From Prevotella sp. (GTDB taxonomy: Bacteria; Bacteroidota; Bacteroidia; Bacteroidales; Bacteroidaceae), in contig JAGCDO010000007.1 of assembly GCA_017651265.1 (NCBI GenBank), positions 1-64,000 of the forward strand: 64,000 nt of DNA, read 5' to 3'. Of the stretch, positions 1 through 64,000 are shown piece after piece. The notes under the pieces are model-generated. The model did no database searches and was not told the origin of the DNA. It worked only from the letters and a program-made list of their open reading frames with translations. Positions within the stretch are counted from its first letter, which is position 1. The number at the start of each line of letters is the position of its first letter. The position numbers and the translations under genes were made by a program.

Positions 1-2
1 CC

Positions 3-2729
3 TGTGTGAAGGTGGTTGACAAACACATTTATCCGCTTGATCCTGGCGAGGTGGTGGTAACCGTGAAATGGAACGGACTGCAACGCAAGGTGCATCTCGA
101 TATTACGTATGGTAAGGATTGGACAGGTGGTAGGAACGAAGCGTTTGAGGGCGGTGACGGCACGCAGGAGAATCCCTATTTGATTCATAATGCTGATCAG
201 TTCTATTCTGCGGTTGGTTCGAAAAATTATAATAAGAAAGATGTCTATTTTAAATTGGTCTGCGACATCTTCTTTAACACGCACCTGCTGCAAGAAGACG
301 GAACTCCACGAGAGAATGCCATTAAATGGAATCTATATGACCACGATTTCAATGCCAACCTCGACGGTAACGGCAAGACCATCTATGGCCTGTATGTGAA
401 TAAGGATAATTTGTCACAAAATGAGACTTTTGGCATCTTCAAGAATCTCTATGGGACAGTGAAGAACCTGGCCATCGTTGACAGTGAGGTTTCCACGAAC
501 GATGCCTCCTACGCTGACACCTCCGCAGGACTGCTGTGTGGAACCATGAAGGAAGGTGCATCGGTAACCAACTGTCTGTTCCACGGAAGGGTTAGTGTTG
601 ACTCCTATTGCGGAGGAATCGCTGGCTATGTGGAGAAGAACAACACTTCGATAACCGACTGCTTCACCAGTGTGCATCTTACATGGCCCGAAAAAGGCAA
701 ATATCCTCAGGGGGCAGGTGATGTGAGCTACTACACTCCCGCCACTCTTGAAAGATGTATCTCTACGGGAAGGGTGGAGAAATTCGGACAAGACTTTGGA
801 TCTTCATTCAATGCACTTGATACTAAGGGATGTTATTTCGACATACAGATGCAGGCTGGTATAAGGAACCAATCCCAATATGTACAGGAATCGGCAAGGA
901 CTACCAATGAACTGGTGAACGGTAATCTGATGAGCGATTACAGTGCATGGCAGCAGGAAGAGGAGCGTTACCCGATGCTGCGTACTTTTGCGGATACCCC
1001 TTACGGTAAGTTACTTGCCATGCCCATATACTTCGACATACCAGAAACCTCCACTTCTTGCTATACCACCGACCGTGCAGGTGATGTACAGTATATCTTC
1101 GAGTTCCCCACGGAGGATGTACTCTGGAGTGCTCTCAATGGCCAAACCTATATTGATGTGATCAACGATTGTGGTGCGGCTTCCATTGTGCAGCAAACAG
1201 ATGATAATGTGGAGATCCTGATGGCTGAGGCTCAGAACGTGGAGAGTCAGTGTACACGAGCCAGGCGTACCCTGCCACTGAACCTACGTAGCGGGCTCAC
1301 TCATTTCCGCTTTAAGGATCATGTAGCACAGGAGGCTGCTGAGGCTTCCTTTGACAAGAATCAAGATAAGATTCTTACCCTTCGTGAACTGGTGGAAGCT
1401 AATAAAGAGGACTTCGCAGTGTTCAATACCAGTGCCAAAGCAAATGAAGATGATTTGGTAGCCTTCCCTGAGTTCCGCTATTTCACAAATACCAAAACTA
1501 TCGAAGAGGGCATGCTCTCTGGTCTTGATAAACTGAGCGAACTGCAACTGCCGAAAAAGCTTACTACCATTGCCGGGAACGCCTTCAGTGGTTGTGCAAG
1601 TTTGGAAGAGATTACAGTGCCTGCCACCTTCACAACCATGAATATGGGGGCTCTTTATAAGTCAAGCATTAAGGATATCCTTGTCAACCCCAAGCATAAG
1701 ACCATGGAGAGTATCGATGGCGCTCTCTTTGAGACTGATAACATAGGGAAGAAGCATCTGGTGATTTACCCTCCAGGACGCGGTGAGGAGGATGCTACCA
1801 TCAGCACACTGTTCCACTACATCAACGACTATGCCTTCTACAAGGTTCCGAACCTGAGGAATATCTACATTGACAACTGTCTGCCCGAAGGTAACATGGT
1901 TGAGCCAGAATCCTCTGAACAGCCCATCATCCATGAGAATGAAGAAGAAATGATGCATATCTATGTCAACGATGGCTCGTATATGAGTTCGCAGACTACT
2001 GGTGTGTATATCTCAGGACTCCTCAAACTGTACCAAGATGATTACTTTTGGGGGGAATACGAAGACAATGGTCATCTGCATATCTATTATCCGCTGAAAG
2101 TAACAGAGGGCGGATGGGCTACACTCTATATCGGGTTCCCCACACAATTGCCCGAAGGAATGATGGCTTACTTCGTATCCAAAACCAACCAAGATGAAAA
2201 CGTTGCCACGCTGAAGAGTATCGGAAGGAAAATCCCTGCTGCCACACCGGTGGTAATCAAGGCAGAAGAACCCGGACTGTATCCACTGTATAAGTATGAG
2301 GGGTCGGTGCCTGATCTCATGAAGTACGACAACCGTCTGATCGGTACCTATATCGGACAGACCGATAACGGTAAGGTGAAATGGGGCATCAATGTGAACC
2401 AGGAGACATCCATCACTGGTAGCGTGCTCACCCTCGGTCATAATGCCGACAAAGAGGTTGGCTTCTTCAAGTATAACGGTACTGTGGTACCGCCCTATCG
2501 TTGCTACCTCTCTTACGACACCATTATTGAACAGAATGCAAAGACCGGACTGCTCCTGCTGATTGATGACACACCCGCAGGAATCGCCACCGACATCAAT
2601 CGCGCTTCAAGCGACAAGACACAAATGACAAGTGATGCGTGGTACACCCTAGAAGGTGTGCGTCTGCCAGGCAAGCCAGCCACGAAAGGCTTCTATATCC
2701 ACAACGGTAAGAAGATGGTATTGAAGTGA
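3..2729 (+). CDS. BspA-like leucine-rich repeat surface protein, 5' end missing
   Basis: The frame is open from the window edge, so the true start and any signal peptide lie upstream; the GTG at position 6 is only the first in-window start. Visible residues 40-290 resemble GLUG-type repeat proteins, with a 'GTQENPYLI' opening and repeated 'VTNCLF' / 'ITDCF' strands. Residues about 490-640 hold BspA-type leucine-rich repeats (LRR_5: 'IAGNAFSGCASLEEI'). The last 55 residues ('WYTLEGVRL', 'GFYIHNGKKMVLK') match the C-terminal tail common on secreted Prevotella proteins. Such proteins are secreted or surface-exposed adhesins in Bacteroidales. The exact ligand cannot be told. Confidence 0.8.
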   Translation, partial: CVKVVDKHIYPLDPGEVVVTVKWNGLQRKVHLDITYGKDWTGGRNEAFEGGDGTQENPYLIHNADQFYSAVGSKNYNKKDVYFKLVCDIFFNTHLLQEDGTPRENAIKWNLYDHDFNANLDGNGKTIYGLYVNKDNLSQNETFGIFKNLYGTVKNLAIVDSEVSTNDASYADTSAGLLCGTMKEGASVTNCLFHGRVSVDSYCGGIAGYVEKNNTSITDCFTSVHLTWPEKGKYPQGAGDVSYYTPATLERCISTGRVEKFGQDFGSSFNALDTKGCYFDIQMQAGIRNQSQYVQESARTTNELVNGNLMSDYSAWQQEEERYPMLRTFADTPYGKLLAMPIYFDIPETSTSCYTTDRAGDVQYIFEFPTEDVLWSALNGQTYIDVINDCGAASIVQQTDDNVEILMAEAQNVESQCTRARRTLPLNLRSGLTHFRFKDHVAQEAAEASFDKNQDKILTLRELVEANKEDFAVFNTSAKANEDDLVAFPEFRYFTNTKTIEEGMLSGLDKLSELQLPKKLTTIAGNAFSGCASLEEITVPATFTTMNMGALYKSSIKDILVNPKHKTMESIDGALFETDNIGKKHLVIYPPGRGEEDATISTLFHYINDYAFYKVPNLRNIYIDNCLPEGNMVEPESSEQPIIHENEEEMMHIYVNDGSYMSSQTTGVYISGLLKLYQDDYFWGEYEDNGHLHIYYPLKVTEGGWATLYIGFPTQLPEGMMAYFVSKTNQDENVATLKSIGRKIPAATPVVIKAEEPGLYPLYKYEGSVPDLMKYDNRLIGTYIGQTDNGKVKWGINVNQETSITGSVLTLGHNADKEVGFFKYNGTVVPPYRCYLSYDTIIEQNAKTGLLLLIDDTPAGIATDINRASSDKTQMTSDAWYTLEGVRLPGKPATKGFYIHNGKKMVLK

Positions 2730-2780
2730 GATGGGCAACGGCGGTTCACTTGAATAGCGATTGAGCGAATGCAGAAAAAA

Positions 2781-2863
2781 GTTAGAAGCCTGATAACGGG
2801 GAGTTAGAAGGCTGATAACGACGTGTTAGAAGGCTGATAACGGGGAGTTAGAAGGCTGATAAC
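2781..2863. repeat. Tandem repeat, 22-bp period, nearly four copies
   Basis: Three full 22-bp units and a 17-bp partial unit, each starting GTTAGAAGGCTGATAAC, follow the BspA-like gene directly. The units differ only at the last few bases and at one position of the first unit. A second array with the same period and the shared core GGCTGATAA lies at 28203-28250. No stem followed by a T-run is obvious. Confidence 0.85.
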
Positions 2864-2880
2864 TTTGAAGGGGGATTTTC

Positions 2881-3345
2881 CTATACGGATGAATCCTCCT
2901 TTTTCAGCAATTCACTGAGCGGTATCATCACGAAATCACGTTCCTGCATCAACGGATGAGGAATCTTCAAATCTGGTTCATCCACGGTAAGGTCGTCGTA
3001 GAGTAGGATATCAATATCGATGAGACGGTCCGAGTAGATGCGCGACTTAGATGTCTTCTTTTGTCGCCCCAGGTCACGTTCAATCTTCTGGGTTTTGCGC
3101 AGCACCTGTCTTGGGGTGAGGGTGCTTTCGCAGAGGATAACGCCATTGAGGAACTTATTCTCTGACTCAAAGCCCCACGGCTCCGTCTCGATAAAAGACG
3201 AACGACGGATCACCTCCCCCACCCGCTCGTTAATCAATTCAATGGCTCGTTCAATGTTCTCCTGGCAATCACCCAGGTTACTGCCCAAGCCTAAATACAC
3301 CTTATGTTTCAAATTATCAATATTGGCATCGTTGAAATCGCCCAC
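2881..3345 (-). CDS. folK: 2-amino-4-hydroxy-6-hydroxymethyldihydropteridine pyrophosphokinase
   Basis: HPPK transfers pyrophosphate from ATP to 6-hydroxymethyl-dihydropterin in cytoplasmic folate synthesis. The 154-residue length fits the family. Visible motifs are 'YLGLGSNLGD' near the N-terminus, 'ETEPWGF', 'FLNGV' and the HPPK signature 'SDRLIDIDILLY' with its metal-binding Asp pair near residues 108-110, then 'IPHP'. It is the last gene of the minus-strand run ftsX-DUF3098-uppP-truB-queA-folK, about 70 bp after queA. An upstream extension of about 12 residues before 'HKVYLGLGSN' makes the exact start slightly uncertain. Confidence 0.93.
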   Translation of the reverse strand: MGDFNDANIDNLKHKVYLGLGSNLGDCQENIERAIELINERVGEVIRRSSFIETEPWGFESENKFLNGVILCESTLTPRQVLRKTQKIERDLGRQKKTSKSRIYSDRLIDIDILLYDDLTVDEPDLKIPHPLMQERDFVMIPLSELLKKEDSSV

Positions 3346-3356
3346 TCTTAAATCGT

Positions 3357-3392
3357 AATATCGTCATCACGTGACAACGTAATAACGATATT
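3357..3392. repeat. Inverted repeat between queA and folK
   Basis: AATATCGT at 3357-3364 is repeated as its complement ACGATATT at 3385-3392, with a CACGTG palindrome in the loop. It sits in the 70-bp queA-folK spacer. It lacks a T-run, so it is more likely an intercistronic hairpin than a terminator. Confidence 0.5.
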
Positions 3393-3417
3393 CTACTACT
3401 AAAAGGAGCTAAGGACA

Positions 3418-4536
3418 TTAATCGTCCAAGATCAGCATCGCATCACCATAGCAACCGAACCTGTAGCCGTTTTTCACAGCCTTATTGTATGCTTCCATCA
3501 CCAGGTTGTAGCCACCAAAAGCTGCTGTTTCCATGAGGAGGGTTGACAGCGGATGATAGAAGTTGGCTATCATACAGTCGGCCACCCCAAACTCGTAAGG
3601 CGGGAAAATGAACTTATTAGTCCACCCCTCATATTCCTTCAGCATCTTATCTGTACCCACAGCAGTCTCAGTGGCCTTCACCACGCTGGTACCTACGGCG
3701 CAGACATGGAATCCCTTCTGCTTGGCATTGTTCACAATGTCGCACGCCTCCTTATCAATAAACATCTGCTCTGAATCCATCTTATGCTTGGTCAGATCCT
3801 CCACCTCAATATCGTGGAAGTTGCCCAATGCGCAGTGAAGGGTGATATACGCAAAATCTATGCCTTTAATCTCCATGCGTTTCAGCATCTCACGCGAGAA
3901 GTGCAGACCGCTGGCCGGAGCCGTCACAGCACCTTCGTTCTTGGCATAGATGCACTGGAAATCTTCCAGATCCTCTTCTGTTGCCTGACGACGGTCCACT
4001 ATATAGTGTGGCAGCGGAGCCTCACCGAGAGCATAGAGCTCACGTTTGAACTCATCGTGAGGACAGTCGTAGAGGAATCGCAGGGTGCGACCGCGGCTGG
4101 TGGTGTTGTCTATTACCTCGGCCACCATAGTACCACTATCGTCAAAGAAAAGTTTATTACCAATGCGAATCTTACGTGCTGGCTCCACAAGCACATCCCA
4201 AAGGCGCATCTCCTTGTTGAGTTCTCTCAACAGGAACACCTCTATCTTTGCATCGGTCTTCTCCTTGGTTCCATACAATCGAGCAGGGAATACCTTGGTG
4301 TCGTTGAACACAAAGACATCTCCTTCACCGAAATACTCCAGTACATGACGGAAATCCAGAAAGACAGGATTACCTTCCTCGTCTTTCAACGGCTCACCGT
4401 TCTCGTCCTTTTTGTACATGTCAATGGTTTGCGACTTACGATGGAGGACCATCAGTCGGCACTCGTCCCGATGATAAGGTGGGTTGAGGGCAATCAGCTC
4501 CTCAGGTAACTTAAACTTAAACTGTGATAACTTCAT
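3418..4536 (-). CDS. queA: tRNA preQ1(34) S-adenosylmethionine ribosyltransferase-isomerase
   Basis: QueA transfers and isomerises the ribosyl group of SAM onto preQ1 at the tRNA wobble position, giving epoxyqueuosine. The 372 residues match the family length. The start '[31 protein letters not shown]' region (residues 1-32) and '[13 protein letters not shown]' are typical, as are '[18 protein letters not shown]' and '[10 protein letters not shown]' in the C-terminal half. Relative to many homologues, the loop at residues 40-65 ('[16 protein letters not shown]') is inserted, as is usual in Bacteroidales. It lies downstream of truB with a 92-bp gap. Confidence 0.94.
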
Positions 4537-4628
4537 ATCGTTTTTGTTTCAATTTTTCTATTCTAAACTCTTAACTTCGTTGACTCTTGTCACGACTCGG
4601 CAAAACTTAAGCAAGCTTGGTTCTGCAC

Positions 4629-5336
4629 TCACTGTTCCAAAAGTTCAAGATCCTGCTGCTCGAGCCACTTCGGAAACTGCTCCAAGGTAATGCACTGCGA
4701 CAGAGATATGTCGCCCACCCGAGTCCTGCAGAGCGAGGTGAGATAGGCGGCCGAATCAAGGGCCTCACCGATATCGCGGGCAAGCGAACGGATATACGTG
4801 CCTTTGCCACATACCACCCGAATGCTCATCTGCATCATCTCTTCATCAAAGTGCAACAGTTCGATTTCTTCGATATGCACCGTTTTTGCTTTAATCTCAA
4901 AGTCCTTTCCCTTTCGACTGAGCTGGTAGGCTCGTTTGCCGTTCACACAGACAGCACTATATACGGGTGGTACTTGCTGCACGTCTCCAACGAATGAGGT
5001 GAGCACCTGCTCTATACGCTCACGAGTGATCTGCTCCGTGGGGAACACCTCATCCACAGGATGCTCCATGTCGTGACTGGCGGTTGATGCGCCCAACTGC
5101 AAGGTGGCCACATATTCCTTGATGTGTGCCATCAGCGTTTCTATCTCCTTGGTCTTCTTACCAGTACAGAGAATCAGCACGCCTGTGGCCAGCGGATCCA
5201 GCGTTCCAGCATGTCCCACCTTCACCTTATAACGCATCTTCTTCGTCAGCAGATAGCGTATATGAGCCAGCGCACCGAAGCTTGACATGGCATAGGGCTT
5301 GTCGATGCTCAGTATAACACCCTCTTTGAAATTCAT
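4629..5336 (-). CDS. truB: tRNA pseudouridine(55) synthase
   Basis: TruB isomerises U55 in the T-loop of tRNAs. The motif 'GHAGTLDPLATGVL' (about residues 41-54) contains the catalytic Asp in 'GTLDP'. 'KEYVATLQLG', 'QVPPVYSAVCVNGKRAYQLSRKG' region and 'CGKGTYIRSLARDIG' are further TruB blocks. At 235 residues it lacks most of the C-terminal PUA domain of E. coli TruB, the common short form in Bacteroidetes. Its ATG overlaps the uppP stop codon (ATGA at 5333-5338), so translation is probably coupled. Confidence 0.94.
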   Translation of the reverse strand: MNFKEGVILSIDKPYAMSSFGALAHIRYLLTKKMRYKVKVGHAGTLDPLATGVLILCTGKKTKEIETLMAHIKEYVATLQLGASTASHDMEHPVDEVFPTEQITRERIEQVLTSFVGDVQQVPPVYSAVCVNGKRAYQLSRKGKDFEIKAKTVHIEEIELLHFDEEMMQMSIRVVCGKGTYIRSLARDIGEALDSAAYLTSLCRTRVGDISLSQCITLEQFPKWLEQQDLELLEQ

Positions 5337-6214
5337 CAGTCAACCATTGAAAGTGAATATCCTGCCATGATGAGGATAAGTATGATGAGACCTACAACGA
5401 TACGATAGATACCGAAGGCCTTGAATCCGTATTTGGAAACGAAGTTCACAAACCACTTCATGGCAAGCAACGCAACGATAAAGGCCACGACACATCCTAC
5501 AATGAGCATGGTGATATTATTGGTTGTTGCCCATGCCCCACCCTCTTTCATCAGGTCGAAGAGGTCGAGCACGGTAGCTCCTGCCATCGTTGGAACAGCC
5601 AGGAAGAATGAGAACTCTGCAGCACGGCGGCGGGTAAGACCCTGAGCCATACCACCAACGATGGTGGCCATGGAACGCGACACGCCGGGAATGACGGAGA
5701 TACACTGGAAGAGACCTATGTTAAAGGCACTCCGCTCTGTCACCTCACGCTTTTCGTCGGGCTTGTTGAAGATCTTGTCGCAATAGAGCATGAAGATGCC
5801 ACCCACGACGAGCATGATAGCCACCACAACCACACTGTCGAGCAGCCAATCGAGCAAGCCCGATTTCTTGGCAAGCAGACCGATTACGATGGCGGGAATT
5901 ACACCCACAACCAGCAGCCAATAGAAATGGAACTTATGCTTCAGTCGTCCGAATGCGGAAGCTCCTTCTGGAGCTGGTGAATGATCAATGCGGAAGAAAC
6001 GTTTCCAATAGAGGCAAACCACAGAAAGTATGGCTCCGAACTGGATGATGAACGTGAACGCATGTACAAAGGCGGCCATGGTAGGGTCATCCTGCATACG
6101 ATCGGTAACACCCAGAAGATTCTGGGTGATAATCATGTGCCCAGTAGAAGATACGGGAAGGAACTCAGTGAGTCCTTCCACGATGGCGATGATAATAGTT
6201 TCAATGAGTGTCAT
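5336..6214 (-). CDS. uppP: Undecaprenyl-diphosphatase
   Basis: UppP (BacA) dephosphorylates undecaprenyl diphosphate at the inner membrane, recycling the lipid carrier for peptidoglycan and O-antigen. The 292-residue protein is hydrophobic with about eight membrane segments. The two conserved blocks are visible: 'EGLTEFLPVSSTGH' at residues 13-27 with the catalytic Glu and Ser, and 'PGVSRSMATIVGG' at about residues 175-187. Its start overlaps the DUF3098 stop by 4 bp and its stop overlaps truB, so it is in the middle of a translationally coupled operon. Confidence 0.95.
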   Translation of the reverse strand: MTLIETIIIAIVEGLTEFLPVSSTGHMIITQNLLGVTDRMQDDPTMAAFVHAFTFIIQFGAILSVVCLYWKRFFRIDHSPAPEGASAFGRLKHKFHFYWLLVVGVIPAIVIGLLAKKSGLLDWLLDSVVVVAIMLVVGGIFMLYCDKIFNKPDEKREVTERSAFNIGLFQCISVIPGVSRSMATIVGGMAQGLTRRRAAEFSFFLAVPTMAGATVLDLFDLMKEGGAWATTNNITMLIVGCVVAFIVALLAMKWFVNFVSKYGFKAFGIYRIVVGLIILILIMAGYSLSMVD

Positions 6215-6462
6215 TTCTCAGTATTCTCATTGTTTAGTCCATCTTTCGGCTTATGCATGATAGCAAATACGATTGACACAAATCCGAGGAAGGTTACCAC
6301 GGGTGCCACCTTGATATGCATGGCACTGAATATCTCCGGGTTAAACGACTCTACCGTTGAACCACTGCCGCTCATGAGGATGAAGCCGAGGATTACCACG
6401 GCTACTCCTACTGCCAGCAGGATATAATTCACGCGATCAAATGCAAAGTTTGTTTTGTTCAT
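6211..6462 (-). CDS. DUF3098 family small membrane protein
   Basis: An 83-residue protein with two predicted membrane helices (about residues 12-30 and 50-70) joined by a short loop, 'GFILMSGSGSTVESFNPEIFS'-like region at residues 26-46. The length, two-helix plan and position between ftsX and uppP match DUF3098, a Bacteroidetes-restricted family with no known activity. The operon place suggests a role in cell envelope or division work. Its stop overlaps the uppP start. Confidence 0.85.
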   Translation of the reverse strand: MNKTNFAFDRVNYILLAVGVAVVILGFILMSGSGSTVESFNPEIFSAMHIKVAPVVTFLGFVSIVFAIMHKPKDGLNNENTEK

Positions 6463-6477
6463 ATTTTGTTTTTTTAA

Positions 6478-6541
6478 TGGGCTTGATGGGCATGATAGGC
6501 TTGATGGGCCTAATTGTCAATTTTCAATTCTCAATTTTCAA
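6478..6541. repeat. Low-complexity intergenic repeats between ftsX and DUF3098
   Basis: Two copies of GGCTTGATGGGC (6481 onward and 6499 onward) are followed by short imperfect repeats of TCAATTTTCAATTCTCAATT. AATT-rich repeats of this kind are scattered between genes in Prevotella and relatives. No coding or terminator signal was seen. Confidence 0.6.
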
Positions 6542-7420
6542 TTATATTTTATACAGTTCTCCAGCCTTCATCTTCAGGAACATGTTCACTGAGAAATAGG
6601 AGCAGAGGAGGGTGATGAGAATACCGAACACCAGAACGGCTACTGCCGTAATGATCATCACCTGGGGGGTAATGACAGCCAGTACACCTGGCTCGTAGGT
6701 GTAGAGTACATAGATACCAACAGCCAGTACGATGATGGCGATCAAAGCTGCACACACCCCAATGAAGAAGGCATGCTTCATGAACGGGCGACGGATGAAT
6801 CCCCATGAGGCTCCCACCAGTTTCATGGTATGGATGGAGAAGCGACGGGCATAGATTCCTAACTTCACAGAGTTGTTGATCAACGAGAAGGAGACGATGC
6901 TTAGCAGAACAGCCAAAACCAACAATACCAGGTTTATCTTGTTCAGCGTACGGTTCACATCGTTAATCAAGTCGAGCGGATACTCCAGCTCTTGTACCTG
7001 CGTATTCTTCTTCAGCTCTTGGGAAATCCACTTCAGCGAGTCCTGATTGGCATAGTCGGCCGACAACCGCAGTTCGATACTGCTGGTATAGGGGTTTCCA
7101 TCGGCAAACTCACTGGGATCAACGCCTAACTCCTGTTTCTGCTCCTCGAGCACCTGCTCTTTGCTCACGAAGGTGAGTCCGCTTACATAAGGGCGCGTCC
7201 TCAAGTCCCTGCAGAGACGCAAGGCTTCAGGGTTCGTCATATCCTCAGCAAGCATCATTGTTACCTTCAGATTCTCCTTGACATAAACAGAAAGGTTCTT
7301 AGCTGTGAGTACGGAGAATACGACCATGCCCAGAAGGATGAGCACCATCGCCGTACTTATACATAGAGTAATTGCCTGCAATCCTCTGTGGTTGCGGGCT
7401 TTCGTTCGTTTCTTTCCCAT
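6542..7420 (-). CDS. ftsX: Cell division protein FtsX
   Basis: FtsX is the membrane partner of the ATPase FtsE and transmits a signal across the inner membrane to peptidoglycan hydrolases during division. The 292 residues show one membrane helix near residues 20-40, a periplasmic domain (about 45-165), and three C-terminal helices (about 170-285), the FtsX fold. 'IYARRFSIHTMKLVGAS' is the usual cytoplasmic block. No ftsE lies beside it here. It is first in the operon running down to folK. Confidence 0.92.
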   Translation of the reverse strand: MGKKRTKARNHRGLQAITLCISTAMVLILLGMVVFSVLTAKNLSVYVKENLKVTMMLAEDMTNPEALRLCRDLRTRPYVSGLTFVSKEQVLEEQKQELGVDPSEFADGNPYTSSIELRLSADYANQDSLKWISQELKKNTQVQELEYPLDLINDVNRTLNKINLVLLVLAVLLSIVSFSLINNSVKLGIYARRFSIHTMKLVGASWGFIRRPFMKHAFFIGVCAALIAIIVLAVGIYVLYTYEPGVLAVITPQVMIITAVAVLVFGILITLLCSYFSVNMFLKMKAGELYKI

Positions 7421-7451
7421 CGTAGAAAGGTTGTATACAACTTACTGCCTG

Positions 7452-7459
7452 CAAAGATA
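7452..7459 (-). promoter_or_regulatory. Probable -7 box for the ftsX operon
   Basis: The complement reads TATCTTTG, a match to the Bacteroidetes -7 consensus TAnnTTTG, 32 bp upstream of the ftsX start. No perfect TTTG was seen at the -33 distance. Confidence 0.55.
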
Positions 7460-7500
7460 CAAAGATAAAATGAGAAATGAGAATAAAAAAACCAGTTTAT

Positions 7501-7531
7501 TTTGTTTTGCCCTTTTTTATCCGTAATTTTG
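7501..7531 (+). promoter_or_regulatory. Upstream promoter of the radical SAM gene
   Basis: TTTG at 7501-7504, a 19-bp spacer, then TAATTTTG at 7524-7531, a good Bacteroidetes promoter. The surrounding 40 bp resembles the second promoter 82 bp downstream, as if duplicated. Confidence 0.65.
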
Positions 7532-7582
7532 GCTTCGCCGAAAGTACTTTCGCTCGACAAACAAAAATAAATCGGTTTATTT

Positions 7583-7613
7583 TTTGTTTTGTGCTCACTT
7601 ATCCGTACTTTTG
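7583..7613 (+). promoter_or_regulatory. Proximal promoter of the radical SAM gene
   Basis: TTTG at 7583-7586, a 19-bp spacer, then TACTTTTG at 7606-7613, 19 bp before the ATG at 7633. It fixes the start choice: longer in-frame starts upstream (from 7477) would lie before the transcription start. Confidence 0.7.
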
Positions 7614-7632
7614 CAGTGAAAATTGCAAAGGT

Positions 7633-8436
7633 ATGTCAACGATTATCTATCCCGGACCTATTTTTGGTCCCGTACAAAGTCGCCGACTTGGCGTTTCCCT
7701 TGGTATCAACCTGTTGCCATCAGATGGTAAGGTGTGCACCTTCGACTGCATCTACTGTGAGTGCGGATTCAATGCCGACCACCGTCCTCGAAGGAAAATG
7801 CCCACACGAAAGGAAGTGAGAGCAGCCTTGGAGAGACGTTTGAAGGACATGAAGGAAAATGGCCCTGCCCCTGATGTGTTCACCTTTGCCGGTAATGGAG
7901 AACCTACCGCCAATCCTCAGTTCCCCAAAATCATCAATGATACCTTGCAGTTACGCGACAAGTATTTTCCAGATGCGAAGGTTTCGGTACTAAGTAACAG
8001 TACGATGATTTGCAAACCTGAGGTTCATGCCGCCCTTATGCGCGTTGACAATAACATCTTGAAACTGGATACGGTGGATCCAGAGTATATTCAGACTGTT
8101 GATCGCCCTACGGGTATATACGATTTACAGCAAATCATCGAACAAATGAAACAGTTCAACGGTCATCTCATCATCCAAACCATGTTTATGAAAGGTGAGA
8201 AGACTGTGGATTTAGGTCCTGAGGGCACAAAACTGATACCGGTAGATAACACAGGGGACGAGTATGTCACACCTTGGCTGGAAACCGTCAAAGCTATTGC
8301 TCCGCAGCAGGTGATGATATACACCATTGATCGCGAAACACCCGACCACAATCTGCGCAAGGCCACGAAAGAGGAACTTGACCACATTCGCGACCGCGTA
8401 ATAGCAGCGGGCATCCCATGTACAGCTAGTTATTAA
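7633..8436 (+). CDS. Radical SAM protein
   Basis: A 267-residue protein with the radical SAM cluster motif 'CTFDCIYCECG' (CxxxCxxC, about residues 33-43), followed by 'FTFAGNGEPTANPQFP', the Gly-rich and GNGEPT block that binds SAM. 'LDTVDPEYIQTVDRP' and 'VMIYTIDRETPDHNLRKAT' match the cluster of small radical SAM proteins conserved in Bacteroidetes. The substrate is unknown. The open frame extends upstream to 7477, but the proximal promoter and the family start at 'MSTIIYPGPIFGPVQSRRLG' support 7633. Confidence 0.85.
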   Translation: MSTIIYPGPIFGPVQSRRLGVSLGINLLPSDGKVCTFDCIYCECGFNADHRPRRKMPTRKEVRAALERRLKDMKENGPAPDVFTFAGNGEPTANPQFPKIINDTLQLRDKYFPDAKVSVLSNSTMICKPEVHAALMRVDNNILKLDTVDPEYIQTVDRPTGIYDLQQIIEQMKQFNGHLIIQTMFMKGEKTVDLGPEGTKLIPVDNTGDEYVTPWLETVKAIAPQQVMIYTIDRETPDHNLRKATKEELDHIRDRVIAAGIPCTASY

Positions 8437-8439
8437 ACA

Positions 8440-8478
8440 AGAAAACCTGACTCACACCATGTGAAAGTCAGGTTTTCT
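8440..8478. terminator. Bidirectional terminator between convergent genes
   Basis: AGAAAACCTGACT at 8440-8452 pairs perfectly with AGTCAGGTTTTCT at 8466-8478. The A/T-rich base of the stem gives a U-tract in both directions. It lies between the radical SAM gene and the convergent lpxA-like gene. Confidence 0.85.
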
Positions 8479-8496
8479 GTTTCTATACCAGAGGCA

Positions 8497-9276
8497 TCAA
8501 ATCTTGGTGATGATACCCTTTTTAGAGTTCTCCAAGAATTGGATGACATTATGAATTTCAGGACTGTCGGGCACCTGTTCCTTAATCTGAAGGAGAGCAT
8601 CGAACAGACTGGTCTGCCCGTGGAACACCAATCGATAGGCATTGGCAATATGCTTCAGCACTTTATCACTGATGCCGTTGCTCTTGCACATGGTCTGATT
8701 CACACCACCATAGCCTACAGGAGTGCCGCCAGCAATGATATACGGAGGAACATCCTTAGAAAAGGTCGTACCAGCTTGGATCATAGCGCCATCTCCTACT
8801 CGAGTAGCTGCATTTTCAATAACACTGGATGAGAATATCACACCATTACCAATCTCGCAGTCGCCTGCAATCTTGGTACCATAGCCAAACACACAACGGT
8901 CGGCCACCTTCGTATCATGACTGATATGGGCACCTTCCATCAATACGTTATCACTACCGATTACTGTCTGACCACCCGTATGAGTGGCACGGTTGATGAC
9001 CACATTCTCACGGATGATGTTATTGTTGCCAATCACACATTCGGTTTTCTCTCCACGGAAATCAAAATCCTGAGGGAGAGCAGCAATGACGGATCCCTGA
9101 TGAATCTTGTTTCCACTGCCCATGCGTGTACCGTTGAGGATGCTCACAAAGGGGAAAATGATACAGTTATCACCGATCACCACATCGTCTTCGATATACA
9201 CGAAAGGGAATATCTTACAGTTATCACCGATTTGAGCCTTTGGGCTGATTTCGGCTTTTGGACTAATTTCACTCAT
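8497..9276 (-). CDS. lpxA: LpxA-family acyl-ACP UDP-N-acetylglucosamine O-acyltransferase
   Basis: LpxA adds a 3-hydroxyacyl chain to UDP-GlcNAc, the first step of lipid A synthesis. The 259 residues are mostly left-handed beta-helix hexapeptide repeats ('IGDNCKIFPFVYIEDDVVIGDNCIIF'-like), with a helical C-terminal part from about residue 195. 'AHISHD' keeps the catalytic His of LpxA, and 'NRATHTGGQTVIG' corresponds to 'NRGT..GG'. Bacteroidetes usually carry lpxA next to lpxD and lpxC/fabZ; this copy stands alone, 23 bp after an efflux outer-membrane factor, so it may be a second paralogue with a different acyl or sugar preference. Confidence 0.75.
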   Translation of the reverse strand: MSEISPKAEISPKAQIGDNCKIFPFVYIEDDVVIGDNCIIFPFVSILNGTRMGSGNKIHQGSVIAALPQDFDFRGEKTECVIGNNNIIRENVVINRATHTGGQTVIGSDNVLMEGAHISHDTKVADRCVFGYGTKIAGDCEIGNGVIFSSSVIENAATRVGDGAMIQAGTTFSKDVPPYIIAGGTPVGYGGVNQTMCKSNGISDKVLKHIANAYRLVFHGQTSLFDALLQIKEQVPDSPEIHNVIQFLENSKKGIITKI

Positions 9277-9299
9277 ATTTCTGAATTTTGAGTTTTGAA

Positions 9300-10712
9300 C
9301 TATTTTGCTCCGCCTCCCAATGCCTGATACAAGTTCACTACGGCCTGCATCTTATGGAAGTCGTCGGCAACTTTCGAGAGCTGGGCACTGAGCAGACTGC
9401 TCTGGGCCTGGATTACTTCAAGATAAGTGGTGCTACTGCTTGCCATCAGGGCTCTGGTATCTTCCACATTCTTCTGCAACACCTCAATCTGCTTGGCCTC
9501 GATGGCACTCTTCTCAGCACTGGAGTTGTAGAGAACGAGGGCATTGCTCACCTCACTACCTGCAGCGAGCACATTCTGCTGCCAGGTGTTATAGGCCTGC
9601 TCGTACTGCATCTTTGCCACTTTCAGTCCGGCAACAATCTGTCCATGCTGGAAGATAGGCTGTACCAGACTGCCCACAGCACTTAGCAGCAGCTTACCAG
9701 GATTCACCGCTCCATTATTGTTTGTGAAGCTTCCTGTACCTGTGATAGTGATATTGGGATAGAACCGACTGCGGGCCGTATTGATGTCATAGAAACATCC
9801 TGCCAGTTGCATCTCAGCAGCATGCACATCAGCACGGTTGTTCAGCATCTGGATACCTACACCTGTGGAGAAACTGGTAGGCAGCGACTGCTCCTCCAAA
9901 GTACCACGGGCGATGGTCTGCGCCGGCTGTCCGATGAGCAGAGAAAGTGAGTTCTCCATCTCGCGGATCTGGCGCAGCAGGTCGGTCTTCTGTGCCTCCA
10001 CGGAATAGTAGTTCGCCTCAGCGCTCTGCACAGCGGTAGAACGGTAGCCAATCTTCGTTTCCTTCATCACCTTCATCTTCTCCCAGGTGTCTTTGGTGAG
10101 CTCACTCATGTTATTGACGATCTCCACCTGACGATCGAGCATCAGCAATGTATAATAGAGATTTGCGATGTTACTGATGAGATTCGTCTGTACCACCACC
10201 TGGTAGTCCTTAGTGGCCAACAGCGCCATCTGGGCACTACGCTTCTGGTTCAGCAGATTACCGAAGAGATCCACACTCCACGAAGCACTTACAGGAAGTG
10301 AATAGGCCTTGGTGGCCTTCCCACCATCCCACGAGGAGATTGTTCCCTGCGGAGTAAAGGTAAAGCCAGGTACGAAGGCGAGTTTAGCCACCTTGAGCTG
10401 TTCCTCCACCATCTTCACGTTGAGGGCGGCATTGAGCAGGTTGGCATTCTTGTCCAGACCCTGCTGAATCAGCTCCTGCAGCTTCGGATCAGTAAACACG
10501 CTACGCCATGGCATGTTACCGAAGTTCTCATCCTGTCCGTTCACCGCCGTCCATTGTCCATCCACCACCTTTCCCAGCGACAAGGTATCGTTAGGATTCA
10601 GTGGGTCACGAACCAGTCCTTCGGTATTCACGTCAGGTCGTTCATATTTTGTATAGAGTCCGCAGCCCGACAGTAACAGGACTGCAAACGACATGAATAA
10701 TATCTTCTTCAT
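9300..10712 (-). CDS. Efflux outer membrane factor lipoprotein (TolC/NodT family)
   Basis: The outer membrane channel of the tripartite RND pump encoded just upstream. The signal peptide ends in a lipobox ('LLLSGCGLY', Cys17). The rest of the 470 residues has two OEP repeats of long helices and beta strands ('ALNVKMVEEQLKVAKLAFVP', 'NAALNVKM' and 'TARSRFYPNITITGTGSF'). 'GWRAEVxxx' style N-terminal 'PWRSVFTDPKLQELIQQGL' is the NodT entry motif. It follows the pump gene by 15 bp and is itself followed by the lpxA-like gene 23 bp on. Confidence 0.93.
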   Translation of the reverse strand: MKKILFMSFAVLLLSGCGLYTKYERPDVNTEGLVRDPLNPNDTLSLGKVVDGQWTAVNGQDENFGNMPWRSVFTDPKLQELIQQGLDKNANLLNAALNVKMVEEQLKVAKLAFVPGFTFTPQGTISSWDGGKATKAYSLPVSASWSVDLFGNLLNQKRSAQMALLATKDYQVVVQTNLISNIANLYYTLLMLDRQVEIVNNMSELTKDTWEKMKVMKETKIGYRSTAVQSAEANYYSVEAQKTDLLRQIREMENSLSLLIGQPAQTIARGTLEEQSLPTSFSTGVGIQMLNNRADVHAAEMQLAGCFYDINTARSRFYPNITITGTGSFTNNNGAVNPGKLLLSAVGSLVQPIFQHGQIVAGLKVAKMQYEQAYNTWQQNVLAAGSEVSNALVLYNSSAEKSAIEAKQIEVLQKNVEDTRALMASSSTTYLEVIQAQSSLLSAQLSKVADDFHKMQAVVNLYQALGGGAK

Positions 10713-10727
10713 ATATGCTTATCTTTA

Positions 10728-13700
10728 CTATTTCTCCAATTCATAATCCACAGGCTTAGAATGTGCGTACTGTGCCAACTCGGCTGCCACATCTGGATTC
10801 TCCTCGTCGTCGAACTTCATCGGGGAGATCTTCTCCTGCAGACTCTGGAAGATTACAAATAAGGTGGGCACCACGAAAATCTGGAGCAGCGTACCGATGA
10901 GCATACCGCCCACGGCTGCAGCACCCAGTGTCTGGTTACCGTTCTTACCCACACCCGAAGCAAACATCATTGGCAATAGACCCACGATCATGGCGAGTGA
11001 TGTCATGAGGATAGGACGCAGACGGGCAGCAGCACCCAGCACAGCCGACCATGAAATGGCCATACCTGTTTCGCGGCGCTCCAAAGCGAACTGTACGATA
11101 AGGATGGCGTTCTTAGCCAACAGACCGATCAACATAATCAATGAGATCTGCATGTAGATATCGTTCGAATGACCGAACAACTGCGTGAAGAGGAAAGCAC
11201 CTGCCAGACCGAAAGGCACAGAGAGAACCACAGCCAGCGGCAGAATATAACTCTCGTACTGCGCACTCAGAATCAAGTAGATGAAGATGAAGCAGAGTAC
11301 GAAGATCAATGCAGTAGAGTTGCTGGAAGCAGCCTCTGAACGAGTCAGACCGGAGTAGTCGTAGGTGTAACCAGCAGGCAGATATTGCGCAGCCACCTCC
11401 TCACAAGCCTTGATGGCTTCACCAGAAGAATAGCCGTCGGCTACAGTTGCCGTCACGTTGATAGAAGTGAAGAGGTTGAAACGGTTGATGTTCGAAGGAC
11501 CATAGACACGCTCCAAATTACAATACTCCAGGATTGGCGACATACCATGCGGTGTACGCACATACACACCACCCAAACTCTCTGGTGTCATTCGTGTGGA
11601 AGGATCACCTTGCACCATTACACGATAGAGTTTACCGTAAGCATTGAAGTTTGATGCATACAGACCGCCGTAATAACCTTGCAGCGTACTGAGGATGGTT
11701 TGCGGTGAGATGCCTGCCTGCTTACACTTAGGCACATCCACATGAATCATATATTGCGGATAATTCGGGTTGTAGCTGGTTTGTGCAGCCTGGATCTCAG
11801 GACGCTTGTTCAGCTCAGCCAGATACTCTTTGGTCACTTCAAAGAAACGGTTCAGATTACCGCCAGTACGGTCCTGCATCACCAACGACACACCACTGTT
11901 GGCAGAGAAACCAGGAATCATCGGCGGAGCAAATGCCAGCACCTGTGCGTCCTTGATAGCAGCTGTCTGCTTATAAATCAGTCCTAAGACAGAGTTAGCA
12001 TCATACGGATTCACGAGGAAGCGGTAGATACCATCACCCTGCCATAAACCAGACAGTTTCCACCAGAATCCCTTCTGTCGTTCAGAGAACGGTTTCAGCT
12101 TGAGGATAAATGTGGCCTGATCGGAACCGGAACCTGCGATGAAGTTATATCCTTGTATCTGCTCACGACTCTGGATGGCTGGGTTCGTAGCCAGCATCGA
12201 GTCAACCTGATCGATAATCTGACGGGTTCTTGCCACAGAGGTTGCCGGCGGCATAGAAACCGTACAGAACAGCGTACCTGTATCCTCGCTCGGCACCAGA
12301 CCTGTCTTGGTAGTGAACATCGTGGTAGCCAGTACAGCTATACCGATAATCACGGCAATACCAATAGCCAAGGGCTTGCGCACCAGTTTCTGTACACCAT
12401 TCTTATATTTGCCCAGCACCTTATCGTATGCTGTATTGAACGAAGCATGGAAACGGTCAATGCGCGACATCTTCACCTCGTTGCCGTTCTCATCGTGCGG
12501 TTTCAGGAAGATGGCACAAAGGGCAGGAGACAACGTCAAGGCGTTCAAAGCCGAGATAAAGATTGAAACCGCCATGGTTACACCGAACTCCCTATAGAAT
12601 GTTCCGCTCGTACCACCAATGAACGATACAGGAATGAACACCGAAGCCATCACAAGCGTAATGGAGATGATGGCGCCAGAAATTTCATTCATAGCATCTA
12701 TAGATGCGGTGAGTGAACTCTTGTATCCCTGATCCAGCTTAGCATGCACAGCCTCCACCACCACAATGGCATCATCCACCACGATGGCAATAGCCAAAAG
12801 CAAGGCTGAGAGCGTGAGTAGGTTGATGGAAAAACCGAAGATCTTCAGGAAGAAGAACGTACCTATCAACGATACCGGCACGGCAATCAGCGGGATGAGC
12901 GTAGAACGGAAGTCCTGCAAGAACACATACACCACAAGGAACACCAGAATCAGCGTCATGATCAGCGTGAACACCACCTCCTCGATAGAAGCATAGAGGA
13001 ATTCTGTCACGTCGTAATTGATCTTGTAGATCATACCCGGAGGGAACAGCTTAGCCTGTTCCTCCAGTTCGGCCTTCACTTGCTTGGCAATCTCATTGGC
13101 ATTTGAACCAGCAATCTGCTGCACCATACCCATCACAGAAGGGATGTTGTTGTTCTTCATGGCCACACTGTACTGTAAGCCACCCAGCTCGATCTTTGCC
13201 ACATCCTTCAGTTTCAGCGTATTTCCGTTGGCATCACTGGAGATGACGATGTTGCCAAACTCCTCTTCTGTCTTCAGACGACCAGTATAGCGCATGGCAT
13301 ACTCGTAAGCCACATTCGACTGCTCACCGAAGGTACCAGGCGCAGCCTCAATATTCTGTTCAGCCAATACACCACTGATGTCGCTTGGCATCAGGTTATA
13401 CTGCTTCATCACCTCGGGCTTCAGCCAGATACGCATAGAGTAGGTCTTCACACCTGGCGACTGAACGTCACCCACACCTTGGATACGCTTGATGGCAGGA
13501 ACAATGTTAATGTTGGAGTAGTTCGTCAGGAACTTATCGTCATAGCGACCGTCGGAGGTCAGCGTGAACATCATCACCTGGGAGGTCTGACGTTTCATTA
13601 CCGTCACACCGATACGGGTAACCTCAGCCGGCAGCAAGGCCTGTGCCTGCTGAACACGGTTTTGAACGTTCACTGCACACATATCGGCATTCATTCCCTG

Positions 13701-13985
13701 GCGGAACAACACCTGTATGCTGGCAGAACCCGAGCCAGCTGATGAGGAGAGGTAGTCCATACCCTCCACACCATTGATACTCTCTTCCAATGGAACGAGC
13801 ACTGAATTCTTTACTGTCTCTGCATCGGCACCAGGATAACTGGTGAAGACCACAACGGTAGGCGGAGCAATGTCCGGATACTGCTCGATAGGCAGTGTGG
13901 TCAATCCGATGATACCCAGCAACACAATCACCACGGAAATCACCGTAGAGAGTACTGGGCGTTTGATAAATGTTGTAAAAGTCAT
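10728..13985 (-). CDS. RND-family multidrug efflux permease (HAE1/AcrB type)
   Basis: A proton-driven inner-membrane pump of 1085 residues, the AcrB/MexB length. It shows the duplicated plan of twelve membrane helices with two large periplasmic loops. The first helix starts 'FIKRPVLSTVISVVIVLLG'. Helix 4 carries 'AIVVDDAIVVVEAV' with the two Asp residues of the proton relay, preceded by 'LLLAIAI'. 'GIAVLATTMFTTKTGLVP' starts the second half, and 'MLIGLLAKNAILIVQFA' holds the relay Lys. The gene sits between its adaptor (42 bp upstream) and the outer membrane factor. Confidence 0.95.
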   Translation of the reverse strand: MTFTTFIKRPVLSTVISVVIVLLGIIGLTTLPIEQYPDIAPPTVVVFTSYPGADAETVKNSVLVPLEESINGVEGMDYLSSSAGSGSASIQVLFRQGMNADMCAVNVQNRVQQAQALLPAEVTRIGVTVMKRQTSQVMMFTLTSDGRYDDKFLTNYSNINIVPAIKRIQGVGDVQSPGVKTYSMRIWLKPEVMKQYNLMPSDISGVLAEQNIEAAPGTFGEQSNVAYEYAMRYTGRLKTEEEFGNIVISSDANGNTLKLKDVAKIELGGLQYSVAMKNNNIPSVMGMVQQIAGSNANEIAKQVKAELEEQAKLFPPGMIYKINYDVTEFLYASIEEVVFTLIMTLILVFLVVYVFLQDFRSTLIPLIAVPVSLIGTFFFLKIFGFSINLLTLSALLLAIAIVVDDAIVVVEAVHAKLDQGYKSSLTASIDAMNEISGAIISITLVMASVFIPVSFIGGTSGTFYREFGVTMAVSIFISALNALTLSPALCAIFLKPHDENGNEVKMSRIDRFHASFNTAYDKVLGKYKNGVQKLVRKPLAIGIAVIIGIAVLATTMFTTKTGLVPSEDTGTLFCTVSMPPATSVARTRQIIDQVDSMLATNPAIQSREQIQGYNFIAGSGSDQATFILKLKPFSERQKGFWWKLSGLWQGDGIYRFLVNPYDANSVLGLIYKQTAAIKDAQVLAFAPPMIPGFSANSGVSLVMQDRTGGNLNRFFEVTKEYLAELNKRPEIQAAQTSYNPNYPQYMIHVDVPKCKQAGISPQTILSTLQGYYGGLYASNFNAYGKLYRVMVQGDPSTRMTPESLGGVYVRTPHGMSPILEYCNLERVYGPSNINRFNLFTSINVTATVADGYSSGEAIKACEEVAAQYLPAGYTYDYSGLTRSEAASSNSTALIFVLCFIFIYLILSAQYESYILPLAVVLSVPFGLAGAFLFTQLFGHSNDIYMQISLIMLIGLLAKNAILIVQFALERRETGMAISWSAVLGAAARLRPILMTSLAMIVGLLPMMFASGVGKNGNQTLGAAAVGGMLIGTLLQIFVVPTLFVIFQSLQEKISPMKFDDEENPDVAAELAQYAHSKPVDYELEK

Positions 13986-14026
13986 AAATTCTTAGAACCT
14001 GTTACTTATAACTGATAACTTGTGAC

Positions 14027-15229
14027 TTACTTCTTACCTGTCATTGCATCCACGAAGCCCTTGGCAGAACCGTCAGCGTTAATCTGGGTAGCATCCTCGA
14101 TCTTCTTCTGATACTGCTCAGGCGTAATGGGAACAATCTCCATACCGTCAGACAACTTGGTAATACCGTTGGTAACATACTTGTCACCAGGTTTCAGACC
14201 GCTGCGAACGATGAAGTTCAGACCGTCTGTCTGGGGATCCACAGTAATCTCGGTATATTTCACCTTATTATCCTTGCCTAAAACATAGACGAACTTCTTA
14301 TCCTGCACCTCGGATACACAAGACTGAGGAATGATGATGGCAGAATTATCGTTCTTGGAAATGACAATCGATCCGCTACCACCGCTCTTCAACAAGCGCT
14401 CGGGATTCGGGAAGTGTGCAATGAGCTGCACGGAACCTGTGGAAGCATCAATTACACCGCTGGCCTTGGTAACCTTACCTTCATGACCATACACTGTACC
14501 ATCAGCCAACTGAAGTTTTACAGGAGGAATAGCATTGATGGCAGCCTGTGTACCGCCGGCTGTCTTACTCAGTTCAAGCATATCTTTCTCAGTCATTGAG
14601 AAATAAACCTCCATGCTACTGATGTTTGACACTGTTGTGAGGGCTGGTACGCTGGAAGCACTGACCATAGCACCCACCTTATAGGGCAGACTGGCAATGA
14701 CGCCAGCTGCAGGACTCTTCACAAAGCAGAAGCTAAGCTGCTCTTTGGCAGATGCCAAAGTTGCCTTTGCCAACGACAGCTGTGCTTGCGCACTGGAATA
14801 TGCATTCTTTGCCGACTCCAGCTCATATTGTCCGATCACGTTCTGCTCAAACAGTTTCTGGTTATTCTCGTAAGTGAGCTTTGCGGTATTGCACTGGGCT
14901 GTAGCTGTATTCACAGAAGCCTGAGCCTGACGAACTGCAGCCTGATAGGTCTCGTTGTCGATCACAAACAGCAACTGACCTACGCCAACTGACTGACCTT
15001 CTTTAACACAGACACGTGTAATGAATCCTGACGCCTTCGGACGAATCTCCACATCCTGCACGCCCTTGATGGTAGCAGGATAAGTGGTCTGCATCGATGC
15101 ATCCTTTGTCTGTGCCGACTGCACTGGGAACTCATTGTCACCAAAGTTTGGCATACCGCCTCCCTTGCCTCCACAAGAGACCAGGATGACAGCCATAGCC
15201 ACAACCATTAAAATCTTGTTTCTTTTCAT
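14027..15229 (-). CDS. RND efflux periplasmic adaptor (membrane fusion protein)
   Basis: Links the RND permease to the outer membrane channel. The signal peptide ends in a lipobox ('AVILVSCGGKGGG', Cys19), so it is a lipoprotein. 'TYPATIKGVQDVEIRPKASGFI' (residues 50-71) and 'VKEGQSVGVGQLLFVID' form the lipoyl half; residues 100-170 are helical hairpin; 'VKSPAAGVIASLPYKVGAMV' is the second lipoyl half. The C-terminal beta-barrel and 'VVRSGLKPGDKYVTNG'-like motif follow. It is the first gene of the pump operon, with its promoter at 15308-15340. Confidence 0.93.
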   Translation of the reverse strand: MKRNKILMVVAMAVILVSCGGKGGGMPNFGDNEFPVQSAQTKDASMQTTYPATIKGVQDVEIRPKASGFITRVCVKEGQSVGVGQLLFVIDNETYQAAVRQAQASVNTATAQCNTAKLTYENNQKLFEQNVIGQYELESAKNAYSSAQAQLSLAKATLASAKEQLSFCFVKSPAAGVIASLPYKVGAMVSASSVPALTTVSNISSMEVYFSMTEKDMLELSKTAGGTQAAINAIPPVKLQLADGTVYGHEGKVTKASGVIDASTGSVQLIAHFPNPERLLKSGGSGSIVISKNDNSAIIIPQSCVSEVQDKKFVYVLGKDNKVKYTEITVDPQTDGLNFIVRSGLKPGDKYVTNGITKLSDGMEIVPITPEQYQKKIEDATQINADGSAKGFVDAMTGKK

Positions 15230-15307
15230 ACCTATTTATTATTTATTAATACTTTCAAAACTACGTTTCCAGAAAACTAACACCCTTCTTTGGGTTTTTT
15301 CAAATTG

Positions 15308-15340
15308 CAAAGATACACATTAATCATTACGTATACGTAA
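15308..15340 (-). promoter_or_regulatory. Efflux operon promoter with 14-bp palindromic operator candidate
   Basis: The complement of 15308-15315 is TATCTTTG, a perfect -7 box 79 bp upstream of the adaptor gene. At 15327-15340, in the -33 to -7 spacer region, lies the perfect palindrome TTACGTATACGTAA. A symmetric site placed there would block RNA polymerase when bound, as TetR- or MarR-family repressors do at many pump promoters. No regulator gene is adjacent. Confidence 0.6.
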
Positions 15341-15387
15341 AAGATATGACATTATTGGCAAATATTAACGAATATTTGCAACAAACA

Positions 15388-16845
15388 TTAAGTCTGCATA
15401 CCTAATTCTTTAGCCTTTGCCATCAGCAGTTCCATCAGCGGTTCCCGTTCGTTAGCCACCTGATTGTCGAGCACAGCATCTTTCAAATATTGCTTCAGTG
15501 TTCCTACAACAGGAGACGGCTTAAGGTGGAAGATTTCCATAATCTCATTCCCGTCGATTACAGGCTGTAGCAACCGTTTGTAATCCTTTTCTTTAAGGTC
15601 GGCTAGTTTTTCCCTAACGATTCTGAAGTTCTCCAAAAAACGTTTCTTGCGCACCTCGTTCTTACTGGTAATATCCGCTTCACAGAGCAGCATCAGGTCG
15701 TCTATATCTTCGCCTGCATCGTTCATCAGTCGGCGCACGGCACTGTCGGTCACCTCTTCGTCGGCAATCACGATGGGACGCATGTGCAAATCAACCAGTT
15801 TCTGCACATATTTCATCTTCGCATCGAGCGGCAGTTTCAGACGTCTGAATATCTCAGGCACCATCTTCGCTCCGATAAAGTTATGGTTATGGAAGGTCCA
15901 ACCCTGCTGGTTATCCCATCGTTTGCTTTTGGTCTTGCCGATATCGTGTAACAAAGCTGCCCAACGCAGCCAAAGCTGTGATTGGTCAGTCTTACAAACA
16001 TTCTCCAGCACTTCCAGGGTATGATAAAAGTTGTTTTTATGTGCCCTGCCGTTGCGAGTCTCTACAATATCGAGTGCTGACAGTTCCGGTAGAATCAGCT
16101 GAAGGAGTCCGCTATCATGCAGCTCCAGCAGTCCTATACTGGGATGTGCGGCCAAGAGAATCTTGTTCAGTTCTTCAGCAATGCGTTCTCCGCTGATAAT
16201 CTTCAGTCGTTGAGCATTGCGGCAAAGGGCATCTTTTGTCTCCTGCTCAATATCAAAGCGCAATTGCGTGGCGAAACGCACACAACGAAGCATACGCAAC
16301 GGATCATCAGAGAAGGTGATATCAGGATCCAGCGGTGTACGAATCAGTCCATCTTCCAGGTCGTATATACCATCAAAAGCGTCCACCAGTTCACCGAAAC
16401 GATCGTGATTCAGGCAGATGGCCAGGGCATTGATGGTGAAATCGCGGCGGCACTGATCATCTTCCAAAGTACCATCTTCCACCACCGGCTTGCGAGAGTC
16501 GTGGCTATAGCTTTCCTTACGTGCACCTACGAACTCCACTTCATATTCCTTCCTCGTTCCTCCGTCCTCCGTCCTCATGAACTTTACCTGCGCGGTGCCG
16601 AAATTCTTGAAGACACTCAGATGTGCTTTCTTTCCAAGTTCTTTCTTTAAGGCCTGTGCCACGGCGATTCCGCTTCCTACAACCACGACATCAATATCGT
16701 TTGATGGCCGTTCGAGGAAGATGTCACGAACATATCCGCCCACAACATAACATTCCACGCCAAGCCTATCGGCTATGGTGGAAATCTGGTGGAAAATTTC
16801 CTGATCAAGGATCTGTGCCAGCTCGTCGTCGCTATACAGTTTCAT
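15388..16845 (-). CDS. CCA tRNA nucleotidyltransferase / poly(A) polymerase family, with HD domain
   Basis: Adds or repairs the 3' CCA of tRNAs, or adds A residues. Residues about 20-160 form the class II nucleotidyltransferase head: 'VVGGYVRDIFLERPSNDIDVVV' region carries GGxVRD and the DxD metal pair. 'RRDFTINALAICL' and 'DPLRMLRCVRFATQLRFDIE' are the following PolyA_pol motifs. Residues about 260-370 have an HD domain ('WAALLHDIGKTKSKRW'). At 485 residues it is the long HD-containing form usual in Bacteroidetes. Sequence alone does not separate CCA-adding from poly(A) activity; as no other candidate is in view, CCA-adding is likely. Confidence 0.88.
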   Translation of the reverse strand: MKLYSDDELAQILDQEIFHQISTIADRLGVECYVVGGYVRDIFLERPSNDIDVVVVGSGIAVAQALKKELGKKAHLSVFKNFGTAQVKFMRTEDGGTRKEYEVEFVGARKESYSHDSRKPVVEDGTLEDDQCRRDFTINALAICLNHDRFGELVDAFDGIYDLEDGLIRTPLDPDITFSDDPLRMLRCVRFATQLRFDIEQETKDALCRNAQRLKIISGERIAEELNKILLAAHPSIGLLELHDSGLLQLILPELSALDIVETRNGRAHKNNFYHTLEVLENVCKTDQSQLWLRWAALLHDIGKTKSKRWDNQQGWTFHNHNFIGAKMVPEIFRRLKLPLDAKMKYVQKLVDLHMRPIVIADEEVTDSAVRRLMNDAGEDIDDLMLLCEADITSKNEVRKKRFLENFRIVREKLADLKEKDYKRLLQPVIDGNEIMEIFHLKPSPVVGTLKQYLKDAVLDNQVANEREPLMELLMAKAKELGMQT

Positions 16846-16867
16846 TGCTTGCCCTGTTTTTGATGTG

Positions 16868-16875
16868 CAAAGGTA
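16868..16875 (-). promoter_or_regulatory. -7 box for the nucleotidyltransferase gene
   Basis: The complement reads TACCTTTG, 22 bp upstream of the start at 16845. It forms a divergent pair with the plus-strand promoter at 16904-16935. Confidence 0.6.
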
Positions 16876-16903
16876 CGATTTAGTGAGCGAAAATGCAAAT
16901 TTA

Positions 16904-16935
16904 TTTGCAATTATCCTTACTTATTTGTACCTTTG
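16904..16935 (+). promoter_or_regulatory. Promoter of the small lipoprotein gene
   Basis: TTTG at 16904-16907, 20-bp spacer, TACCTTTG at 16928-16935. The expected transcript start lies after the alternative TTG at 16933, so the ATG at 16957 is the start of the next gene. Confidence 0.7.
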
Positions 16936-16956
16936 CACTTCGAAAGAGTATTTTTC

Positions 16957-17376
16957 ATGAAAAGACTATTATTTCTAAGTATTACGATAAGTCTGCTTCT
17001 GTGCGGCTGTGAGTCGAAACACGACAAGCTGCAGGAAGAAATACGTCTGCGCAAAGAAGCACTGATTCACAAACAGGACTCCGTTCTTAAAGCATCCCAA
17101 AAGGAAGTGGAAGCGCTCGATAAAGAGATACAAATAGTGAACAGGAAATACAATCAGATGAAACACGAGGCACAGGCGGCTCATGATGCAGGAACAGCCA
17201 CAGCAGAACAGTTGCGTTCCGTAACCCGTATGCGGATGCACCGTGACTCGCTGAAGACGCGGTTTGACATGCTCTGTGCCAAGATCAAATATATCCGCAG
17301 ACGACAGTCGGAAATGGCTTTATGGAATGAGAAAAACACGTCTGCTAAAGACAGTACCGCCGCAGGAAAGAGATAA
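16957..17376 (+). CDS. Small coiled-coil lipoprotein, function unknown
   Basis: A 139-residue protein with a signal peptide and lipobox ('ITISLLLCGCESK', Cys18). The remainder is charged and helix-forming (residues 25-125: 'KLQEEIRLRKEALIHKQD', 'KEVEALDKEIQIVNRKYNQM'), which suggests a coiled coil in the periplasm. No known family is recognised. It is transcribed alone, away from the nucleotidyltransferase and upstream of the DUF1599 operon, which has its own promoter. Confidence 0.75.
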   Translation: MKRLLFLSITISLLLCGCESKHDKLQEEIRLRKEALIHKQDSVLKASQKEVEALDKEIQIVNRKYNQMKHEAQAAHDAGTATAEQLRSVTRMRMHRDSLKTRFDMLCAKIKYIRRRQSEMALWNEKNTSAKDSTAAGKR

Positions 17377-17390
17377 AATAGGTAATTGTC

Positions 17391-17421
17391 TTTGCTGTTT
17401 CAATTTTAATTCGTAACTTTG
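17391..17421 (+). promoter_or_regulatory. Promoter of the DUF1599-tpiA-folE operon
   Basis: TTTG at 17391-17394, 19-bp spacer, TAACTTTG at 17414-17421, 22 bp before the ATG at 17444. Confidence 0.7.
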
Positions 17422-17443
17422 CACCATCTTTACAAGATGAGTC

Positions 17444-17998
17444 ATGTCAAAGAATACAAATAAGACTGAGGAACAGTTCAAAAACGTGATGGCGGAATGC
17501 CGTTCACTTTTTGAGAAGAAGTTGCACGACTACGGAGCATCGTGGCGCATTCTACGTCCGTCGTCGTTGACCGACCAGCTGTTCATCAAAGCTAAGCGTA
17601 TTCGGTCGCTGGAGATCAAGAAGGAGTCGTTGGTGGGTGAAGGTATCCGACCAGAGTTCATTGCACTCATCAACTACGGTATTGTAGGACTGATCCAGCT
17701 GGACCGCAGCTATGTTGATACGGTTGACATGGATCCGGAAGAGGCCATGGCGCTGTACGACCGTTATGCAAACGAGGCGCTGGAACTGATGCTCAAGAAG
17801 AACCACGACTATGATGAGGCATGGCGTTCAATGCGGGTAAGCAGCTATACCGACTTCATCCTGACAAAGATACAACGCGTAAAGGAAATTGAGGACATCG
17901 CAGGTGCCACGCTAGTGAGCGAGGGCATTGATGCCAATTATATGGATATCATCAACTATGCCGTGTTCGGAGCCATCAAACTAAAAGGTGAGGAATGA
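17444..17998 (+). CDS. DUF1599 domain protein (two repeats)
   Basis: A 184-residue cytoplasmic protein made of two similar halves, each with 'KxHDYGASWRILRPSSLTDQLF'-type and 'NHDYDEAWRSMRVSSYTDFI'-type blocks, then 'KAKRIRSLE' / 'KIQRVKEIE', then 'INYGIVGLIQL' / 'INYAVFGAIKL'. This is the DUF1599 pattern. The family has been linked to nucleotide modification on the basis of domain context, but no reaction is established. Its stop codon overlaps the start of the next gene (ATGA at 17995), so the two are coupled. Confidence 0.88.
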   Translation: MSKNTNKTEEQFKNVMAECRSLFEKKLHDYGASWRILRPSSLTDQLFIKAKRIRSLEIKKESLVGEGIRPEFIALINYGIVGLIQLDRSYVDTVDMDPEEAMALYDRYANEALELMLKKNHDYDEAWRSMRVSSYTDFILTKIQRVKEIEDIAGATLVSEGIDANYMDIINYAVFGAIKLKGEE

Positions 17999-19308
17999 AG
18001 GCTAAATGGATTTCGATAGGAGTGAACGTCTGCCGCTTCATCGTGGCACTGACCTTCATCTTCTCAGGATTCGTGAAAGCTATCGATCCGCTGGGCACGC
18101 AGTACAAGATCAACGACTACCTCCAGGCCCTCGGCTGTGAAGGTATCGTCCCGCCCATCGTGACGCTGGGCATTTCGGTATTGCTGTCGGCTGTGGAGTT
18201 CTACACGGGAATGATGTTACTCTTCGCCATCAACAGACGTGTAATGAGTCGCGTAGCAGTAGTATTCATGGTTATCATGACCATTATTACTTTCTGGTTG
18301 TGGGTAGCTAACCCGATCACCGACTGCGGCTGTTTCGGCGATGCAGTGCATCTGACCAACGGACAGACATTGTTGAAGAACGTAGTGCTACTGGCTTGTG
18401 CGTTAGTGATTGCATGGAAACCACTTTCGATGGTGAGGTTCATCAGCAAGAGCAACCAATGGATCGTGAAGAACTATACGGCTATTTTCATCATCCTGTC
18501 AAGCATCTGGTGCCTCTACGATCTGCCGCTCTTTGACTTCCGGCCCTACCATGTGGGAGCTAACATCCCAGAAGGCATGAGGATCCCTGATGATGCAGAA
18601 CAGCCGGAGTTCGAGACAACTTTCATTATGGAGAAAGATGGCAAGAGGGAAACGTTCACACTCGAGAACTATCCTGACTCCACATGGACGTTCATCGACA
18701 GCAATAGCGTACAGACAAAAGAAGGATATGTGCCGCCCATACACGATTTCTCCATCATCTCGATGGAATCCGGGGATGATATCACGGAGGAGGTGCTGAG
18801 TTATAAAGACTATACCTTCCTGCTCATCTCGCCTCATCTGGAAGATGCCAGCGACACCAACTTCGGTGAGATAGACCAGTTGTATGAATATGCACAGGCA
18901 AACGGATACCCGTTCTATGGACTTACCGCCAGTAACGAGAAGGCCGTGGCCCGTTGGAGGGAGCTGACAGGGGCTGAATACCCCTTCTGCACCATGGATG
19001 AGATCACGCTCAAGACCATGATTCGCAGTAATCCCGGACTGATGCTCATCAAAGATGGGACCATCATTCGCAAATGGAGCCATAACAGTCTGCCGGTCAT
19101 TGAAGCGGCTCTCGCCACACAACCGCTGGAGAAACTCGACATCGGACACATGCCGAAGGACTCTGCACCTAAGAAGATCCTAAGCATCTTGCTGTGGTTC
19201 GCGTTGCCGCTCTTCCTGCTGACACTGGCAGACAGGCTGTGGGCTTGGACGAAATGGATTAAGAGAAAATCAAAAGGAAATCAAGAACAACCCATTACAA
19301 ACAAATAA
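17995..19308 (+). CDS. DoxX/MauE-like membrane protein with thioredoxin-like C-terminal region
   Basis: A 437-residue inner membrane protein. Residues 1-150 hold about four helices with '[15 protein letters not shown]' and the Cys-containing '[13 protein letters not shown]', as in MauE/DoxX redox-linked proteins. A large extracytoplasmic part (about residues 190-385) ends with '[37 protein letters not shown]'-like thioredoxin-fold features, and a last helix lies near residue 400. This organisation and its place before tpiA are conserved in Bacteroidales. A role in redox handling in the envelope is an inference. Confidence 0.78.
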
Positions 19309-19315
19309 AAGAAAA

Positions 19316-20074
19316 ATGAGAAAGAAAATCGTAGCAGGTAACTGGAAAATGAACATGAACCTGCAAGAGGGTATCGCTCTGGCAAAAGAGCTGAATGAGA
19401 CACTGAAAGCTGATAAACCAAACTGCGGTGTAGTCATCTGTACACCGTTCATTCATCTGGCTTCCATCGCACAGTTCCTCGATCAGGACATCATCGGTCT
19501 GGGTGCTGAGAACTGCGCAGATAAGGAGAAGGGTGCTTTCACCGGGGAGGTTTCAGCAGAGATGGTCAAGAGCACTGGAGCCCAGTATGTGATCCTCGGT
19601 CACTCTGAACGTCGCGAATACTACAACGAAACACCGGAGATCCTGAAGGAGAAGGTGCTTCTGGCACAGAAGAACGGTTTGAAGGTGATCTTCTGCATTG
19701 GTGAGAGTCTGGAAGAGCGCGAAGCTGGCAAGCAGAACGAGGTCGTAAAGGCTGAACTCGAAGGAAGCGTATTCAACCTCTCTGAGGAAGACTTCCGTAA
19801 GATCGTCATCGCTTACGAACCCATCTGGGCCATTGGTACAGGTAAGACTGCCACCAGCGATCAGGCCGAAGAGATCCACGCCTATATCCGCAGCATCATT
19901 GCTGAGAAATATGGACAGGCTGTAGCTGACGACACTACCATCCTCTATGGCGGTAGCTGCAAGGCAAGCAACGCTCCCGAACTGTTCGCCAAGCCCGACA
20001 TCGATGGCGGCCTCATCGGCGGTGCATCATTGAAGGCGGCTGATTTCAAGGGAATCATCGACGCTTGGAAATAA
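19316..20074 (+). CDS. tpiA: Triosephosphate isomerase
   Basis: Interconverts dihydroxyacetone phosphate and glyceraldehyde 3-phosphate in glycolysis. The 252 residues fit exactly. Residues visible: 'GNWKMN' with the substrate-binding Asn and Lys, 'ILGHSERR' with the electrophilic His (about 98), '[12 protein letters not shown]' with the catalytic Glu (about 170) and loop 6, and '[13 protein letters not shown]' / '[10 protein letters not shown]' for phosphate binding. It starts 7 bp after the previous gene. Confidence 0.97.
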
Positions 20075-20080
20075 ACTAAA

Positions 20081-20707
20081 ATGAAGAAACTTATAACCAT
20101 ACTACTCATTCTGTGCGCTGCTACTACAGCCAGCGCACAGAATTTCCTTGACGAACTGCAGAAGAAACAGCAAGGACAAGGAACAGTTACCGTCACCGAG
20201 AGTAAGGAGATTTCCGACCTGGTTAACGGTACCGCTGCCCTCGCTGCGAAGAAACTGGAGGAAGAAAAGGCCGCTGCCGCCGCAGCTGCTGCAGCCAAGG
20301 AAAAGGAAGAAGCTGCTAGACTGGCTGCTGAGAAGGAACGCGAAAAGGCCCGATTGCTGGCAGAAAAGGAAAAGAAGGAAAAGGAGGAGAGCGAACTGGA
20401 GATTCCCGTCATCGACACTCGCAAGAAGGTGATGAAGAACTCCTATAAGGTGGATGGCTATCGTGTTCAGGTATTCTCTGGAGGTAACACGCGTAGCGAC
20501 CGCATGAAGGCTGAGCAGATACGCGATAAGCTGAAAGCCGCCTTCCCCGATCAGCCCATCTATACGCATTTCTATTCTCCGCGATGGATCTGCCGTATGG
20601 GTAACTACCGCACCTTCAACGAAGCCAACAGCTATTGCAAGAAAGTAAAAGCCATGGGATACAAGCAGGCTTGTGTCGTCAAGGGCAAGATTACCGTACA
20701 AAACTAA
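20081..20707 (+). CDS. SPOR domain protein, periplasmic
   Basis: A 208-residue protein with a signal peptide ('[17 protein letters not shown]', cleavage near residue 20). Residues 58-105 are an Ala/Lys/Glu-rich charged helix. The SPOR domain follows at about residues 125-205 ('[25 protein letters not shown]' region, then '[19 protein letters not shown]'). SPOR domains bind glycan strands lacking stem peptides at division sites. It starts 6 bp after tpiA, in the conserved tpiA-SPOR-folE order. An Ala-rich open frame on the other strand is a shadow. Confidence 0.9.
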
Positions 20708-20709
20708 TC

Positions 20710-21303
20710 ATGAATCCGGAAACAGAATTCAGAGAAGGACTCGACCAACTCGCCTCTCATTACAAGAGCATCCTGGAATTATTGGGAGAGGATACGGAAC
20801 GCGAAGGACTGCAAAAGACTCCCTTACGCGTGGCTAAGGCCATGCAGATCCTAACACGAGGCTATGAGCAGGATGCCAACAAGGTACTCACCGATGCGTT
20901 GTTCGAGGAGAAATACAACCAGATGGTGATTGTCAAGGACATCGACTTCTTCTCACTTTGCGAACACCACATGCTGCCGTTCTACGGAAAAGTGCATGTA
21001 GCATATATTCCTAACGGATATATTACCGGACTTTCGAAAATCGCCCGTGTAGTAGATATCTTCAGTCATCGCCTGCAAGTACAGGAACGACTCACCCAAC
21101 AAATCAAGGACTGTATCCAACAGACACTCCGTCCGCTCGGTGTTATGGTAGTGATTGAAGCCAAACACATGTGTATGCAGATGCGGGGCGTGGAAAAACA
21201 AAATGCCATCACTACTACCAGTGATTTCAGTGGGGCCTTCAACCAAGCAAAGACACGTGAGGAATTCATGAATCTGCTCCGTGGGGAGAGCAAACGGATC
21301 TGA
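20710..21303 (+). CDS. folE: GTP cyclohydrolase I
   Basis: Converts GTP to 7,8-dihydroneopterin triphosphate, the entry to folate synthesis (folK is at 2.9 kb). The 197-residue type I enzyme has the zinc site '[14 protein letters not shown]' (Cys, His) and '[13 protein letters not shown]' (second Cys), and '[22 protein letters not shown]' at the active site. The ATG at 20710, 2 bp after the SPOR stop, matches family starts; a longer frame from 20635 would overlap the SPOR gene. Confidence 0.95.
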
Positions 21304-21386
21304 TACAGATCACTACTAATCTATTACTTTTCCCTTTGAATAACGAAAAAAATGCTTATTTTCTTCGTTGTTTAATTATTTTATAT

Positions 21387-21394
21387 TATCTTTG
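21387..21394 (+). promoter_or_regulatory. -7 box of the fimbrial operon
   Basis: TATCTTTG at 21387-21394, 57 bp before the first gene of the fimbrial-type operon. The -33 region has only a weak match (GTTG). Confidence 0.55.
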
Positions 21395-21451
21395 CATCGA
21401 ATACGCAATTTGCTTCTAATGTTAAACAACTAACGATTCGAACTTTACTGG

Positions 21452-22054
21452 GTGAAAAAAATAGCGAATAGGCATCTATGCAGGACTCTTGTGCTGGCGG
21501 CATTCCTGATGCTGTCGGTCCTTAACATATATGCCCAGAAACAAGAAGAAACTATTCTCTTACGTGCCAACATGCTACGTTGGGCCACCCTCACACCTGA
21601 TATCGGTGTGGAATGGCAGCTCAACAAGGAATGGAGTGTATTGGCCAATGCCACCTACACCCGTTGGAGCTGGAGCGACAATAACCGACGCTTTGCCCAG
21701 AAGGAGTTTGCTGGTGAGATCCGTCATTACATGGGATATATGTCTACCCAACGTCCTTGGTATGTAGGAATGATGATACATGGCGGTCAGTACAACTTCG
21801 GACTCACCGAAAGGGGTCGCCAGGGCGACTACATGGGAGGTGGCATCACTGCAGGATACCGACTCCGTCTGCACAACAAACGGTTCTTCATTGACTTTGG
21901 TGGCGGTCTTGGTTTCACCCATGCTACGATTGAAAAGTACAAAACCATCGATGGCGTACGCTACTACACTGGTGATGGCAATACAAACTACATCGGCATC
22001 AACAAACTGTCGGTGGCTCTCGTATGGAACTTCTTAAGAAAGGACGGGCAATGA
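21452..22054 (+). CDS. DUF3575 family outer-membrane-type protein
   Basis: A 200-residue protein with a signal peptide ending 'LNIYAQ' (about residue 28). The mature part is rich in aromatic beta strands ('MLRWATLTPDIGVEWQLNKEWSVLANATYTRWSW', cut into shorter strands) and ends with 'VALVWNFLRK', the pattern of a small outer-membrane beta-barrel. DUF3575 proteins are regularly found at the head of Bacteroidales fimbria operons, as here. GTG at 21452 is the only start that keeps the signal peptide. The stop overlaps the next gene's ATG. Confidence 0.75.
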   Translation: MKKIANRHLCRTLVLAAFLMLSVLNIYAQKQEETILLRANMLRWATLTPDIGVEWQLNKEWSVLANATYTRWSWSDNNRRFAQKEFAGEIRHYMGYMSTQRPWYVGMMIHGGQYNFGLTERGRQGDYMGGGITAGYRLRLHNKRFFIDFGGGLGFTHATIEKYKTIDGVRYYTGDGNTNYIGINKLSVALVWNFLRKDGQ

Positions 22055-22971
22055 AAAAGCATATCTTTACCATATTCATTAGCTTGACCGCCGTGCTCCT
22101 GTTGACATCGTGCGTGAAAGATAGGCTTCATTTCCTGCCGGACGATGATCCTGAATACTTCAATCCCGACGAATGGAAGCTGGGAACCATGATTGTCAAG
22201 ACCGACTGGAGTCGTACGGACCAAGGTGTTCCCCCTGCCGACGACTACTATCTCATGCTGAATGACAACACTTATATAGTGGGAGATGTGAACAATATCA
22301 TCCGTCACCTACACCCAGAGACCTATCGTGTCTTTGCTTTCTATGACCCACAGGGTATTCATATAGAAGACAATGTGGCCACGGTTGACAATGAGATTGA
22401 CGGAACTTTGCTTCGCAACCCGGGAACCCTGATGGTTTCCGACTTCGAAGAAGCCAAGGTGATGCGTAGCGATACCACCTATGTCAACCTCATCATGCGC
22501 CAGTTGGTACACGAAGTAACAATAAACATCTATATGTGGCCGGGTGACGAGCAGTACATATCAAACATTACAGGCTCTATAGACGGTATTGCACAGTCTG
22601 TTGATATCACCACGGGTGAGGTGGTATCCGACTACAACAGTGTCATCACCCTCCCCCTCACGCTTACCTATACCCCTTATAATGGTACGGATGAAGAACT
22701 GCAAGGACAGGATGTTCCCACCTACACCTGCACCATCCGCATCATCGACATCGTTCACTCCTCCACCCAACCCATGGAACTCCATGTAACTTATAGCAAT
22801 GGCACGGAGGCTACTATGACCATTGATCTGGAGAATATTCTGGACAATATCAGTATGAAGGAAGATGTGACAAAGGTTGAACTCGACTACTTCATCAAGA
22901 CGGAATCGGGAATCACCACGTCTATCATCGACTGGCACGTGATTGATGAGGGACATCATGACATCAAATAA
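22051..22971 (+). CDS. DUF5119/Mfa2-like fimbrial accessory lipoprotein
   Basis: A 306-residue lipoprotein (lipobox 'LLLTSCVKD', about Cys18). 'LGTMIVKTDWSRTDQGVPPADDYYLML' type strands, then 'LHPETYRVFAFYDPQG' and 'VNLIMRQLVHEVTINIYMWPG' match DUF5119 and the FimB/Mfa2 anchor proteins, which terminate or anchor fimbriae on the outer membrane. ATG 22051 overlaps the stop of the DUF3575 gene, so the longer frame from 22024 is not needed. Assignment to DUF5119 rather than Mfa2 is from pattern only. Confidence 0.7.
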   Translation: MKKHIFTIFISLTAVLLLTSCVKDRLHFLPDDDPEYFNPDEWKLGTMIVKTDWSRTDQGVPPADDYYLMLNDNTYIVGDVNNIIRHLHPETYRVFAFYDPQGIHIEDNVATVDNEIDGTLLRNPGTLMVSDFEEAKVMRSDTTYVNLIMRQLVHEVTINIYMWPGDEQYISNITGSIDGIAQSVDITTGEVVSDYNSVITLPLTLTYTPYNGTDEELQGQDVPTYTCTIRIIDIVHSSTQPMELHVTYSNGTEATMTIDLENILDNISMKEDVTKVELDYFIKTESGITTSIIDWHVIDEGHHDIK

Positions 22972-23018
22972 TCCTATAATATATATAATAAGGTATAGAG
23001 AATAATAACAAAAACAAT

Positions 23019-23939
23019 ATGAATATGAAAAAAATCCTTTTGTCAAGCATCTCCATGGCCACCCTTACATGTGCCATGATGACCGCCGCATTGTTCTCTT
23101 CTTGCAGTAGCGAAGAAGAACAGACCCCGGAGAACCAACAACCTGTGGAACTTCAGATTGTTACTTCCATCAACACACGTGCTGTGAATGCCTCATGGAC
23201 AGCAGGTGACCAGATTGGCGTTTTCGCTTTGAAGGGAACCACACAGGATTACAGTAACATGAAGTACGTAACAGAAAATGGAAGTGGTACATTCCTACCT
23301 GCCGCTGAAGATCAGACCATCATGCTACCTTACGATGGTAACAGTTACACCATTGCTGCCTACTATCCCTACACGGCTTCAGCCGCATCTGGGACCTACT
23401 CTATTGATGTCAGCAACCAGGACAACCAGGAAGCTATCGACCTGCTTGTAGCTGCTCCAGTAAGTAACGTCAGTAAGGTTAGTCCTGAGGCCGCCCTCGA
23501 CTTCTACCACAAACTGGTTAAGATCGCCCTTACCATGCAGCATGGAGATGGTATCACTGCTGAGCAGCTGGCTTATATGACAGTGACCATTAGCGGTCAG
23601 CAGACCACCGGAACTTGTGACATCATCAACAATGGCGCAGTTGTTGGTACAGGCAACGCGACTAATGTCATTACCTTACAGACATCCGCCGACGGAACTA
23701 GCAGCGAGGCCATCCTCCTTCCTGCTGCCACGACAGAGGGTATGGTCTTGACCTTTAATATTCCCAATGCAGGTGAGTATAAGTGGGAAGTGAAGAACGC
23801 CGCTAAGTCACAATCGTTCGATGCCGGAAACAAGTACAAGTACAATATTACCATCAACAAGACCAAATTGGATGTCAAGCCCAGTATAGAAGACTGGGCC
23901 GACGGTAACGACGGAGGCGAGAACGGTAACGCTATCTAA
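23019..23939 (+). CDS. Fimbrillin-family lipoprotein (copy 1)
   Basis: A 306-residue secreted lipoprotein with a signal peptide and Cys-containing site ('AALFSSCSSEEEQ'). The fimbrillin pattern is clear: 'TRAVNASWTAGDQIGVF', 'YTIAAYYPYT', 'DLLVAAPVSNVSK', 'DFYHKLVKIALTM' and the end 'TKLDVKPSIEDWADG'. These are Mfa1/FimA-like subunits that polymerise into surface fibres after processing. Two start codons (23019 and 23025) are possible. First of four similar genes in a row. Confidence 0.85.
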   Translation: MNMKKILLSSISMATLTCAMMTAALFSSCSSEEEQTPENQQPVELQIVTSINTRAVNASWTAGDQIGVFALKGTTQDYSNMKYVTENGSGTFLPAAEDQTIMLPYDGNSYTIAAYYPYTASAASGTYSIDVSNQDNQEAIDLLVAAPVSNVSKVSPEAALDFYHKLVKIALTMQHGDGITAEQLAYMTVTISGQQTTGTCDIINNGAVVGTGNATNVITLQTSADGTSSEAILLPAATTEGMVLTFNIPNAGEYKWEVKNAAKSQSFDAGNKYKYNITINKTKLDVKPSIEDWADGNDGGENGNAI

Positions 23940-23961
23940 TAACCATTAAAAAGCTTTGATT

Positions 23962-24912
23962 ATGAAGAAATACATATTTCTTGCATCCGCTGTCGTAGCA
24001 TTGGCAGCATGCAGCAGTAATGAAGAATTTGAGCAGATTGGGAACTGCGAGATCAAACTGAGTTCCACCCTATTGGTACAAACCCGTGCTGCTCAGAACA
24101 TCCAGTCAGAAGCCTTCGAGAGCGGAGAGAGTATGGCTGTGTTTATCAATGAGGACTCCTCATCACCCTCTACTCATTACGACCAGCCGTTGCAATATGA
24201 TGTGGAAGATGATGGGTCTCTTACCACTACGAATCCTCAGTATTTTCCCCAGAACGGTAACGGTGTCAATATTTACGCCGTCTATCCTTATGAAGCGGGT
24301 CAAAACTTAGAGGTTACAGAGACAACTGCACCTTTCTCAGTACAATTTGATCAGAGTTCAAAAGACAATTACAAAGCCAGTGATTTGATGGTCGGTGAAA
24401 CCACTAGTAAACCTGTATATCGTACCACTGATAACGTTACACTGCAGTTCAAGCACTGTCTGTCGAAGATTAACATCAACATCAAAGTGGGCGATGGAGT
24501 CGATGCAAATGATCTTAATGATGCAATAGTCACTATATACACGAGAACTAATGAAGCCACCTTCGATGTTCAGTCAGGTGTTATCACCGCTGTCAACAGC
24601 CAAGCACAAGCATCTACGCCCTTCGTTAGAGCAGGAAACCTGACTGCATCAGGAAATGGATTTGAGGGTATGAGTGCCATCATTATACCGCAGGACATCT
24701 CGGCAGGCTCTCAATTTATCACGATTGACACTAACAATCAGACCACTTATCGCTATTCTTTGCCAAATACCGTGAATCTCATTTCATTTGAATCAGGAAA
24801 GGCTTATACTTATAACTTAACGGTTAGGAAGTCTGGACTTACCCTTGACAGCACCAATATTACAGATTGGGATGATGGTGGTTCAGTCGATGGAGATGCA
24901 TTCCAGTCGTAA
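23962..24912 (+). CDS. Fimbrillin-family lipoprotein (copy 2)
   Basis: A 316-residue lipoprotein ('VVALAACSSNEEF', Cys17). Fimbrillin blocks: 'TRAAQNIQSEAFESGESMAVFI', 'VNIYAVYPYEAG', 'YKASDLMVGETTSKPV', 'LQFKHCLSKININIKVGDGV' and the closing 'SGLTLDSTNITDWDDGG'. It starts 22 bp after copy 1. A TTG six bases upstream is less likely as a start. The role as major or minor subunit cannot be read from the sequence. Confidence 0.85.
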   Translation: MKKYIFLASAVVALAACSSNEEFEQIGNCEIKLSSTLLVQTRAAQNIQSEAFESGESMAVFINEDSSSPSTHYDQPLQYDVEDDGSLTTTNPQYFPQNGNGVNIYAVYPYEAGQNLEVTETTAPFSVQFDQSSKDNYKASDLMVGETTSKPVYRTTDNVTLQFKHCLSKININIKVGDGVDANDLNDAIVTIYTRTNEATFDVQSGVITAVNSQAQASTPFVRAGNLTASGNGFEGMSAIIIPQDISAGSQFITIDTNNQTTYRYSLPNTVNLISFESGKAYTYNLTVRKSGLTLDSTNITDWDDGGSVDGDAFQS

Positions 24913-24925
24913 TAAGTAAACAGAT

Positions 24926-25906
24926 ATGAAGCTGAGCAAACTTCTCATCATAGCCATAGCAGCGTTATTCTTCTCTGCCTGTACAACAGAGGAAGATGGT
25001 TCTTTTACCCGTCACGAACTGGTATTCCAAGTTTGTATGGGTAATAACGAGACGCGTGCCATCACAGACAATTCATGGTCTGAGGGCGACTTTATCTTTG
25101 TGAAGGTGGGAGAGGATGTCAAGCAATATAAGATCACTTTTGACGAGAATAGCATTCCAATAGCTGAAGGCGTAGATGCGGACAACACGTTCTTCTGGGA
25201 AGATCTGGCAGGATCATCTGTAACCGTTACCGCTTGGAGCTTTGGCAAGAAATATGTTGATTCCTTGAAAGGCACAATTACTCTTGAGAGAGACCAAAGC
25301 AATGAAGAGGATTTCTACAACTGCGATTTCCTGTATGCCCCAAGCGCCACAATCAAAAAGGCTGATGTATCCCAACTGACTTTCTACCACCAGATGGCTC
25401 GCGTGAACATCAACATCAAATGTGATGAGGAGGCTGAAATCAGTAGTGTGGAATTAGGAACCTTAGAAATGGCATCTCCATGTTTTCTTGAGGCAACCTT
25501 CACAGAGCCTACTGCTTCTACAGATGAAGAATCTGACCCTAATCATGGTGTTTTCGATATTGTTTTCGATGACGGAGAAGGGGACGAAGAAGAAGAGCGT
25601 GAACCTGTTATTCCCTGCCAAGTCAGCACGGTAAGCAATTTTGATGCTTCCTATGCAGTGATCCTCATACCCTTTCCCATTGAATCTTTCGGAATCAGTA
25701 TCACGCTATCAGACGGATCAAAGTATTCCTATATAGGAGGAATATATGAAAGTCCCAATGATAATATATATCCCTTCGATCCTGGGACAGTGAACACCTT
25801 CAATATTACCATCAGAAATAAGGAACTCACAGTGGATGGGTTTGTTGATGCATCAGGACTACCATTGGATCCTGTTTCTGTTAACGACTGGAGCATACAT
25901 CAATAA
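24926..25906 (+). CDS. Fimbrillin-family lipoprotein (copy 3)
   Basis: A 326-residue lipoprotein ('ALFFSACTTEEDG', Cys19). 'TRAITDNSWSEGDFIFVKV', 'DFLYAPSATIKKADVSQLTFYHQMARVNINIKCD'-type region and the end 'VDPVSVNDWSIHQ'-like 'DPVSVNDWSIHQ' place it in the family. It carries a Glu/Asp-rich stretch near residues 205-235 ('DDGEGDEEEEREP') that the other copies lack. 13 bp separate it from copy 2. Confidence 0.8.
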   Translation: MKLSKLLIIAIAALFFSACTTEEDGSFTRHELVFQVCMGNNETRAITDNSWSEGDFIFVKVGEDVKQYKITFDENSIPIAEGVDADNTFFWEDLAGSSVTVTAWSFGKKYVDSLKGTITLERDQSNEEDFYNCDFLYAPSATIKKADVSQLTFYHQMARVNINIKCDEEAEISSVELGTLEMASPCFLEATFTEPTASTDEESDPNHGVFDIVFDDGEGDEEEEREPVIPCQVSTVSNFDASYAVILIPFPIESFGISITLSDGSKYSYIGGIYESPNDNIYPFDPGTVNTFNITIRNKELTVDGFVDASGLPLDPVSVNDWSIHQ

Positions 25907-25915
25907 AAGGAAGAT

Positions 25916-26740
25916 ATGAGAATAATGAATAAGATATATTATCTCGTCATGAGCATGACAGTTATCCTACTTGCAGCTTGTTCCCAAGACGAAATGGAAC
26001 AGAAAGAGGAAACACTGCCAGAACTGCGAGTGATGGTAAACCACCCCTCCTCCATTTCTACGCGTGCGTCTGTCAACGGTCTTGCTACTACTTTTGAAAG
26101 CGGTGACAAAATTGGTGTCTTCGTCATAGATGAGATAGGGGATCCGATGAAAATAAATGTCGCCTATCGATACAATGGCACGAACTGGGTGCTGGATGAT
26201 CCATCGGAGAAAGTTTACTATTCGCCCAACTGCTCCTATTATGCCTATTATCCCTATGTGGAGAGAGACAATAATTATTGGGATAACACCATAGTTTACT
26301 ATATGGACAATCCGAATGATTTTTTCGAATACTTTATTTCAGAATGGGTACCGGAATATGACCAGAGCACATTGGAAAACTTCAACGCCAGCGACTTGAT
26401 GGTTGGTGAGGGAACGGACAATAGTGAGACTGCTTCTGTTGCGTTTACCCTTAATCATCAGATGGGATTGGTAAGGATAGCCTACTATGACGGACGAGTA
26501 CAACAATACGTTGAAGATATTTCCGGTTTGGATAGCAAGACTTACTTTTACAACAAAGATGTAAATAATTGTCCCGTTCCGTATAATACTGGAAATCACT
26601 ACTTTTATTATATTGCCAAGCCTGGCGTCCCGATAGAATTTTGGTATATGGATACCATGACCGGTCCAAGGCCTTCTACAATTAATGTAGATGAGGACAA
26701 AGGGTTCATTACCACTACCGAAGTTTCACCATCATTTTAA
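25916..26740 (+). CDS. Fimbrillin-family lipoprotein (copy 4)
   Basis: A 274-residue lipoprotein ('MTVILLAACSQDEME', Cys22). Fimbrillin blocks are 'ISTRASVNGLATTFESGDKIGVFV', 'SYYAYYPYVERD', 'FNASDLMVGEGTDNSE' and 'FTLNHQMGLVRIAY'. The C-terminal 'xxDW' block of the others is missing, so it may be a minor or tip subunit or a shortened copy. AGGAAG lies 5-8 bp before the ATG at 25916. Confidence 0.75.
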   Translation: MRIMNKIYYLVMSMTVILLAACSQDEMEQKEETLPELRVMVNHPSSISTRASVNGLATTFESGDKIGVFVIDEIGDPMKINVAYRYNGTNWVLDDPSEKVYYSPNCSYYAYYPYVERDNNYWDNTIVYYMDNPNDFFEYFISEWVPEYDQSTLENFNASDLMVGEGTDNSETASVAFTLNHQMGLVRIAYYDGRVQQYVEDISGLDSKTYFYNKDVNNCPVPYNTGNHYFYYIAKPGVPIEFWYMDTMTGPRPSTINVDEDKGFITTTEVSPSF

Positions 26741-26779
26741 GCCATGAGCATGTCGTAAATTCAAATACAAGATATCGTT

Positions 26780-28159
26780 ATGATAAAGAAAACATTCCTA
26801 TTACTCCTGCTTGTTGTAACGGCAGTTGCAGTCAGGGCACAAGGGGTACTCGAAGTAGATGATCTCTCGCAGGCCAATGCGGTGTATTCCAGCGAGGGCG
26901 AGAAGGCTGCTGTGGAAATCAGGTGTAACCACACCATTCCCTTGCAGTTCTCATCCACGATGGATAAGTCGGTTGACCTCTTCAGTACAGAGATCCAGGG
27001 AACGGATTCAGTGTATTTCATCGAATTCCCCGCAGGTGCACGCTATCGCGGTCGTGTACTCACTGTAGTGGCTCCTGGCTTCAATCCCCTCGACATTCCC
27101 CTCGACCTGGAACCGAAGCAGTTGCGCACGTTTAAGATCTACGACCCCAACTCGATGGTGGATGCGGGCTGCTACCGCGGTCACCGTAACATGGGTGTGC
27201 GTGAGATCCAGAACGCTAACTACGAGGAGGCACTCAACCAGTTCAATGTGGCTAAGCAGTGTTCCGACTGCGACGAAGAGGAGAACAATGCCAACATCGC
27301 CAAGGTGGATTCGCTGATCAAGTTGCGCAGCGATGCCGACATCCTGTATCGTATGCTCGACTACAGTGCGGCGGCAGAGATCTATAACAATATCGTGCAG
27401 ATCAACTCCTACGATGCCTATGCCGTGCAGAAGTTCAAGGAGTGTAACGAGCGCTACGAGTCAGAGTGTGCTGTCACCTTCAAACAGGCAGAGGCCTATT
27501 TCGACAACCGTCTGTTTGAGAAGGCCCGCGCCCTTTATCAGCGTGTGGTTGAGAACGGCTGTCCTGAATCCAAGACCTCCACAGAGCGTCTGAACAGCAT
27601 CAGCAACTACCTCACCGCCAAGGAAGAGCATGCCAGCGTGGTTACCTACGAATGGATGGATGGAGCACCTATCGGTATTCACTACGGTCGCTATAACCAG
27701 ACCAAGGCGGGCATTTACCTGCACCTGAACGTGAATAGCAAGGGATTCAGTGCCATTCAGAGCAACTCGGGCAATGCCATTCCCGACCATCCAGAGGTAA
27801 ACTTCGGTGTGGGTTGGACCAAGCATCTCATCAAGTCGGAGAAGGTGCCTATTTGGCTCACCTTCGGTCCTGGTGTCACCATGAAGGGTTTCTACGGCAA
27901 GTATGCCACCATCGACAAGAACTCACACCCCGACAAGCACGGCTATCCTAACAAGGAGGCAGATGTGGAGGATATCGATTTAGAGGACGGACAGAAGTTC
28001 AACGCTGCCGTATCCGTGAATCCAGAGATCGGTGTTTGCGTGAAATACAGCTTCTTCGCTGCCCGCGTTGGCTACAGCTACCGCTTCGCCCTGAACAATG
28101 TACTGAAGGATTTCCTCGGTCAACACTGCTTCAGTCTGGGCATCGGTTTCGCCTTCTAA
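26780..28159 (+). CDS. TPR protein with C-terminal outer-membrane-like domain
   Basis: A 459-residue secreted protein (signal peptide ending 'AVAVRAQ'). Residues 25-125 resemble a PEGA-like beta region ('FIEFPAGARYRGRVLTVVAPGF'). Residues 140-275 have TPR-like helices ('NYEEALNQFNVAKQC', 'LDYSAAAEIYNNIVQI', 'RLFEKARALYQRVVE'). Residues 300-459 contain aromatic strands ending 'HCFSLGIGFAF', a C-terminal Phe typical of outer-membrane barrels. It lies 39 bp after the fourth fimbrillin and converges on the caspase-like operon; it may serve either one. Confidence 0.65.
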   Translation: MIKKTFLLLLLVVTAVAVRAQGVLEVDDLSQANAVYSSEGEKAAVEIRCNHTIPLQFSSTMDKSVDLFSTEIQGTDSVYFIEFPAGARYRGRVLTVVAPGFNPLDIPLDLEPKQLRTFKIYDPNSMVDAGCYRGHRNMGVREIQNANYEEALNQFNVAKQCSDCDEEENNANIAKVDSLIKLRSDADILYRMLDYSAAAEIYNNIVQINSYDAYAVQKFKECNERYESECAVTFKQAEAYFDNRLFEKARALYQRVVENGCPESKTSTERLNSISNYLTAKEEHASVVTYEWMDGAPIGIHYGRYNQTKAGIYLHLNVNSKGFSAIQSNSGNAIPDHPEVNFGVGWTKHLIKSEKVPIWLTFGPGVTMKGFYGKYATIDKNSHPDKHGYPNKEADVEDIDLEDGQKFNAAVSVNPEIGVCVKYSFFAARVGYSYRFALNNVLKDFLGQHCFSLGIGFAF

Positions 28160-28173
28160 CAGGGAGTACATCA

Positions 28174-28190
28174 CCAAGCATCATGCTTGG
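28174..28190. repeat. Short inverted repeat after the TPR gene
   Basis: CCAAGCA and TGCTTGG flank a 3-base loop. It is followed by A's, not T's, on the plus strand, so it is probably not a terminator. Confidence 0.45.
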
Positions 28191-28202
28191 AAAAAGTTGG
28201 AA

Positions 28203-28250
28203 GGCTGATAAGTACCTCTAACCAGGCTGATAAGTGCCTCTAACCAGGCT
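28203..28250. repeat. Tandem repeat, 22-bp period, two copies
   Basis: Two 22-bp units starting GGCTGATAAGT and ending CCTCTAACCA differ at one base and are followed by GGCT. The core GGCTGATAA and the period are shared with the array at 2781-2863. Confidence 0.8.
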
Positions 28251-28306
28251 TGTAGGAAAAACTTAGCAGACTTGCAGCTTTCACAAACGATCACGAGTAC
28301 AAAAAC

Positions 28307-28336
28307 AAAGGGACGTGTTGATGAACACGCCCCTTT
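28307..28336. terminator. Bidirectional terminator between TPR gene and caspase-like operon
   Basis: A 13-position stem with one mismatch (AAAGGGACGTGTT against AACACGCCCCTTT) around a GATG loop. T-rich sequence follows on the plus strand, and A's before it give a U-tract on the minus strand. Confidence 0.8.
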
Positions 28337-28360
28337 ATTTTATCTCTTAAATCCCAGGAT

Positions 28361-29356
28361 TTATCTCACGATTCTGAACGATCCCAAGTGGAATACATCC
28401 TCGCGTTTGGTGACCACCTGACCCTCGGCATTCTTGTAAGGCTGCCAGGTACGCACCTGAATGAGCGGGTTATCCGCATCACGGAAGTCGATCATCAGGA
28501 ACAAGTAACCTTCATCGCTGTAGCCCGAGGTGTGCCAATACTGCTTCAGGGTGACGCCGTACACATCATCGTACTTCGGATGCTGCACCACCTCAATCTC
28601 GTCGAACTTCACATTGATGTACTTCGTGTTCTTGAAGACACGGGTGAGGTTCGTGATATACTCCTGCTTCGACTGCTTGATATATACCACCTTATTATTA
28701 TTGAGCGTCATGCGGGTGAGGTCGCTGTTGGGTTTCTCCTTCACCACCTTACCTGTAATGATCAGTGCTTTATCAGAGAACACGCTGTTCAGAAGGTCGA
28801 TATCCTTGCGGTTATACGCTGTTCGGAAGTTCTCCACAAAGTCCACGATGATCTGTCGGCGGGCATAATCGAGGTCACTCTCCTTCTGTCCCATGATTTC
28901 CTCATAGCGCTGCAAGTCGATAGAGATGCTTACACCCGATATGAGTCCGCTGGGAGTGAAGTCAACCGTCAGCTCCTGACGCGACTCCTCCTGGTCGGCC
29001 TCGATCATATCCACGGGAATACCGCGCACCTGATAGCCAGTGGCCGTTTTCAGACAACGACTCATGATACTCACAGGCGGACAGCTCATCGCACTGGTCT
29101 TCCACATCAGCTCCACATCCTTGATGGCCTCGGGTGTGAAATTGTCCTTCGACAGCTTGAGTTTCTTCTGCTCCTCATCGGCAGCCGACTTGAATAGCGA
29201 CATCATCAGCGTGACATTGCTCTCCATCTTCGCCTTGGTAGCGGCATCCACCACCCCCTCGCTGATCTTGAATGTGGCCCCGTCGGCCATGGCCACGGTG
29301 GTCATCATGAGCAGCACAACGGTCATGAACGACCTTATCATCATATTCTTTATCAT
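28361..29356 (-). CDS. Secreted protein with NTF2/SnoaL-like domain, function unknown
   Basis: A 331-residue protein with a signal peptide (about residues 1-25, 'VVLLMMTTVAMADG'). Residues about 170-320 look like an NTF2-like fold: 'VDFVENFRTAYNRKDIDLLNSVFSDKALIITG', then 'VKFDEIEVVQHPKYDDVYGVTLKQYW' and 'DEGYLFLMIDFRD' (each read in shorter pieces). NTF2-like domains bind small ligands or mediate protein contacts. It is the last gene of the six-gene operon, 18 bp after its neighbour. Confidence 0.65.
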   Translation of the reverse strand: MIKNMMIRSFMTVVLLMMTTVAMADGATFKISEGVVDAATKAKMESNVTLMMSLFKSAADEEQKKLKLSKDNFTPEAIKDVELMWKTSAMSCPPVSIMSRCLKTATGYQVRGIPVDMIEADQEESRQELTVDFTPSGLISGVSISIDLQRYEEIMGQKESDLDYARRQIIVDFVENFRTAYNRKDIDLLNSVFSDKALIITGKVVKEKPNSDLTRMTLNNNKVVYIKQSKQEYITNLTRVFKNTKYINVKFDEIEVVQHPKYDDVYGVTLKQYWHTSGYSDEGYLFLMIDFRDADNPLIQVRTWQPYKNAEGQVVTKREDVFHLGSFRIVR

Positions 29357-29374
29357 ATTCTTTATCTATATTTA

Positions 29375-30037
29375 TTATTCCTTATATTTTCCAAATAGCG
29401 TACGGATATTGCTTTGGGGAATATTCCCGTATAGCTTGGCCGTTACCACCCCACCCTCTTCAAACAGATCGTCTGTAGGCACAGAAACGATAAACATGTG
29501 AATGAAGTTCAGTTTGCGGTGGTGGAACACCAAGGTAGCCTCCATCTTCTCTTTGTTGATGGATGTCACGCTACAGTAGATATCCATGTTCCGTGCCAGC
29601 AGGTCGTAGATATTCTGCATGTTCTGCACAGGCACCTTCTTGGTGTTTCCGTACATATGCTGAGTAATCTCGATCTTCAGCTTGTTCTCTTTCACGCGGT
29701 TCAGCAGGATATTCGTGAACGACTCCACCGGATAGCGCTTGTCAAAGATCGGCTCGTAGCTGCCGCGGTTCTCACGGACGTAGAAGTCGGAGGTAAGCGA
29801 TTTCACCTGGAACGACTTCCCCTTGACGATATAGATGCCCCGTTCGGCAGTTGACTGCAGGTCGCGCTTGTTGACCGTATAGGGAGCATGATAGTTCTCT
29901 GTGACATGCTTGGCGCATAACTGCTCATAGAGCAGTGTGTCGGCACTCACCTTGTCGCGGTCCTGGGCACTTGCCGTAACCGATATCAGGACGGCTGTCA
30001 GGAAGAATCCTATGCGTAATGATTTCCTTATGAACAT
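29375..30037 (-). CDS. Secreted protein of unknown family
   Basis: A 220-residue protein with a clear signal peptide ('LTAVLISVTASAQD', cleavage near residue 24). No known family is recognised. The mature part mixes helices and strands and has 'FQVKSLTSDFYVRENRGSYEP' and a C-terminal 'VVTAKLYGNIPQSNIRTLFGKY'. It lies 15 bp after the DUF4384-like gene and 18 bp before the NTF2-like gene, so it probably works with the caspase-like and CHASE2 proteins in the periplasm. Confidence 0.6.
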   Translation of the reverse strand: MFIRKSLRIGFFLTAVLISVTASAQDRDKVSADTLLYEQLCAKHVTENYHAPYTVNKRDLQSTAERGIYIVKGKSFQVKSLTSDFYVRENRGSYEPIFDKRYPVESFTNILLNRVKENKLKIEITQHMYGNTKKVPVQNMQNIYDLLARNMDIYCSVTSINKEKMEATLVFHHRKLNFIHMFIVSVPTDDLFEEGGVVTAKLYGNIPQSNIRTLFGKYKE

Positions 30038-30052
30038 CTCCGGTCCTTTCTT

Positions 30053-30973
30053 TTATTTCGTCAGATAAGAAACGCGATAGATACCCGACTTCATCTGGTC
30101 GCCGCCATTACCGCGGATAGGACTCATCAGGATACTGAAGTCAACCGGTTCCTCGGTAGCCACGAGCAGGAAGGTCTCACGGGAGTTGGCCTCTGAGAAC
30201 TCGAAAGGCTCCGACTTGAAGGCCACCGTACAGCCGGCAGGAACCAGCAAGTGGGCACAGGTAGCAGCCTCATCCACGGGCAGCACCAGGTATTTGTTGC
30301 CGCGCTCATCGATATCCAACACGTTCACATATAGTGGTTCTTCCGTTCTGTTCGTTACCCTTACATAGCAATTGGTAAACACATCCACCTCGGGATTGAT
30401 GGGCTCGCCGGTCTCGCAGGAAACAAGGTCGAAGCGTACGTCCAGATCCGTTGACAAGAGGTTCTTGGGTTGTATCAGACTGCTCTCTACCGAGGCCGTC
30501 ATCTCTGCCATGCTGGCCAGGCGGTTCAGCAGGAACGAGTCGCGGGCTGTGGCACGATACGAGGTGGCCGTGGCCTGCATATACGCACTGGGGTGCGAGA
30601 GGTTCTTGCTCTCCTTCGAGAACAGTTGCTTCACCATATAGCTCAGATACTGCTTCGACAGGTTTTTGGGAGCCTTGGCTGCCTTCAGCAGGGCACTCAC
30701 GGTGTTTGTTCCCTCTGTGGTGAAGGAATACATCTTACTGTTCACCTCGTCGATTACCGTCACTGCACTCTCTTTACCGATGACCAGCTTACTGGCTGTC
30801 GTAAGAGTCTTGCGCGCATTCAGGGCTACTGTCTTCGATCCCTCATAGATCTTAGCCGTACCTACCACGGAATACACCAGGTAATCAGCTGCGCTGATCG
30901 TTGCGGCCATCAGCAACGCAGTTACCAACATCAAAAGGCGCTTGGCGCCGTATGTCTTCTTTTTCATTGTCAT
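30053..30973 (-). CDS. DUF4384-like secreted protein
   Basis: A 306-residue protein with a signal peptide (residues about 10-29, 'LMLVTALLMAATISAAD'). The N-terminal half has a short 'VVGTAKIYEGSKTVALNARKTLTT' strand region resembling a FecR-like beta unit. The C-terminal half (about 180-300) has 'NCYVRVTNRTEEPLYVNVLDID', 'GNKYLVLPVDEA' and 'ETFLLVATEEPVDF', which fits DUF4384. DUF4384 proteins recur beside caspase-like proteases. It follows the protease gene by 27 bp. Confidence 0.65.
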   Translation of the reverse strand: MTMKKKTYGAKRLLMLVTALLMAATISAADYLVYSVVGTAKIYEGSKTVALNARKTLTTASKLVIGKESAVTVIDEVNSKMYSFTTEGTNTVSALLKAAKAPKNLSKQYLSYMVKQLFSKESKNLSHPSAYMQATATSYRATARDSFLLNRLASMAEMTASVESSLIQPKNLLSTDLDVRFDLVSCETGEPINPEVDVFTNCYVRVTNRTEEPLYVNVLDIDERGNKYLVLPVDEAATCAHLLVPAGCTVAFKSEPFEFSEANSRETFLLVATEEPVDFSILMSPIRGNGGDQMKSGIYRVSYLTK

Positions 30974-31000
30974 ACGTTTATTTTTCTATAGATTTGTTGA

Positions 31001-32686
31001 TTATTTCTCGTAAGTAAACAACTCGAACGGCTCCATACCGTTGGGGTTCATAAAGATAGGTGTCTGCTTGAAATCGGTCATCTGGCGTACTGCCTTATAC
31101 AGATACTGATCCAGCTGTTGGGTGGATAGTCCGATATCACCATCGGTACGTGCAGCCCCATTGAAGGCATCCACCAAGGCCTTGGTGAACGCACCGTTCT
31201 TCCAGTCCTCGTTCTCCTTCGACTTGGTATCACTGGCACTCGAGGCATACATCACCATACCGTTCTTGGTGCGCCGCAGCTGTTCCACGAAATGGTTACT
31301 GGCTGCCGAGCGGTTACCGCCCATCAATGCACCAGAATAGCAGGCATCGACGAACACGATGAGTTTGCCGTTGATATCCTCCACTGCCTGACGGAAGTCA
31401 TTACTTGAGAAACAGTTGTACAGTTTCGAAGTACTGCTGCCGTAGTTCATGAAGTAGAAGCGGTCTTTCTCGTCGCGATAGCCATGACCAGCATAGAAGA
31501 AGATGCACACATCGGTGGGTGACGACTCCTGCTTGAGCCATTCCATAGCCTCATAGAAATCCTCACGTGTAGCCTCCTCGTCGCAAATGGTCTTCACCTG
31601 CACATCCTGATAGGGATAATCCTTCTTAGTACTGAGCACCTTGGAGAAGTCGCGTGCATCCTTCGTGGTGTATTTCAGCTTCGGCAGTTCAGGGTCATTG
31701 TAATCCCCCACGCCGATAGCCACGGCAAAGAGTCGTGGCAGTTCAGCCACCTGCTTTTCGCGGATCAGACGGATGCTGGCGGGTTCACTGTTACCGTTCT
31801 CGTTCTGTGCATAGATGGTGACGGTGCAGTCGCGATTGGGCAGATCCACCTCTACGGTGTTCGCAGCCCGCACAGCACGATCGGCTGGCTGCTTCTGACC
31901 ATCCACCATCACCGTGATACGCGTACTGGCTTCCAATCCTTGTGCCAGCAACTGATAGCGCAGCTTGATCACATCCGTATGGAAAGGACTCTGGTCTTCG
32001 GGGAACAGGATTCGTACCTCGGGTGGTACGGGGCGTCCACCAACGGCCGGTTGCGGCGCAGGTGTCGGCGGTTGCTGAGCAACAACGGGCTGCTCAACAG
32101 GTTTCTCCACAGGGGTTGGAGTAGGTTTGGGTGCAGGTGGAGGCGTTGTGGCGGCCACTGCAGGTTTCACGTCTTCCACTTCCTGCATAGGAATGGCAGC
32201 TGCATGCTTACCTGCAGCTTTGTCCTTCCACAGCTGACTCATCTTCTTGTCTTGCATCACCAATACCCCTTTCTCGTAACACTCGGCCAGGGTAAGCTGT
32301 GCATTCTTGTTCCCATTGTTCGCTGCATCGGTCAGGTTGCGCAACGCCTTGTCGTAGTCGATAGGCACACCTCGACCGTACATATAGCAATAGGCCAGGT
32401 TATACTGTGCCTTGGCAAACCCCTTGCGTGCAGCCCTTTTGAACCACATGGCCGCCGTGGCATAGTCCTTGTCTATTCCCTCACCGTTATAGAGGGCATA
32501 GCCCAGGTTGAACTGTCCTTCCTGACTGCCAGCCTCGGCTGCCTGCTGATAGCATTCCACAGCCTTGCTGAACTGCTGCTTCTCGTAATAATCGTTGCCC
32601 TGCTTGAGCCATTGGTCGGCCGACTGTCCGAACACAGCGGTTACTACCAGTACAGCAACTATCAATATACTGAATCGTTTCATCAT
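31001..32686 (-). CDS. Caspase-like (peptidase C14) protein with SEL1 repeats
   Basis: A 561-residue secreted protein: signal peptide (1-21), SEL1/TPR-like repeats (about 25-155: 'AGSQEGQFNLGYALYNGEG', 'KGFAKAQYNLAYCYMYGRG'), a Pro-rich linker (180-222), an Ig-like region (223-310), and a p20 caspase domain (317-555). The His-Cys dyad is intact: His401 in 'FFYAGHG' and Cys449 in 'VFVDACYSG'. Such bacterial metacaspase-type proteases cleave after basic or acidic residues; the target here is unknown. Its ATG overlaps the CHASE2 stop (ATGA). Confidence 0.88.
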   Translation of the reverse strand: MMKRFSILIVAVLVVTAVFGQSADQWLKQGNDYYEKQQFSKAVECYQQAAEAGSQEGQFNLGYALYNGEGIDKDYATAAMWFKRAARKGFAKAQYNLAYCYMYGRGVPIDYDKALRNLTDAANNGNKNAQLTLAECYEKGVLVMQDKKMSQLWKDKAAGKHAAAIPMQEVEDVKPAVAATTPPPAPKPTPTPVEKPVEQPVVAQQPPTPAPQPAVGGRPVPPEVRILFPEDQSPFHTDVIKLRYQLLAQGLEASTRITVMVDGQKQPADRAVRAANTVEVDLPNRDCTVTIYAQNENGNSEPASIRLIREKQVAELPRLFAVAIGVGDYNDPELPKLKYTTKDARDFSKVLSTKKDYPYQDVQVKTICDEEATREDFYEAMEWLKQESSPTDVCIFFYAGHGYRDEKDRFYFMNYGSSTSKLYNCFSSNDFRQAVEDINGKLIVFVDACYSGALMGGNRSAASNHFVEQLRRTKNGMVMYASSASDTKSKENEDWKNGAFTKALVDAFNGAARTDGDIGLSTQQLDQYLYKAVRQMTDFKQTPIFMNPNGMEPFELFTYEK

Positions 32687-33897
32687 TTCTTCGGTGGTTT
32701 AAAGTAGAGAGATTTGGAAGCAAAAGCATAAAGCCGTTTCCATTGGGGATGGATGGTGCAGTAGTCGATGAACCACATATAGTGGATACGGGCACGCTCG
32801 ATAAAGGCCACGCCCAACAACGGCAATAAGAGCGAGATGTCGTAATCGTGTTTCACGAAACAGATAAAGCCGATCCAAGCAAACACTACACTGATGACCA
32901 GATACACCAACTTGTTCCAATAGATGAAGAAACGCGGCGAGTGCTTTCGGGTCAGGTAGCCTGCATAGGCGGCTATCAAACAAACGAAAATGGTTAATAT
33001 CCACGAGACAAGACTCGACATGGATGAGATCTCATGATGATCAATATAGGTCTCGGCGGCATACGCCACAGTCTTCATTCCTGGCATCTTCCCCACAGGG
33101 GTGAAATGCATATCGGCCTCCTCTGTGATGGTTCCCACCATGGCCAGCTTACCCTTGATGAGTGCCTTGTTCTCCATGATTTCGTCGTACTTGACAATTG
33201 GAAACTCCACGTTCGAATAGAGGATAGCGCGTTTGTTATTCTTTTCTGCCGTAGGCTCTTTGTCCATGTACTTACATGCGGCCAGATAAGCCAAGGAATA
33301 ATATGTGGTGGAATCCACCTTCTGACAGATGGTATAGTCGCGGAGCGTACCATTAGGACCGTTACTCTTCAAGACGTTACTATACGCCCAGGTATAATCG
33401 CCGAAGGGCTCGAAGAACGATTTCAGCACGTTCACGAACTTCCCTTGCTCCTCAGAAGAGGCGATAAGCTTACACGAGAGGATGGGCTGCGGCAACTGGT
33501 CGATGGCCATGATCAGTTCTCCGTTACCAATCATATCATCTCCCTCCTTCTCGTAGATAATATCCATCATCACGGTCTTGGGCTCACAGGCGGCCAACTG
33601 CTCCAACGTATGGGCTATATCTCCTCGGGCTGTTTGCTCCGTGATGTCTATCAGCACGATGTCGTTACTCCATTTCACAGAGTTTCCCATGCGCTGGATG
33701 GTGAAATAGATATCGGTCATCTTGAACTCACTCAAGGCACGACTCACGGGGTCGAAGATCGTGAAATTCACAAACAGGATGGCCCAGAAGCCCGCAATCA
33801 CCCAAGCCAGCACAACCACGAAGACATGATCGTGATGGAAAATCTCATGGAGATGGTCCTTGATGAACTGTTTGATATGACTAATCCATTTCTTCAT
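32683..33897 (-). CDS. CHASE2 domain membrane protein
   Basis: A 404-residue protein. One helix near residues 25-47 ('VFVVVLAWVIAGFWAILF') precedes an extracytoplasmic CHASE2 sensor domain (about 55-285: 'FTIFDPVSRALSEFKMTD', 'IVLIDI', 'VMMDIIYEKEG'). Two or three helices follow (about 290-375). No kinase, cyclase or other output domain is present, so it senses without its own effector. It overlaps the channel gene by 17 bp and the caspase gene by 3 bp. Confidence 0.82.
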   Translation of the reverse strand: MKKWISHIKQFIKDHLHEIFHHDHVFVVVLAWVIAGFWAILFVNFTIFDPVSRALSEFKMTDIYFTIQRMGNSVKWSNDIVLIDITEQTARGDIAHTLEQLAACEPKTVMMDIIYEKEGDDMIGNGELIMAIDQLPQPILSCKLIASSEEQGKFVNVLKSFFEPFGDYTWAYSNVLKSNGPNGTLRDYTICQKVDSTTYYSLAYLAACKYMDKEPTAEKNNKRAILYSNVEFPIVKYDEIMENKALIKGKLAMVGTITEEADMHFTPVGKMPGMKTVAYAAETYIDHHEISSMSSLVSWILTIFVCLIAAYAGYLTRKHSPRFFIYWNKLVYLVISVVFAWIGFICFVKHDYDISLLLPLLGVAFIERARIHYMWFIDYCTIHPQWKRLYAFASKSLYFKPPKK

Positions 33898-34693
33898 ATG
33901 GTTCTTCTATCTGGTCTTGTTTTTGTTTCTTGGTTATTTTCCTTGCCTTCTTCTGCTCCCTCTTGGCCTTCAGCTCATCCAGATAACCCGCTGTGATGAT
34001 ACCTGAGGGTAAGGCAACGATGGCCACACCCACGAAAGCGGAGATCATACTGATGAACCTACCGATTTGGGAAACAGGGTAAATGTCGCCATAGCCCACT
34101 GTTGTCAGCGTACAAGCCGACCAGTAGATGGCATCGAAGAAAGAATGGAACAGATACTCTCCCGTGCTGGGATTGATATCCTCCTCGGCATTGAACATGA
34201 TCAGTGCCGTAATGAATATATAGAAAGCTGCCAGGGAGAAAACGGTCCAAAGGATTCGTCCCTGCCGCTTGATCACTGCCATGATAATCTCCAAAGGCTC
34301 ATAATAGCGAATGAACTTCACCACGCGAAGGATGCGGAGCAGTCGGGTAATTCGCGCCGCCTTGAAAGTAGGACTCAACAGGTGGATGGTCGGCAGGATA
34401 CTCAGCATATCAATGATAGCCATGAACGTGAACGGATATATCACGAACGACACCCACCCCTTCTTCAGTTCATAGTCAGCCGTGATCCATCGCAGGATAT
34501 AGTCGATTACAAAGATAAGAGCTGGAATGATATCACAATACCAGAACAATGTTGAATGTTCACGGAACATCAAGGGCACAATGCTCACAGCAATCACCGC
34601 CGACATGCTCATGTGGTAAAGCTGCGACCATACCCCATCGTTCTCGAGGTAGCCTGGTCCGATAATATCATATATCTTTTTCCTCAAGTTCAT
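33881..34693 (-). CDS. Voltage-gated-type ion channel (potassium channel family)
   Basis: A 270-residue inner-membrane channel with six helices (S1-S6). S4 has regularly spaced Arg ('ARITRLLRILRVVKFIRYYE', about residues 112-131), the voltage-sensor signature. The pore loop has the K+ selectivity filter 'TTVGYGD' near residue 200. The cytoplasmic tail is short and charged. It is the first gene of the caspase-like operon, which links ion flux or membrane potential to the protease by position only. Confidence 0.88.
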   Translation of the reverse strand: MNLRKKIYDIIGPGYLENDGVWSQLYHMSMSAVIAVSIVPLMFREHSTLFWYCDIIPALIFVIDYILRWITADYELKKGWVSFVIYPFTFMAIIDMLSILPTIHLLSPTFKAARITRLLRILRVVKFIRYYEPLEIIMAVIKRQGRILWTVFSLAAFYIFITALIMFNAEEDINPSTGEYLFHSFFDAIYWSACTLTTVGYGDIYPVSQIGRFISMISAFVGVAIVALPSGIITAGYLDELKAKREQKKARKITKKQKQDQIEEPYEEMD

Positions 34694-34732
34694 CTCCGTT
34701 ATATCAGAGATAGCATAGTGCTATTTGTCTGC

Positions 34733-34740
34733 AAATATAA
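34733..34740 (-). promoter_or_regulatory. -7 box of the ion channel-caspase operon
   Basis: The complement reads TATATTTG, 39 bp upstream of the channel start. ATTG lies at the -33 distance (19-bp spacer). Confidence 0.55.
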
Positions 34741-34861
34741 AGATAAATCCGTGAAAAACAATAGGGAAATCGGCATTTTATTCATTTTGTATCAAAAAAA
34801 CACGATTATCGCCTTTCCTTTTATATAAAAAGGAAACCTAATTGATTATTTTCATCAGGCT

Positions 34862-34893
34862 TTTGGTGTTTCGATGGTTTTGCATTATCTTTG
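34862..34893 (+). promoter_or_regulatory. Promoter abutting the DUF418 start codon
   Basis: TTTG at 34862-34865, 20-bp spacer, TATCTTTG at 34886-34893. Only four bases (CAAC) separate the box from the ATG at 34898, so the transcript is probably leaderless. Confidence 0.7.
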
Positions 34894-34897
34894 CAAC

Positions 34898-36124
34898 ATG
34901 AGTCATGAAACAGGTATAGGACCCACAACGGAACGGCAGCGATACATTATTCTTGATGCCTTGCGTGGCTTGGCACTGATGGGTATTGCTTTGGCCAATT
35001 TCCCTGAGTTTGCACTGTGGACGTTTCTCAGAGGCGAGGAACAGGCTGTCATGCCAACCGCAGTCATCGATCGCGTGGTGCGATTCTTTCAGTATATGCT
35101 CGTAGATGGGAAGTTCTATACCATCTTTTCCCTTCTTTTCGGCATCGGTTTCTCTTTGATTCTTGCTCGGCACGGACGCAAACTATTCGTAAGACGAGTC
35201 TTCATTTTAATGGTAATCGGTTTTCTCCATCTGATGTTTATCTGGAGTGGAGACATCTTATTGCTGTATGCCATCGGAGGCTTGTTACTGACACTCTTCA
35301 TACGACTGAAAGACAAGACTCTTCTTGTTCTTGCTTTGGCACTGATACTGATTCCCATAGGATTGGATGCCCTCACGGAGTTTGGGGGTATTGACTTTGC
35401 CAGTCCGTTCTATCAGGCTTGGTGGAATCAGGCCGAGGCGCAGGGCATCAACGAAGGTAATTTTGCCACGTGGCTTCGGGACGCGCACAGCTACGATCAG
35501 GTGTTTGCTTTCTTAACACAGGGCGCCTACGAAAGAATATGGGAATTTGTCGAAGGACATCGATTACCTAAGGTAATTGGACTGTTTATCCTGGGTTATC
35601 TCATAGGTAAGCATCGGCTATATACCCGTCTTCAAGAGTTGCCTTTATGGAGAATCTTCCTTTGTACTGCCGCCTTTGCTCTTCCATTGTCTGCGCTATA
35701 TGCTTGGAGTGCGGTCAATGATCATCCTTGGGGACGAACCATCCATTCACTGCTCTATGCCTTTAGCGTCATCCCGCTGGCTATTGTATATATAACAGGC
35801 ATCTGCAAGCTGTATCTTCGAAAACAAGAGAGCACGCTCTTCCGAAGTATTGCAGCACCTGGTCGTATGGCCCTTAGCAACTACATTTCACAATCTGTTG
35901 TTGGCATCATTCTGTTCTATGGTCTTGGATTTGGTCTGGGCACCACCTTCGGGCTCGTTCATATCGAGTTGACAGCTTTGGTTGTGTTTGTCATACAAGT
36001 GTTGTTGAGTCAGCTTTGGCTTCACTATTTCCACTTTGGGCCTTTAGAATGGCTATGGCGCATGATGACTTACGGACGATATTTCCCTCTCAAGAAAAAA
36101 ACAAGAAACCCAAACTACTGTTAA
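34898..36124 (+). CDS. DUF418 domain membrane protein
   Basis: A 408-residue inner-membrane protein. It begins 'RYIILDALRGLALMGIALANFP' (family N-terminal block, first helix), has about eight to ten helices, and carries the DUF418 domain at about residues 225-390, with 'LFILGYLIGKHRLY', 'RMALSNYISQSVVGIILFYG' and 'QLWLHYFHFGPLEWLWR'. DUF418 proteins are thought to be transporters or acyl-type membrane enzymes; no substrate is established. Start chosen because the promoter ends four bases before it; an in-frame start at 34874 lies inside the promoter. Confidence 0.85.
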   Translation: MSHETGIGPTTERQRYIILDALRGLALMGIALANFPEFALWTFLRGEEQAVMPTAVIDRVVRFFQYMLVDGKFYTIFSLLFGIGFSLILARHGRKLFVRRVFILMVIGFLHLMFIWSGDILLLYAIGGLLLTLFIRLKDKTLLVLALALILIPIGLDALTEFGGIDFASPFYQAWWNQAEAQGINEGNFATWLRDAHSYDQVFAFLTQGAYERIWEFVEGHRLPKVIGLFILGYLIGKHRLYTRLQELPLWRIFLCTAAFALPLSALYAWSAVNDHPWGRTIHSLLYAFSVIPLAIVYITGICKLYLRKQESTLFRSIAAPGRMALSNYISQSVVGIILFYGLGFGLGTTFGLVHIELTALVVFVIQVLLSQLWLHYFHFGPLEWLWRMMTYGRYFPLKKKTRNPNYC

Positions 36125-36144
36125 ACAGCGGTTTGGGTTTTCTT
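36104..36144 (+). terminator. Terminator overlapping the DUF418 stop codon
   Basis: AAACCCAAAC at 36106-36115 pairs with GTTTGGGTTT at 36131-36140, extended by inner CTG/CAG pairing, then TTCTTTT. It marks the end of the host part. Confidence 0.85.
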
Positions 36145-36321
36145 TTGGTCGGGATTACTGGAATTGAGATCCTAGAAAACATACCCGTAAATCATTGATA
36201 ATCAATAGGCCATTTTTAGAAAAACACTTGTTAGACACCGACTTTTCGCCGACTTTGCATAGCTGCAAATGGTTAAAAATCATCTACTTATTGCGTTTTT
36301 TGCAACAACTAGAATACCGAA
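36145..36321. other. Host-phage junction region, no gene seen
   Basis: No gene of plausible length. It holds a near-direct repeat CGACTTTTCGC / CGACTTTGC, an inverted repeat TTTGCATAGCTGCAAA at 36254-36269 and TTGC/GCAA arms around a T-run at 36293-36307. If the downstream block is an integrated phage, the left attachment site should be here. The matching right site is outside the window. Confidence 0.4.
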
Positions 36322-36687
36322 TTAACGATTATCCGGCTGGAGAAGAGAAAGCAAACGGTCTGTCAATTCACCATTCTTGCGCTGAAGTTCGTTGATGGTT
36401 TTCTGCTGGTCGTCTATGATCTTAAGCAACTTCTTCGCATCGGTAGACTCCGACGCGGGCTGCTCTCCAAGAACGAACCAGTTCGCGTCACACCATGGTT
36501 GGTCTACGGCAGCAATTATCGCTACGATGATATCATAAGATGGACGGCGATTTGTTTTGGCACTCGGTAGCAGATTCCTAATTGTTGGATCCGGCAAGCC
36601 ACATTTCTTGGCAAAAGAGCTAACTGTATGTCCCTCCCTTTTAATTATGTACGCCAAGCGTTCGTTGATTGAATTCATTGTTTCCAT
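36322..36687 (-). CDS. Phage-type repressor, XRE-family HTH
   Basis: A 121-residue protein. Residues 4-75 form an HTH domain ('INERLAYIIKREGHTVSSFAKKCGLPDPTIRNLL'-type region in pieces, 'FAKKCGLPDPTIRNLL'), and residues 88-118 a heptad-like coiled coil ('LLKIIDDQQKTINELQRKNG'), which suggests a dimer. It is divergent from the HTH gene at 36849, as in a lysogeny switch. Start could also be Met4 (36678). No peptidase domain is present, so induction by self-cleavage is not indicated. Confidence 0.8.
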   Translation of the reverse strand: METMNSINERLAYIIKREGHTVSSFAKKCGLPDPTIRNLLPSAKTNRRPSYDIIVAIIAAVDQPWCDANWFVLGEQPASESTDAKKLLKIIDDQQKTINELQRKNGELTDRLLSLLQPDNR

Positions 36688-36699
36688 ACATTTATTTAA

Positions 36700-36712
36700 A
36701 TTTAGTCTAAAT
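36700..36712. promoter_or_regulatory. 13-bp palindrome, operator candidate in the switch region
   Basis: ATTTAGTCTAAAT is a perfect palindrome around a central T, 13 bp upstream of the repressor start and 23 bp before the -33 box of the divergent promoter. Confidence 0.45.
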
Positions 36713-36734
36713 ATATAATTATTTCTTTCAAATG

Positions 36735-36766
36735 TTTGGTTATATCGTCTATTTGTTTTATATTTG
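36735..36766 (+). promoter_or_regulatory. Early phage promoter, rightward
   Basis: TTTG at 36735-36738, 20-bp spacer, TATATTTG at 36759-36766. It drives the HTH gene at 36849, with a leader of about 75 nt. Confidence 0.7.
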
Positions 36767-36848
36767 CACCGCGTAACAACTAATTACGTTGCGAAAATAC
36801 AAAAAACTTCTCGAAAGAGACGAAATATTAATCGTAAAATTTATAAAA

Positions 36849-37064
36849 ATGACATTTAGTGAGTACATGAACACGCTGCCGGATCTGAAAAAGGAAGCGA
36901 TTGAAAAGTTGTCCAAGGAATGCTGTGTGACAACTACGACAGTCTACCGCTGGATAAGCGGAGAGATCATCCCGGATGCGCTTAAGCGCAAGACTATTGC
37001 CGGTGTGTTGAACAAAGATGAAAAAGAACTTTTCCCAAAACTAAACAACAATGGAATGCATTGA
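36849..37064 (+). CDS. Small HTH protein, Cro-like position
   Basis: A 71-residue protein with a likely helix-turn-helix in 'EAIEKLSKECCVTTTTVYRWISGEIIP' (residues 16-42, read as 'CCVTTTTVYRWISG'). It is the first gene transcribed away from the repressor, the place of Cro. ATG 36849 is preferred; a TTG at 36789 gives 20 more residues of low-quality sequence. Overlaps the next gene by 14 bp. Confidence 0.65.
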   Translation: MTFSEYMNTLPDLKKEAIEKLSKECCVTTTTVYRWISGEIIPDALKRKTIAGVLNKDEKELFPKLNNNGMH

Positions 37065-37605
37065 GTTTTACAAGACTCCTGAAGGAGACGTGATGTACAA
37101 GCATGCCGGTGATCCGGTAAAGGAACTGGTACAGCAGGACAGAGATATGATATCGGCGCTGATCGACCTCGTGAGGACCCGCTATCCGAAAGCCTTCAAA
37201 GGTCTTTCTGAACTATACACGGTAAGCGAGCCGAACAGGTTCCTGTTCGAATTCAAGATCGTGTCGAGATTCATCCGGTGTAATGTAGGAGAATATGACA
37301 GCATGCACATGGATATCGATGCAGACGGATTCTTCCACTTTGAAGAGGTCGGATGCCCGCTACGTGGAGAGTGCAGGTACGAAGGAGTGATCTGCAAGCC
37401 GAAGCTGGAGACAAAACTTACATCCAGGGAAGAGGAGATTCTTGGCTATATCGCCCGTGGTCTGCAGAGTCAGGAGATAGCGGACGAGCTCTGCATCTCG
37501 CCTCTCACCGTGAACAGGCATCGTGAGAACATCAAGGCGAAACTGAACGCCCGCTCGATAGCACAGCTGGTGTCATGGTATTATGAACACGTGAAAAAAG
37601 ACTAA
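37051..37605 (+). CDS. LuxR-type HTH regulator
   Basis: A 184-residue protein. The C-terminal 65 residues are a LuxR/FixJ HTH ('LTSREEEILGYIARGLQSQEIADELCISPLTVNRHRENI' region at about 119-157; 'QEIADELCISPLTVNRHREN'). The N-terminal part (1-115) is not a receiver domain and contains three Cys near 101-114 ('CPLRGECRYEGVIC'), which could bind a metal or ligand. Such regulators occur on Bacteroidales mobile elements. It is likely an early transcription activator. Confidence 0.75.
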   Translation: MECIEFYKTPEGDVMYKHAGDPVKELVQQDRDMISALIDLVRTRYPKAFKGLSELYTVSEPNRFLFEFKIVSRFIRCNVGEYDSMHMDIDADGFFHFEEVGCPLRGECRYEGVICKPKLETKLTSREEEILGYIARGLQSQEIADELCISPLTVNRHRENIKAKLNARSIAQLVSWYYEHVKKD

Positions 37606-37621
37606 CCAAAATAAATAGCTT

Positions 37622-37870
37622 ATGAAGATGTTTGACTACGAGAAGGCCATCGACGAATTATCTACAGATATAAAGATCGATGAGTGCATAATTTTAAAAG
37701 GTACGCAAGTTAAGGCAGTATATGGCCACGGAGAAAAGATCTATGTCAAGTGGGACGAGTTCGGGCGTGGTTTCACAGCATTACGGGAGGAAGGGGACGA
37801 GGAACCAGACCCAAGGTGTGAGGTCGACGAATGGACCCGGAACCCAGATTACGATCTGTTATTCCAATAA
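37622..37870 (+). CDS. Small early phage protein, unknown
   Basis: An 82-residue acidic protein with no recognised family. It is a compact mix of strand and turn ('IILKGTQVKAVYGHGEKIYVKWDEFG' region) ending in a cluster of Asp/Glu. It sits 16 bp after the LuxR-type gene and 11 bp before the next, in the early operon. Confidence 0.55.
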   Translation: MKMFDYEKAIDELSTDIKIDECIILKGTQVKAVYGHGEKIYVKWDEFGRGFTALREEGDEEPDPRCEVDEWTRNPDYDLLFQ

Positions 37871-37881
37871 AAGAGAACACC

Positions 37882-38733
37882 ATGACACTGAAAGAGGCTT
37901 TCAAAGAATGGGGTAGAACAGCCCCGAAGCTGTGGGCTGGCTACAGACCCGAGTTTACGCATGTGTTCCTGTCAGAACACGGGAAAGATGACGTGCGCCA
38001 GTTTACGGATTTCTATGTGCGCAAACTGATGGGAAAGAACAAGTCGACACCACGAGTACAGACCCGGGCTTTAGCTGCTCTTGTATATACCCTTAAATTT
38101 GCTTACAAGGAAGGGATGTGTCAGGAACCAAGTTTTACCCCGCAATCCGTGATGGCCGCTATCGCCTCCAATAATAACCCAGACAAGGATGCCCAGGAAA
38201 CGGAATCCACTCCTCAGGTGCTTGGCGAAGAGGAACCTGCGGAAACCAGTCCGCAGCGTTCCTCCAACCCCAAGCCACGGGGAAGCGGAAGGCAGCAAGT
38301 GAAAGTTTCACAGCTGGATCCATTCACCTGCAAGGTGGTGGCCACCTTCAACAGTTTAACCGAGGCTTCCGCAAGTACGGGAGCAAACACCGGCGATATC
38401 AGCAAGGCTATCAAAAACAACTTCTGCCGTCATGGTTTCTACTGGTGTTTACAGGGGCAGGAAGAGGAATTCCGCCCAGCAAAAAAACCAAGAATGAGAA
38501 AGAAGAATACAAAAACCGTGAGAGAGGCCCTGACAGATTCTCGCATGCCCGAGACTGATAAGTCGTCGCCAGGGGAGAAGGGAGGTGCGCAGAAGGACTC
38601 TTGCAATCCTTCATCGGCCATACGCGCCGACCTCTCCCCTTTCTCAGACGAAGAGCTGCGCGATGAGCTCGAACGCCGAGGCTGGTATGGCACATTATAT
38701 AAAAGGTTGGGGTTTGAAAACGTGAAAAAATAA
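37882..38733 (+). CDS. DNA-binding protein with NUMOD1-like module
   Basis: A 283-residue basic protein. Residues 1-80 are helical; residues 95-150 are low-complexity. Residues about 150-202 ('VSQLDPFTCKVVATFNSLTEASASTG', 'ISKAIKNNFCRHGFYWCLQ') match NUMOD1-type HTH repeats found on homing endonucleases and phage proteins. No nuclease motif was seen. The C-terminal 'DEELRDELERRGWYGTLYK' is a helix common at the end of Bacteroidales phage proteins. ATG 37882 was chosen over 37831, which would overlap the upstream gene. Confidence 0.6.
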   Translation: MTLKEAFKEWGRTAPKLWAGYRPEFTHVFLSEHGKDDVRQFTDFYVRKLMGKNKSTPRVQTRALAALVYTLKFAYKEGMCQEPSFTPQSVMAAIASNNNPDKDAQETESTPQVLGEEEPAETSPQRSSNPKPRGSGRQQVKVSQLDPFTCKVVATFNSLTEASASTGANTGDISKAIKNNFCRHGFYWCLQGQEEEFRPAKKPRMRKKNTKTVREALTDSRMPETDKSSPGEKGGAQKDSCNPSSAIRADLSPFSDEELRDELERRGWYGTLYKRLGFENVKK

Positions 38734-38739
38734 TATAAT

Positions 38740-39057
38740 ATGGCATTTACAGGGATAGGATACATCAATAAGCACAAACGGCTGGAAGCAGCCGACGCGA
38801 AGATAACACAACCAGAAGGTAGATACCTGAAAACAATGTTCTTTAGCAAGGACGAACGTGTAGGTGTGCTTGCCGTATGGGAAGGAAGAATGGAATGGAC
38901 GGTATATGCCGACAGGATGATGTCCTCACATGTGGATTGGAATGACCCCGATTGCACATGTCTTAATTCCCTCGGCTCGCCAACAACCATCATCCATGTG
39001 ATGTCTACCTTAATTGAGCAGGGATTTTCATTCACTAACGAAAGATTTGAAGTTTAA
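38740..39057 (+). CDS. Small phage protein, unknown
   Basis: A 105-residue protein without recognised family. Mixed strand and helix, three Met/Trp-rich segments ('VLAVWEGRMEWTVYADRMM'), and a Cys pair 'DPDCTCLNS'. It follows the NUMOD1-like gene by 6 bp. Confidence 0.5.
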   Translation: MAFTGIGYINKHKRLEAADAKITQPEGRYLKTMFFSKDERVGVLAVWEGRMEWTVYADRMMSSHVDWNDPDCTCLNSLGSPTTIIHVMSTLIEQGFSFTNERFEV

Positions 39058-39076
39058 TAGTAAAAGTAAATCATAT

Positions 39077-39505
39077 ATGAAAGTATATATCAGCGGTAAG
39101 ATCGGCGAGGAGGTCATCAGTGATGCCACTCGCCAGAAGTTTGCCAGGGCGGAAAAGATGCTGAAGGCGAAAGGCTTTGACGTTTTCAATCCGACGAATC
39201 CAGACTGGCAATGTATCCAATCCCGTTGTTTTAAAAGGGAAAAGGAAAATATCTTGTTTACAACGGTCAATGATTGGTACTCATACATCCTTCTGAAGGA
39301 TCTCAGAGAACTCGCGTTATGCGACGCCATATACATGCTGGCCGACTGGGAGTACTCACATGGCTGTCATGTCGAGTTGCACTTTGCATTTGCCACCGGA
39401 AAGAAGCTGTTATGGGAAGTAGAGGAAGATACGAAGATCTACCGCGACGAAAGCGGAAGGTATATCGGGGAATGGTTGCCCATTGAAGAAGTATCAGGTT
39501 TATAA
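39077..39505 (+). CDS. DUF4406 protein, nucleoside deoxyribosyltransferase-like fold
   Basis: A 142-residue protein. The opening 'MKVYISGKIG' and the block 'LRELALCDAIYMLADWEYSHGCHVELHFA' (read as 'CDAIYMLADWEYSHGC') match DUF4406, related to nucleoside 2-deoxyribosyltransferases. 'GCHVELHFA' carries the Glu equivalent to the family nucleophile. It may act on nucleotides during phage replication. Start 39077 follows the previous gene by 19 bp; longer in-frame starts overlap it. Confidence 0.72.
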   Translation: MKVYISGKIGEEVISDATRQKFARAEKMLKAKGFDVFNPTNPDWQCIQSRCFKREKENILFTTVNDWYSYILLKDLRELALCDAIYMLADWEYSHGCHVELHFAFATGKKLLWEVEEDTKIYRDESGRYIGEWLPIEEVSGL

Positions 39506-39522
39506 TACTAAAAAGGAAAACT

Positions 39523-39804
39523 ATGAACGAGAAAACAATAAACCATGCGTATAGTGTAATCTGCACATTGAAAGAACAGTATGGTGTGATCAAAGACTAC
39601 GAGATTCCACCACTGGTAAACATGCAGACTGGGGAAGATGTTGGATTTGCCGTGATACTGAAACTTGTCAATGTGTATGAATACACAGGATCCTTTTTAA
39701 AAGAATGGAAGGAAAAGTTTTGTGCTGATGAGTTCATGATATCGATAGTACACAATCAACTGGTTGTGAAATTCACCATACATTATGACAAAAAAAAACG
39801 ATGA
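39523..39804 (+). CDS. Small phage protein, unknown
   Basis: A 93-residue protein, mixed alpha/beta, no recognised family. 'GFAVILKLVNVYEYTGSFLKEWKEKF' type middle and a C-terminal 'KFTIHYDKKKR' suggest a small nucleic-acid or protein adaptor, but this is weak. Its stop overlaps the next start by 4 bp (ATGA at 39801). Confidence 0.5.
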   Translation: MNEKTINHAYSVICTLKEQYGVIKDYEIPPLVNMQTGEDVGFAVILKLVNVYEYTGSFLKEWKEKFCADEFMISIVHNQLVVKFTIHYDKKKR

Positions 39805-39920
39805 AGTGTATAAACTGTAACAACGATGTTGAAATCGACATCGCCAAGGCGATCGACGAGGAGGGTGAGGTTTTCCATTGCCCGTGCTGCGGATTTATAT
39901 TCAGTTACACTGATAAATAA
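39801..39920 (+). CDS. 39-residue zinc-ribbon microprotein
   Basis: A short frame with 'MKCINCNNDVE' and 'FHCPCCGFIF': two CxxC pairs 23 residues apart, the layout of a one-zinc ribbon. Its ATG overlaps the previous stop codon, so it is coupled to it. Small zinc ribbons of this kind occur in phage early regions. Function is unknown. Confidence 0.6.
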   Translation: MKCINCNNDVEIDIAKAIDEEGEVFHCPCCGFIFSYTDK

Positions 39921-39999
39921 CCCGTGAGGGCGTACTTTTTAATATATGTTTTATTTACTCATATTATTTAAGGTTTATGTCTAACCCGTGAGGGTCTAC
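39917..39999. repeat. Pair of 18-bp repeats with GNRA-loop hairpins
   Basis: TAACCCGTGAGGGCGTAC at 39917-39934 and TAACCCGTGAGGGTCTAC at 39982-39999 are 65 bp apart. Each can form CCC-GTGA-GGG, a GNRA tetraloop hairpin. They lead into the tRNA-like element and may be part of the same transcript. Confidence 0.6.
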
Positions 40000-40045
40000 G
40001 TTACAATCTAGTCATAATTTTAGAAAATAGTTTTTGTTAAACAAA

Positions 40046-40063
40046 GCCCCGCAGCGGTGGGGC
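40046..40063 (+). other. Hairpin 5' of the tRNA-like element
   Basis: GCCCC at 40046-40050 pairs with GGGGC at 40059-40063 around an 8-base loop, ending five bases before the tRNA-like acceptor stem. It could be a processing signal. Confidence 0.5.
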
Positions 40064-40068
40064 AAACC

Positions 40069-40142
40069 GGATCTGAACTTCGACGGATGAAGCTACATCT
40101 ACCGAAAGGTGTAAATCGGCGGTTCGACTCCGCCCGGATCCA
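40069..40142 (+). tRNA. tRNA-like element with abnormal anticodon arm
   Basis: 74 nt that fold as a cloverleaf: acceptor GGATCTG with CGGATCC (one T-G pair), D stem CTTC/GAAG around a GG-containing loop, T arm GGCGG-TTCGACT-CCGCC with the usual T-loop, and discriminator A. CCA is not encoded. The anticodon stem is six pairs (TACATC/GGTGTA) closing an eight-base loop TACCGAAA, not seven, and the bases after the acceptor stem are AA in place of the universal T8-A9. The loop lacks a T at the 33 position. Amino acid identity cannot be assigned. It may be a degenerate phage tRNA or a tRNA mimic. Confidence 0.5.
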
Positions 40143-40177
40143 CGAATAAAAAATTGATCAACTAAAAAAATGAAATA

Positions 40178-40429
40178 ATGAAAAAGTACAGCAGAGAAGA
40201 AATTGAGAAGAAAGTCATTGAGATCATCTCAAAAGTGTGTGGGTTGGAGACAGAAGACATACATTTGGGTGATACAATGATGGATGACATTGGTTGTGAT
40301 TCTATTGATCGCCTGGAGATCGAGATACACCTTGAGAGAGAGTTCGCCATCCAATTCAACAAAGACGAGATGATCGGAGCCGGATGGACGGTCAGAGAAT
40401 TATGCGACTTTATGGAACTAAAGTTATAG
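40178..40429 (+). CDS. Acyl carrier protein
   Basis: An 83-residue ACP. The helix-2 motif 'DIGCDSIDRLEIEIHLEREF' has the Ser (residue 42) that takes the phosphopantetheine arm, in DSI in place of the usual DSL. The acidic helices and length fit. The host must supply the phosphopantetheinyl transferase. No fatty-acid or polyketide gene is near, so its role in the phage is unclear; carrier of an amino or acyl group for the amidoligase or for DNA or lipid modification is speculation. Confidence 0.85.
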   Translation: MKKYSREEIEKKVIEIISKVCGLETEDIHLGDTMMDDIGCDSIDRLEIEIHLEREFAIQFNKDEMIGAGWTVRELCDFMELKL

Positions 40430-40433
40430 AAAT

Positions 40434-40937
40434 ATGAGCTACGGAGAACTATGTGTTGAGCCTGTTTTTTCAGGGAGAAACCCGAAGACTGGACGTTTCG
40501 TCAAGGGGCACCATCCAGCCAACAAGGGTAAGAAATGGGATGAGTACATGAGCAAGCGTAATCAGCGTAAGGCTGCCAGAGGATGGAAGAACCTTGACAT
40601 CCATCGCCACAGATCAGAGAATGCCGGCAGGCCGAAGAAGCCCGTCATTGCCGTGATGGACGACGGTACCTGGTTGTGGCTGCCATACGTAGGTGCAGCA
40701 GCCATGTGGCTGGAAGAAAGGACAGGAAAGCCAGTAAGAAGGGAAAACATCTGCCGATGCTGCAGACTGAATGCCGAGCGCAAGGTCAAGACGATCACTT
40801 GGCACTCCTGCGGACACGGAATCAAAGGTGTCGGTAAGGAAGAAGGATCGCTCGTCAACACCGACCACAGGTACCTGGGCATCCGGTTCTACTTCGAGTG
40901 CGACAGTGCATGGCCAGCAAAAATCAGGAAAACATAG
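40434..40937 (+). CDS. Basic phage protein, possible DNA-binding, unknown
   Basis: A 167-residue basic protein. The opening 'NPKTGRFVKGHHPANKGKKW' resembles a segment shared by HNH and NUMOD-containing phage proteins ('GQFVKGHxPxNKGKK'). 'ENICRCCRLNAERKVKTITWHSCGHG' has Cys and His that could bind zinc. No catalytic HNH triad can be confirmed. It starts 4 bp after the ACP gene. Confidence 0.5.
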   Translation: MSYGELCVEPVFSGRNPKTGRFVKGHHPANKGKKWDEYMSKRNQRKAARGWKNLDIHRHRSENAGRPKKPVIAVMDDGTWLWLPYVGAAAMWLEERTGKPVRRENICRCCRLNAERKVKTITWHSCGHGIKGVGKEEGSLVNTDHRYLGIRFYFECDSAWPAKIRKT

Positions 40938-40969
40938 ATTAAGTTGATAATTCAAGAAAGTAAGCGACT

Positions 40970-41266
40970 ATGAACCATGAAGAAAAATTGAAGTACATGC
41001 GCGAATACTACCGGAAGAACGCCGACCGGCTCAAGGCGTATCAAAAGGCGAAGTACAGTGACAGGAAAGCCGATATCACAGATGGAGATGCCTGCTGCGG
41101 CAGATGCAAGCGCTTCTCCGAACCTCAGAAGAAGTGCTATTCAGGGTGGTGCATGAAGTTCAGGAAGGTCAAGAGGAAGAATGACGTATGCCAGGAGTAC
41201 ATACCGAACGTGAAGATCCGCTATGAACAGCCTGTGCACCATATCGCGATTTTCACCGGAGAATAG
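40970..41266 (+). CDS. Small Cys-rich phage protein, unknown
   Basis: A 98-residue basic protein. The N-terminal helix ('KLKYMREYYRKNADRLKAYQ') is followed by a Cys cluster 'CCGRCKRFSEPQKKCYSGWC' and 'DVCQEY', probably a zinc site. No family recognised. It precedes the primase gene by 55 bp. Confidence 0.5.
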   Translation: MNHEEKLKYMREYYRKNADRLKAYQKAKYSDRKADITDGDACCGRCKRFSEPQKKCYSGWCMKFRKVKRKNDVCQEYIPNVKIRYEQPVHHIAIFTGE

Positions 41267-41321
41267 TGCTGTCCTATACATATAGGAACACTCATAAAAT
41301 TGGAACGTTTGAAGACTGCTT

Positions 41322-44300
41322 ATGATAAAAGAGAACATAATAGAAAGACTTCTCGGATTGGATATCGTCAATGTCGTATCCGATTACGTCCAGCTGAAAA
41401 AATCAGGCATCAATTACAAGGCGTGCTGCCCATTCCACAACGAGAAGACTCCTTCGTTCGTCGTATCCCCATCAAAGAACATTTGCCACTGCTTCGGATG
41501 CGGGAAAGGCGGGAACACCATCAACTTCATCATGGAGGTCGAGCACTGCAGCTTTACTGAGGCATGCAAGAAGCTTGGAGCCGCGTACAACATCCAGGTC
41601 GAGGAAGAGGTACGTGAGAAATCATCTGAGGAAAGAGAGCTCGAGATGAAGCGCGAGAGCGGTTTCATCATATTCGAGCACGTACAGAAATACTTCGTAT
41701 CCAACCTCTACAAAAACACTCCTGAGGCAAAGGCCGCACTCGGATATGCGGTCAATCGATGGGGAAAGGAAACCGTCAAAGAACTCGGCATGGGTTATGC
41801 CGACGGTGACTGGCAGGGTATCATAGAGTTCGCCATGAAGGAAGGTCTGAGCATCCCGCTGATGAAGGAGATGCACCTTGTCTGCACGTCCGAAAAGGGT
41901 AACGACTACGGGTTCTACCATGAGAGGCTCATGATTCCAGTCCGGGACAGGTTCGGAAGGATCGTCAGCTATACGGCCAGGACACTCGACGAGCACAAGG
42001 AGAAGGGACAGAAGTACCTCAACGGAGCGGAATCGTTCATCTTCAACAAGCGTGCGATCCTCTTCGGACTGGACACTGCACAGAAGGAAGGCGCGAAGCA
42101 GGAGTTCTTCTACCTTGTCGAGGGAGGACCGGACGTGGTGAAGATGCAGTCTCTAGGTGTGACCAACACCATAGCACCGCTCGGTACCGGACTGACAAGC
42201 GAACACCTGAAGATCCTGAAGAGATTCAGGGCAACGCTGTGCTTCATCCCAGATGCAGATGCTGCAGGCATAGCAGCCGTACAGAAGAACGGACGGCTCG
42301 CCATGGAGGAGGGCTTCCGGGTCGTCGTGAAAGAGATCCCGCCGGCTGAGGACGGAAAGAAGCAGGATGCGGACAGCTACTTCAAGACCAAGAACCAGGT
42401 GGATGAGCTGAAGAACGAGGATTTCGTGATATGGCTTGCCAGGCACATCTACGACGAGAGCCAGAACGACACGGCCAAGAGCGACCGCATACGAGAGATA
42501 TGCGACACGCTCATACTAGAGAACGACCAGTACACGCAGAACGGACTGCTTGATGCCCTTGCTGAGAAATACGGCCACAAGTCCCTGTGGAAGAATGCTG
42601 TCAACGACGCCAAGAGAAGGAGAAACGAGGAACGGGCGAAGCGCACATCCAAGAAAACGGGAATCGACCTCAGGAAATACGGGTTCTACGAGGAACACAA
42701 CAGCTACTGGTGCAACGATGGCGGTGAGAAGCAGTGGAGCAACTTCAAAATGCGGCCACTCTTCCACATCATGGGAGTGGACGACTCAAAGAGGCTCTAC
42801 GAGATCACCAACATCGACGGCGTGACAAGGACGCTGGAGCTGAACGCAGAGGAACTCGTGTCCTTGCCAAAGTTTATGATGCGCGTCGAGAGCGCCGGCA
42901 ACTTCCTCTGGCTGGCCAACGTCGAAGAGCTTAAGAAACTCAAGAAATACCTGTACGACACCACGGAGACAGCCGTGAAGATCCGTCAGTACGGGTGGCA
43001 GAAGAAGGGATTCTGGGCGTTCGGCAACGGATGCATATATGATGATGAGTGGTTCCCTGCAGACCACATGGGAATAGTACACATGAGGGACAAGGAGAAA
43101 CAGATGGACAACTACTACCTGCAGGGAGCAAGCGACATCTACGCTGAAGACACCAGCTACTTCGGGTTCGAGAGACAGTTCGTAATGCCCCAGACACATT
43201 CCGCCATCAGCCTCCACGACTTCGCCAGGATGATGGAGGAGGTCTTCGGCGACAACGCGAAGATAGCGGTATGCTATCTCCTGGCATCCATATTCCGGGA
43301 CGTGATCACGTCATATACAACCAATTTCCCACTCCTTAACCTGTTCGGACCGAAAGGATCCGGAAAGTCTGAGCTTGGAATAACGCTGATGAGGTTCTTC
43401 ACCGTCGGCGACCGCCCGCTGAACCTCAGGAACACAACGGCACCGTCGCTGTCCCAGGCACTGGCCATGAGTGCGAACGGAATGGTTCACCTGGACGAAT
43501 ACAAGAACACGCTCGACATGAGGATCATTGAGATCATCAAGGGAGCATACGACGGTGTAGGCCGTGCGAGGATGGACATGGACAGGGGTAAGCAGATAGA
43601 GAAGACACCCGTCGACTGCGGGGTGATCGTAAGCGGCCAGGAGATGCCTACGCTCGATATCGCCATGTTCAGCCGAATGATCTACCTCACCCACGACACG
43701 ACGGTGCATGACCGGGATGCTAAGGACAAGTTCAACCATCTGGCCGATATCCGTAAGCTCGGGCTCCAGCACCTCACCAAGCAGATCCTCTCCCACCGCC
43801 ACATGTTCGAGAACTCGTTCTATGACGTGTACAACGACGTGACCAACGAAGTGTACGACGTCATCGACGGCCAGCAGATAGAAGACCGTCTGTGGAGGAA
43901 CTGGGTGATGCTTCTGGCGGCATACAAGGCCCTAAGCAAGCCGCTCAACCTGCCATGGGAATACGAGGAGATGAAGAGCCTTGTAATAGCCGGCATCAAG
44001 AGACAGAACGCTGAGGTGATCAGCAACAACGAGCTCGGCAACCTATGGAACGCCATGACATATCTCTATGAGGAAGGAATGATCTTCGGAGAGAGCGACT
44101 TCAAGGTCAAGTACATGAAGACCCTCAAGACCGACAGGGTAGAGAGGGAGTTCAAGACACAGCGTCCGATCCTCATGCTGCGCCTGAATCACTTCATCGG
44201 CCAGTACAAGAGGATGGCCCGTCAGCAGGGTGACACCGTGATGAGCAAGGACAGCATCCGCTACTACCTGACTACCTCATCCGCCTATCTGGGCATGAAA

Positions 44301-44585
44301 GCATCTGAACGGTTCACGGTGTACCAGGACGGCCACCCTGTGACAGCCGTCCATGGATCGGAAGACGGAGGCAAGGCCAGTGCAGTATGCAAGTTCGACA
44401 GATGTATGTGCTTCGACTACCAGACGCTGCACGAGAAGTTCGACCTTAACCTGGAGTCTGTGTCTGCAGAGATGGCAGACGTGAGGGAATCCGAGCAGAA
44501 CGAGAAGGAAGAGAATGAAATAAGGAGCAAGAAATACCCGCAGCTGTTCGGACAGACAGACGAAGATACGGACGAAGCTTTCTGA
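41322..44585 (+). CDS. Primase-ATPase replication protein (CHC2, TOPRIM, AAA+-like)
   Basis: A 1087-residue protein with three parts. Residues 30-64 form a CHC2 zinc finger (Cys36, His39, Cys57, Cys60). Residues about 250-345 are a TOPRIM fold, with Glu267 in 'VEGGPD' and Asp311/Asp313 in 'IPDADAAG', the DnaG metal site. Residues about 630-800 are a P-loop ATPase: 'GPKGSGKS' at 676-683 and 'GMVHLDEYKN' as Walker B, resembling DUF927/SF3-type phage helicases. It likely makes primers and unwinds the phage DNA. It lies directly before the iteron array, the likely origin. Confidence 0.85.
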   Translation: MIKENIIERLLGLDIVNVVSDYVQLKKSGINYKACCPFHNEKTPSFVVSPSKNICHCFGCGKGGNTINFIMEVEHCSFTEACKKLGAAYNIQVEEEVREKSSEERELEMKRESGFIIFEHVQKYFVSNLYKNTPEAKAALGYAVNRWGKETVKELGMGYADGDWQGIIEFAMKEGLSIPLMKEMHLVCTSEKGNDYGFYHERLMIPVRDRFGRIVSYTARTLDEHKEKGQKYLNGAESFIFNKRAILFGLDTAQKEGAKQEFFYLVEGGPDVVKMQSLGVTNTIAPLGTGLTSEHLKILKRFRATLCFIPDADAAGIAAVQKNGRLAMEEGFRVVVKEIPPAEDGKKQDADSYFKTKNQVDELKNEDFVIWLARHIYDESQNDTAKSDRIREICDTLILENDQYTQNGLLDALAEKYGHKSLWKNAVNDAKRRRNEERAKRTSKKTGIDLRKYGFYEEHNSYWCNDGGEKQWSNFKMRPLFHIMGVDDSKRLYEITNIDGVTRTLELNAEELVSLPKFMMRVESAGNFLWLANVEELKKLKKYLYDTTETAVKIRQYGWQKKGFWAFGNGCIYDDEWFPADHMGIVHMRDKEKQMDNYYLQGASDIYAEDTSYFGFERQFVMPQTHSAISLHDFARMMEEVFGDNAKIAVCYLLASIFRDVITSYTTNFPLLNLFGPKGSGKSELGITLMRFFTVGDRPLNLRNTTAPSLSQALAMSANGMVHLDEYKNTLDMRIIEIIKGAYDGVGRARMDMDRGKQIEKTPVDCGVIVSGQEMPTLDIAMFSRMIYLTHDTTVHDRDAKDKFNHLADIRKLGLQHLTKQILSHRHMFENSFYDVYNDVTNEVYDVIDGQQIEDRLWRNWVMLLAAYKALSKPLNLPWEYEEMKSLVIAGIKRQNAEVISNNELGNLWNAMTYLYEEGMIFGESDFKVKYMKTLKTDRVEREFKTQRPILMLRLNHFIGQYKRMARQQGDTVMSKDSIRYYLTTSSAYLGMKASERFTVYQDGHPVTAVHGSEDGGKASAVCKFDRCMCFDYQTLHEKFDLNLESVSAEMADVRESEQNEKEENEIRSKKYPQLFGQTDEDTDEAF

Positions 44586-44612
44586 TGCTTAACTAACACT
44601 AATATGAATGGG

Positions 44613-44640
44613 ATCCCGGTGCGTGAGCATCGGGATTTTT
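44613..44640 (+). terminator. Terminator after the primase-ATPase gene
   Basis: A ten-pair stem (ATCCCGGTGC with GCATCGGGAT, one G-T pair) around a GTGA loop, followed by five T's. It isolates the replication gene from the origin region. Confidence 0.85.
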
Positions 44641-44702
44641 CATGCCGGCCACCTGCAGCGGCCATAATTCACATTACGCGCGTGCGCGCGCGAGAAATGT
44701 AC

Positions 44703-44957
44703 TGCACACAACTGCACACAACTGCACACAAATTTATAAATAACACATTTTCAAATACTTACACAAAATATCACTGCCGAAAAAACTGCACACATTTTGC
44801 ACACAACTGCACACAATCTGCACACAAGGAATGCATTTGCACACAAAAACAGCATTTTGCACACGCATTTTTCATTTTGCACACAATTATATTTAGAGAT
44901 AAATATTTGATTTTCAATAACTTAAAAAAATGTGTGCAGTTGTGTGCAGTGTGTGCA
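44703..44957. other. Iteron array, probable phage replication origin
   Basis: The octamer TGCACACA occurs ten times in direct orientation (starts 44703, 44713, 44723, 44787, 44798, 44808, 44819, 44838, 44858 with one change, and 44878) and three times inverted as TGTGTGCA (44931, 44941, 44950). Spacings are mostly 10-11 or 19-20 bp, so the copies lie on one DNA face. An AT-rich stretch (44886-44930) separates the two orientations. An alternating GCGCGTGCGCGCGCG tract is just upstream at 44678-44692. No credible gene lies in 44586-45058; the short open frames here are repeat artefacts. Confidence 0.75.
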
Positions 44958-45022
44958 GCCAAAAACGTATTCATGTGCGCGAAAAATTTTCAGACGAATT
45001 GAAGAAACTTTTGAACGATATA

Positions 45023-45054
45023 TTTGTCTATTTATTTAAAAATCAGTATCTTTG
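45023..45054 (+). promoter_or_regulatory. Promoter abutting the start of the next phage gene
   Basis: TTTG at 45023-45026, 20-bp spacer, TATCTTTG at 45047-45054, then CGAC and ATG. The same four-base spacing as at 34893-34898. Confidence 0.72.
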
Positions 45055-45058
45055 CGAC

Positions 45059-45556
45059 ATGAGTGAAAGAAGGAAAAGCATTGCATGCATTCGGATTACT
45101 CCTTACCTGGCGGAATATGCTGTCAGGAAGTTCCACGTCGATGAACGTACCGGAGCCATCTGCATTCCGGACACATCGGATCTCTACCACGTTGTCTGGA
45201 ACGGGATGACGAAGCCTCGGCGTGGAGAAATACCGGAAGAGGGGAACCTTCAGATCCTCCTCCCGAAACGACGTGAGGGGAAGAACCCTGCCTACTACAA
45301 CAAGATGTCGTCACAGTCAGTCAAGGCGTTCGACCATACGCTGAGGATCATCTTCAACTTCGAATACCATCACTTCCTTCTCGACCATGACCGCCGCGGA
45401 TCCAGGAAGAACATCATCGATCTGGTGGATGAATTCATCTCCAGGTACCATCTCGTATCCATCAGCTCGGACGCACTTATCAAGAACTGGCAGCGCTACC
45501 GACAGCGTATCTCTCCGCACCAGAAGAGGAAATACACGAAAAAATTGCGCTTTTAA
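45059..45556 (+). CDS. Phage protein beside the origin, unknown
   Basis: A 165-residue basic protein. It begins 'RRKSIACIRITPYLAEYAVRKFHVDE' and ends 'RYRQRISPHQKRKYTKKLRF' (cut in pieces), both basic and probably nucleic-acid binding. Its place right after the iterons would suit an initiator or regulator, but no such family was recognised. ATG 45059 is fixed by the promoter; the longer frame from 44930 runs through the inverted iterons. Confidence 0.6.
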   Translation: MSERRKSIACIRITPYLAEYAVRKFHVDERTGAICIPDTSDLYHVVWNGMTKPRRGEIPEEGNLQILLPKRREGKNPAYYNKMSSQSVKAFDHTLRIIFNFEYHHFLLDHDRRGSRKNIIDLVDEFISRYHLVSISSDALIKNWQRYRQRISPHQKRKYTKKLRF

Positions 45557-45607
45557 TATTCTTTAACTACCTCCAAACGTATCGTTTTGTCCTTTATATA
45601 CAGTAAT

Positions 45608-45952
45608 ATGAAAGAGTTTTCCAATCTGCTACTGGTGACACCAGTCGAGGGTTCCTCACAGGAACCGTTCCAGTTCATCGCAGACCACTTCGATTACCAG
45701 CCGGAATCATCTGATGAGGATCCGGGCATTTCCTGGAACTGCGACCATGTGTTTGTTATAGAGCGCCCGGATGATGAAGTCATCCGCTTCTTCTGCATTC
45801 CGAGAAGCTGCATACTGACGCTTCGGGACTCAGCTGGCTCCAGCTACCATATCGGCACGTCTGACATACCTGCCCGCGTGAATATCACGTCGCATCTGTA
45901 CCGCTGCCAGCTCGTTGTATCTTGCAAAATGCTATCCAACCCGTTGTTCTGA
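45608..45952 (+). CDS. Small phage protein before the protease, unknown
   Basis: A 114-residue protein without recognised family, with many strands ('HVFVIERPDDEVIRFFCIP', 'CILTLRDSAGSSYHIGT'). It lies between the origin region and the S49 protease, so it could belong to the head module. ATG 45608 is preceded by a few A-rich bases and is preferred to the frame start at 45587. Confidence 0.5.
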   Translation: MKEFSNLLLVTPVEGSSQEPFQFIADHFDYQPESSDEDPGISWNCDHVFVIERPDDEVIRFFCIPRSCILTLRDSAGSSYHIGTSDIPARVNITSHLYRCQLVVSCKMLSNPLF

Positions 45953-45996
45953 GGTCTTTTCGCTTCACATTATTAATTGATAATTTTGCGAAAAAT

Positions 45997-46938
45997 ATGA
46001 TTATGAAAGAGATACAGAGTATTCTACTTGGCGAACGCCCGCTGCTTATATCCAAGGACGGATATCGGCAGGTGGCCTCTATTGCATTCCTACCGAAGAC
46101 CAGCAGTATGCTAGGCCTCGAGAAGACATATAGGGATAAGACAACCGAAGCCCTTTCCATCCTGAAGAAGCTGATATCGGAGTCCGATGACAATATACAA
46201 ATCACCAACGACTACTCCGACCCGGATCTCCCCGACAACTGTATCGCATATCACCGTGTATGGGGATTCATAACCGGAGGCTGCAGCTGGGGGTTCTCCA
46301 GCAAGCAGCTCGAGGAAGACCTTCTCGCTGCAGAGGCGAACCCGCAGATCTGCGCGCACCTGCTGCATGTCAACTCATCTGGCGGTGAAGCATGGTACCT
46401 CGACCGCCTCGGAGAGACCATGCGCTCATGCAAAAAACCAATCGTCGGAATATACGAGAGCCACTGCGCAAGTGCTGCCTACTATATCGCCTGCCACTCA
46501 ACGGTTCTGTATGCCATGACCCGGAATGACCTGGTCGGTTGCATAGGTACGATGACCAGCTTCTATGACTTCGACGGCTTTTACAAGAAGATGGGTATCA
46601 ATCTCGTCGAGGCGAAGGCCACGAAGAGCGATCTGAAGAACAAAACGTTTGAGGACCTGGTCGACGGAAAACCGAAGGAGTTTATTGAAAGGATCCTCGA
46701 CCCTATCAATGAGCAGTTCCTTGCCGCCGTCAGGTCCCAGAGAGGGAAGATCGCCGAGATGGACGACGACAATCCCGTGCTGAGAGGTGAGATCTACTAC
46801 ACGGAGGAAGCCGTTGAAAACGGACTCATCGACGGAATGCACACATTCCTGGAGGCGGTGCAGGAAGCCTATTCCCTCGGGAAGAAGACTAACGATTCGG
46901 GAAAGTTGAAGGAAAGTATCTACAATATTGTACGATAA
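45997..46938 (+). CDS. S49-family (SppA/ClpP-like) phage prohead protease
   Basis: A 313-residue serine peptidase of the ClpP/crotonase fold. 'LLHVNSSGGEAW' supplies the oxyanion region, and 'ESHCASAAYYIAC' holds the probable nucleophile Ser159. 'GCIGTMTSFYDF' and 'EAKATKSDLKNKTF' match the SppA part with the general-base Lys near 210. Placed directly before the capsid gene, it probably matures the head. A TAATTTTG box at 45981-45988 ends 8 bp before ATG 45997. Confidence 0.82.
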   Translation: MIMKEIQSILLGERPLLISKDGYRQVASIAFLPKTSSMLGLEKTYRDKTTEALSILKKLISESDDNIQITNDYSDPDLPDNCIAYHRVWGFITGGCSWGFSSKQLEEDLLAAEANPQICAHLLHVNSSGGEAWYLDRLGETMRSCKKPIVGIYESHCASAAYYIACHSTVLYAMTRNDLVGCIGTMTSFYDFDGFYKKMGINLVEAKATKSDLKNKTFEDLVDGKPKEFIERILDPINEQFLAAVRSQRGKIAEMDDDNPVLRGEIYYTEEAVENGLIDGMHTFLEAVQEAYSLGKKTNDSGKLKESIYNIVR

Positions 46939-46955
46939 TTTAATCTCTTAGATGT

Positions 46956-48947
46956 ATGAAAAAGAAACTTTATGCAATTCTTGAGCGTCTCGGACTGAAG
47001 CAGAAGTTCGAAGACAAGAGCCTGACGCAGGAGGAGTTCAACACACTGGTGGCAGAGTACCAAAAGGAATACCAGACCACCATTGAGCAGGACCTTCAGG
47101 CCGAGCAGGCTGTGCTGGAGCAGACCAAGCTCCAGGAGACATTGAACACCATCCATGGCGTGATCGCTTCCGTGGCCCCTGAGGTCGTCGAAAGTGAAGA
47201 GAACGCAGGTGGTGAGAATCACGATGCGACGATGGAAGGCGTTATCGCATCCATCAACAACCTCGGACAGGAGCTGAAGAAAATGGCAAAGTCACCGGCT
47301 GAAGATGTTGCTGAGCAGACCTTCACGGTATCTCCGGTCAGCATCAACGGCTTCGGTAACACTCCGGAGTACCTCTTCGGTATCGAGCATCCTATGTTCG
47401 ACATGAAGAAGCGCTGGAACCAGATCGCTGCAGCTCCCCGCAACTACCCGTCTATGATCGCAGCCGACGAGGAGGTCGACGGACGTGCATTCAACCAGGA
47501 ACTGCGCGCCTATGGCCGCAGCCTCCAGCAGCGTATGTCGTACCTCGTCGAGAACAAGCTCATCGGCGACCTGAAGGCACTCGCCACAGGAGAGTTCTCC
47601 AACAACTACAGCGGACTCGCTTCTGCCAACCTCGGTGACCAGTTCATCATCCGCCGTCAGGATGCGCTCATCGCACGTATCCTCGCAAAGCGTGACCTTA
47701 CCCAGTACTTCCCGGTTGTGTATGGCATCCAGGACCGTGCAGTCCTCATTAATGCCTTCTTCGGAGAGGTTTCACAGGGATACCAGCCCGGTGAGGTATA
47801 CAAGGGCGGTATGGAGATCGAACCTAACGTCGGCTATGTTGACGACGCCATGATCAAGATCAAGTGGGGTCCGATGAAGGAGATCGAGCGCATGTATATC
47901 GGCTACCTCAACCGTGAGGGATCAGATCCAATCAAGTGGACCATGATCGAGTTCCAGCTGCTGAACAGCCTCCTGACTGCACAGATTGAGCAGAACAAGC
48001 GCCGTATGCGCGGTATCTACGTGAAGCCTGAGGAAGGCGTTGCAGGTTCGTATCTCAATGCAGGTACGGGTATCATGTACACCCTCCTCCGCTACGTTCA
48101 CGAGAACAAGCTGAAGACCTTCGACGACGTCAGCTACAACAGCTACACCAACGCTACGTTCCTTGCCGCCGTACAGGCATTCGTGTCTGCCATCAAGTCC
48201 AAGATCACGGAGGATATGGACATCGACAACCACGTTCTCTACCTGAACAAGAACCATCAGGACTGGTGGATCAAGAACATCCGCTCCACATACCATGTGG
48301 ACACGGACTTCACAGGTACGAGCCAGTGGCTCAACCGTGTTCCCGACACCGATGTGAACATCATCTGGCTGCCGTACATGGGACAGAGCACCCTGATGTT
48401 CATGGCAGAGCCAGGTAACATCCAGTTCCTGGAGTACGTTCCCGGCGAGATGCTCGCCGTGAAGATGGAACAGCAGATGGAGATGGTTCGCGCATGGTCT
48501 ACATGGAAGGAGGGATGCGGTGCTCCCTTCACAGGCCGCGTGTTCGCCACCAAGGCACTCATGGACGCCAACGACTATAAGTTCCAGCAGATCTTCCTGA
48601 ACAAGCCGGCTAAGCTGCTGGACGCCGGTGCCACCACCATCGACGGTACTGCAGGACGCTGGTTCATCACTGCAGCCAACGAGTCGGCCACAGCACTTAC
48701 AGGCATCACCAATGCCAAGGCAGGCGTGGCCTACTGCATCGAGTGCGGTTCCACCACGAACAAGACGACCATTGCCAAGTCCGGCAACTTCTCCGGCATC
48801 ACTGCTGCGTATACTCCGACCGCTGTCGGTGACTACATCATGGTCATCCTCAATTCGGATGGTAAGTTCTCTGAGCTCGAGCGCTGCGTAGGCGGTGTAC
48901 GAACCATCAACCAGACACTCCAGCCCAACGTGCCAGGTGGACGCTAA
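46956..48947 (+). CDS. Major capsid protein
   Basis: A 663-residue protein. Residues 1-130 are charged and helical ('LTQEEFNTLVAEYQKEYQTT', 'LGQELKKMAK'), probably an N-terminal scaffold or delta domain removed by the S49 protease. The rest ('RDLTQYFPVVYGIQDRAVLI', 'PVGEVYKGGMEIEPNVGYVDDAMIKIKWGP'-type region, 'LYLNKNHQDWWIKNIRST', 'NIIWLPYMGQSTLMFMAEPG') has the shape of Bacteroides phage capsid proteins. The last 110 residues look like an added Ig-like domain. The family call is by pattern and position. Confidence 0.78.
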   Translation: MKKKLYAILERLGLKQKFEDKSLTQEEFNTLVAEYQKEYQTTIEQDLQAEQAVLEQTKLQETLNTIHGVIASVAPEVVESEENAGGENHDATMEGVIASINNLGQELKKMAKSPAEDVAEQTFTVSPVSINGFGNTPEYLFGIEHPMFDMKKRWNQIAAAPRNYPSMIAADEEVDGRAFNQELRAYGRSLQQRMSYLVENKLIGDLKALATGEFSNNYSGLASANLGDQFIIRRQDALIARILAKRDLTQYFPVVYGIQDRAVLINAFFGEVSQGYQPGEVYKGGMEIEPNVGYVDDAMIKIKWGPMKEIERMYIGYLNREGSDPIKWTMIEFQLLNSLLTAQIEQNKRRMRGIYVKPEEGVAGSYLNAGTGIMYTLLRYVHENKLKTFDDVSYNSYTNATFLAAVQAFVSAIKSKITEDMDIDNHVLYLNKNHQDWWIKNIRSTYHVDTDFTGTSQWLNRVPDTDVNIIWLPYMGQSTLMFMAEPGNIQFLEYVPGEMLAVKMEQQMEMVRAWSTWKEGCGAPFTGRVFATKALMDANDYKFQQIFLNKPAKLLDAGATTIDGTAGRWFITAANESATALTGITNAKAGVAYCIECGSTTNKTTIAKSGNFSGITAAYTPTAVGDYIMVILNSDGKFSELERCVGGVRTINQTLQPNVPGGR

Positions 48948-48985
48948 GCGCTTTCTTTTTTATTAGATAATAGTAAAATTCCAGG

Positions 48986-49015
48986 AGAGGGTGCACCTGG
49001 GCAGGCGCATCCTCT
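48986..49015 (+). other. Strong hairpin after the capsid gene
   Basis: AGAGGGTGC pairs with GCATCCTCT (one G-T pair) around a nested CCTG/CAGG stem. No T-run follows, so it may stabilise the abundant capsid transcript or thin out read-through. Confidence 0.6.
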
Positions 49016-49035
49016 TCGTCTTAAAAAGAGAAATC

Positions 49036-49734
49036 ATGAAACAAAACATTATGAGTAAGTCGGCGACACGCCGCATCTTGCAATACGAGAACCATCGTGG
49101 GCGTCAGCTGCTCATGGTTGTATTGGGATTGTTTGCCATTATCGCCTTCCTCTTGGGATGGTGCGAGCCAGCCAGCGCCGCAGGCTACGGATCAGCCCTC
49201 GGCCTCGCTGCCATGACCGGTATCGCCAGCATCTCCGATGTCAGTGACAAGGAGACACACGGTAACGAGATCGGCTATTTCGTGGCGCTCATCCCGGTTG
49301 CCATGATCAACGACCCGATGAACTTCCCGCAGCCGGAGGCAGGAAGCCGTGCCATTGCGGCGTTCCAGCTGAAGACAGGGGAAACGTGTCCGGTGTTCGA
49401 AGCACATACTATACCGACGCTGGTCAGTACATCGGAAAAGGGCGACGTCACGACAAACGGCACGAATACGTTCACAATGATCATGGGTGGAGACCGCGAC
49501 GTCCTGCACACCTTCGTGGAGGAGTTCGCAGGCTGCAAGTTCGTCATCATGTACAAGCACATCAAGGATTCCGTATGGTATGTGATCGGCGAGCCTGAGC
49601 GCCCGATGATCCTCAACAGTACGGAGACCAAGGATGACGCCGACGGACGTTACACCACTCTGACGTTCACGCGCAACAGCGTGTATCTTCCTCTTAAGTA
49701 CACTCCTACTACCCTACCCGTCGCAGCAACCTAA
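49036..49734 (+). CDS. Putative phage structural protein with N-terminal membrane helix
   Basis: A 232-residue protein. A basic N-terminus ('SKSATRRILQYENHRGRQ') precedes a hydrophobic helix ('LLMVVLGLFAIIAFLLGW', about residues 26-43) and 'EPASAAG', like a signal sequence. The rest looks like a soluble beta-rich virion protein ('SVWYVIGEPERPMILNSTE', 'FTRNSVYLPLKYTPTTLP'). It follows the capsid gene. A membrane helix on a virion protein is unusual; a cleaved leader is possible. Start may also be Met6 (49051). Confidence 0.5.
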   Translation: MKQNIMSKSATRRILQYENHRGRQLLMVVLGLFAIIAFLLGWCEPASAAGYGSALGLAAMTGIASISDVSDKETHGNEIGYFVALIPVAMINDPMNFPQPEAGSRAIAAFQLKTGETCPVFEAHTIPTLVSTSEKGDVTTNGTNTFTMIMGGDRDVLHTFVEEFAGCKFVIMYKHIKDSVWYVIGEPERPMILNSTETKDDADGRYTTLTFTRNSVYLPLKYTPTTLPVAAT

Positions 49735-49745
49735 CAGATTCGTCT

Positions 49746-50099
49746 ATGAATGAGATTGATCGACTGAGACTAACCCACCGCTTGAGCAATCATGCTCAGG
49801 CGGTTCGGGACTTGGAACTGCTCAGAAAACACGACAAGGCAGCGGCGGAGAAGTTCGGATGGAACCCGCTCCTCCATGCCGATGACATACTGTTTGCACT
49901 TACCTTGTTTGCAAACGAGGAGGAAATAGTATCCAACCGTAAGGCACCCGCTGAGGAAGCACCTTCCAAGAAAGCACCTTCCAAGAAAGAGGCACCCGCT
50001 GAGGAAGCACCCGCAGAGGAGGCACCCGCTGAGGAAGCACCTTCCAAGAAAGCACCTTCCAAGAAAGCACCTTCCAAGAAAGAGGCAAAAAAAAAGTGA
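49746..50099 (+). CDS. Phage protein with C-terminal pentapeptide repeats
   Basis: A 117-residue protein. Residues 1-66 are a helical domain ('NEIDRLRLTHRLSNHAQAVRDLELLRK' region) with no recognised family. Residues 67-117 are about ten copies of a five-residue unit, APxEE or APSKK. The DNA repeats in 15-bp steps (about 49949-50094), so copy number may vary by slippage. The Lys-rich tail is histone H1-like and could bind DNA. Stop overlaps the next GTG start. Confidence 0.6.
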   Translation: MNEIDRLRLTHRLSNHAQAVRDLELLRKHDKAAAEKFGWNPLLHADDILFALTLFANEEEIVSNRKAPAEEAPSKKAPSKKEAPAEEAPAEEAPAEEAPSKKAPSKKAPSKKEAKKK

Positions 50100-50575
50100 G
50101 TAAGGAGGAGGAATATCCCAGGATAGACTGGGATGACCTCTCCGACCCGGATGTGCAGATGGCGACCGTTCTGTATAATGACCGCATCAACACATGGCGT
50201 AAGATGAAGCAGCTCGACGAACAGCTTGACAAGCACCCGACAGAGTCTGCCGTCAAAAGCATGGCGGAGCTCAGGGTTCGCAACCTTCAGGCGTTCGACG
50301 AGCTGCAGTCTTATAATGACACGGGGAAGTTCCTGTGCCAACACCCGCTGCTAAGTGATCGCTCCGAGTTCTCACAGCTGCTTGACCTGCTCTCAAGGGA
50401 TCCTTCTGAATTCCTTCGCCAGCACCGCAACGAACTTGATAGCATCAAGAGATACAGGTCCTACCTCAAGAGGGAGGATCGTGCCGCCAGGAGAAGCAGT
50501 GACCGCGAGAACCTCGATCGCCATATCAACAGGGAGAAAGTCTTCAGGATGGTCCTGGAGCAGAACAATAAATAA
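50096..50575 (+). CDS. Phage protein, unknown, charged helical
   Basis: A 159-residue charged, mostly helical protein without recognised family ('DVQMATVLYNDRINTWRKMKQLDEQLDK' region, then a basic C-terminus with many Arg). It starts with GTG inside the stop of the previous gene. It might be a minor virion or scaffolding protein, by position only. Confidence 0.5.
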   Translation: MSKEEEYPRIDWDDLSDPDVQMATVLYNDRINTWRKMKQLDEQLDKHPTESAVKSMAELRVRNLQAFDELQSYNDTGKFLCQHPLLSDRSEFSQLLDLLSRDPSEFLRQHRNELDSIKRYRSYLKREDRAARRSSDRENLDRHINREKVFRMVLEQNNK

Positions 50576-50586
50576 TCAATGTAATA

Positions 50587-51900
50587 ATGGAAAAGCTGAT
50601 AGAAGTATTTAATTTGGGCGGACTTCCTACCGCCCCGCTGGATTCCTTCCATGAGCTTCAGGAGGACTTCAAGAAGTCTGATCCTGACAAGTTAGCGAAG
50701 CTGCAGATGCTGATCATCACACGCGGCTTCAAGTATTCATTCAAGGTCTGGAAGGATCCTGACGGCGTTCTGTGGATCATAGACGCCCATCAGAGAAAGA
50801 AGGCCCTCACCGCGTTGCGAAAGGCCGGGTTCACCATTCCGCCGATACCATACGAGGAGATCGAGGCCAAGGACAAACAGGAGGCAGTTGAGGAAATCGC
50901 CGCCTACAACTCCGAGTTCGCCTCGAAGAACCCTGACACGATCCTGTTCAGGAAGTACAACATCGACTCGGAGGTGCTGGAACGTTTCAGTCTCGGGTTT
51001 GAGCCTGTGAAGACGGACTTCGGGGCTGACACCACATGCCTGTTCCATGGACAGGAGTCGGCGGACGTCAAGGAGGATGAAGCCGTTTTCTCGCTTCCTC
51101 AGGAAGAGGGGAAGGTATTCGCACGTCCCGGGGACGTGTTCCTGCTCGGAAGCAACAGGCTGATGTGCGGTGACTGCCGCTCACGGTCGGATGTCTCCGT
51201 GCTGATGGATGGCAGGTATGCGGACATGATCCTTACGGACCCTCCATACAACGTCGACTATCAGGGAGGGTCGCAGGACCAGCTCAAGATAGAGAACGAC
51301 TCCATGGAGAACGACACCTTCGCGCTCTTCCTGAAGCAGGTGTTTTCTATCATGTTTTCCATTATCAAGCCGGGAGGTTCCTTCTATGTGTTCCATGCTG
51401 ATTCGGAAGGGGAGAATTTCCGCAAGTCGCTCCGTTCTTCCGGATTCAAGATCGCACAATGCTGCATCTGGGTGAAAGACTCGCTGGTCATGGGCCGCCA
51501 GGACTACCAGTGGCAGCATGAGCCATGCCTGTACGGATGGAAGCCGGGAGCCGCACACTTCTGGAATTCCGACAGGAAACAGACTACAGTATGGAACTTC
51601 GACAAACCGCGAGCCAACAGGATCCATCCCACGATGAAGCCCGTTGCGCTGATGGCGTACCCCGTCTGCAACTCGACGAAGACAGGTGAGGTCGTAGCGG
51701 ATTTCTTCTCAGGGTCCGGATCCACCATCATGGCCTGCCAGCAGGTCGACCGTCTGTGCTATGCGATGGAGATTGATCCGAAATACGTGTCGGCATCGGT
51801 ACTGAGGTTCAGAACCATGTTCCCAGAGCAGCCGGTAAGGCTGATCAGGGACGGTGTGCTGATGTCCGCTGATGAGACGACGAAACTCTGCAGCCTATGA
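50587..51900 (+). CDS. DNA methyltransferase (beta-class N4-C/N6-A) with ParB-like N-terminal domain
   Basis: A 437-residue protein. Residues 15-150 look like a ParB/Srx nuclease-like domain ('IITRGFKYSFKVWKDPDGVLWIIDAHQRKKAL' region, 'IDAHQRKKAL'). The methyltransferase follows, with DPPY at 218-221 (catalytic motif IV), then target recognition, then 'DFFSGSGST' at 372-380 (SAM motif I). This order is that of the beta class. It probably protects phage DNA from host restriction. It sits among the packaging genes and overlaps the next gene (ATGA). Confidence 0.88.
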   Translation: MEKLIEVFNLGGLPTAPLDSFHELQEDFKKSDPDKLAKLQMLIITRGFKYSFKVWKDPDGVLWIIDAHQRKKALTALRKAGFTIPPIPYEEIEAKDKQEAVEEIAAYNSEFASKNPDTILFRKYNIDSEVLERFSLGFEPVKTDFGADTTCLFHGQESADVKEDEAVFSLPQEEGKVFARPGDVFLLGSNRLMCGDCRSRSDVSVLMDGRYADMILTDPPYNVDYQGGSQDQLKIENDSMENDTFALFLKQVFSIMFSIIKPGGSFYVFHADSEGENFRKSLRSSGFKIAQCCIWVKDSLVMGRQDYQWQHEPCLYGWKPGAAHFWNSDRKQTTVWNFDKPRANRIHPTMKPVALMAYPVCNSTKTGEVVADFFSGSGSTIMACQQVDRLCYAMEIDPKYVSASVLRFRTMFPEQPVRLIRDGVLMSADETTKLCSL

Positions 51901-52217
51901 CATCGAAGGATATGATAGGGGATGAGTACGTTCAGCAGGTGCGGACGTTCGGGGCGCTGGATTACACGCCCCAGCGCATCTGTCGGCTGCTGGGGCTGTC
52001 AAAGACGGCCAGCGTACAGCTGATGCTCCGGCTCGAGATCCCCGGGGATGTCTACCATGACGCCTACCGACAGGGGCATGCACTTGGTGAATACAATATC
52101 GATGCGGAACTTGCGAAGAAGGCCGAGACGGGCGACGTGGATGCCATCACGCTGCTTGAGGAGCGCAAGAACGAGCGTCGTGAGCGTGATTTGCGTTATG
52201 AACTGTTCGGAATATGA
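51897..52217 (+). CDS. Small HTH phage protein before the terminase
   Basis: A 106-residue protein with an HTH ('RTFGALDYTPQRICRLLGLSK' region, residues 16-36) and a charged C-terminal helix ('LLEERKNERRERDLRYEL'). Both ends overlap the neighbouring genes by 4 bp. It could be a terminase DNA-recognition subunit or a regulator of packaging; the next gene is an alternative small terminase. Confidence 0.55.
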   Translation: MTSKDMIGDEYVQQVRTFGALDYTPQRICRLLGLSKTASVQLMLRLEIPGDVYHDAYRQGHALGEYNIDAELAKKAETGDVDAITLLEERKNERRERDLRYELFGI

Positions 52218-52864
52218 CAAATCTTGAGAAACTAGAAAACCTGCATCCTGACCTGATATCCGAGTTCCTGGCCACAGGGCAATGCTCCAGGATCCCGGAG
52301 GAGATGAAGATGTTCCTCAAGCAGCTGCAGTGGGCGGTCGAGATCTTCGAGACCGAGCGCAACATCACACGCGCTGCTCGTAAGCTGAAGCTGAGGATCA
52401 ATGCGCAGCAGGGTGTGTCCGTGGAGGTGCGTACCTGCATGGCACGCATCTATGAGGCGATCAACTATTTCAACGTCGACTGCAACGTGTCGATAAAGGT
52501 ATGGGAGAGCAACTTCGCCAACAAGTACGAGGACCTCGCCAAGCTCTGCGCGGAGCGTCGCGACTATAAGAACATGAAGCTCTGCTATGATGCCGCACTG
52601 GAGTGCAGGAGGAGGGCTTCCGAGATCGCAGAGGCGGACAGGGACATGGGAGTAGTCTACCTCATTACGCCGGAGATGACTCCGGAGATGCTGGGCTTCG
52701 AGAAGAAGAGCCTGAAGGAGATCGCCTCCAAGTGCAATAACGGGTTCTACGTCACGCTCATCAACGGCCTTCCCATCGAGAAGGAAGAGAAGAAGAGGCT
52801 TCTCCGTGATGCTGATATCGAGGATGCGGAACTGATAAAGGATATACAGGAAGATGGATATTGA
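52214..52864 (+). CDS. Probable terminase small subunit
   Basis: A 216-residue helical protein. 'IFETERNITRAARKLKLRINAQQG' (residues 44-67) reads like an HTH, and 'VRTCMARIYEAINYFN' extends it. The gene lies immediately before the large terminase and overlaps it by 11 bp, the usual place of TerS. The long C-terminal part (130-216) is acidic and could bind TerL. Family identity is not certain. Confidence 0.5.
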   Translation: MTNLEKLENLHPDLISEFLATGQCSRIPEEMKMFLKQLQWAVEIFETERNITRAARKLKLRINAQQGVSVEVRTCMARIYEAINYFNVDCNVSIKVWESNFANKYEDLAKLCAERRDYKNMKLCYDAALECRRRASEIAEADRDMGVVYLITPEMTPEMLGFEKKSLKEIASKCNNGFYVTLINGLPIEKEEKKRLLRDADIEDAELIKDIQEDGY

Positions 52865-54605
52865 CAAAGGATTCTCGGATTTCGAGTCTCTGTACATGAA
52901 TCATGTGCAGATTGTGTGCAATCTGATCGATGCGAACCAGATGTACGCCGAGCTGGGCCGTGGTACCGGTAAGACTGAGATGGTGATGACTCCACGGATC
53001 ATCAGGGTATGCAATGACCTGCCGAGGGAACTGATGTTCCTCGTGCACAAGACCTACGTGGCACTTCTCACCAATGTGTGGCCGTCCATCCAGGCTTCGT
53101 TCTCGAAGATGGTGACGGTAAACGGCCACCAGCGTCCCCTGCTGGAGTACGGCATAGACTATGTGGCCGGTGAGACGAAGCTGCCGTCACACTTCCTGCG
53201 TCCCCGGTTCCCGCTGTCCATGGCAAAGCATTCCATCGTGTTCCGCAACGGAGCACATCTGCAGCTGGTGAGCAGCGACCAGCCCGAGAGCGTGGCAGGA
53301 CGTAGCGCCGTGCACGCATTCATAGAGGAGATGAAGCACAACAGCGGCGAGAAGCTCAAGAGCCGCCTGTTCCCTACCCTTCGCGGTGGCGGATCGGAAG
53401 TCCGCCGCTCTGCATACTATGCGGGGATAACGGGAGTCAGCGATACGGCCAGGGTCGACCTCGGCGAGGACAGCTGGTTCGAGGAATACGAGCAGAACAT
53501 GGATAAGCAGCTCATCGATGAGATAGCCACCGTCGCCCTGTCATTGAACAAGAGCGTCTACAGACAGTACGCTCTGCAGAAGGAGCTGCGTGAAACGAAG
53601 AATCCAGCCGTGATGGAGAAGATCAGGCTGGAGAACCAGCGGCTGCAGCACTTCATCGCACGATGGAAGCCGAGACTTGCCGACATGCGTCGCAATGCGG
53701 TGTTCTATATGCGTGCCTCCTCATTCGCCAACAAGGATATCCTCGGTCCGAAGTTCTTCAAGACACAGATAGAGACCCTCGACATCGATGAGTTCCTGAC
53801 GTCCATCTGCTCCGTCAGGCACAAGGAGGTGACCAACAAGTTCTTCGCCGCGTACAACAGGGAACGGCACCAGTTCAAGGACTCGTATATCTACAACCAG
53901 ATCATGCGCTACAGCCTGAAGGACCACTTCACGCTGTCCGCCAGGTTCCTCCAGCACTACTCGAAGAACGACCCCCTGTATGTGGGGTACGATCCCGGAC
54001 ACTTCCAGTCACTTATCGTCGCACAGCAGAAGGATTTCGGCCAGCGCCTTGACATCATCAAGGAGTTCTATGCCTACGTGCCTGAGGACCAGCAGGAACT
54101 GGCAAAGCAGTTCTATGAGTTCTTCGGTGCGGACAGCGTCAACAAGGTCATACACCTCTATCCGGACCGTGCCGGCAACAAGACGAAGGAACAGATGGAG
54201 CAGATAACGACGGATTCGAAGATCATGCAGCATGCACTGGAGAACTATGGATTCACCGTCGTACTCTACAACGAGAACCAGGGGACAATCTACCACTGGC
54301 AGCAGTTCAAGCTCTGCCTCCTGCTCTTCTCGGAGCGCACGGGCTACCTTCCGCGCGTCCGCATCGACGAAAACGAGTGTCCGAACCTCTGCAGCGCTAT
54401 TCTCATCTCCCCGCTCAAGAAAACCGACGGGAAGATAGAGCTCGACAAGTCAAGCGAGAAGAAGGAGGCCCTCAAGCGACAGGCCGGACTCACTACGCAG
54501 CTCCCTTCGGCCATGATATACCTCCTTTATGGCCTGTACGGCGACATTGCGAAGAACGACCTCACCTCACTGCCCGACGACCTGCCTGACAACTTCACTG
54601 TTTAG
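52854..54605 (+). CDS. Terminase large subunit
   Basis: A 583-residue packaging motor. Walker A 'GRGTGKT' at residues 35-41. 'SVAGRSAVHAFIEEMKHNSGEK' holds the Walker B acid pair. The C-terminal RNase H-like nuclease has Asp380 in 'YVGYDPGHF', a second acid Asp438 in 'YPDRAGN' and 'IDENECPNLCSAI'. It cuts and pumps phage DNA into heads. A terminator follows at 54737. It is downstream of the capsid gene, the reverse of the usual module order. Confidence 0.88.
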   Translation: MDIDKGFSDFESLYMNHVQIVCNLIDANQMYAELGRGTGKTEMVMTPRIIRVCNDLPRELMFLVHKTYVALLTNVWPSIQASFSKMVTVNGHQRPLLEYGIDYVAGETKLPSHFLRPRFPLSMAKHSIVFRNGAHLQLVSSDQPESVAGRSAVHAFIEEMKHNSGEKLKSRLFPTLRGGGSEVRRSAYYAGITGVSDTARVDLGEDSWFEEYEQNMDKQLIDEIATVALSLNKSVYRQYALQKELRETKNPAVMEKIRLENQRLQHFIARWKPRLADMRRNAVFYMRASSFANKDILGPKFFKTQIETLDIDEFLTSICSVRHKEVTNKFFAAYNRERHQFKDSYIYNQIMRYSLKDHFTLSARFLQHYSKNDPLYVGYDPGHFQSLIVAQQKDFGQRLDIIKEFYAYVPEDQQELAKQFYEFFGADSVNKVIHLYPDRAGNKTKEQMEQITTDSKIMQHALENYGFTVVLYNENQGTIYHWQQFKLCLLLFSERTGYLPRVRIDENECPNLCSAILISPLKKTDGKIELDKSSEKKEALKRQAGLTTQLPSAMIYLLYGLYGDIAKNDLTSLPDDLPDNFTV

Positions 54606-54736
54606 CAATAATACGGTGTATAACTGGCATAATAAATGCGTTTCCGCCCGTAAAATGTGCAAAAATCACAGAATTCCCGTGAATATTCCCGTTTTATGTG
54701 CTAATATGGGGCTATTTCTGCAAAAATCGGATTTGC

Positions 54737-54789
54737 AACCGCTTGATACTTAATATTTTGGCGGTTTTTTGTCCGGTACCGAACAAAAA
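54737..54789. terminator. Terminator after the large terminase, overlapping a 24-bp palindrome
   Basis: AACCGC (54737-54742) pairs with GCGGTT (54761-54766), followed by T's to 54770. Overlapping it, 54766-54789 is a near-perfect palindrome with core CGGTACCG flanked by T- and A-runs, one mismatched pair. It may be a second, opposite terminator or a protein site. Confidence 0.6.
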
Positions 54790-54851
54790 CGTGCGGGAGT
54801 CGTCTCCACGCCCCGCTGAGTTTTCGGTTTTAGGTGCAGGGGTCTCGGCCT

Positions 54852-54904
54852 GACGGAAAATATGAGGGAAGCCGCCTGATGGGCGGCCATCCCCGTCTTC
54901 CGTC
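54852..54904. other. Nested hairpin upstream of the portal operon promoter
   Basis: GACGGAA (54852-54858) pairs with TTCCGTC (54897-54904 region), enclosing GCCGCC-TGATG-GGCGGC at 54871-54887. It ends where the -33 box begins. The rest of 54606-54940 has no gene. Confidence 0.55.
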
Positions 54905-54905
54905 C

Positions 54906-54936
54906 TTTGCCGGGCAGTCTGAAAACAGTATCTTCG
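54906..54936 (+). promoter_or_regulatory. Promoter abutting the first portal-operon gene
   Basis: TTTG at 54906-54909, 19-bp spacer, TATCTTCG at 54929-54936 (one change from consensus), then four bases and the ATG at 54941. Confidence 0.6.
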
Positions 54937-54940
54937 CGTC

Positions 54941-55258
54941 ATGGATGGGGATATCGTTATGACCGGCATCAATGCCATGCAATGGGCACGGGAGATCAGC
55001 AAGCTGCCTGACGGGTGCTTCACTGTTGCCTACTTCCCGTACTCCCGCTCAAAGGGATATGCAGGATCGGAGCTCGTGGTGAAGGAAGGCTGCAAGTATC
55101 GCAAGCAGCTGCCCGACGAACGCTTCCAGGCTGCTGCAGAGAACTACTTCCTCTTTACTGACGGAGACGGGAACCCTCGCATGTGCTGGCGCATCCTCAT
55201 CCGGTATATGGGGTTCCCACAGGATGGATACAAATTACATAAGATAGATTGGTTATGA
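54941..55258 (+). CDS. Small phage protein before the portal, unknown
   Basis: A 105-residue protein, mixed alpha/beta, no recognised family ('WAREISKLPDGCFTVAYFPYS', 'GNPRMCWRILIRYMG'). It may be a late regulator or virion protein. Its start lies four bases after the promoter box, so it is probably translated from a leaderless transcript. The stop overlaps the portal start (ATGA at 55255). Confidence 0.55.
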   Translation: MDGDIVMTGINAMQWAREISKLPDGCFTVAYFPYSRSKGYAGSELVVKEGCKYRKQLPDERFQAAAENYFLFTDGDGNPRMCWRILIRYMGFPQDGYKLHKIDWL

Positions 55259-56718
55259 AGAACGATCATTTAGAATTGCACGGCAATGCAGGGCTGTACG
55301 TCAACGACGGCAATGTGTTCTCGTTCCAGATCGGCACCGGACATCAGCTGTTCCAGCAGCCTGCTTTCGTACCTGTCAACTCGCTGCCGCAGAATGAGCA
55401 CATATTCCTCGGGCTGAACGGATATCAGGTGTGCTGCCGTGGATCCAACAACGCGCTCGTCGAGGAGGTGACGCAGGACATCAGGAACAACCGTCTCCTC
55501 CCCCGTCTGTACGACAAGGAGATCAAGATGCTGTACGGCCACGGACCCGCCGCCTTCGTGGAGACGATCAAGGACGGCAAGCTGCACAGGGAGTTCACCA
55601 CCCTTCCGGATCTACAGGACTGGCTCTCCAGCTGGGAAGAGAACGGGATGCAGTCCCTGGAAGAGTTCTGCAAGGCATGCATCAAGAATTACTACTATTT
55701 CCGCGACTTCTTCGTCAAATGGCGGTTCTCGCGCGGCAAGCGCCTCGGGTTCCTTCCCGTTGCTGGCCTGGAGTGCATGGACAACCGCTACTGCCGTCTG
55801 GCTACGACCAGACAGGACGTGGCCACCGATGTCGTCTACTATTCGGACTTCCGGCACATCGCCGTCGGGAAGTGGAACCACGGGGCAACGGCGTTCAAGA
55901 TATACCCGAGGTTCTCGCTCCAGGATCTCGACAGCTACAGGTTCGCGGCCATCAGCCATCACCGGGAACGGTCGGTGGATGAGTTCTATGGTGTCAACGA
56001 GACCCACGAAGGTGCCAAGCCGTATATCAAGGGAAGCAACGAGAATGCCAACTACATCAACTCCTTCCTGAAGAACTCGCTTGCTGCGAAGATCCACATC
56101 ATCATACCCAATGCGTGGGTCGACGCGAAGAGAAAGCAGATAACGCTTCTGTGCAACGAGAACAAGAAACGCCAGGCAGCCAGCAAGGAGCTGCTGAAGT
56201 ACAACGGTATCGATATCGGCACGGAATACCAGGAGTCGGTTCTTCTCCAGTACATGCGTGAGGAGCTGCGCAAGGTGAGCCAGTACCTCAGCGGTGCCGA
56301 CAACCAGGGAAAGGCATACAGCAGCACCTCCTTCATGGATGCATCCGGACACGAACAGCAATGGAGGATCGAGCCGGTAGACCTGAAATACAAGGAATAC
56401 GTCGATGCCCTCATCGCCTATGACAAACGAACGGAGGAAGCACTTCTCAGCAGTGTCGGACTTGATGCCGCCATCAGTGCCGTAAGCAAGGACGGAGTGA
56501 TATCGAAATCCGGATCCGATGCGTACTACAACTATCTCATATACATCATGTCGCTCACTCCGGAGGATGAGGTGTGCGCACAGCCGCTCAACCTTGCGCT
56601 GCGCGTGAACTTCCCGGAATACTGGGATAAGGGATACCGCATCGGGTTCTACCGTGAGGTCCCGCAACGACAGGAGGATATCGCACCCAAAGACCGACTA
56701 AATCAGCAACAATCATGA
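55255..56718 (+). CDS. Probable portal protein
   Basis: A 487-residue protein. The general plan fits portals: a mixed N-terminal half, then a long helical stretch ('QLLQYMREELRKVSQYLSG'-like 'LLQYMREELRKVSQYLSG', about residues 320-345), 'VDLKYKEYVDALIAYDKRTEEALLS' region and a conserved 'DAAISAVSKDGVISKSGSDA' loop. Portals form the DNA entry ring. A TTG start 6 bp upstream is less likely. Identity rests on position after the terminase and on the overall pattern. Confidence 0.6.
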   Translation: MKNDHLELHGNAGLYVNDGNVFSFQIGTGHQLFQQPAFVPVNSLPQNEHIFLGLNGYQVCCRGSNNALVEEVTQDIRNNRLLPRLYDKEIKMLYGHGPAAFVETIKDGKLHREFTTLPDLQDWLSSWEENGMQSLEEFCKACIKNYYYFRDFFVKWRFSRGKRLGFLPVAGLECMDNRYCRLATTRQDVATDVVYYSDFRHIAVGKWNHGATAFKIYPRFSLQDLDSYRFAAISHHRERSVDEFYGVNETHEGAKPYIKGSNENANYINSFLKNSLAAKIHIIIPNAWVDAKRKQITLLCNENKKRQAASKELLKYNGIDIGTEYQESVLLQYMREELRKVSQYLSGADNQGKAYSSTSFMDASGHEQQWRIEPVDLKYKEYVDALIAYDKRTEEALLSSVGLDAAISAVSKDGVISKSGSDAYYNYLIYIMSLTPEDEVCAQPLNLALRVNFPEYWDKGYRIGFYREVPQRQEDIAPKDRLNQQQS

Positions 56719-57599
56719 GCAATATTCTGACAACCCTATTCTCCGGAATGGCAGACTTCAAGGAGTATGCCCCGGGCGTGGAGACGAACAACAGCCTCAC
56801 CGACCTCATCCCAGCAGGAACGGCGGCAAAGAAAAGGGTGGATGTCATCCTTACGCCCGGCGTAACGGATGCCATCATTACGGAGAACAACAGTGACCGC
56901 ATGGACCTGCTCCGTACTGCCGTGGCCAACCTGACGTGCTGCCACCAGCTCGTGTTCGATGCCGTGAACAGGCGCAAGGACAACACCGATGTGTACCGCT
57001 ATGAACTCGAGAAGATGCAGAGGACGTATATGGACAACTACTTCAATGCCATGGACTCCATCATCCAGTCCCTCTCTTCCGTTACACCTCAAGACGGTGA
57101 CAGCACTTCTCCTCAGGCACTGTGGCGATCCTCGCGCTACTTCTCCCTGCTCAGCAGCTGCAAGGTGCCGACCTGCGAGGAATTCGACTCCATATTCCCC
57201 ATCGATCTCTCGTTCCTGTTCTTCTTCCGCATAGCCCCGCTGCAGAAGGAGTGTGTCGATGAGCGTCTGGGAATCTATTTCGACAAGGCGGACGGGAACG
57301 ATGTCGCCTTGACGATGCTGAAGCTGGCTCTTGCCAAGAAGACGATAGCCAAGTCCCTTCGCAGGTTCGATATCCTTGAGTTCCCGCCGACTATCCGCAA
57401 CCTGTTCGAGGAGAACACGGCCACCCGCAACGGCAACGACGAGTACGGACGGGCACATGCCCTCGCAGACAGACTCGACGGTGAGGCCGACGACCTGATC
57501 GGCAATGTCGACATGCTGCTGGCCGGGGATGAGAATACAGACTTCTCCACGGAGACGTCCTACAACCGACCCGACGATATCATCATCATGATGCCGTGA
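56715..57599 (+). CDS. Phage connector-type protein, DUF6712-like
   Basis: A 294-residue helical protein. The overall plan ('NILTTLFSGMADFKEYAPGV' start, 'AVANLTCCHQLVFDAVNRRK' and 'KLALAKKTIAKSLRRFDI') recalls the head-tail connector proteins found after portals in Bacteroidales phages. The family name is a tentative match. It overlaps the portal stop by 4 bp and ends 1 bp before the next gene. Confidence 0.5.
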   Translation: MSNILTTLFSGMADFKEYAPGVETNNSLTDLIPAGTAAKKRVDVILTPGVTDAIITENNSDRMDLLRTAVANLTCCHQLVFDAVNRRKDNTDVYRYELEKMQRTYMDNYFNAMDSIIQSLSSVTPQDGDSTSPQALWRSSRYFSLLSSCKVPTCEEFDSIFPIDLSFLFFFRIAPLQKECVDERLGIYFDKADGNDVALTMLKLALAKKTIAKSLRRFDILEFPPTIRNLFEENTATRNGNDEYGRAHALADRLDGEADDLIGNVDMLLAGDENTDFSTETSYNRPDDIIIMMP

Positions 57600-57600
57600 C

Positions 57601-58566
57601 ATGAAACCGATTTCGCTGACATACAGGAACACGGCCTTCGACATCCCCAACGGATGGGAGCAGCTCACACCGGAGCAATACCAGCACCTGGTGGACAATA
57701 TCCTGCTGGCCAGTCAGGGGAAACTGTCACCGGGTGAAGTGCGCATGCGGTATGTCTGCGACGTGATGGGATGGAATATCGGCAAGTTCAGGACCGAGGA
57801 CCAGCTGGAGAACCTGGTGGTACTGTCTCAGATGGTGTCGTTCATCTTTCTCATAACATATCCCAAGGACAGCGAGGCTGTTGCCAGGCTTACCGATGAA
57901 GAGTACCGCGAGGCCCGCCGTACCGATCCCTTCCATCTCAGCTTCCCACATGCCGAGGATCTGAGGAAGGAAGACTACAGGTACGAGGTGGACTGGTGCT
58001 TCTGCAAGCAGCTGGTACCGGAGGTGAGTGTTGGGAAGCGCGTCTTCACCGGATACGAGATCAATACGGGTTTCGGTATGCTTACCACCAGCCTGACGGC
58101 ACTGCAGTACATTGAGGCGAGGGCACTGCTCGGCAACGGTGCGGACACCCTTCCTCTGCTCGCCTCCATACTCTACTATCCCGGGCCGTACGACAGTGAG
58201 GATGCACACCGGAAGGCTGACCTGTTCAGCGACGTCCCGCAGAACGTCCTCGCCGCCATTGCCTACAACTTCACCGCCTTCAACAACTTCCTGATGACGA
58301 AGACCGAGTACAGCATACTCACGGAATTCACGTCCCAGCGTGCAAGGGAGATCAGTACCGATGCCGCCGATGCCCTCTACGACCTGTCTTCAGACGGCCT
58401 CGGCGACGCCCAGCACGTGGAGCGCCTCAATCTGCTCACATATCTCCGTATCCTCAGAAAGAAGACGATCGAGAGCGTACGCAGGCTCAGTGCTGCCGGG
58501 GAGGATCCGGGAAAGATCGCGAACACAACCGGTCTCGATATCACTACAATAACGAAAATCCTATGA
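57601..58566 (+). CDS. Phage morphogenesis protein, unknown
   Basis: A 321-residue protein without a recognised family. It opens with 'SLTYRNTAFDIPNGWEQLTPEQYQHL' (in pieces) and has a C-terminal helical domain ('LNLLTYLRILRKKTIESVRR') in the place of a tail or connector protein. It overlaps the next gene by 4 bp. Confidence 0.5.
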   Translation: MKPISLTYRNTAFDIPNGWEQLTPEQYQHLVDNILLASQGKLSPGEVRMRYVCDVMGWNIGKFRTEDQLENLVVLSQMVSFIFLITYPKDSEAVARLTDEEYREARRTDPFHLSFPHAEDLRKEDYRYEVDWCFCKQLVPEVSVGKRVFTGYEINTGFGMLTTSLTALQYIEARALLGNGADTLPLLASILYYPGPYDSEDAHRKADLFSDVPQNVLAAIAYNFTAFNNFLMTKTEYSILTEFTSQRAREISTDAADALYDLSSDGLGDAQHVERLNLLTYLRILRKKTIESVRRLSAAGEDPGKIANTTGLDITTITKIL

Positions 58567-59147
58567 TAAAGAAACTGTTCACCTATTTCGCTCAGTTTCC
58601 CTCCAGGGAGGGTATCCTGACAATGGCCGTCAACGGCACCAGTCCCATGCCTGAGTATGATGAGGTGCTGGCCGATATCGAGTTGCAGACTGACGAACGG
58701 CGCATAGACGGCCTCGACAACTATGCCTACGGCCAGTCGTTCGAGGAACTCCAGGCACGCATCGACAAGTGCGTCGGGTCGTTCCTGTACGCAGACTACG
58801 GGGAGTTCCAGGTGCAGACCGATGGCAGGAAGTCCCTGGAGTATGTGGAGCGGATGGCCGTCACCGTGGCCATGAAGCTCGGCAACAACGTGGATGCCAT
58901 CGAGCGCATGATAGCAAGCGACAGGACCTTGGCCATGCTTGCGGAGATCCATGCGTGGTTGATGGCCGACGTGGAGAACGGGCTGATCGACTGGGCAGAC
59001 CGCGACAGCCTTGACATGGTGGAGATCGTCCCGTTCGTGGCCAGCGAGCTGAGGAGCATAGGGTGGACCCTGATGTTCAATGCCACATCACCTGATGTAC
59101 TCGGAACGCATGAGCGTTTCCGGTCCTTTGTCAGGGAGAACTATTGA
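58563..59147 (+). CDS. Phage protein before the lysis cassette, unknown
   Basis: A 194-residue, mostly helical acidic protein with no recognised family ('YVERMAVTVAMKLGNNVDAIERM' region). It precedes the holin by 15 bp and contains the -33 box of the lysis promoter in its last codons. Confidence 0.5.
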   Translation: MIKKLFTYFAQFPSREGILTMAVNGTSPMPEYDEVLADIELQTDERRIDGLDNYAYGQSFEELQARIDKCVGSFLYADYGEFQVQTDGRKSLEYVERMAVTVAMKLGNNVDAIERMIASDRTLAMLAEIHAWLMADVENGLIDWADRDSLDMVEIVPFVASELRSIGWTLMFNATSPDVLGTHERFRSFVRENY

Positions 59148-59157
59148 CGTAATTTTG
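59127..59157 (+). promoter_or_regulatory. Lysis cassette promoter
   Basis: TTTG at 59127-59130, 19-bp spacer, TAATTTTG at 59150-59157, five bases before the holin ATG. It lies partly in the preceding gene and gives lysis its own timing. Confidence 0.65.
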
Positions 59158-59162
59158 CAGCT

Positions 59163-59612
59163 ATGAAGAGAAAGTTACTTGTATCTGTCGTATCTGTGCC
59201 CCTGTCGGTCTTGGCAGACATCGGGCGCTATTTCTACCAGGACTGGGAGTTTGCCAAGTGGATAGGTGTTGCCGTTGCCGTCGACACGTTCCTCGGTGTG
59301 TGGAAGCACATGGTGCACAAGGATGCCTCGAGCGAGACGTTCTTCAGTAAGTTCTGCAAGAAGATCGTGATCTACATCCTGCTGCTCATCCTCACCAACG
59401 TACTGCAGCATGTAACGGTCAACGGGTCGGCTGTCGGACCCACCCAGTGGATAGGCACCTACATCTGCGTCTTCATGCTGGTCAGGGAAGCCTTCTCCTG
59501 CGTCGAGAACATACAGGCAGTGTACCCGATCTTCCCCGCCTCGTTCGTGAAGCGCCTGAAAGACTTCAACGACAAGGGGGAATACAAACTGGATGAGGAG
59601 GAACCGTCATGA
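59163..59612 (+). CDS. Holin
   Basis: A 149-residue membrane protein with three or four helices (about 5-20, 32-50, 65-82, 100-115) in the style of phage holin family 4/Cph1-type holins. 'DTFLGVWKHMVHKDASSETFFSKFCKK' region is the usual charged loop. It makes the membrane lesion that lets the endolysin out. First gene of holin-endolysin-spanin; its stop overlaps the endolysin start. Confidence 0.82.
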   Translation: MKRKLLVSVVSVPLSVLADIGRYFYQDWEFAKWIGVAVAVDTFLGVWKHMVHKDASSETFFSKFCKKIVIYILLLILTNVLQHVTVNGSAVGPTQWIGTYICVFMLVREAFSCVENIQAVYPIFPASFVKRLKDFNDKGEYKLDEEEPS

Positions 59613-60157
59613 GGGTGACACGTCAGGAACTGTTGAGGATCTGTCCGGGCTATCCGCAGAGAAGGATAGATGAAGACGTGCGCGTGCTTAACGAGTGGGC
59701 GCCGCGATTCGAGATAAACACCTCTCTCAGGATGGCGCACTTCATTGCCCAGTGCGCACATGAGAGCGGTGGTTTCCAGTATGTTGCGGAGATTGCCTCC
59801 GGTGCCGCCTACGATACCGGGAAACTGGCTGCCAAGCTCGGCAACACTCCAGAGAAGGACGGTGACGGGCAGAAATACAAGGGGCGTGGGTATATCCAGA
59901 TCACAGGCAAGGCCAACTACAAGGCATACCGCGACAGCGGGTTCTGCAACGGAGATGTGGTAGCCCATCCCGAATGGCTGTCTAACTCTCCAGGCAGGAT
60001 GAAGAGTGCCATGTGGTACTGGTGGAGCCATGGCTGCAACAAACTGGCCGATGCAGACGATATCCGCACGATAACCAAGAGAATCAACGGCGGGATGAAC
60101 GGTTTTGCCGACCGGCAATACTACCTCCGCCGCGCCAAAAGAATATTCATGATATGA
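59609..60157 (+). CDS. Endolysin, glycoside hydrolase family 19-like
   Basis: A 182-residue muralytic enzyme of the chitinase/GH19 fold. 'MAHFIAQCAHESGGFQYVAE' includes the catalytic Glu52 and second acid Glu61. 'KYKGRGYIQITGKANY' is the GH19 hallmark, and 'SAMWYWWSHGCNKLAD' completes the active site. It cleaves glycan bonds in peptidoglycan during lysis. No secretion signal is present, so it depends on the holin. Confidence 0.9.
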   Translation: MRVTRQELLRICPGYPQRRIDEDVRVLNEWAPRFEINTSLRMAHFIAQCAHESGGFQYVAEIASGAAYDTGKLAAKLGNTPEKDGDGQKYKGRGYIQITGKANYKAYRDSGFCNGDVVAHPEWLSNSPGRMKSAMWYWWSHGCNKLADADDIRTITKRINGGMNGFADRQYYLRRAKRIFMI

Positions 60158-60606
60158 AGAGATCCATCTTGTCATTAGCTTTGTTGGCGGTGCTCCTCAT
60201 GACGGGCTGCAAGCCAACCGAGTACATCACCGTTCCGGAATACCACGAACGGCTGGTGCATTCACACGACACCGTGCATCAGCGCGATTCGTTCATCAGC
60301 AACACGACCACCACCATCAGGGAGGTTGACAGTGCGGCACTGGCGAAGCTTGGTATCCAGATAAGCGGGATGAAATCAGCATACCTGGTGGAGATCGACA
60401 GGCTGCGCCAGGAGATGAGCAGCCTTCAGCGGTCGAGATCCGACACGGTACTGGTTCACGACTCTGTACCTGTCATCAAGGTGGTACCTGCGAAACTCAC
60501 CGCATGGCAGCGGGCGAAGGTGAAGTTCGGAGAAATCGTACTGGCCATCCTGGCTGTCTTCGCTGCAGTTGTCGCGTTCTCCTTCTATAGACAAAGAAAG
60601 AACTGA
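60154..60606 (+). CDS. Unimolecular spanin-like lipoprotein
   Basis: A 150-residue protein with a lipobox at the N-terminus ('LLMTGCKPTE', about Cys17) and a single membrane helix at the C-terminus ('GEIVLAILAVFAAVVAFSFY', about 123-142), joined by a periplasmic rod (coiled coil about 75-105). This layout, outer membrane anchor at one end and inner membrane anchor at the other, is that of one-piece spanins that fuse the two membranes in the last step of lysis. Its ATG overlaps the endolysin stop; the longer frame from 60013 is not needed. Confidence 0.8.
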   Translation: MKRSILSLALLAVLLMTGCKPTEYITVPEYHERLVHSHDTVHQRDSFISNTTTTIREVDSAALAKLGIQISGMKSAYLVEIDRLRQEMSSLQRSRSDTVLVHDSVPVIKVVPAKLTAWQRAKVKFGEIVLAILAVFAAVVAFSFYRQRKN

Positions 60607-60612
60607 AGCGTC

Positions 60613-60864
60613 ATGATTCGATACACGCTCATCAACGGCATCACCATATACGCCTCCAGTGCCGGGGAATTCGCTCACAAACTCAGGGTGGCCAGCAAGT
60701 ACAGCAGGATCACCGATGCAACCTTCATCTCCCTGTTTGCTGAGAAGATGGAGTCATCCAAGGGCGTGGTCCTGCGGAGCACCAATGCCGGTGAGTTCCT
60801 GGCCGACTTGCTCGTCTTCGGCCTTGCCACTGCAGCCAACGTACCGTATTGCCGGTGTGTGTAG
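60613..60864 (+). CDS. Small protein, paralogue of the one after the amidoligase
   Basis: An 83-residue protein. 'YTLINGITIYASSAGEFAHKL', '.FISLFAEKME', 'VVLRSTNAGEFLADLLVFG' aligns with 61934-62164 ('YRIKGGDTIVAATPQEFVREL', 'YMERFAIRLE', 'YRIRTDTPETFLGDLIEHG'). No named family is recognised. The two copies flank the amidoligase gene, so they may be its substrates or partners; that is a guess. Confidence 0.6.
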   Translation: MIRYTLINGITIYASSAGEFAHKLRVASKYSRITDATFISLFAEKMESSKGVVLRSTNAGEFLADLLVFGLATAANVPYCRCV

Positions 60865-60931
60865 ATCTGCAATTTAGTTTTTTAATCACTAGCTAAACTA
60901 TTCTAAACCGCTGATAATAAACCCTTTATAA

Positions 60932-60963
60932 CTTGCGTGTCTTGTATTATTGTGTTATCTTTG
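60932..60963 (+). promoter_or_regulatory. Amidoligase promoter
   Basis: CTTG at 60932-60935, 20-bp spacer, TATCTTTG at 60956-60963, 41 bp before the ATG at 61005. Confidence 0.6.
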
Positions 60964-61004
60964 CTTCTGTAAAAAGGAACAATAACAATTAAAAACAAGC
61001 AGTT

Positions 61005-61937
61005 ATGAACGAGCAAATTCAACAGATTCTGAACTCAGCCGGCACCAAGACGGCAAAGATCCAGCAGCTTCTCAGCCTCGGCCTTACACGCCGCCAGGTG
61101 GCCGACCTTGTAACAAACGGAAACTACGGTTTCGTACAGAACGTCTACGCGAGGATGATGCGCGAGGCCGTTGCCGCTGCAGAGACAGTCATTCCCGAAC
61201 TGGACTATACCTTCAACCGCAACTTCGGCATCGAGATCGAGGCCTACAACTGCACGAGGGAGAAGCTGGCCTCGGAGCTCCGACAGGCTGGAATCAGCGT
61301 GGCGGTAGAGGGCTACAACCACAACGACTACCGCGACCACTGGAAGCTGGTCACCGACGGAAGCCTCACGGGAACACAGACCTTCGAACTGGTGAGCCCC
61401 ATCCTCCACGGGGAGCAGGGACTTGAGGAACTGGAGAAGGTGTGCTGGGTGCTTGACCTCTGCAACGTAAAGGTGAACGAGAGCTGCGGGCTCCACATCC
61501 ACATGGATGCTGCTGACTTCGATATCCAGACTTGGCGCAACCTGGCCATCACTTACAAGAGGCTGGAGGGTATCATCGACGGGTTCATGCCGCGCTCACG
61601 CCGCAACAACCGCTACTGCAAGACGCTTTCAGGCATCAGCGAGGACTCCATCCGCAGGGCACGGACGATTACAGACCTGCGCAGGGTCTTCCGCAACGAC
61701 CGCTACCACAAGGTGAACCTCGAGTCATACGTAAGGCACCAGACGGTGGAGTTCCGCCAGCACGGAGGAACGACGAACTTCACAAAAATGTCCGCTTGGG
61801 TTCATTTTCTCGAAAAAATGATTACCTTTGCACAGCAGGGGCTGGTGCACCAGCGCACGACGCTTTCGGGCATCCCCTTCCTTACGGACAGCGAAAAACT
61901 GTATTTCAAGATAAGAACAAGAAAGCTGACAGCATGA
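61005..61937 (+). CDS. Amidoligase-family (COOH-NH2 ligase) protein
   Basis: A 310-residue protein of the putative amidoligase family (ATP-dependent carboxylate-amine ligases related to glutamine synthetase). Motifs in order: 'FGIEIEA' (74-80), 'HWKLVTDGS' (112-120), 'ELVSPIL' (128-134), 'CGLHIHMD' (161-168) and 'YVRHQTVEFRQHGGT' near 255-270, which supply metal and ATP contacts. Residues 1-60 are an added helical region. The reaction partners are unknown; peptide tagging or wall modification have been proposed for the family. Stop overlaps the next start. Confidence 0.82.
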   Translation: MNEQIQQILNSAGTKTAKIQQLLSLGLTRRQVADLVTNGNYGFVQNVYARMMREAVAAAETVIPELDYTFNRNFGIEIEAYNCTREKLASELRQAGISVAVEGYNHNDYRDHWKLVTDGSLTGTQTFELVSPILHGEQGLEELEKVCWVLDLCNVKVNESCGLHIHMDAADFDIQTWRNLAITYKRLEGIIDGFMPRSRRNNRYCKTLSGISEDSIRRARTITDLRRVFRNDRYHKVNLESYVRHQTVEFRQHGGTTNFTKMSAWVHFLEKMITFAQQGLVHQRTTLSGIPFLTDSEKLYFKIRTRKLTA

Positions 61938-62164
61938 AAAGAACCTACAGAATCAAGGGCGGTGACACCATAGTCGCCGCCACTCCACAGGAGTTTGTCC
62001 GGGAACTGCATGAGGGGTCGCGCTTCGACTTCGGCGGTACCGACACTGAATACATGGAACGCTTCGCCATCCGGCTGGAGCAGCTCGAGGGCTACAGGAT
62101 ACGAACGGACACTCCGGAAACGTTCCTGGGCGATCTGATCGAGCACGGATTCGTCGAGACCTGA
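61934..62164 (+). CDS. Small protein coupled to the amidoligase
   Basis: A 76-residue protein, similar in layout to the protein at 60613-60864 (see there). ATG 61934 overlaps the amidoligase stop codon (ATGA), so the two are translated together. Its stop lies in the first 20-bp tandem repeat. Not in a named family. Confidence 0.6.
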   Translation: MKRTYRIKGGDTIVAATPQEFVRELHEGSRFDFGGTDTEYMERFAIRLEQLEGYRIRTDTPETFLGDLIEHGFVET

Positions 62165-62222
62165 CATGTATTGTTATTGTTCGACATGTATCGTTATTGT
62201 TCGACATGTATCGTTATTGTTC
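62163..62222. repeat. Tandem repeat, 3 x 20 bp
   Basis: Three 20-bp units (62163-62182, 62183-62202, 62203-62222) start GACATGTAT and end TTATTGTTC; units 2 and 3 are identical and unit 1 differs at one base. Each holds the palindrome ACATGT. They overlap the stop of the small gene and precede a terminator. Confidence 0.85.
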
Positions 62223-62226
62223 CTTG

Positions 62227-62253
62227 AGGGATGCCAGCCGGGCGTCCCTTTTT
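62227..62253 (+). terminator. Terminator after the amidoligase operon
   Basis: AGGGATGCC pairs with GGCGTCCCT (one T-G pair) around AGCCG, followed by five T's. Confidence 0.85.
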
Positions 62254-62269
62254 CTTTGCATTCGTTTTT

Positions 62270-62314
62270 CCCGAAATCTCTTGGAGGTTACGGGATTTTT
62301 TCATACCTTTGCCA
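62270..62314 (+). promoter_or_regulatory. Terminator-promoter module, copy 1
   Basis: CCCG (62270) pairs with CGGG (62291-62294) with further inner pairs (AATCTC/GAGGTT) and is followed by six T's, a terminator. Inside the loop CTTG (62280-62283) lies 20 bp before TACCTTTG (62304-62311), a promoter driving the exonuclease gene. The 45 bp recur exactly at 63493-63537. Confidence 0.7.
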
Positions 62315-62337
62315 CAGACATAAATAATTCTGCAAAC

Positions 62338-63351
62338 ATGGATATCCTATTACCTAAATCTACTTACAGCAAGCCTGATGACATCCAGGCATTCCATCTG
62401 GACCGACAGTTTGCTGACGGCATCAGTTTTGTTGCCATCGACCTTGAAACGGCCACACAGCTCAGGAACTCCATCTGCGAGATCGGAATCTGTGTAGTGG
62501 AAAACGGCCTGGTGAAGGAAACGAAATCGTGGCTGGTCAAACCTCCCCACAATTTCTATGATCCGTTCAACACATACATTCACGGCATCTCTGCGGAAGA
62601 CACGGCAAACAGTCCGACGTTCTGCGAGATATGGCCTACGGTTCTTCCCTACCTGGACGGGAAGGTCGTTGTGGCTCATAATACGGCTTTCGATATGTAT
62701 GTGCTTAGGGACTCGTTCATGGAGAACTCCATGGCGTTCCCCCTTTTCGCGTTCTTTTGCTCATACCGACTGTCACGAAAGACCGTCACAGGGTGCTACA
62801 GCTATTCGCTTCCTCATGTCTGCAGAGAGCTCGGTATAGAGTTCACCAACCATCATAAGGCCGGAGCCGATGCCGAAGGATGCGCAAAGGTGTTCCTGGA
62901 GTGCCTGAAGAACTCCGGCGCAGCATCCTTTGAGGATCTGCAGGAGAAGTTTGACTTCAGGTGCGGAAGGTTCTCCAGTAGCTATTTCAGGCCACAGTTG
63001 GCAAACCACAGAGGTGGAGGTGGAGGTGGCAGGAAGATCTGCCTGAAGGATATCGTCGGCGACCCTTCGAAGATCGACGAAGGGAACTATTTCTATGGTA
63101 AGGAGGTATGCTTCACGGGAAAATGCCAGTTCGGTGTAAGGAAGAACCTCCTGCAGATGGTGGCCGATATCGGTGGTATTCCTGCCGATTCGGTGACGTC
63201 ACACACTGACGTGCTGGTCGTCGGACAACAGGACTACAGGAAAGTCGGTGATGACGGCATGAGTTCCAAGCAGGAGAAGGCCATGAAGCTGAAGGATAAG
63301 GGACAGGACATAGAAATCATGTCCGAAAGCGAGTTCCTCAGCAATATTTAG
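62338..63351 (+). CDS. DnaQ-like 3'-5' exonuclease with BRCT domain
   Basis: A 337-residue protein. Residues about 30-195 are a DEDDh exonuclease: Asp35/Glu37 in 'FVAIDLETA', Asp119 in 'HNTAFDMYVL', and His173 with Asp178 in 'HHKAGADAEG'. A Gly-rich linker (225-231) leads to a BRCT domain (about 251-335: 'GKEVCFTGKCQFG', 'ADIGGIPADSVTSHTDVLVVG'). BRCT domains bind DNA ends or phosphopeptides. It probably trims or proofreads phage DNA. ATG 62338 follows the promoter at 62304; longer frames cross it. Confidence 0.85.
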   Translation: MDILLPKSTYSKPDDIQAFHLDRQFADGISFVAIDLETATQLRNSICEIGICVVENGLVKETKSWLVKPPHNFYDPFNTYIHGISAEDTANSPTFCEIWPTVLPYLDGKVVVAHNTAFDMYVLRDSFMENSMAFPLFAFFCSYRLSRKTVTGCYSYSLPHVCRELGIEFTNHHKAGADAEGCAKVFLECLKNSGAASFEDLQEKFDFRCGRFSSSYFRPQLANHRGGGGGGRKICLKDIVGDPSKIDEGNYFYGKEVCFTGKCQFGVRKNLLQMVADIGGIPADSVTSHTDVLVVGQQDYRKVGDDGMSSKQEKAMKLKDKGQDIEIMSESEFLSNI

Positions 63352-63360
63352 GATCTTTGA

Positions 63361-63475
63361 TAAAGCGTGCTGTCCCGTAAGGGTGACACTCCGCGAGAAG
63401 CATCGGCGAGGTTGAAACGCCACAAATACAACGCATATATGTGATGCACAGCACGTCTCTTTTGCTTTTTTGATA
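63361..63475 (+). ncRNA. Structured RNA candidate after the exonuclease gene
   Basis: The ends pair over at least eight bases (CGTGCTGT at 63366-63373 with ACAGCACG at 63448-63455). Inside are CCC-GTAA-GGG, a GNRA hairpin (63374-63383), GGCG...CGCC (63405-63421) and GCAT...ATGC. A T-rich tail follows. No open frame of note. It could be a small RNA or a leader; it might also end the exonuclease transcript. Confidence 0.5.
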
Positions 63476-63492
63476 CCGTTTTATAAAATAAT

Positions 63493-63537
63493 CCCGAAAT
63501 CTCTTGGAGGTTACGGGATTTTTTCATACCTTTGCCA
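63493..63537 (+). promoter_or_regulatory. Terminator-promoter module, copy 2
   Basis: An exact 45-bp copy of 62270-62314: stem CCCG/CGGG with six T's, CTTG at 63503-63506 and TACCTTTG at 63527-63534. It ends exactly where the long structured RNA begins. Confidence 0.72.
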
Positions 63538-63937
63538 TCGCTAAACGTATAGAGCGGTTACGCTCCAGGGGCGGTGAAAGACGTCCGAACATCCGATCGG
63601 GCATTTTTTATGCTCTTACTTTCCGAGACCTGCCAGAGGTCTCACTACACCAATAGCGGTGGCCACCCAGTAGAATAAGCCCTTGAGCGAAGTCTATACG
63701 TTTAGCGACAGGGAAGGCTGCCGCTTTCCCTGTCCATAGGGGAAAGGTCCCGATGGCCGTGAGGCATCGGTGTTAGCCAAGGTCCGAAAGGATGTGTCTG
63801 AAACGTGAGAGGCCTTTCCCTTTCCCGAAAGACATTCCCAACACGGGAACGAAAGGTTCCCAACATGGGAACAACATATTCCCGACATGGGAACAACCGC
63901 ACAGGGCGGATCCCTGTACAGCTAAACGTATAGCAAT
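63538..63937 (+). ncRNA. Long multi-hairpin RNA or leader with alternative pairing arms
   Basis: About 400 nt from the promoter to the ATG at 63938, with no sizeable frame. A 16-bp inverted repeat joins 63538-63553 with 63693-63708; a third copy of its 13-bp core (GCTAAACGTATAG) is at 63921-63933, so the middle arm can pair with either end. Hairpins include GAGACCT/AGGTCTC (63625-63643), GGTGGCCACC (63658-63667), ACAGGGAA/TTCCCTGT (63708-63733), two GNRA hairpins (63750-63770 with GTGA, 63783-63792 with GAAA), a long-range GGGAAAGG/CCTTTCCC (63740-63820) and ACAGGG/CCCTGT (63901-63917). No known RNA class was recognised. It may be a free RNA or a control leader. Confidence 0.6.
63835..63893. 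repeat. Three palindromic units, period exactly 22 bp
   Basis: TTCCC-AACAC-GGGAA (63835), TTCCC-AACAT-GGGAA (63857) and TTCCC-GACAT-GGGAA (63879). Each can form a five- or six-pair hairpin in RNA; as DNA sites they would lie on one face of the helix. Confidence 0.85.
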
Positions 63938-64000
63938 ATGCAACAGACAACAATCAGATTCGACCATGTGCTGCAGGAGCAGCAGCGCGTCGACGTGGTG
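63938..64000 (+). CDS. Start of a gene running off the window, unknown
   Basis: ATG at 63938 opens a frame of 21 codons to the window end ('MQQTTIRFDHVLQEQQRVDVV'-like start, here residues 1-20 of it readable as 'MQQTTIRFDH'). It is too short to assign. It directly follows the alternative pairing arm at 63921-63933, so its translation may be controlled by the RNA. Confidence 0.5.
   Translation, partial: MQQTTIRFDHVLQEQQRVDVV

Follow-up and report, generated by a model that had tools for sequence, protein, structure and literature searches.

A predicted family of three-armed leader RNAs in Bacteroidales phages and other mobile elements

RESULTS

Three complementary arms between a promoter and a start codon

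We analyzed a 64,000-nt stretch of DNA from Prevotella sp. (assembly GCA_017651265.1, contig JAGCDO010000007.1, positions 1–64,000, forward strand), called the window below. Near its end, a noncoding stretch on the forward strand precedes an open reading frame, ORF1, that starts at 63938. Arm A1 (63538–63553, TCGCTAAACGTATAGA) lies where the transcript is predicted to begin, and over 16 bp it is perfectly complementary to arm A′ (63693–63708), which lies in the loop of a core helix. Arm A2 (63921–63933) repeats the 13 nt of 63540–63552 exactly, in direct orientation, making A′ complementary to A1 and A2 alike. CAAT and then the ATG at 63938 directly follow A2, so the arm ends four bases short of the start codon. 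An earlier, sequence-only reading of the window had proposed these three arms, and direct reading and a repeat search confirm their positions. Covariation, described below, also marks each of them.

The arms stand out from their surroundings. With up to two mismatches allowed, the 13-mer has five matches in the window versus 0.68 expected, a number reached in 0 of 100 shuffles; the exact matches are three, the arms themselves. A scan of the whole 3.16-Mb assembly (93.9% complete) finds exactly three copies of it, and none of the reversed control. A covariance model of the RNA (see below) finds one copy in the same assembly at E values up to 1. The 405-nt strand folds at –168.1 kcal/mol, versus –122.8 ± 6.3 kcal/mol for 100 shuffles (z = –7.2).

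Upstream lies a promoter (63504–63534, forward strand) that we take to be of the Bacteroidales type, with TTG at 63504–63506 and the –7 element TACCTTTG at 63527–63534; the earlier claim of a promoter ending at 63534 holds. Its assignment draws on recurrence among covariance-model hits, counted over the 97 distinct ones out of 102. TAnnTTTG occurs just upstream of the RNA in 95 of these 97, TTG lies 24–38 nt upstream in 95, and both elements are present in 94; for comparison, TTG was found in 315 of 2040 random 14-nt windows. Overlapping the promoter is a terminator-like inverted repeat with a T-run (63493–63524, forward strand; CCCGAA..TTaCGGG, then TTTTTT, recognized by eye), which would shield the unit from transcription arriving from upstream. 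The 46-nt terminator–promoter stretch is present in two exact copies, at 62269–62314 and 63492–63537. The former precedes a gene for a DnaQ-like exonuclease with BRCT (62338–63351, Pfam), and a structured RNA follows the latter only. Further upstream, between two genes, three 20-bp units (GACATGTATCGTTATTGTTC) stand in tandem at 62163–62222.

Relatives in viral and cellular genomes

BLASTN against named phages gave no match, and against plasmids a single 34-nt match (E = 0.01). With the gene at 63938 as query, seven viral contigs were found, and a DNA search matched 6 of 200 genomes of the same genus, its own included. In the whole-genome BLAST, 17 of 19 matches were stretches elsewhere in the same genome that resemble palindromic units at 63835–63900. 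All eleven relatives that were read have the three arms, with differing letters; in one (L022), A2 contains an extra base. L015, with a match of 34 nt, was left out of this set.

Two covariance models were used, a first one of 12 sequences and a broader one of 32, and the genome counts from both are lower bounds, as strict filters lose weak matches. Within the genus, 40 of the 398 genomes searched carried a match to the 12-sequence model (own genome counted); in a family-wide sample, 11 of 301 genomes and 8 of 30 genera did, several of these with weak scores. The 32-sequence model, run on 393 genomes from 206 genera of the order, matched 12 genomes in 10 genera (own genome counted); this order-wide search gave 13 matches, eight of which (L212–L219) were read. 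A phylum-wide sample searched with the same model yielded 1 of 395 genomes, namely the source genome itself. Four patterns based on the core, of which the second alone fixed part of A′, matched 43, 18, 15 and 17 stretches of IMG/VR (93 in all), and a pattern scan of named genomes gave 12 stretches. Carriers in the latter scan are Bacteroides xylanisolvens XB1A (L196), B. nordii (L206), Bacteroides, Parabacteroides, Dysgonomonas and Massilibacteroides, together with MAGs of Tannerellaceae, Bacteroidaceae and Bacteroidales.

Relatives share one combination of features: the promoter, A1 where transcription is predicted to begin, A′, and A2 by the start codon. In several genomic members the RNA is degraded or A2 is missing.

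Conserved and variable parts of the RNA

For covariation analysis we built a 50-row alignment, thinned by hand from 71 eligible short-class sequences. These were drawn from 102 model hits, spread over 100 sources, and were chosen for arm matches of at least 10, length below 330 and distinctness. Matching arms were required, a selection that excludes the long class as well as degraded members. Many positions of the alignment are invariant.

The core helix, on the forward strand, is formed by 63656–63668 and 63710–63724 (CGGCUGC..CG with CGGG..GCAGCCG). Its loop contains A′, and the helix crosses A1:A′. RNAalifold detected its covariation in a 12-sequence alignment, and in the 50-row alignment 97.9% of its cells are paired, with both-side changes in 4 of 15 pairs. 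Directly after it, 17 of 19 Bacteroides-type members have a T-run of at least 4, an arrangement compatible with a terminator in these members; the corresponding Prevotella-type figure (10 of 48), being partly mis-parsed, was left out of the argument.

Between A1 and the core helix lie two further elements of the forward strand. Hairpin H1 (63552–63565) overlaps the 3′ end of A1; its short-class equivalent is paired in 91.6% of cells, and both-side changes are seen in 5 of 5 pairs. Next is an attenuator-like region (63568–63613) composed of S1, S2, S3, a U-run and S4, in which S1:S2 plus S3:S4 would alternate with S2:S3. S1:S2 is paired in 97.2% of cells, 2 of 5 pairs changing on both sides, and S3:S4, around the U-rich loop, in 93.3%, with both-side changes at none. 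S2:S3 was considered as a terminator hairpin and dropped: it is paired in 95.5% of cells, but its covariation was equalled by 45 of 500 shuffles. A T-run of at least 5 is present in 92 of the 97 distinct model hits, and the U-run is broken in some members.

A variable insert (63735–63900, forward strand) between A′ and A2 contains GNRA hairpins and three 22-nt palindromic units. GNRA tetraloops had been noticed earlier, and GNRA-type loops are indeed present at 63755–63765 and 63783–63792; they lie outside the conserved element, however, because the insert that holds them is missing from short-class relatives. The palindromic units (TTCCCAACATGGGAAC-like) occupy 63835–63900, and an ORF1 of another locus (L037) contains related units. 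The conserved parts are the promoter, the arms, the helix crossing A1:A′ and the U-rich attenuator-like region.

The three arms change in concert

The letters of the arms vary between most loci but agree inside each locus. Strong covariation was found for both arm pairings in the alignment of relatives, a check that the earlier reading had proposed. In the 50 rows, selected for matching arms, A1:A′ shows both-side changes in 12 of 15 pairs, with 93.5% of cells paired; taken together with the core helix, 95.7% of cells are paired, versus 34.6–49.9% when slid. A′:A2 likewise changes on both sides in 12 of 15 pairs, and 94.6% of its cells are paired versus 31.5–41.5% when slid. A first RNAalifold run, on the 12-sequence alignment, did not show A1:A′, because the arms were misaligned between classes and A1:A′ crosses the core.

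The pairing also holds without selection on the arms. In 105 of 119 modules, all 13 nt of A′ pair on both sides (G-U allowed), versus 6 of 355 modules with a swapped A′; own windows were set by the A1:A′ match where found, a mild bias. At a threshold of at least 11 of 13, the counts are 115 of 119 for own and 63 of 355 for swapped modules, the latter reaching this level because the arms have a partial consensus in common. Exact matches of at least 9 nt to A′ are present in 79 (A1), 89 (A2) and 78 (both) of 92 viral sites; the 14 sites that miss at least one (13 A1, 3 A2) include some cut by locus ends. Among the eight later loci, two of them doubtful (L215 and L219), six pair at 11 of 13 or better with both arms and all eight have A′:A2 at 10 of 13 or better, counts that stand without a swap control. 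In some Bacteroides-type members A′:A2 reaches or enters the start codon, as judged by eye.

A1 and A2 are identical over 13 nt in 89 of 115 modules. Scoring 118 modules gave 52 positions at which they differ, and at 39 of these both pairs are kept through G-U, versus 14.3 expected. This points to selection on RNA pairing and not to repeats maintained in DNA.

How fast the arms diverge depends on the distance compared. Pairs 90–95% alike outside the arms have arms only 75–77% alike, identical in 0 of 10, though these pairs are few and non-independent. Where that identity reaches 95% or more, the arms are the same in 3 of 5 pairs; below ∼70% identity outside the arms, the arms are no more divergent than the remainder. 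We also considered the different arms of co-resident copies (10 of 11 multi-copy genomes or contigs) as evidence of orthogonality. This was dropped: random modules have a common A2 13-mer in only 0.36% of cases (an approximate figure, as the 13-mers were not offset-aligned), so the count carries no weight.

Competing duplexes of similar strength

Duplex energies and folds were computed for the 87 modules that passed arm-match filters of at least 9. Median energies are –25.2 kcal/mol for A1:A′ and –24.5 kcal/mol for A′:A2, versus –8.7 kcal/mol across modules; the stronger duplex is with A1 in 49 modules and with A2 in 37. In pseudoknot-free folding, A1:A′ exceeds 0.5 in 74 of the 87 before A2 is transcribed. 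In full-length folds of the same kind it dominates in 57 and A′:A2 in 18, whereas the window itself has A′:A2 at 0.66 and A1:A′ at 0.29. A default OFF state is not evident, since A1:A′ is ahead of A′:A2 in the folds of most members.

ORF1 and its genetic contexts

ORF1 begins at 63938 (63938–64000 of the window, forward strand) and runs past the window to 64249, encoding 103 aa. It corresponds to L009:3939–4250, stop included, and its end overlaps the start of the next gene. Hydropathy suggests a membrane protein, and a membrane-like stretch is present in 68 of 79 ORF1 proteins (81 calls minus name collisions in L064). The window's ORF1 could be aligned with 20 relatives at 28–75% identity. 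It had no match in PHROG, and its one Pfam match was below the cut-off. Bacteroidales rarely rely on Shine–Dalgarno-like motifs. A GGAGG-like motif nonetheless lies at the end of ORF1 beside the next ATG in 62 of the 81 calls (e.g. L009:4230–4252), which include a few wrong-frame or run-on ones (e.g. L101, L171, L067 and one of L064). No reverse transcriptase, the neighbor expected of a retron RNA, was recognized by eye among the downstream ORFs.

Downstream of ORF1 are small ORFs and then a tape-measure protein (PHROG), placing the unit in a prophage late region; its neighbors in the window are lysis and tail genes. Contexts at 21 loci include phage genes, with PHROG matches to terminase and tape-measure proteins. 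The reading that confined the RNA to phages was too narrow, as members also occur in other mobile elements. In L182 and L040 it precedes a Rep3–DnaB–ParA operon adjoining tRNA genes. In L040 the RNA is immediately preceded by three tRNA genes (L040:2375–2919), which suggests that the element integrated at a tRNA locus and has the RNA as its first gene. L181, a member without A2, has an HTH_17 gene and a tyrosine integrase, and L176 has a ParA gene, with a conjugation coupling protein upstream. Some members are followed by non-membrane proteins. One locus (L064:6537–7999) carries three tandem RNA–ORF1 units at spacings of 468 and 464 bp, no two of which have the same arm; its first ORF1 is truncated (47 aa), the second runs in frame through the third unit, and the third is complete.

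Taken together, comparative sequence analysis assigns the noncoding stretch to a family of predicted structured RNAs whose members occur in Bacteroidales phages and in further mobile elements of that order. It likewise shows adjacency of promoter and A1, display of A′ by a helix, alternative pairing of A′ with A1 or A2, and covariation of all three arms.

DISCUSSION

Relation to known RNAs

The RNA family is absent from Rfam. Against the 4227 families of Rfam 15, the window gave no match at gathering scores, whether riboswitch, leader or ribozyme; at E values up to 5, 63300–64000 matched no family, C4 (RF01695) included, and at E values up to 1, no match overlapped the RNA in 23 relative loci. 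The earlier reading had offered a new class of noncoding RNA and a translational switch as alternatives. Both find support, as a single thing: an RNA family with an alternative arm that ends at a start codon.

The closest parallels are phage immunity RNAs. C4 RNA has its segments in the order a1, a′, a2 on one strand, and RNase P processes it to a stable antisense RNA that acts in trans. In phages P1 and P7, it derives from a larger transcript by processing and combines a conserved scaffold with variable pairing segments; a ribosome-binding site is partly occluded by one segment, and the variable segment gives specificity in an immunity role (excerpts of PMC5320573 and PMC2864571). As in C4, a segment of the same strand is complementary to the translation start of the next gene, here through the covarying A′:A2. 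C4, however, is ∼77 nt long, with three stem-loops, and is listed for Proteobacteria and phages, whereas the present RNA is ∼200 nt to the end of the core and belongs to Bacteroidales. Unlike C4 with its two loops, it has one arm of 13–18 nt, a core helix crossing A1:A′, and A1 at the predicted 5′ end.

The CI RNA of phage P4 is processed from an untranslated leader and pairs with complements (seqA and seqC) upstream and downstream, as described in excerpts of PMC4825925. A′ is similarly complementary to an upstream and a downstream arm of the same leader, and some members lead replication operons, as P4 CI does (L182: Rep3 and DnaB). By description, P4 acts by premature transcription termination, which gives prophage immunity, whereas here the downstream arm lies at a start codon; P4 controls replication genes, whereas the window's unit stands among lysis and tail genes. 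The IsrK/orf45/anrP leader of Gifsy-1 is also a structured phage leader, in which ribosomes of a small ORF continue into the next gene; it comes from another host group, and the excerpted text does not describe three concerted arms (PMC4825925). The small RNA RteR of CTnDOT, to judge by a title cited in PMC10994844, is likewise a Bacteroides mobile-element RNA, one that inhibits transfer. Among the open-access matches listed, none describes a Bacteroidales RNA of this kind (subscription papers and preprints lie outside that scope), and the terms sought are absent from the excerpted text of PMC11897509. Our best reading by analogy is that the RNA would work like C4 and CI, without being filed as a C4 member, there being no Rfam match in the window or the 23 loci.

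A candidate address-coded switch

The most plausible reading, at a probability of about 0.52, is that the region forms the 5′ leader of a transcription unit that is self-contained and belongs to a mobile element; the leader would be autoregulatory and trans-acting in the manner of P4 CI and P1 C4, with the arms serving as an address. The address can pair with either the 5′ end of the transcript or the start of the next gene, an alternative that probably acts as a specificity-coded on/off switch for that gene. Pairing of A′ with A2 would block ribosome entry at ORF1 and, through the overlapping stop and start of ORF1 and ORF2, close the downstream operon as well. A1:A′, able to form first and about equal in strength, would leave A2 free. 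A separate RNA copy with A′, its A1 removed by processing, could then repress in trans, in the way known for C4 of P1 and CI of P4. The arm sequence would serve as the address and limit recognition to RNA of the same element: in the integrated state the operon would be kept off, and a superinfecting copy with a matching address would be acted against. We infer both trans action and the ON/OFF direction, the trans step from arm diversification and the resemblance to P4 CI and P1 C4.

A switch acting purely in cis is a credible minority reading, and on balance we doubt it. The leader's folding kinetics, or a ligand or protein bound to the core, would choose between A1:A′ (on) and A′:A2 (off). 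The nearly isoenergetic pairings suit this, as does A1:A′, which can form first and is still dominant in most full-length folds, and the many invariant alignment positions are what a binding site would show. It accounts poorly, however, for arms that outpace the remainder in close relatives despite a three-way constraint (small numbers), and for one leader ahead of unrelated operons. Improbable, in our view, is a transcription-attenuation or processive-antitermination leader, with S1–S4 plus the U-run and the core helix plus T-run as regulated terminators and the arms setting termination. The paired fractions of S1:S2 and S3:S4 (97.2 and 93.3%), the T-run of at least 5 in 92 of 97 hits and the T-run behind the core helix in 17 of 19 Bacteroides-type members would fit such a leader, but covariation of S2:S3 does not exceed shuffles, S3:S4 lacks both-side changes, the U-run is broken in some members, and the position of A2 at the start codon is left unexplained.

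The membrane-like stretch in 68 of 79 ORF1 proteins, together with the tandem units of L064, recalls type I toxin–antitoxin units. ORF1 would then be a small membrane toxin under a metastable leader like that of hok. The GGAGG-like motif by the next ATG in 62 of 81 calls and the RNA's position ahead of non-membrane proteins in some members both speak against this idea, to which we give little credence. Least probable by far are DNA-level repeats that have no function as RNA, for instance a target-site duplication or an invertible segment. One short sequence does occur in direct and inverted copies, yet 39 of the 52 A1/A2 differences pair with A′ only if G-U is counted, the arms form no fixed recombinase site, and the segment has a single orientation in the members read (an arrangement that the searches favor).

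The address-coded leader, acting in trans, might extend beyond single elements. Tentatively, and at appreciably less than even odds, we suggest an RNA address system common to phages and to integrative and plasmid-like elements of Bacteroidales. An interchangeable address of 13–18 nt on a common leader scaffold would separate self from non-self, define compatibility groups and gate any operon, whether for structural, replication, excision or transfer functions. Proteobacterial elements are known to have RNA-based immunity of the P4/C4 type, and Bacteroidales is a dominant order of gut and rumen. Were there a counterpart in this order, its three-arm covariation, readable from sequence, would allow prediction of which resident phages and mobile elements silence each other. 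The family would also provide natural RNA switches, each set apart by its address, and a mechanism of superinfection control open to direct testing.
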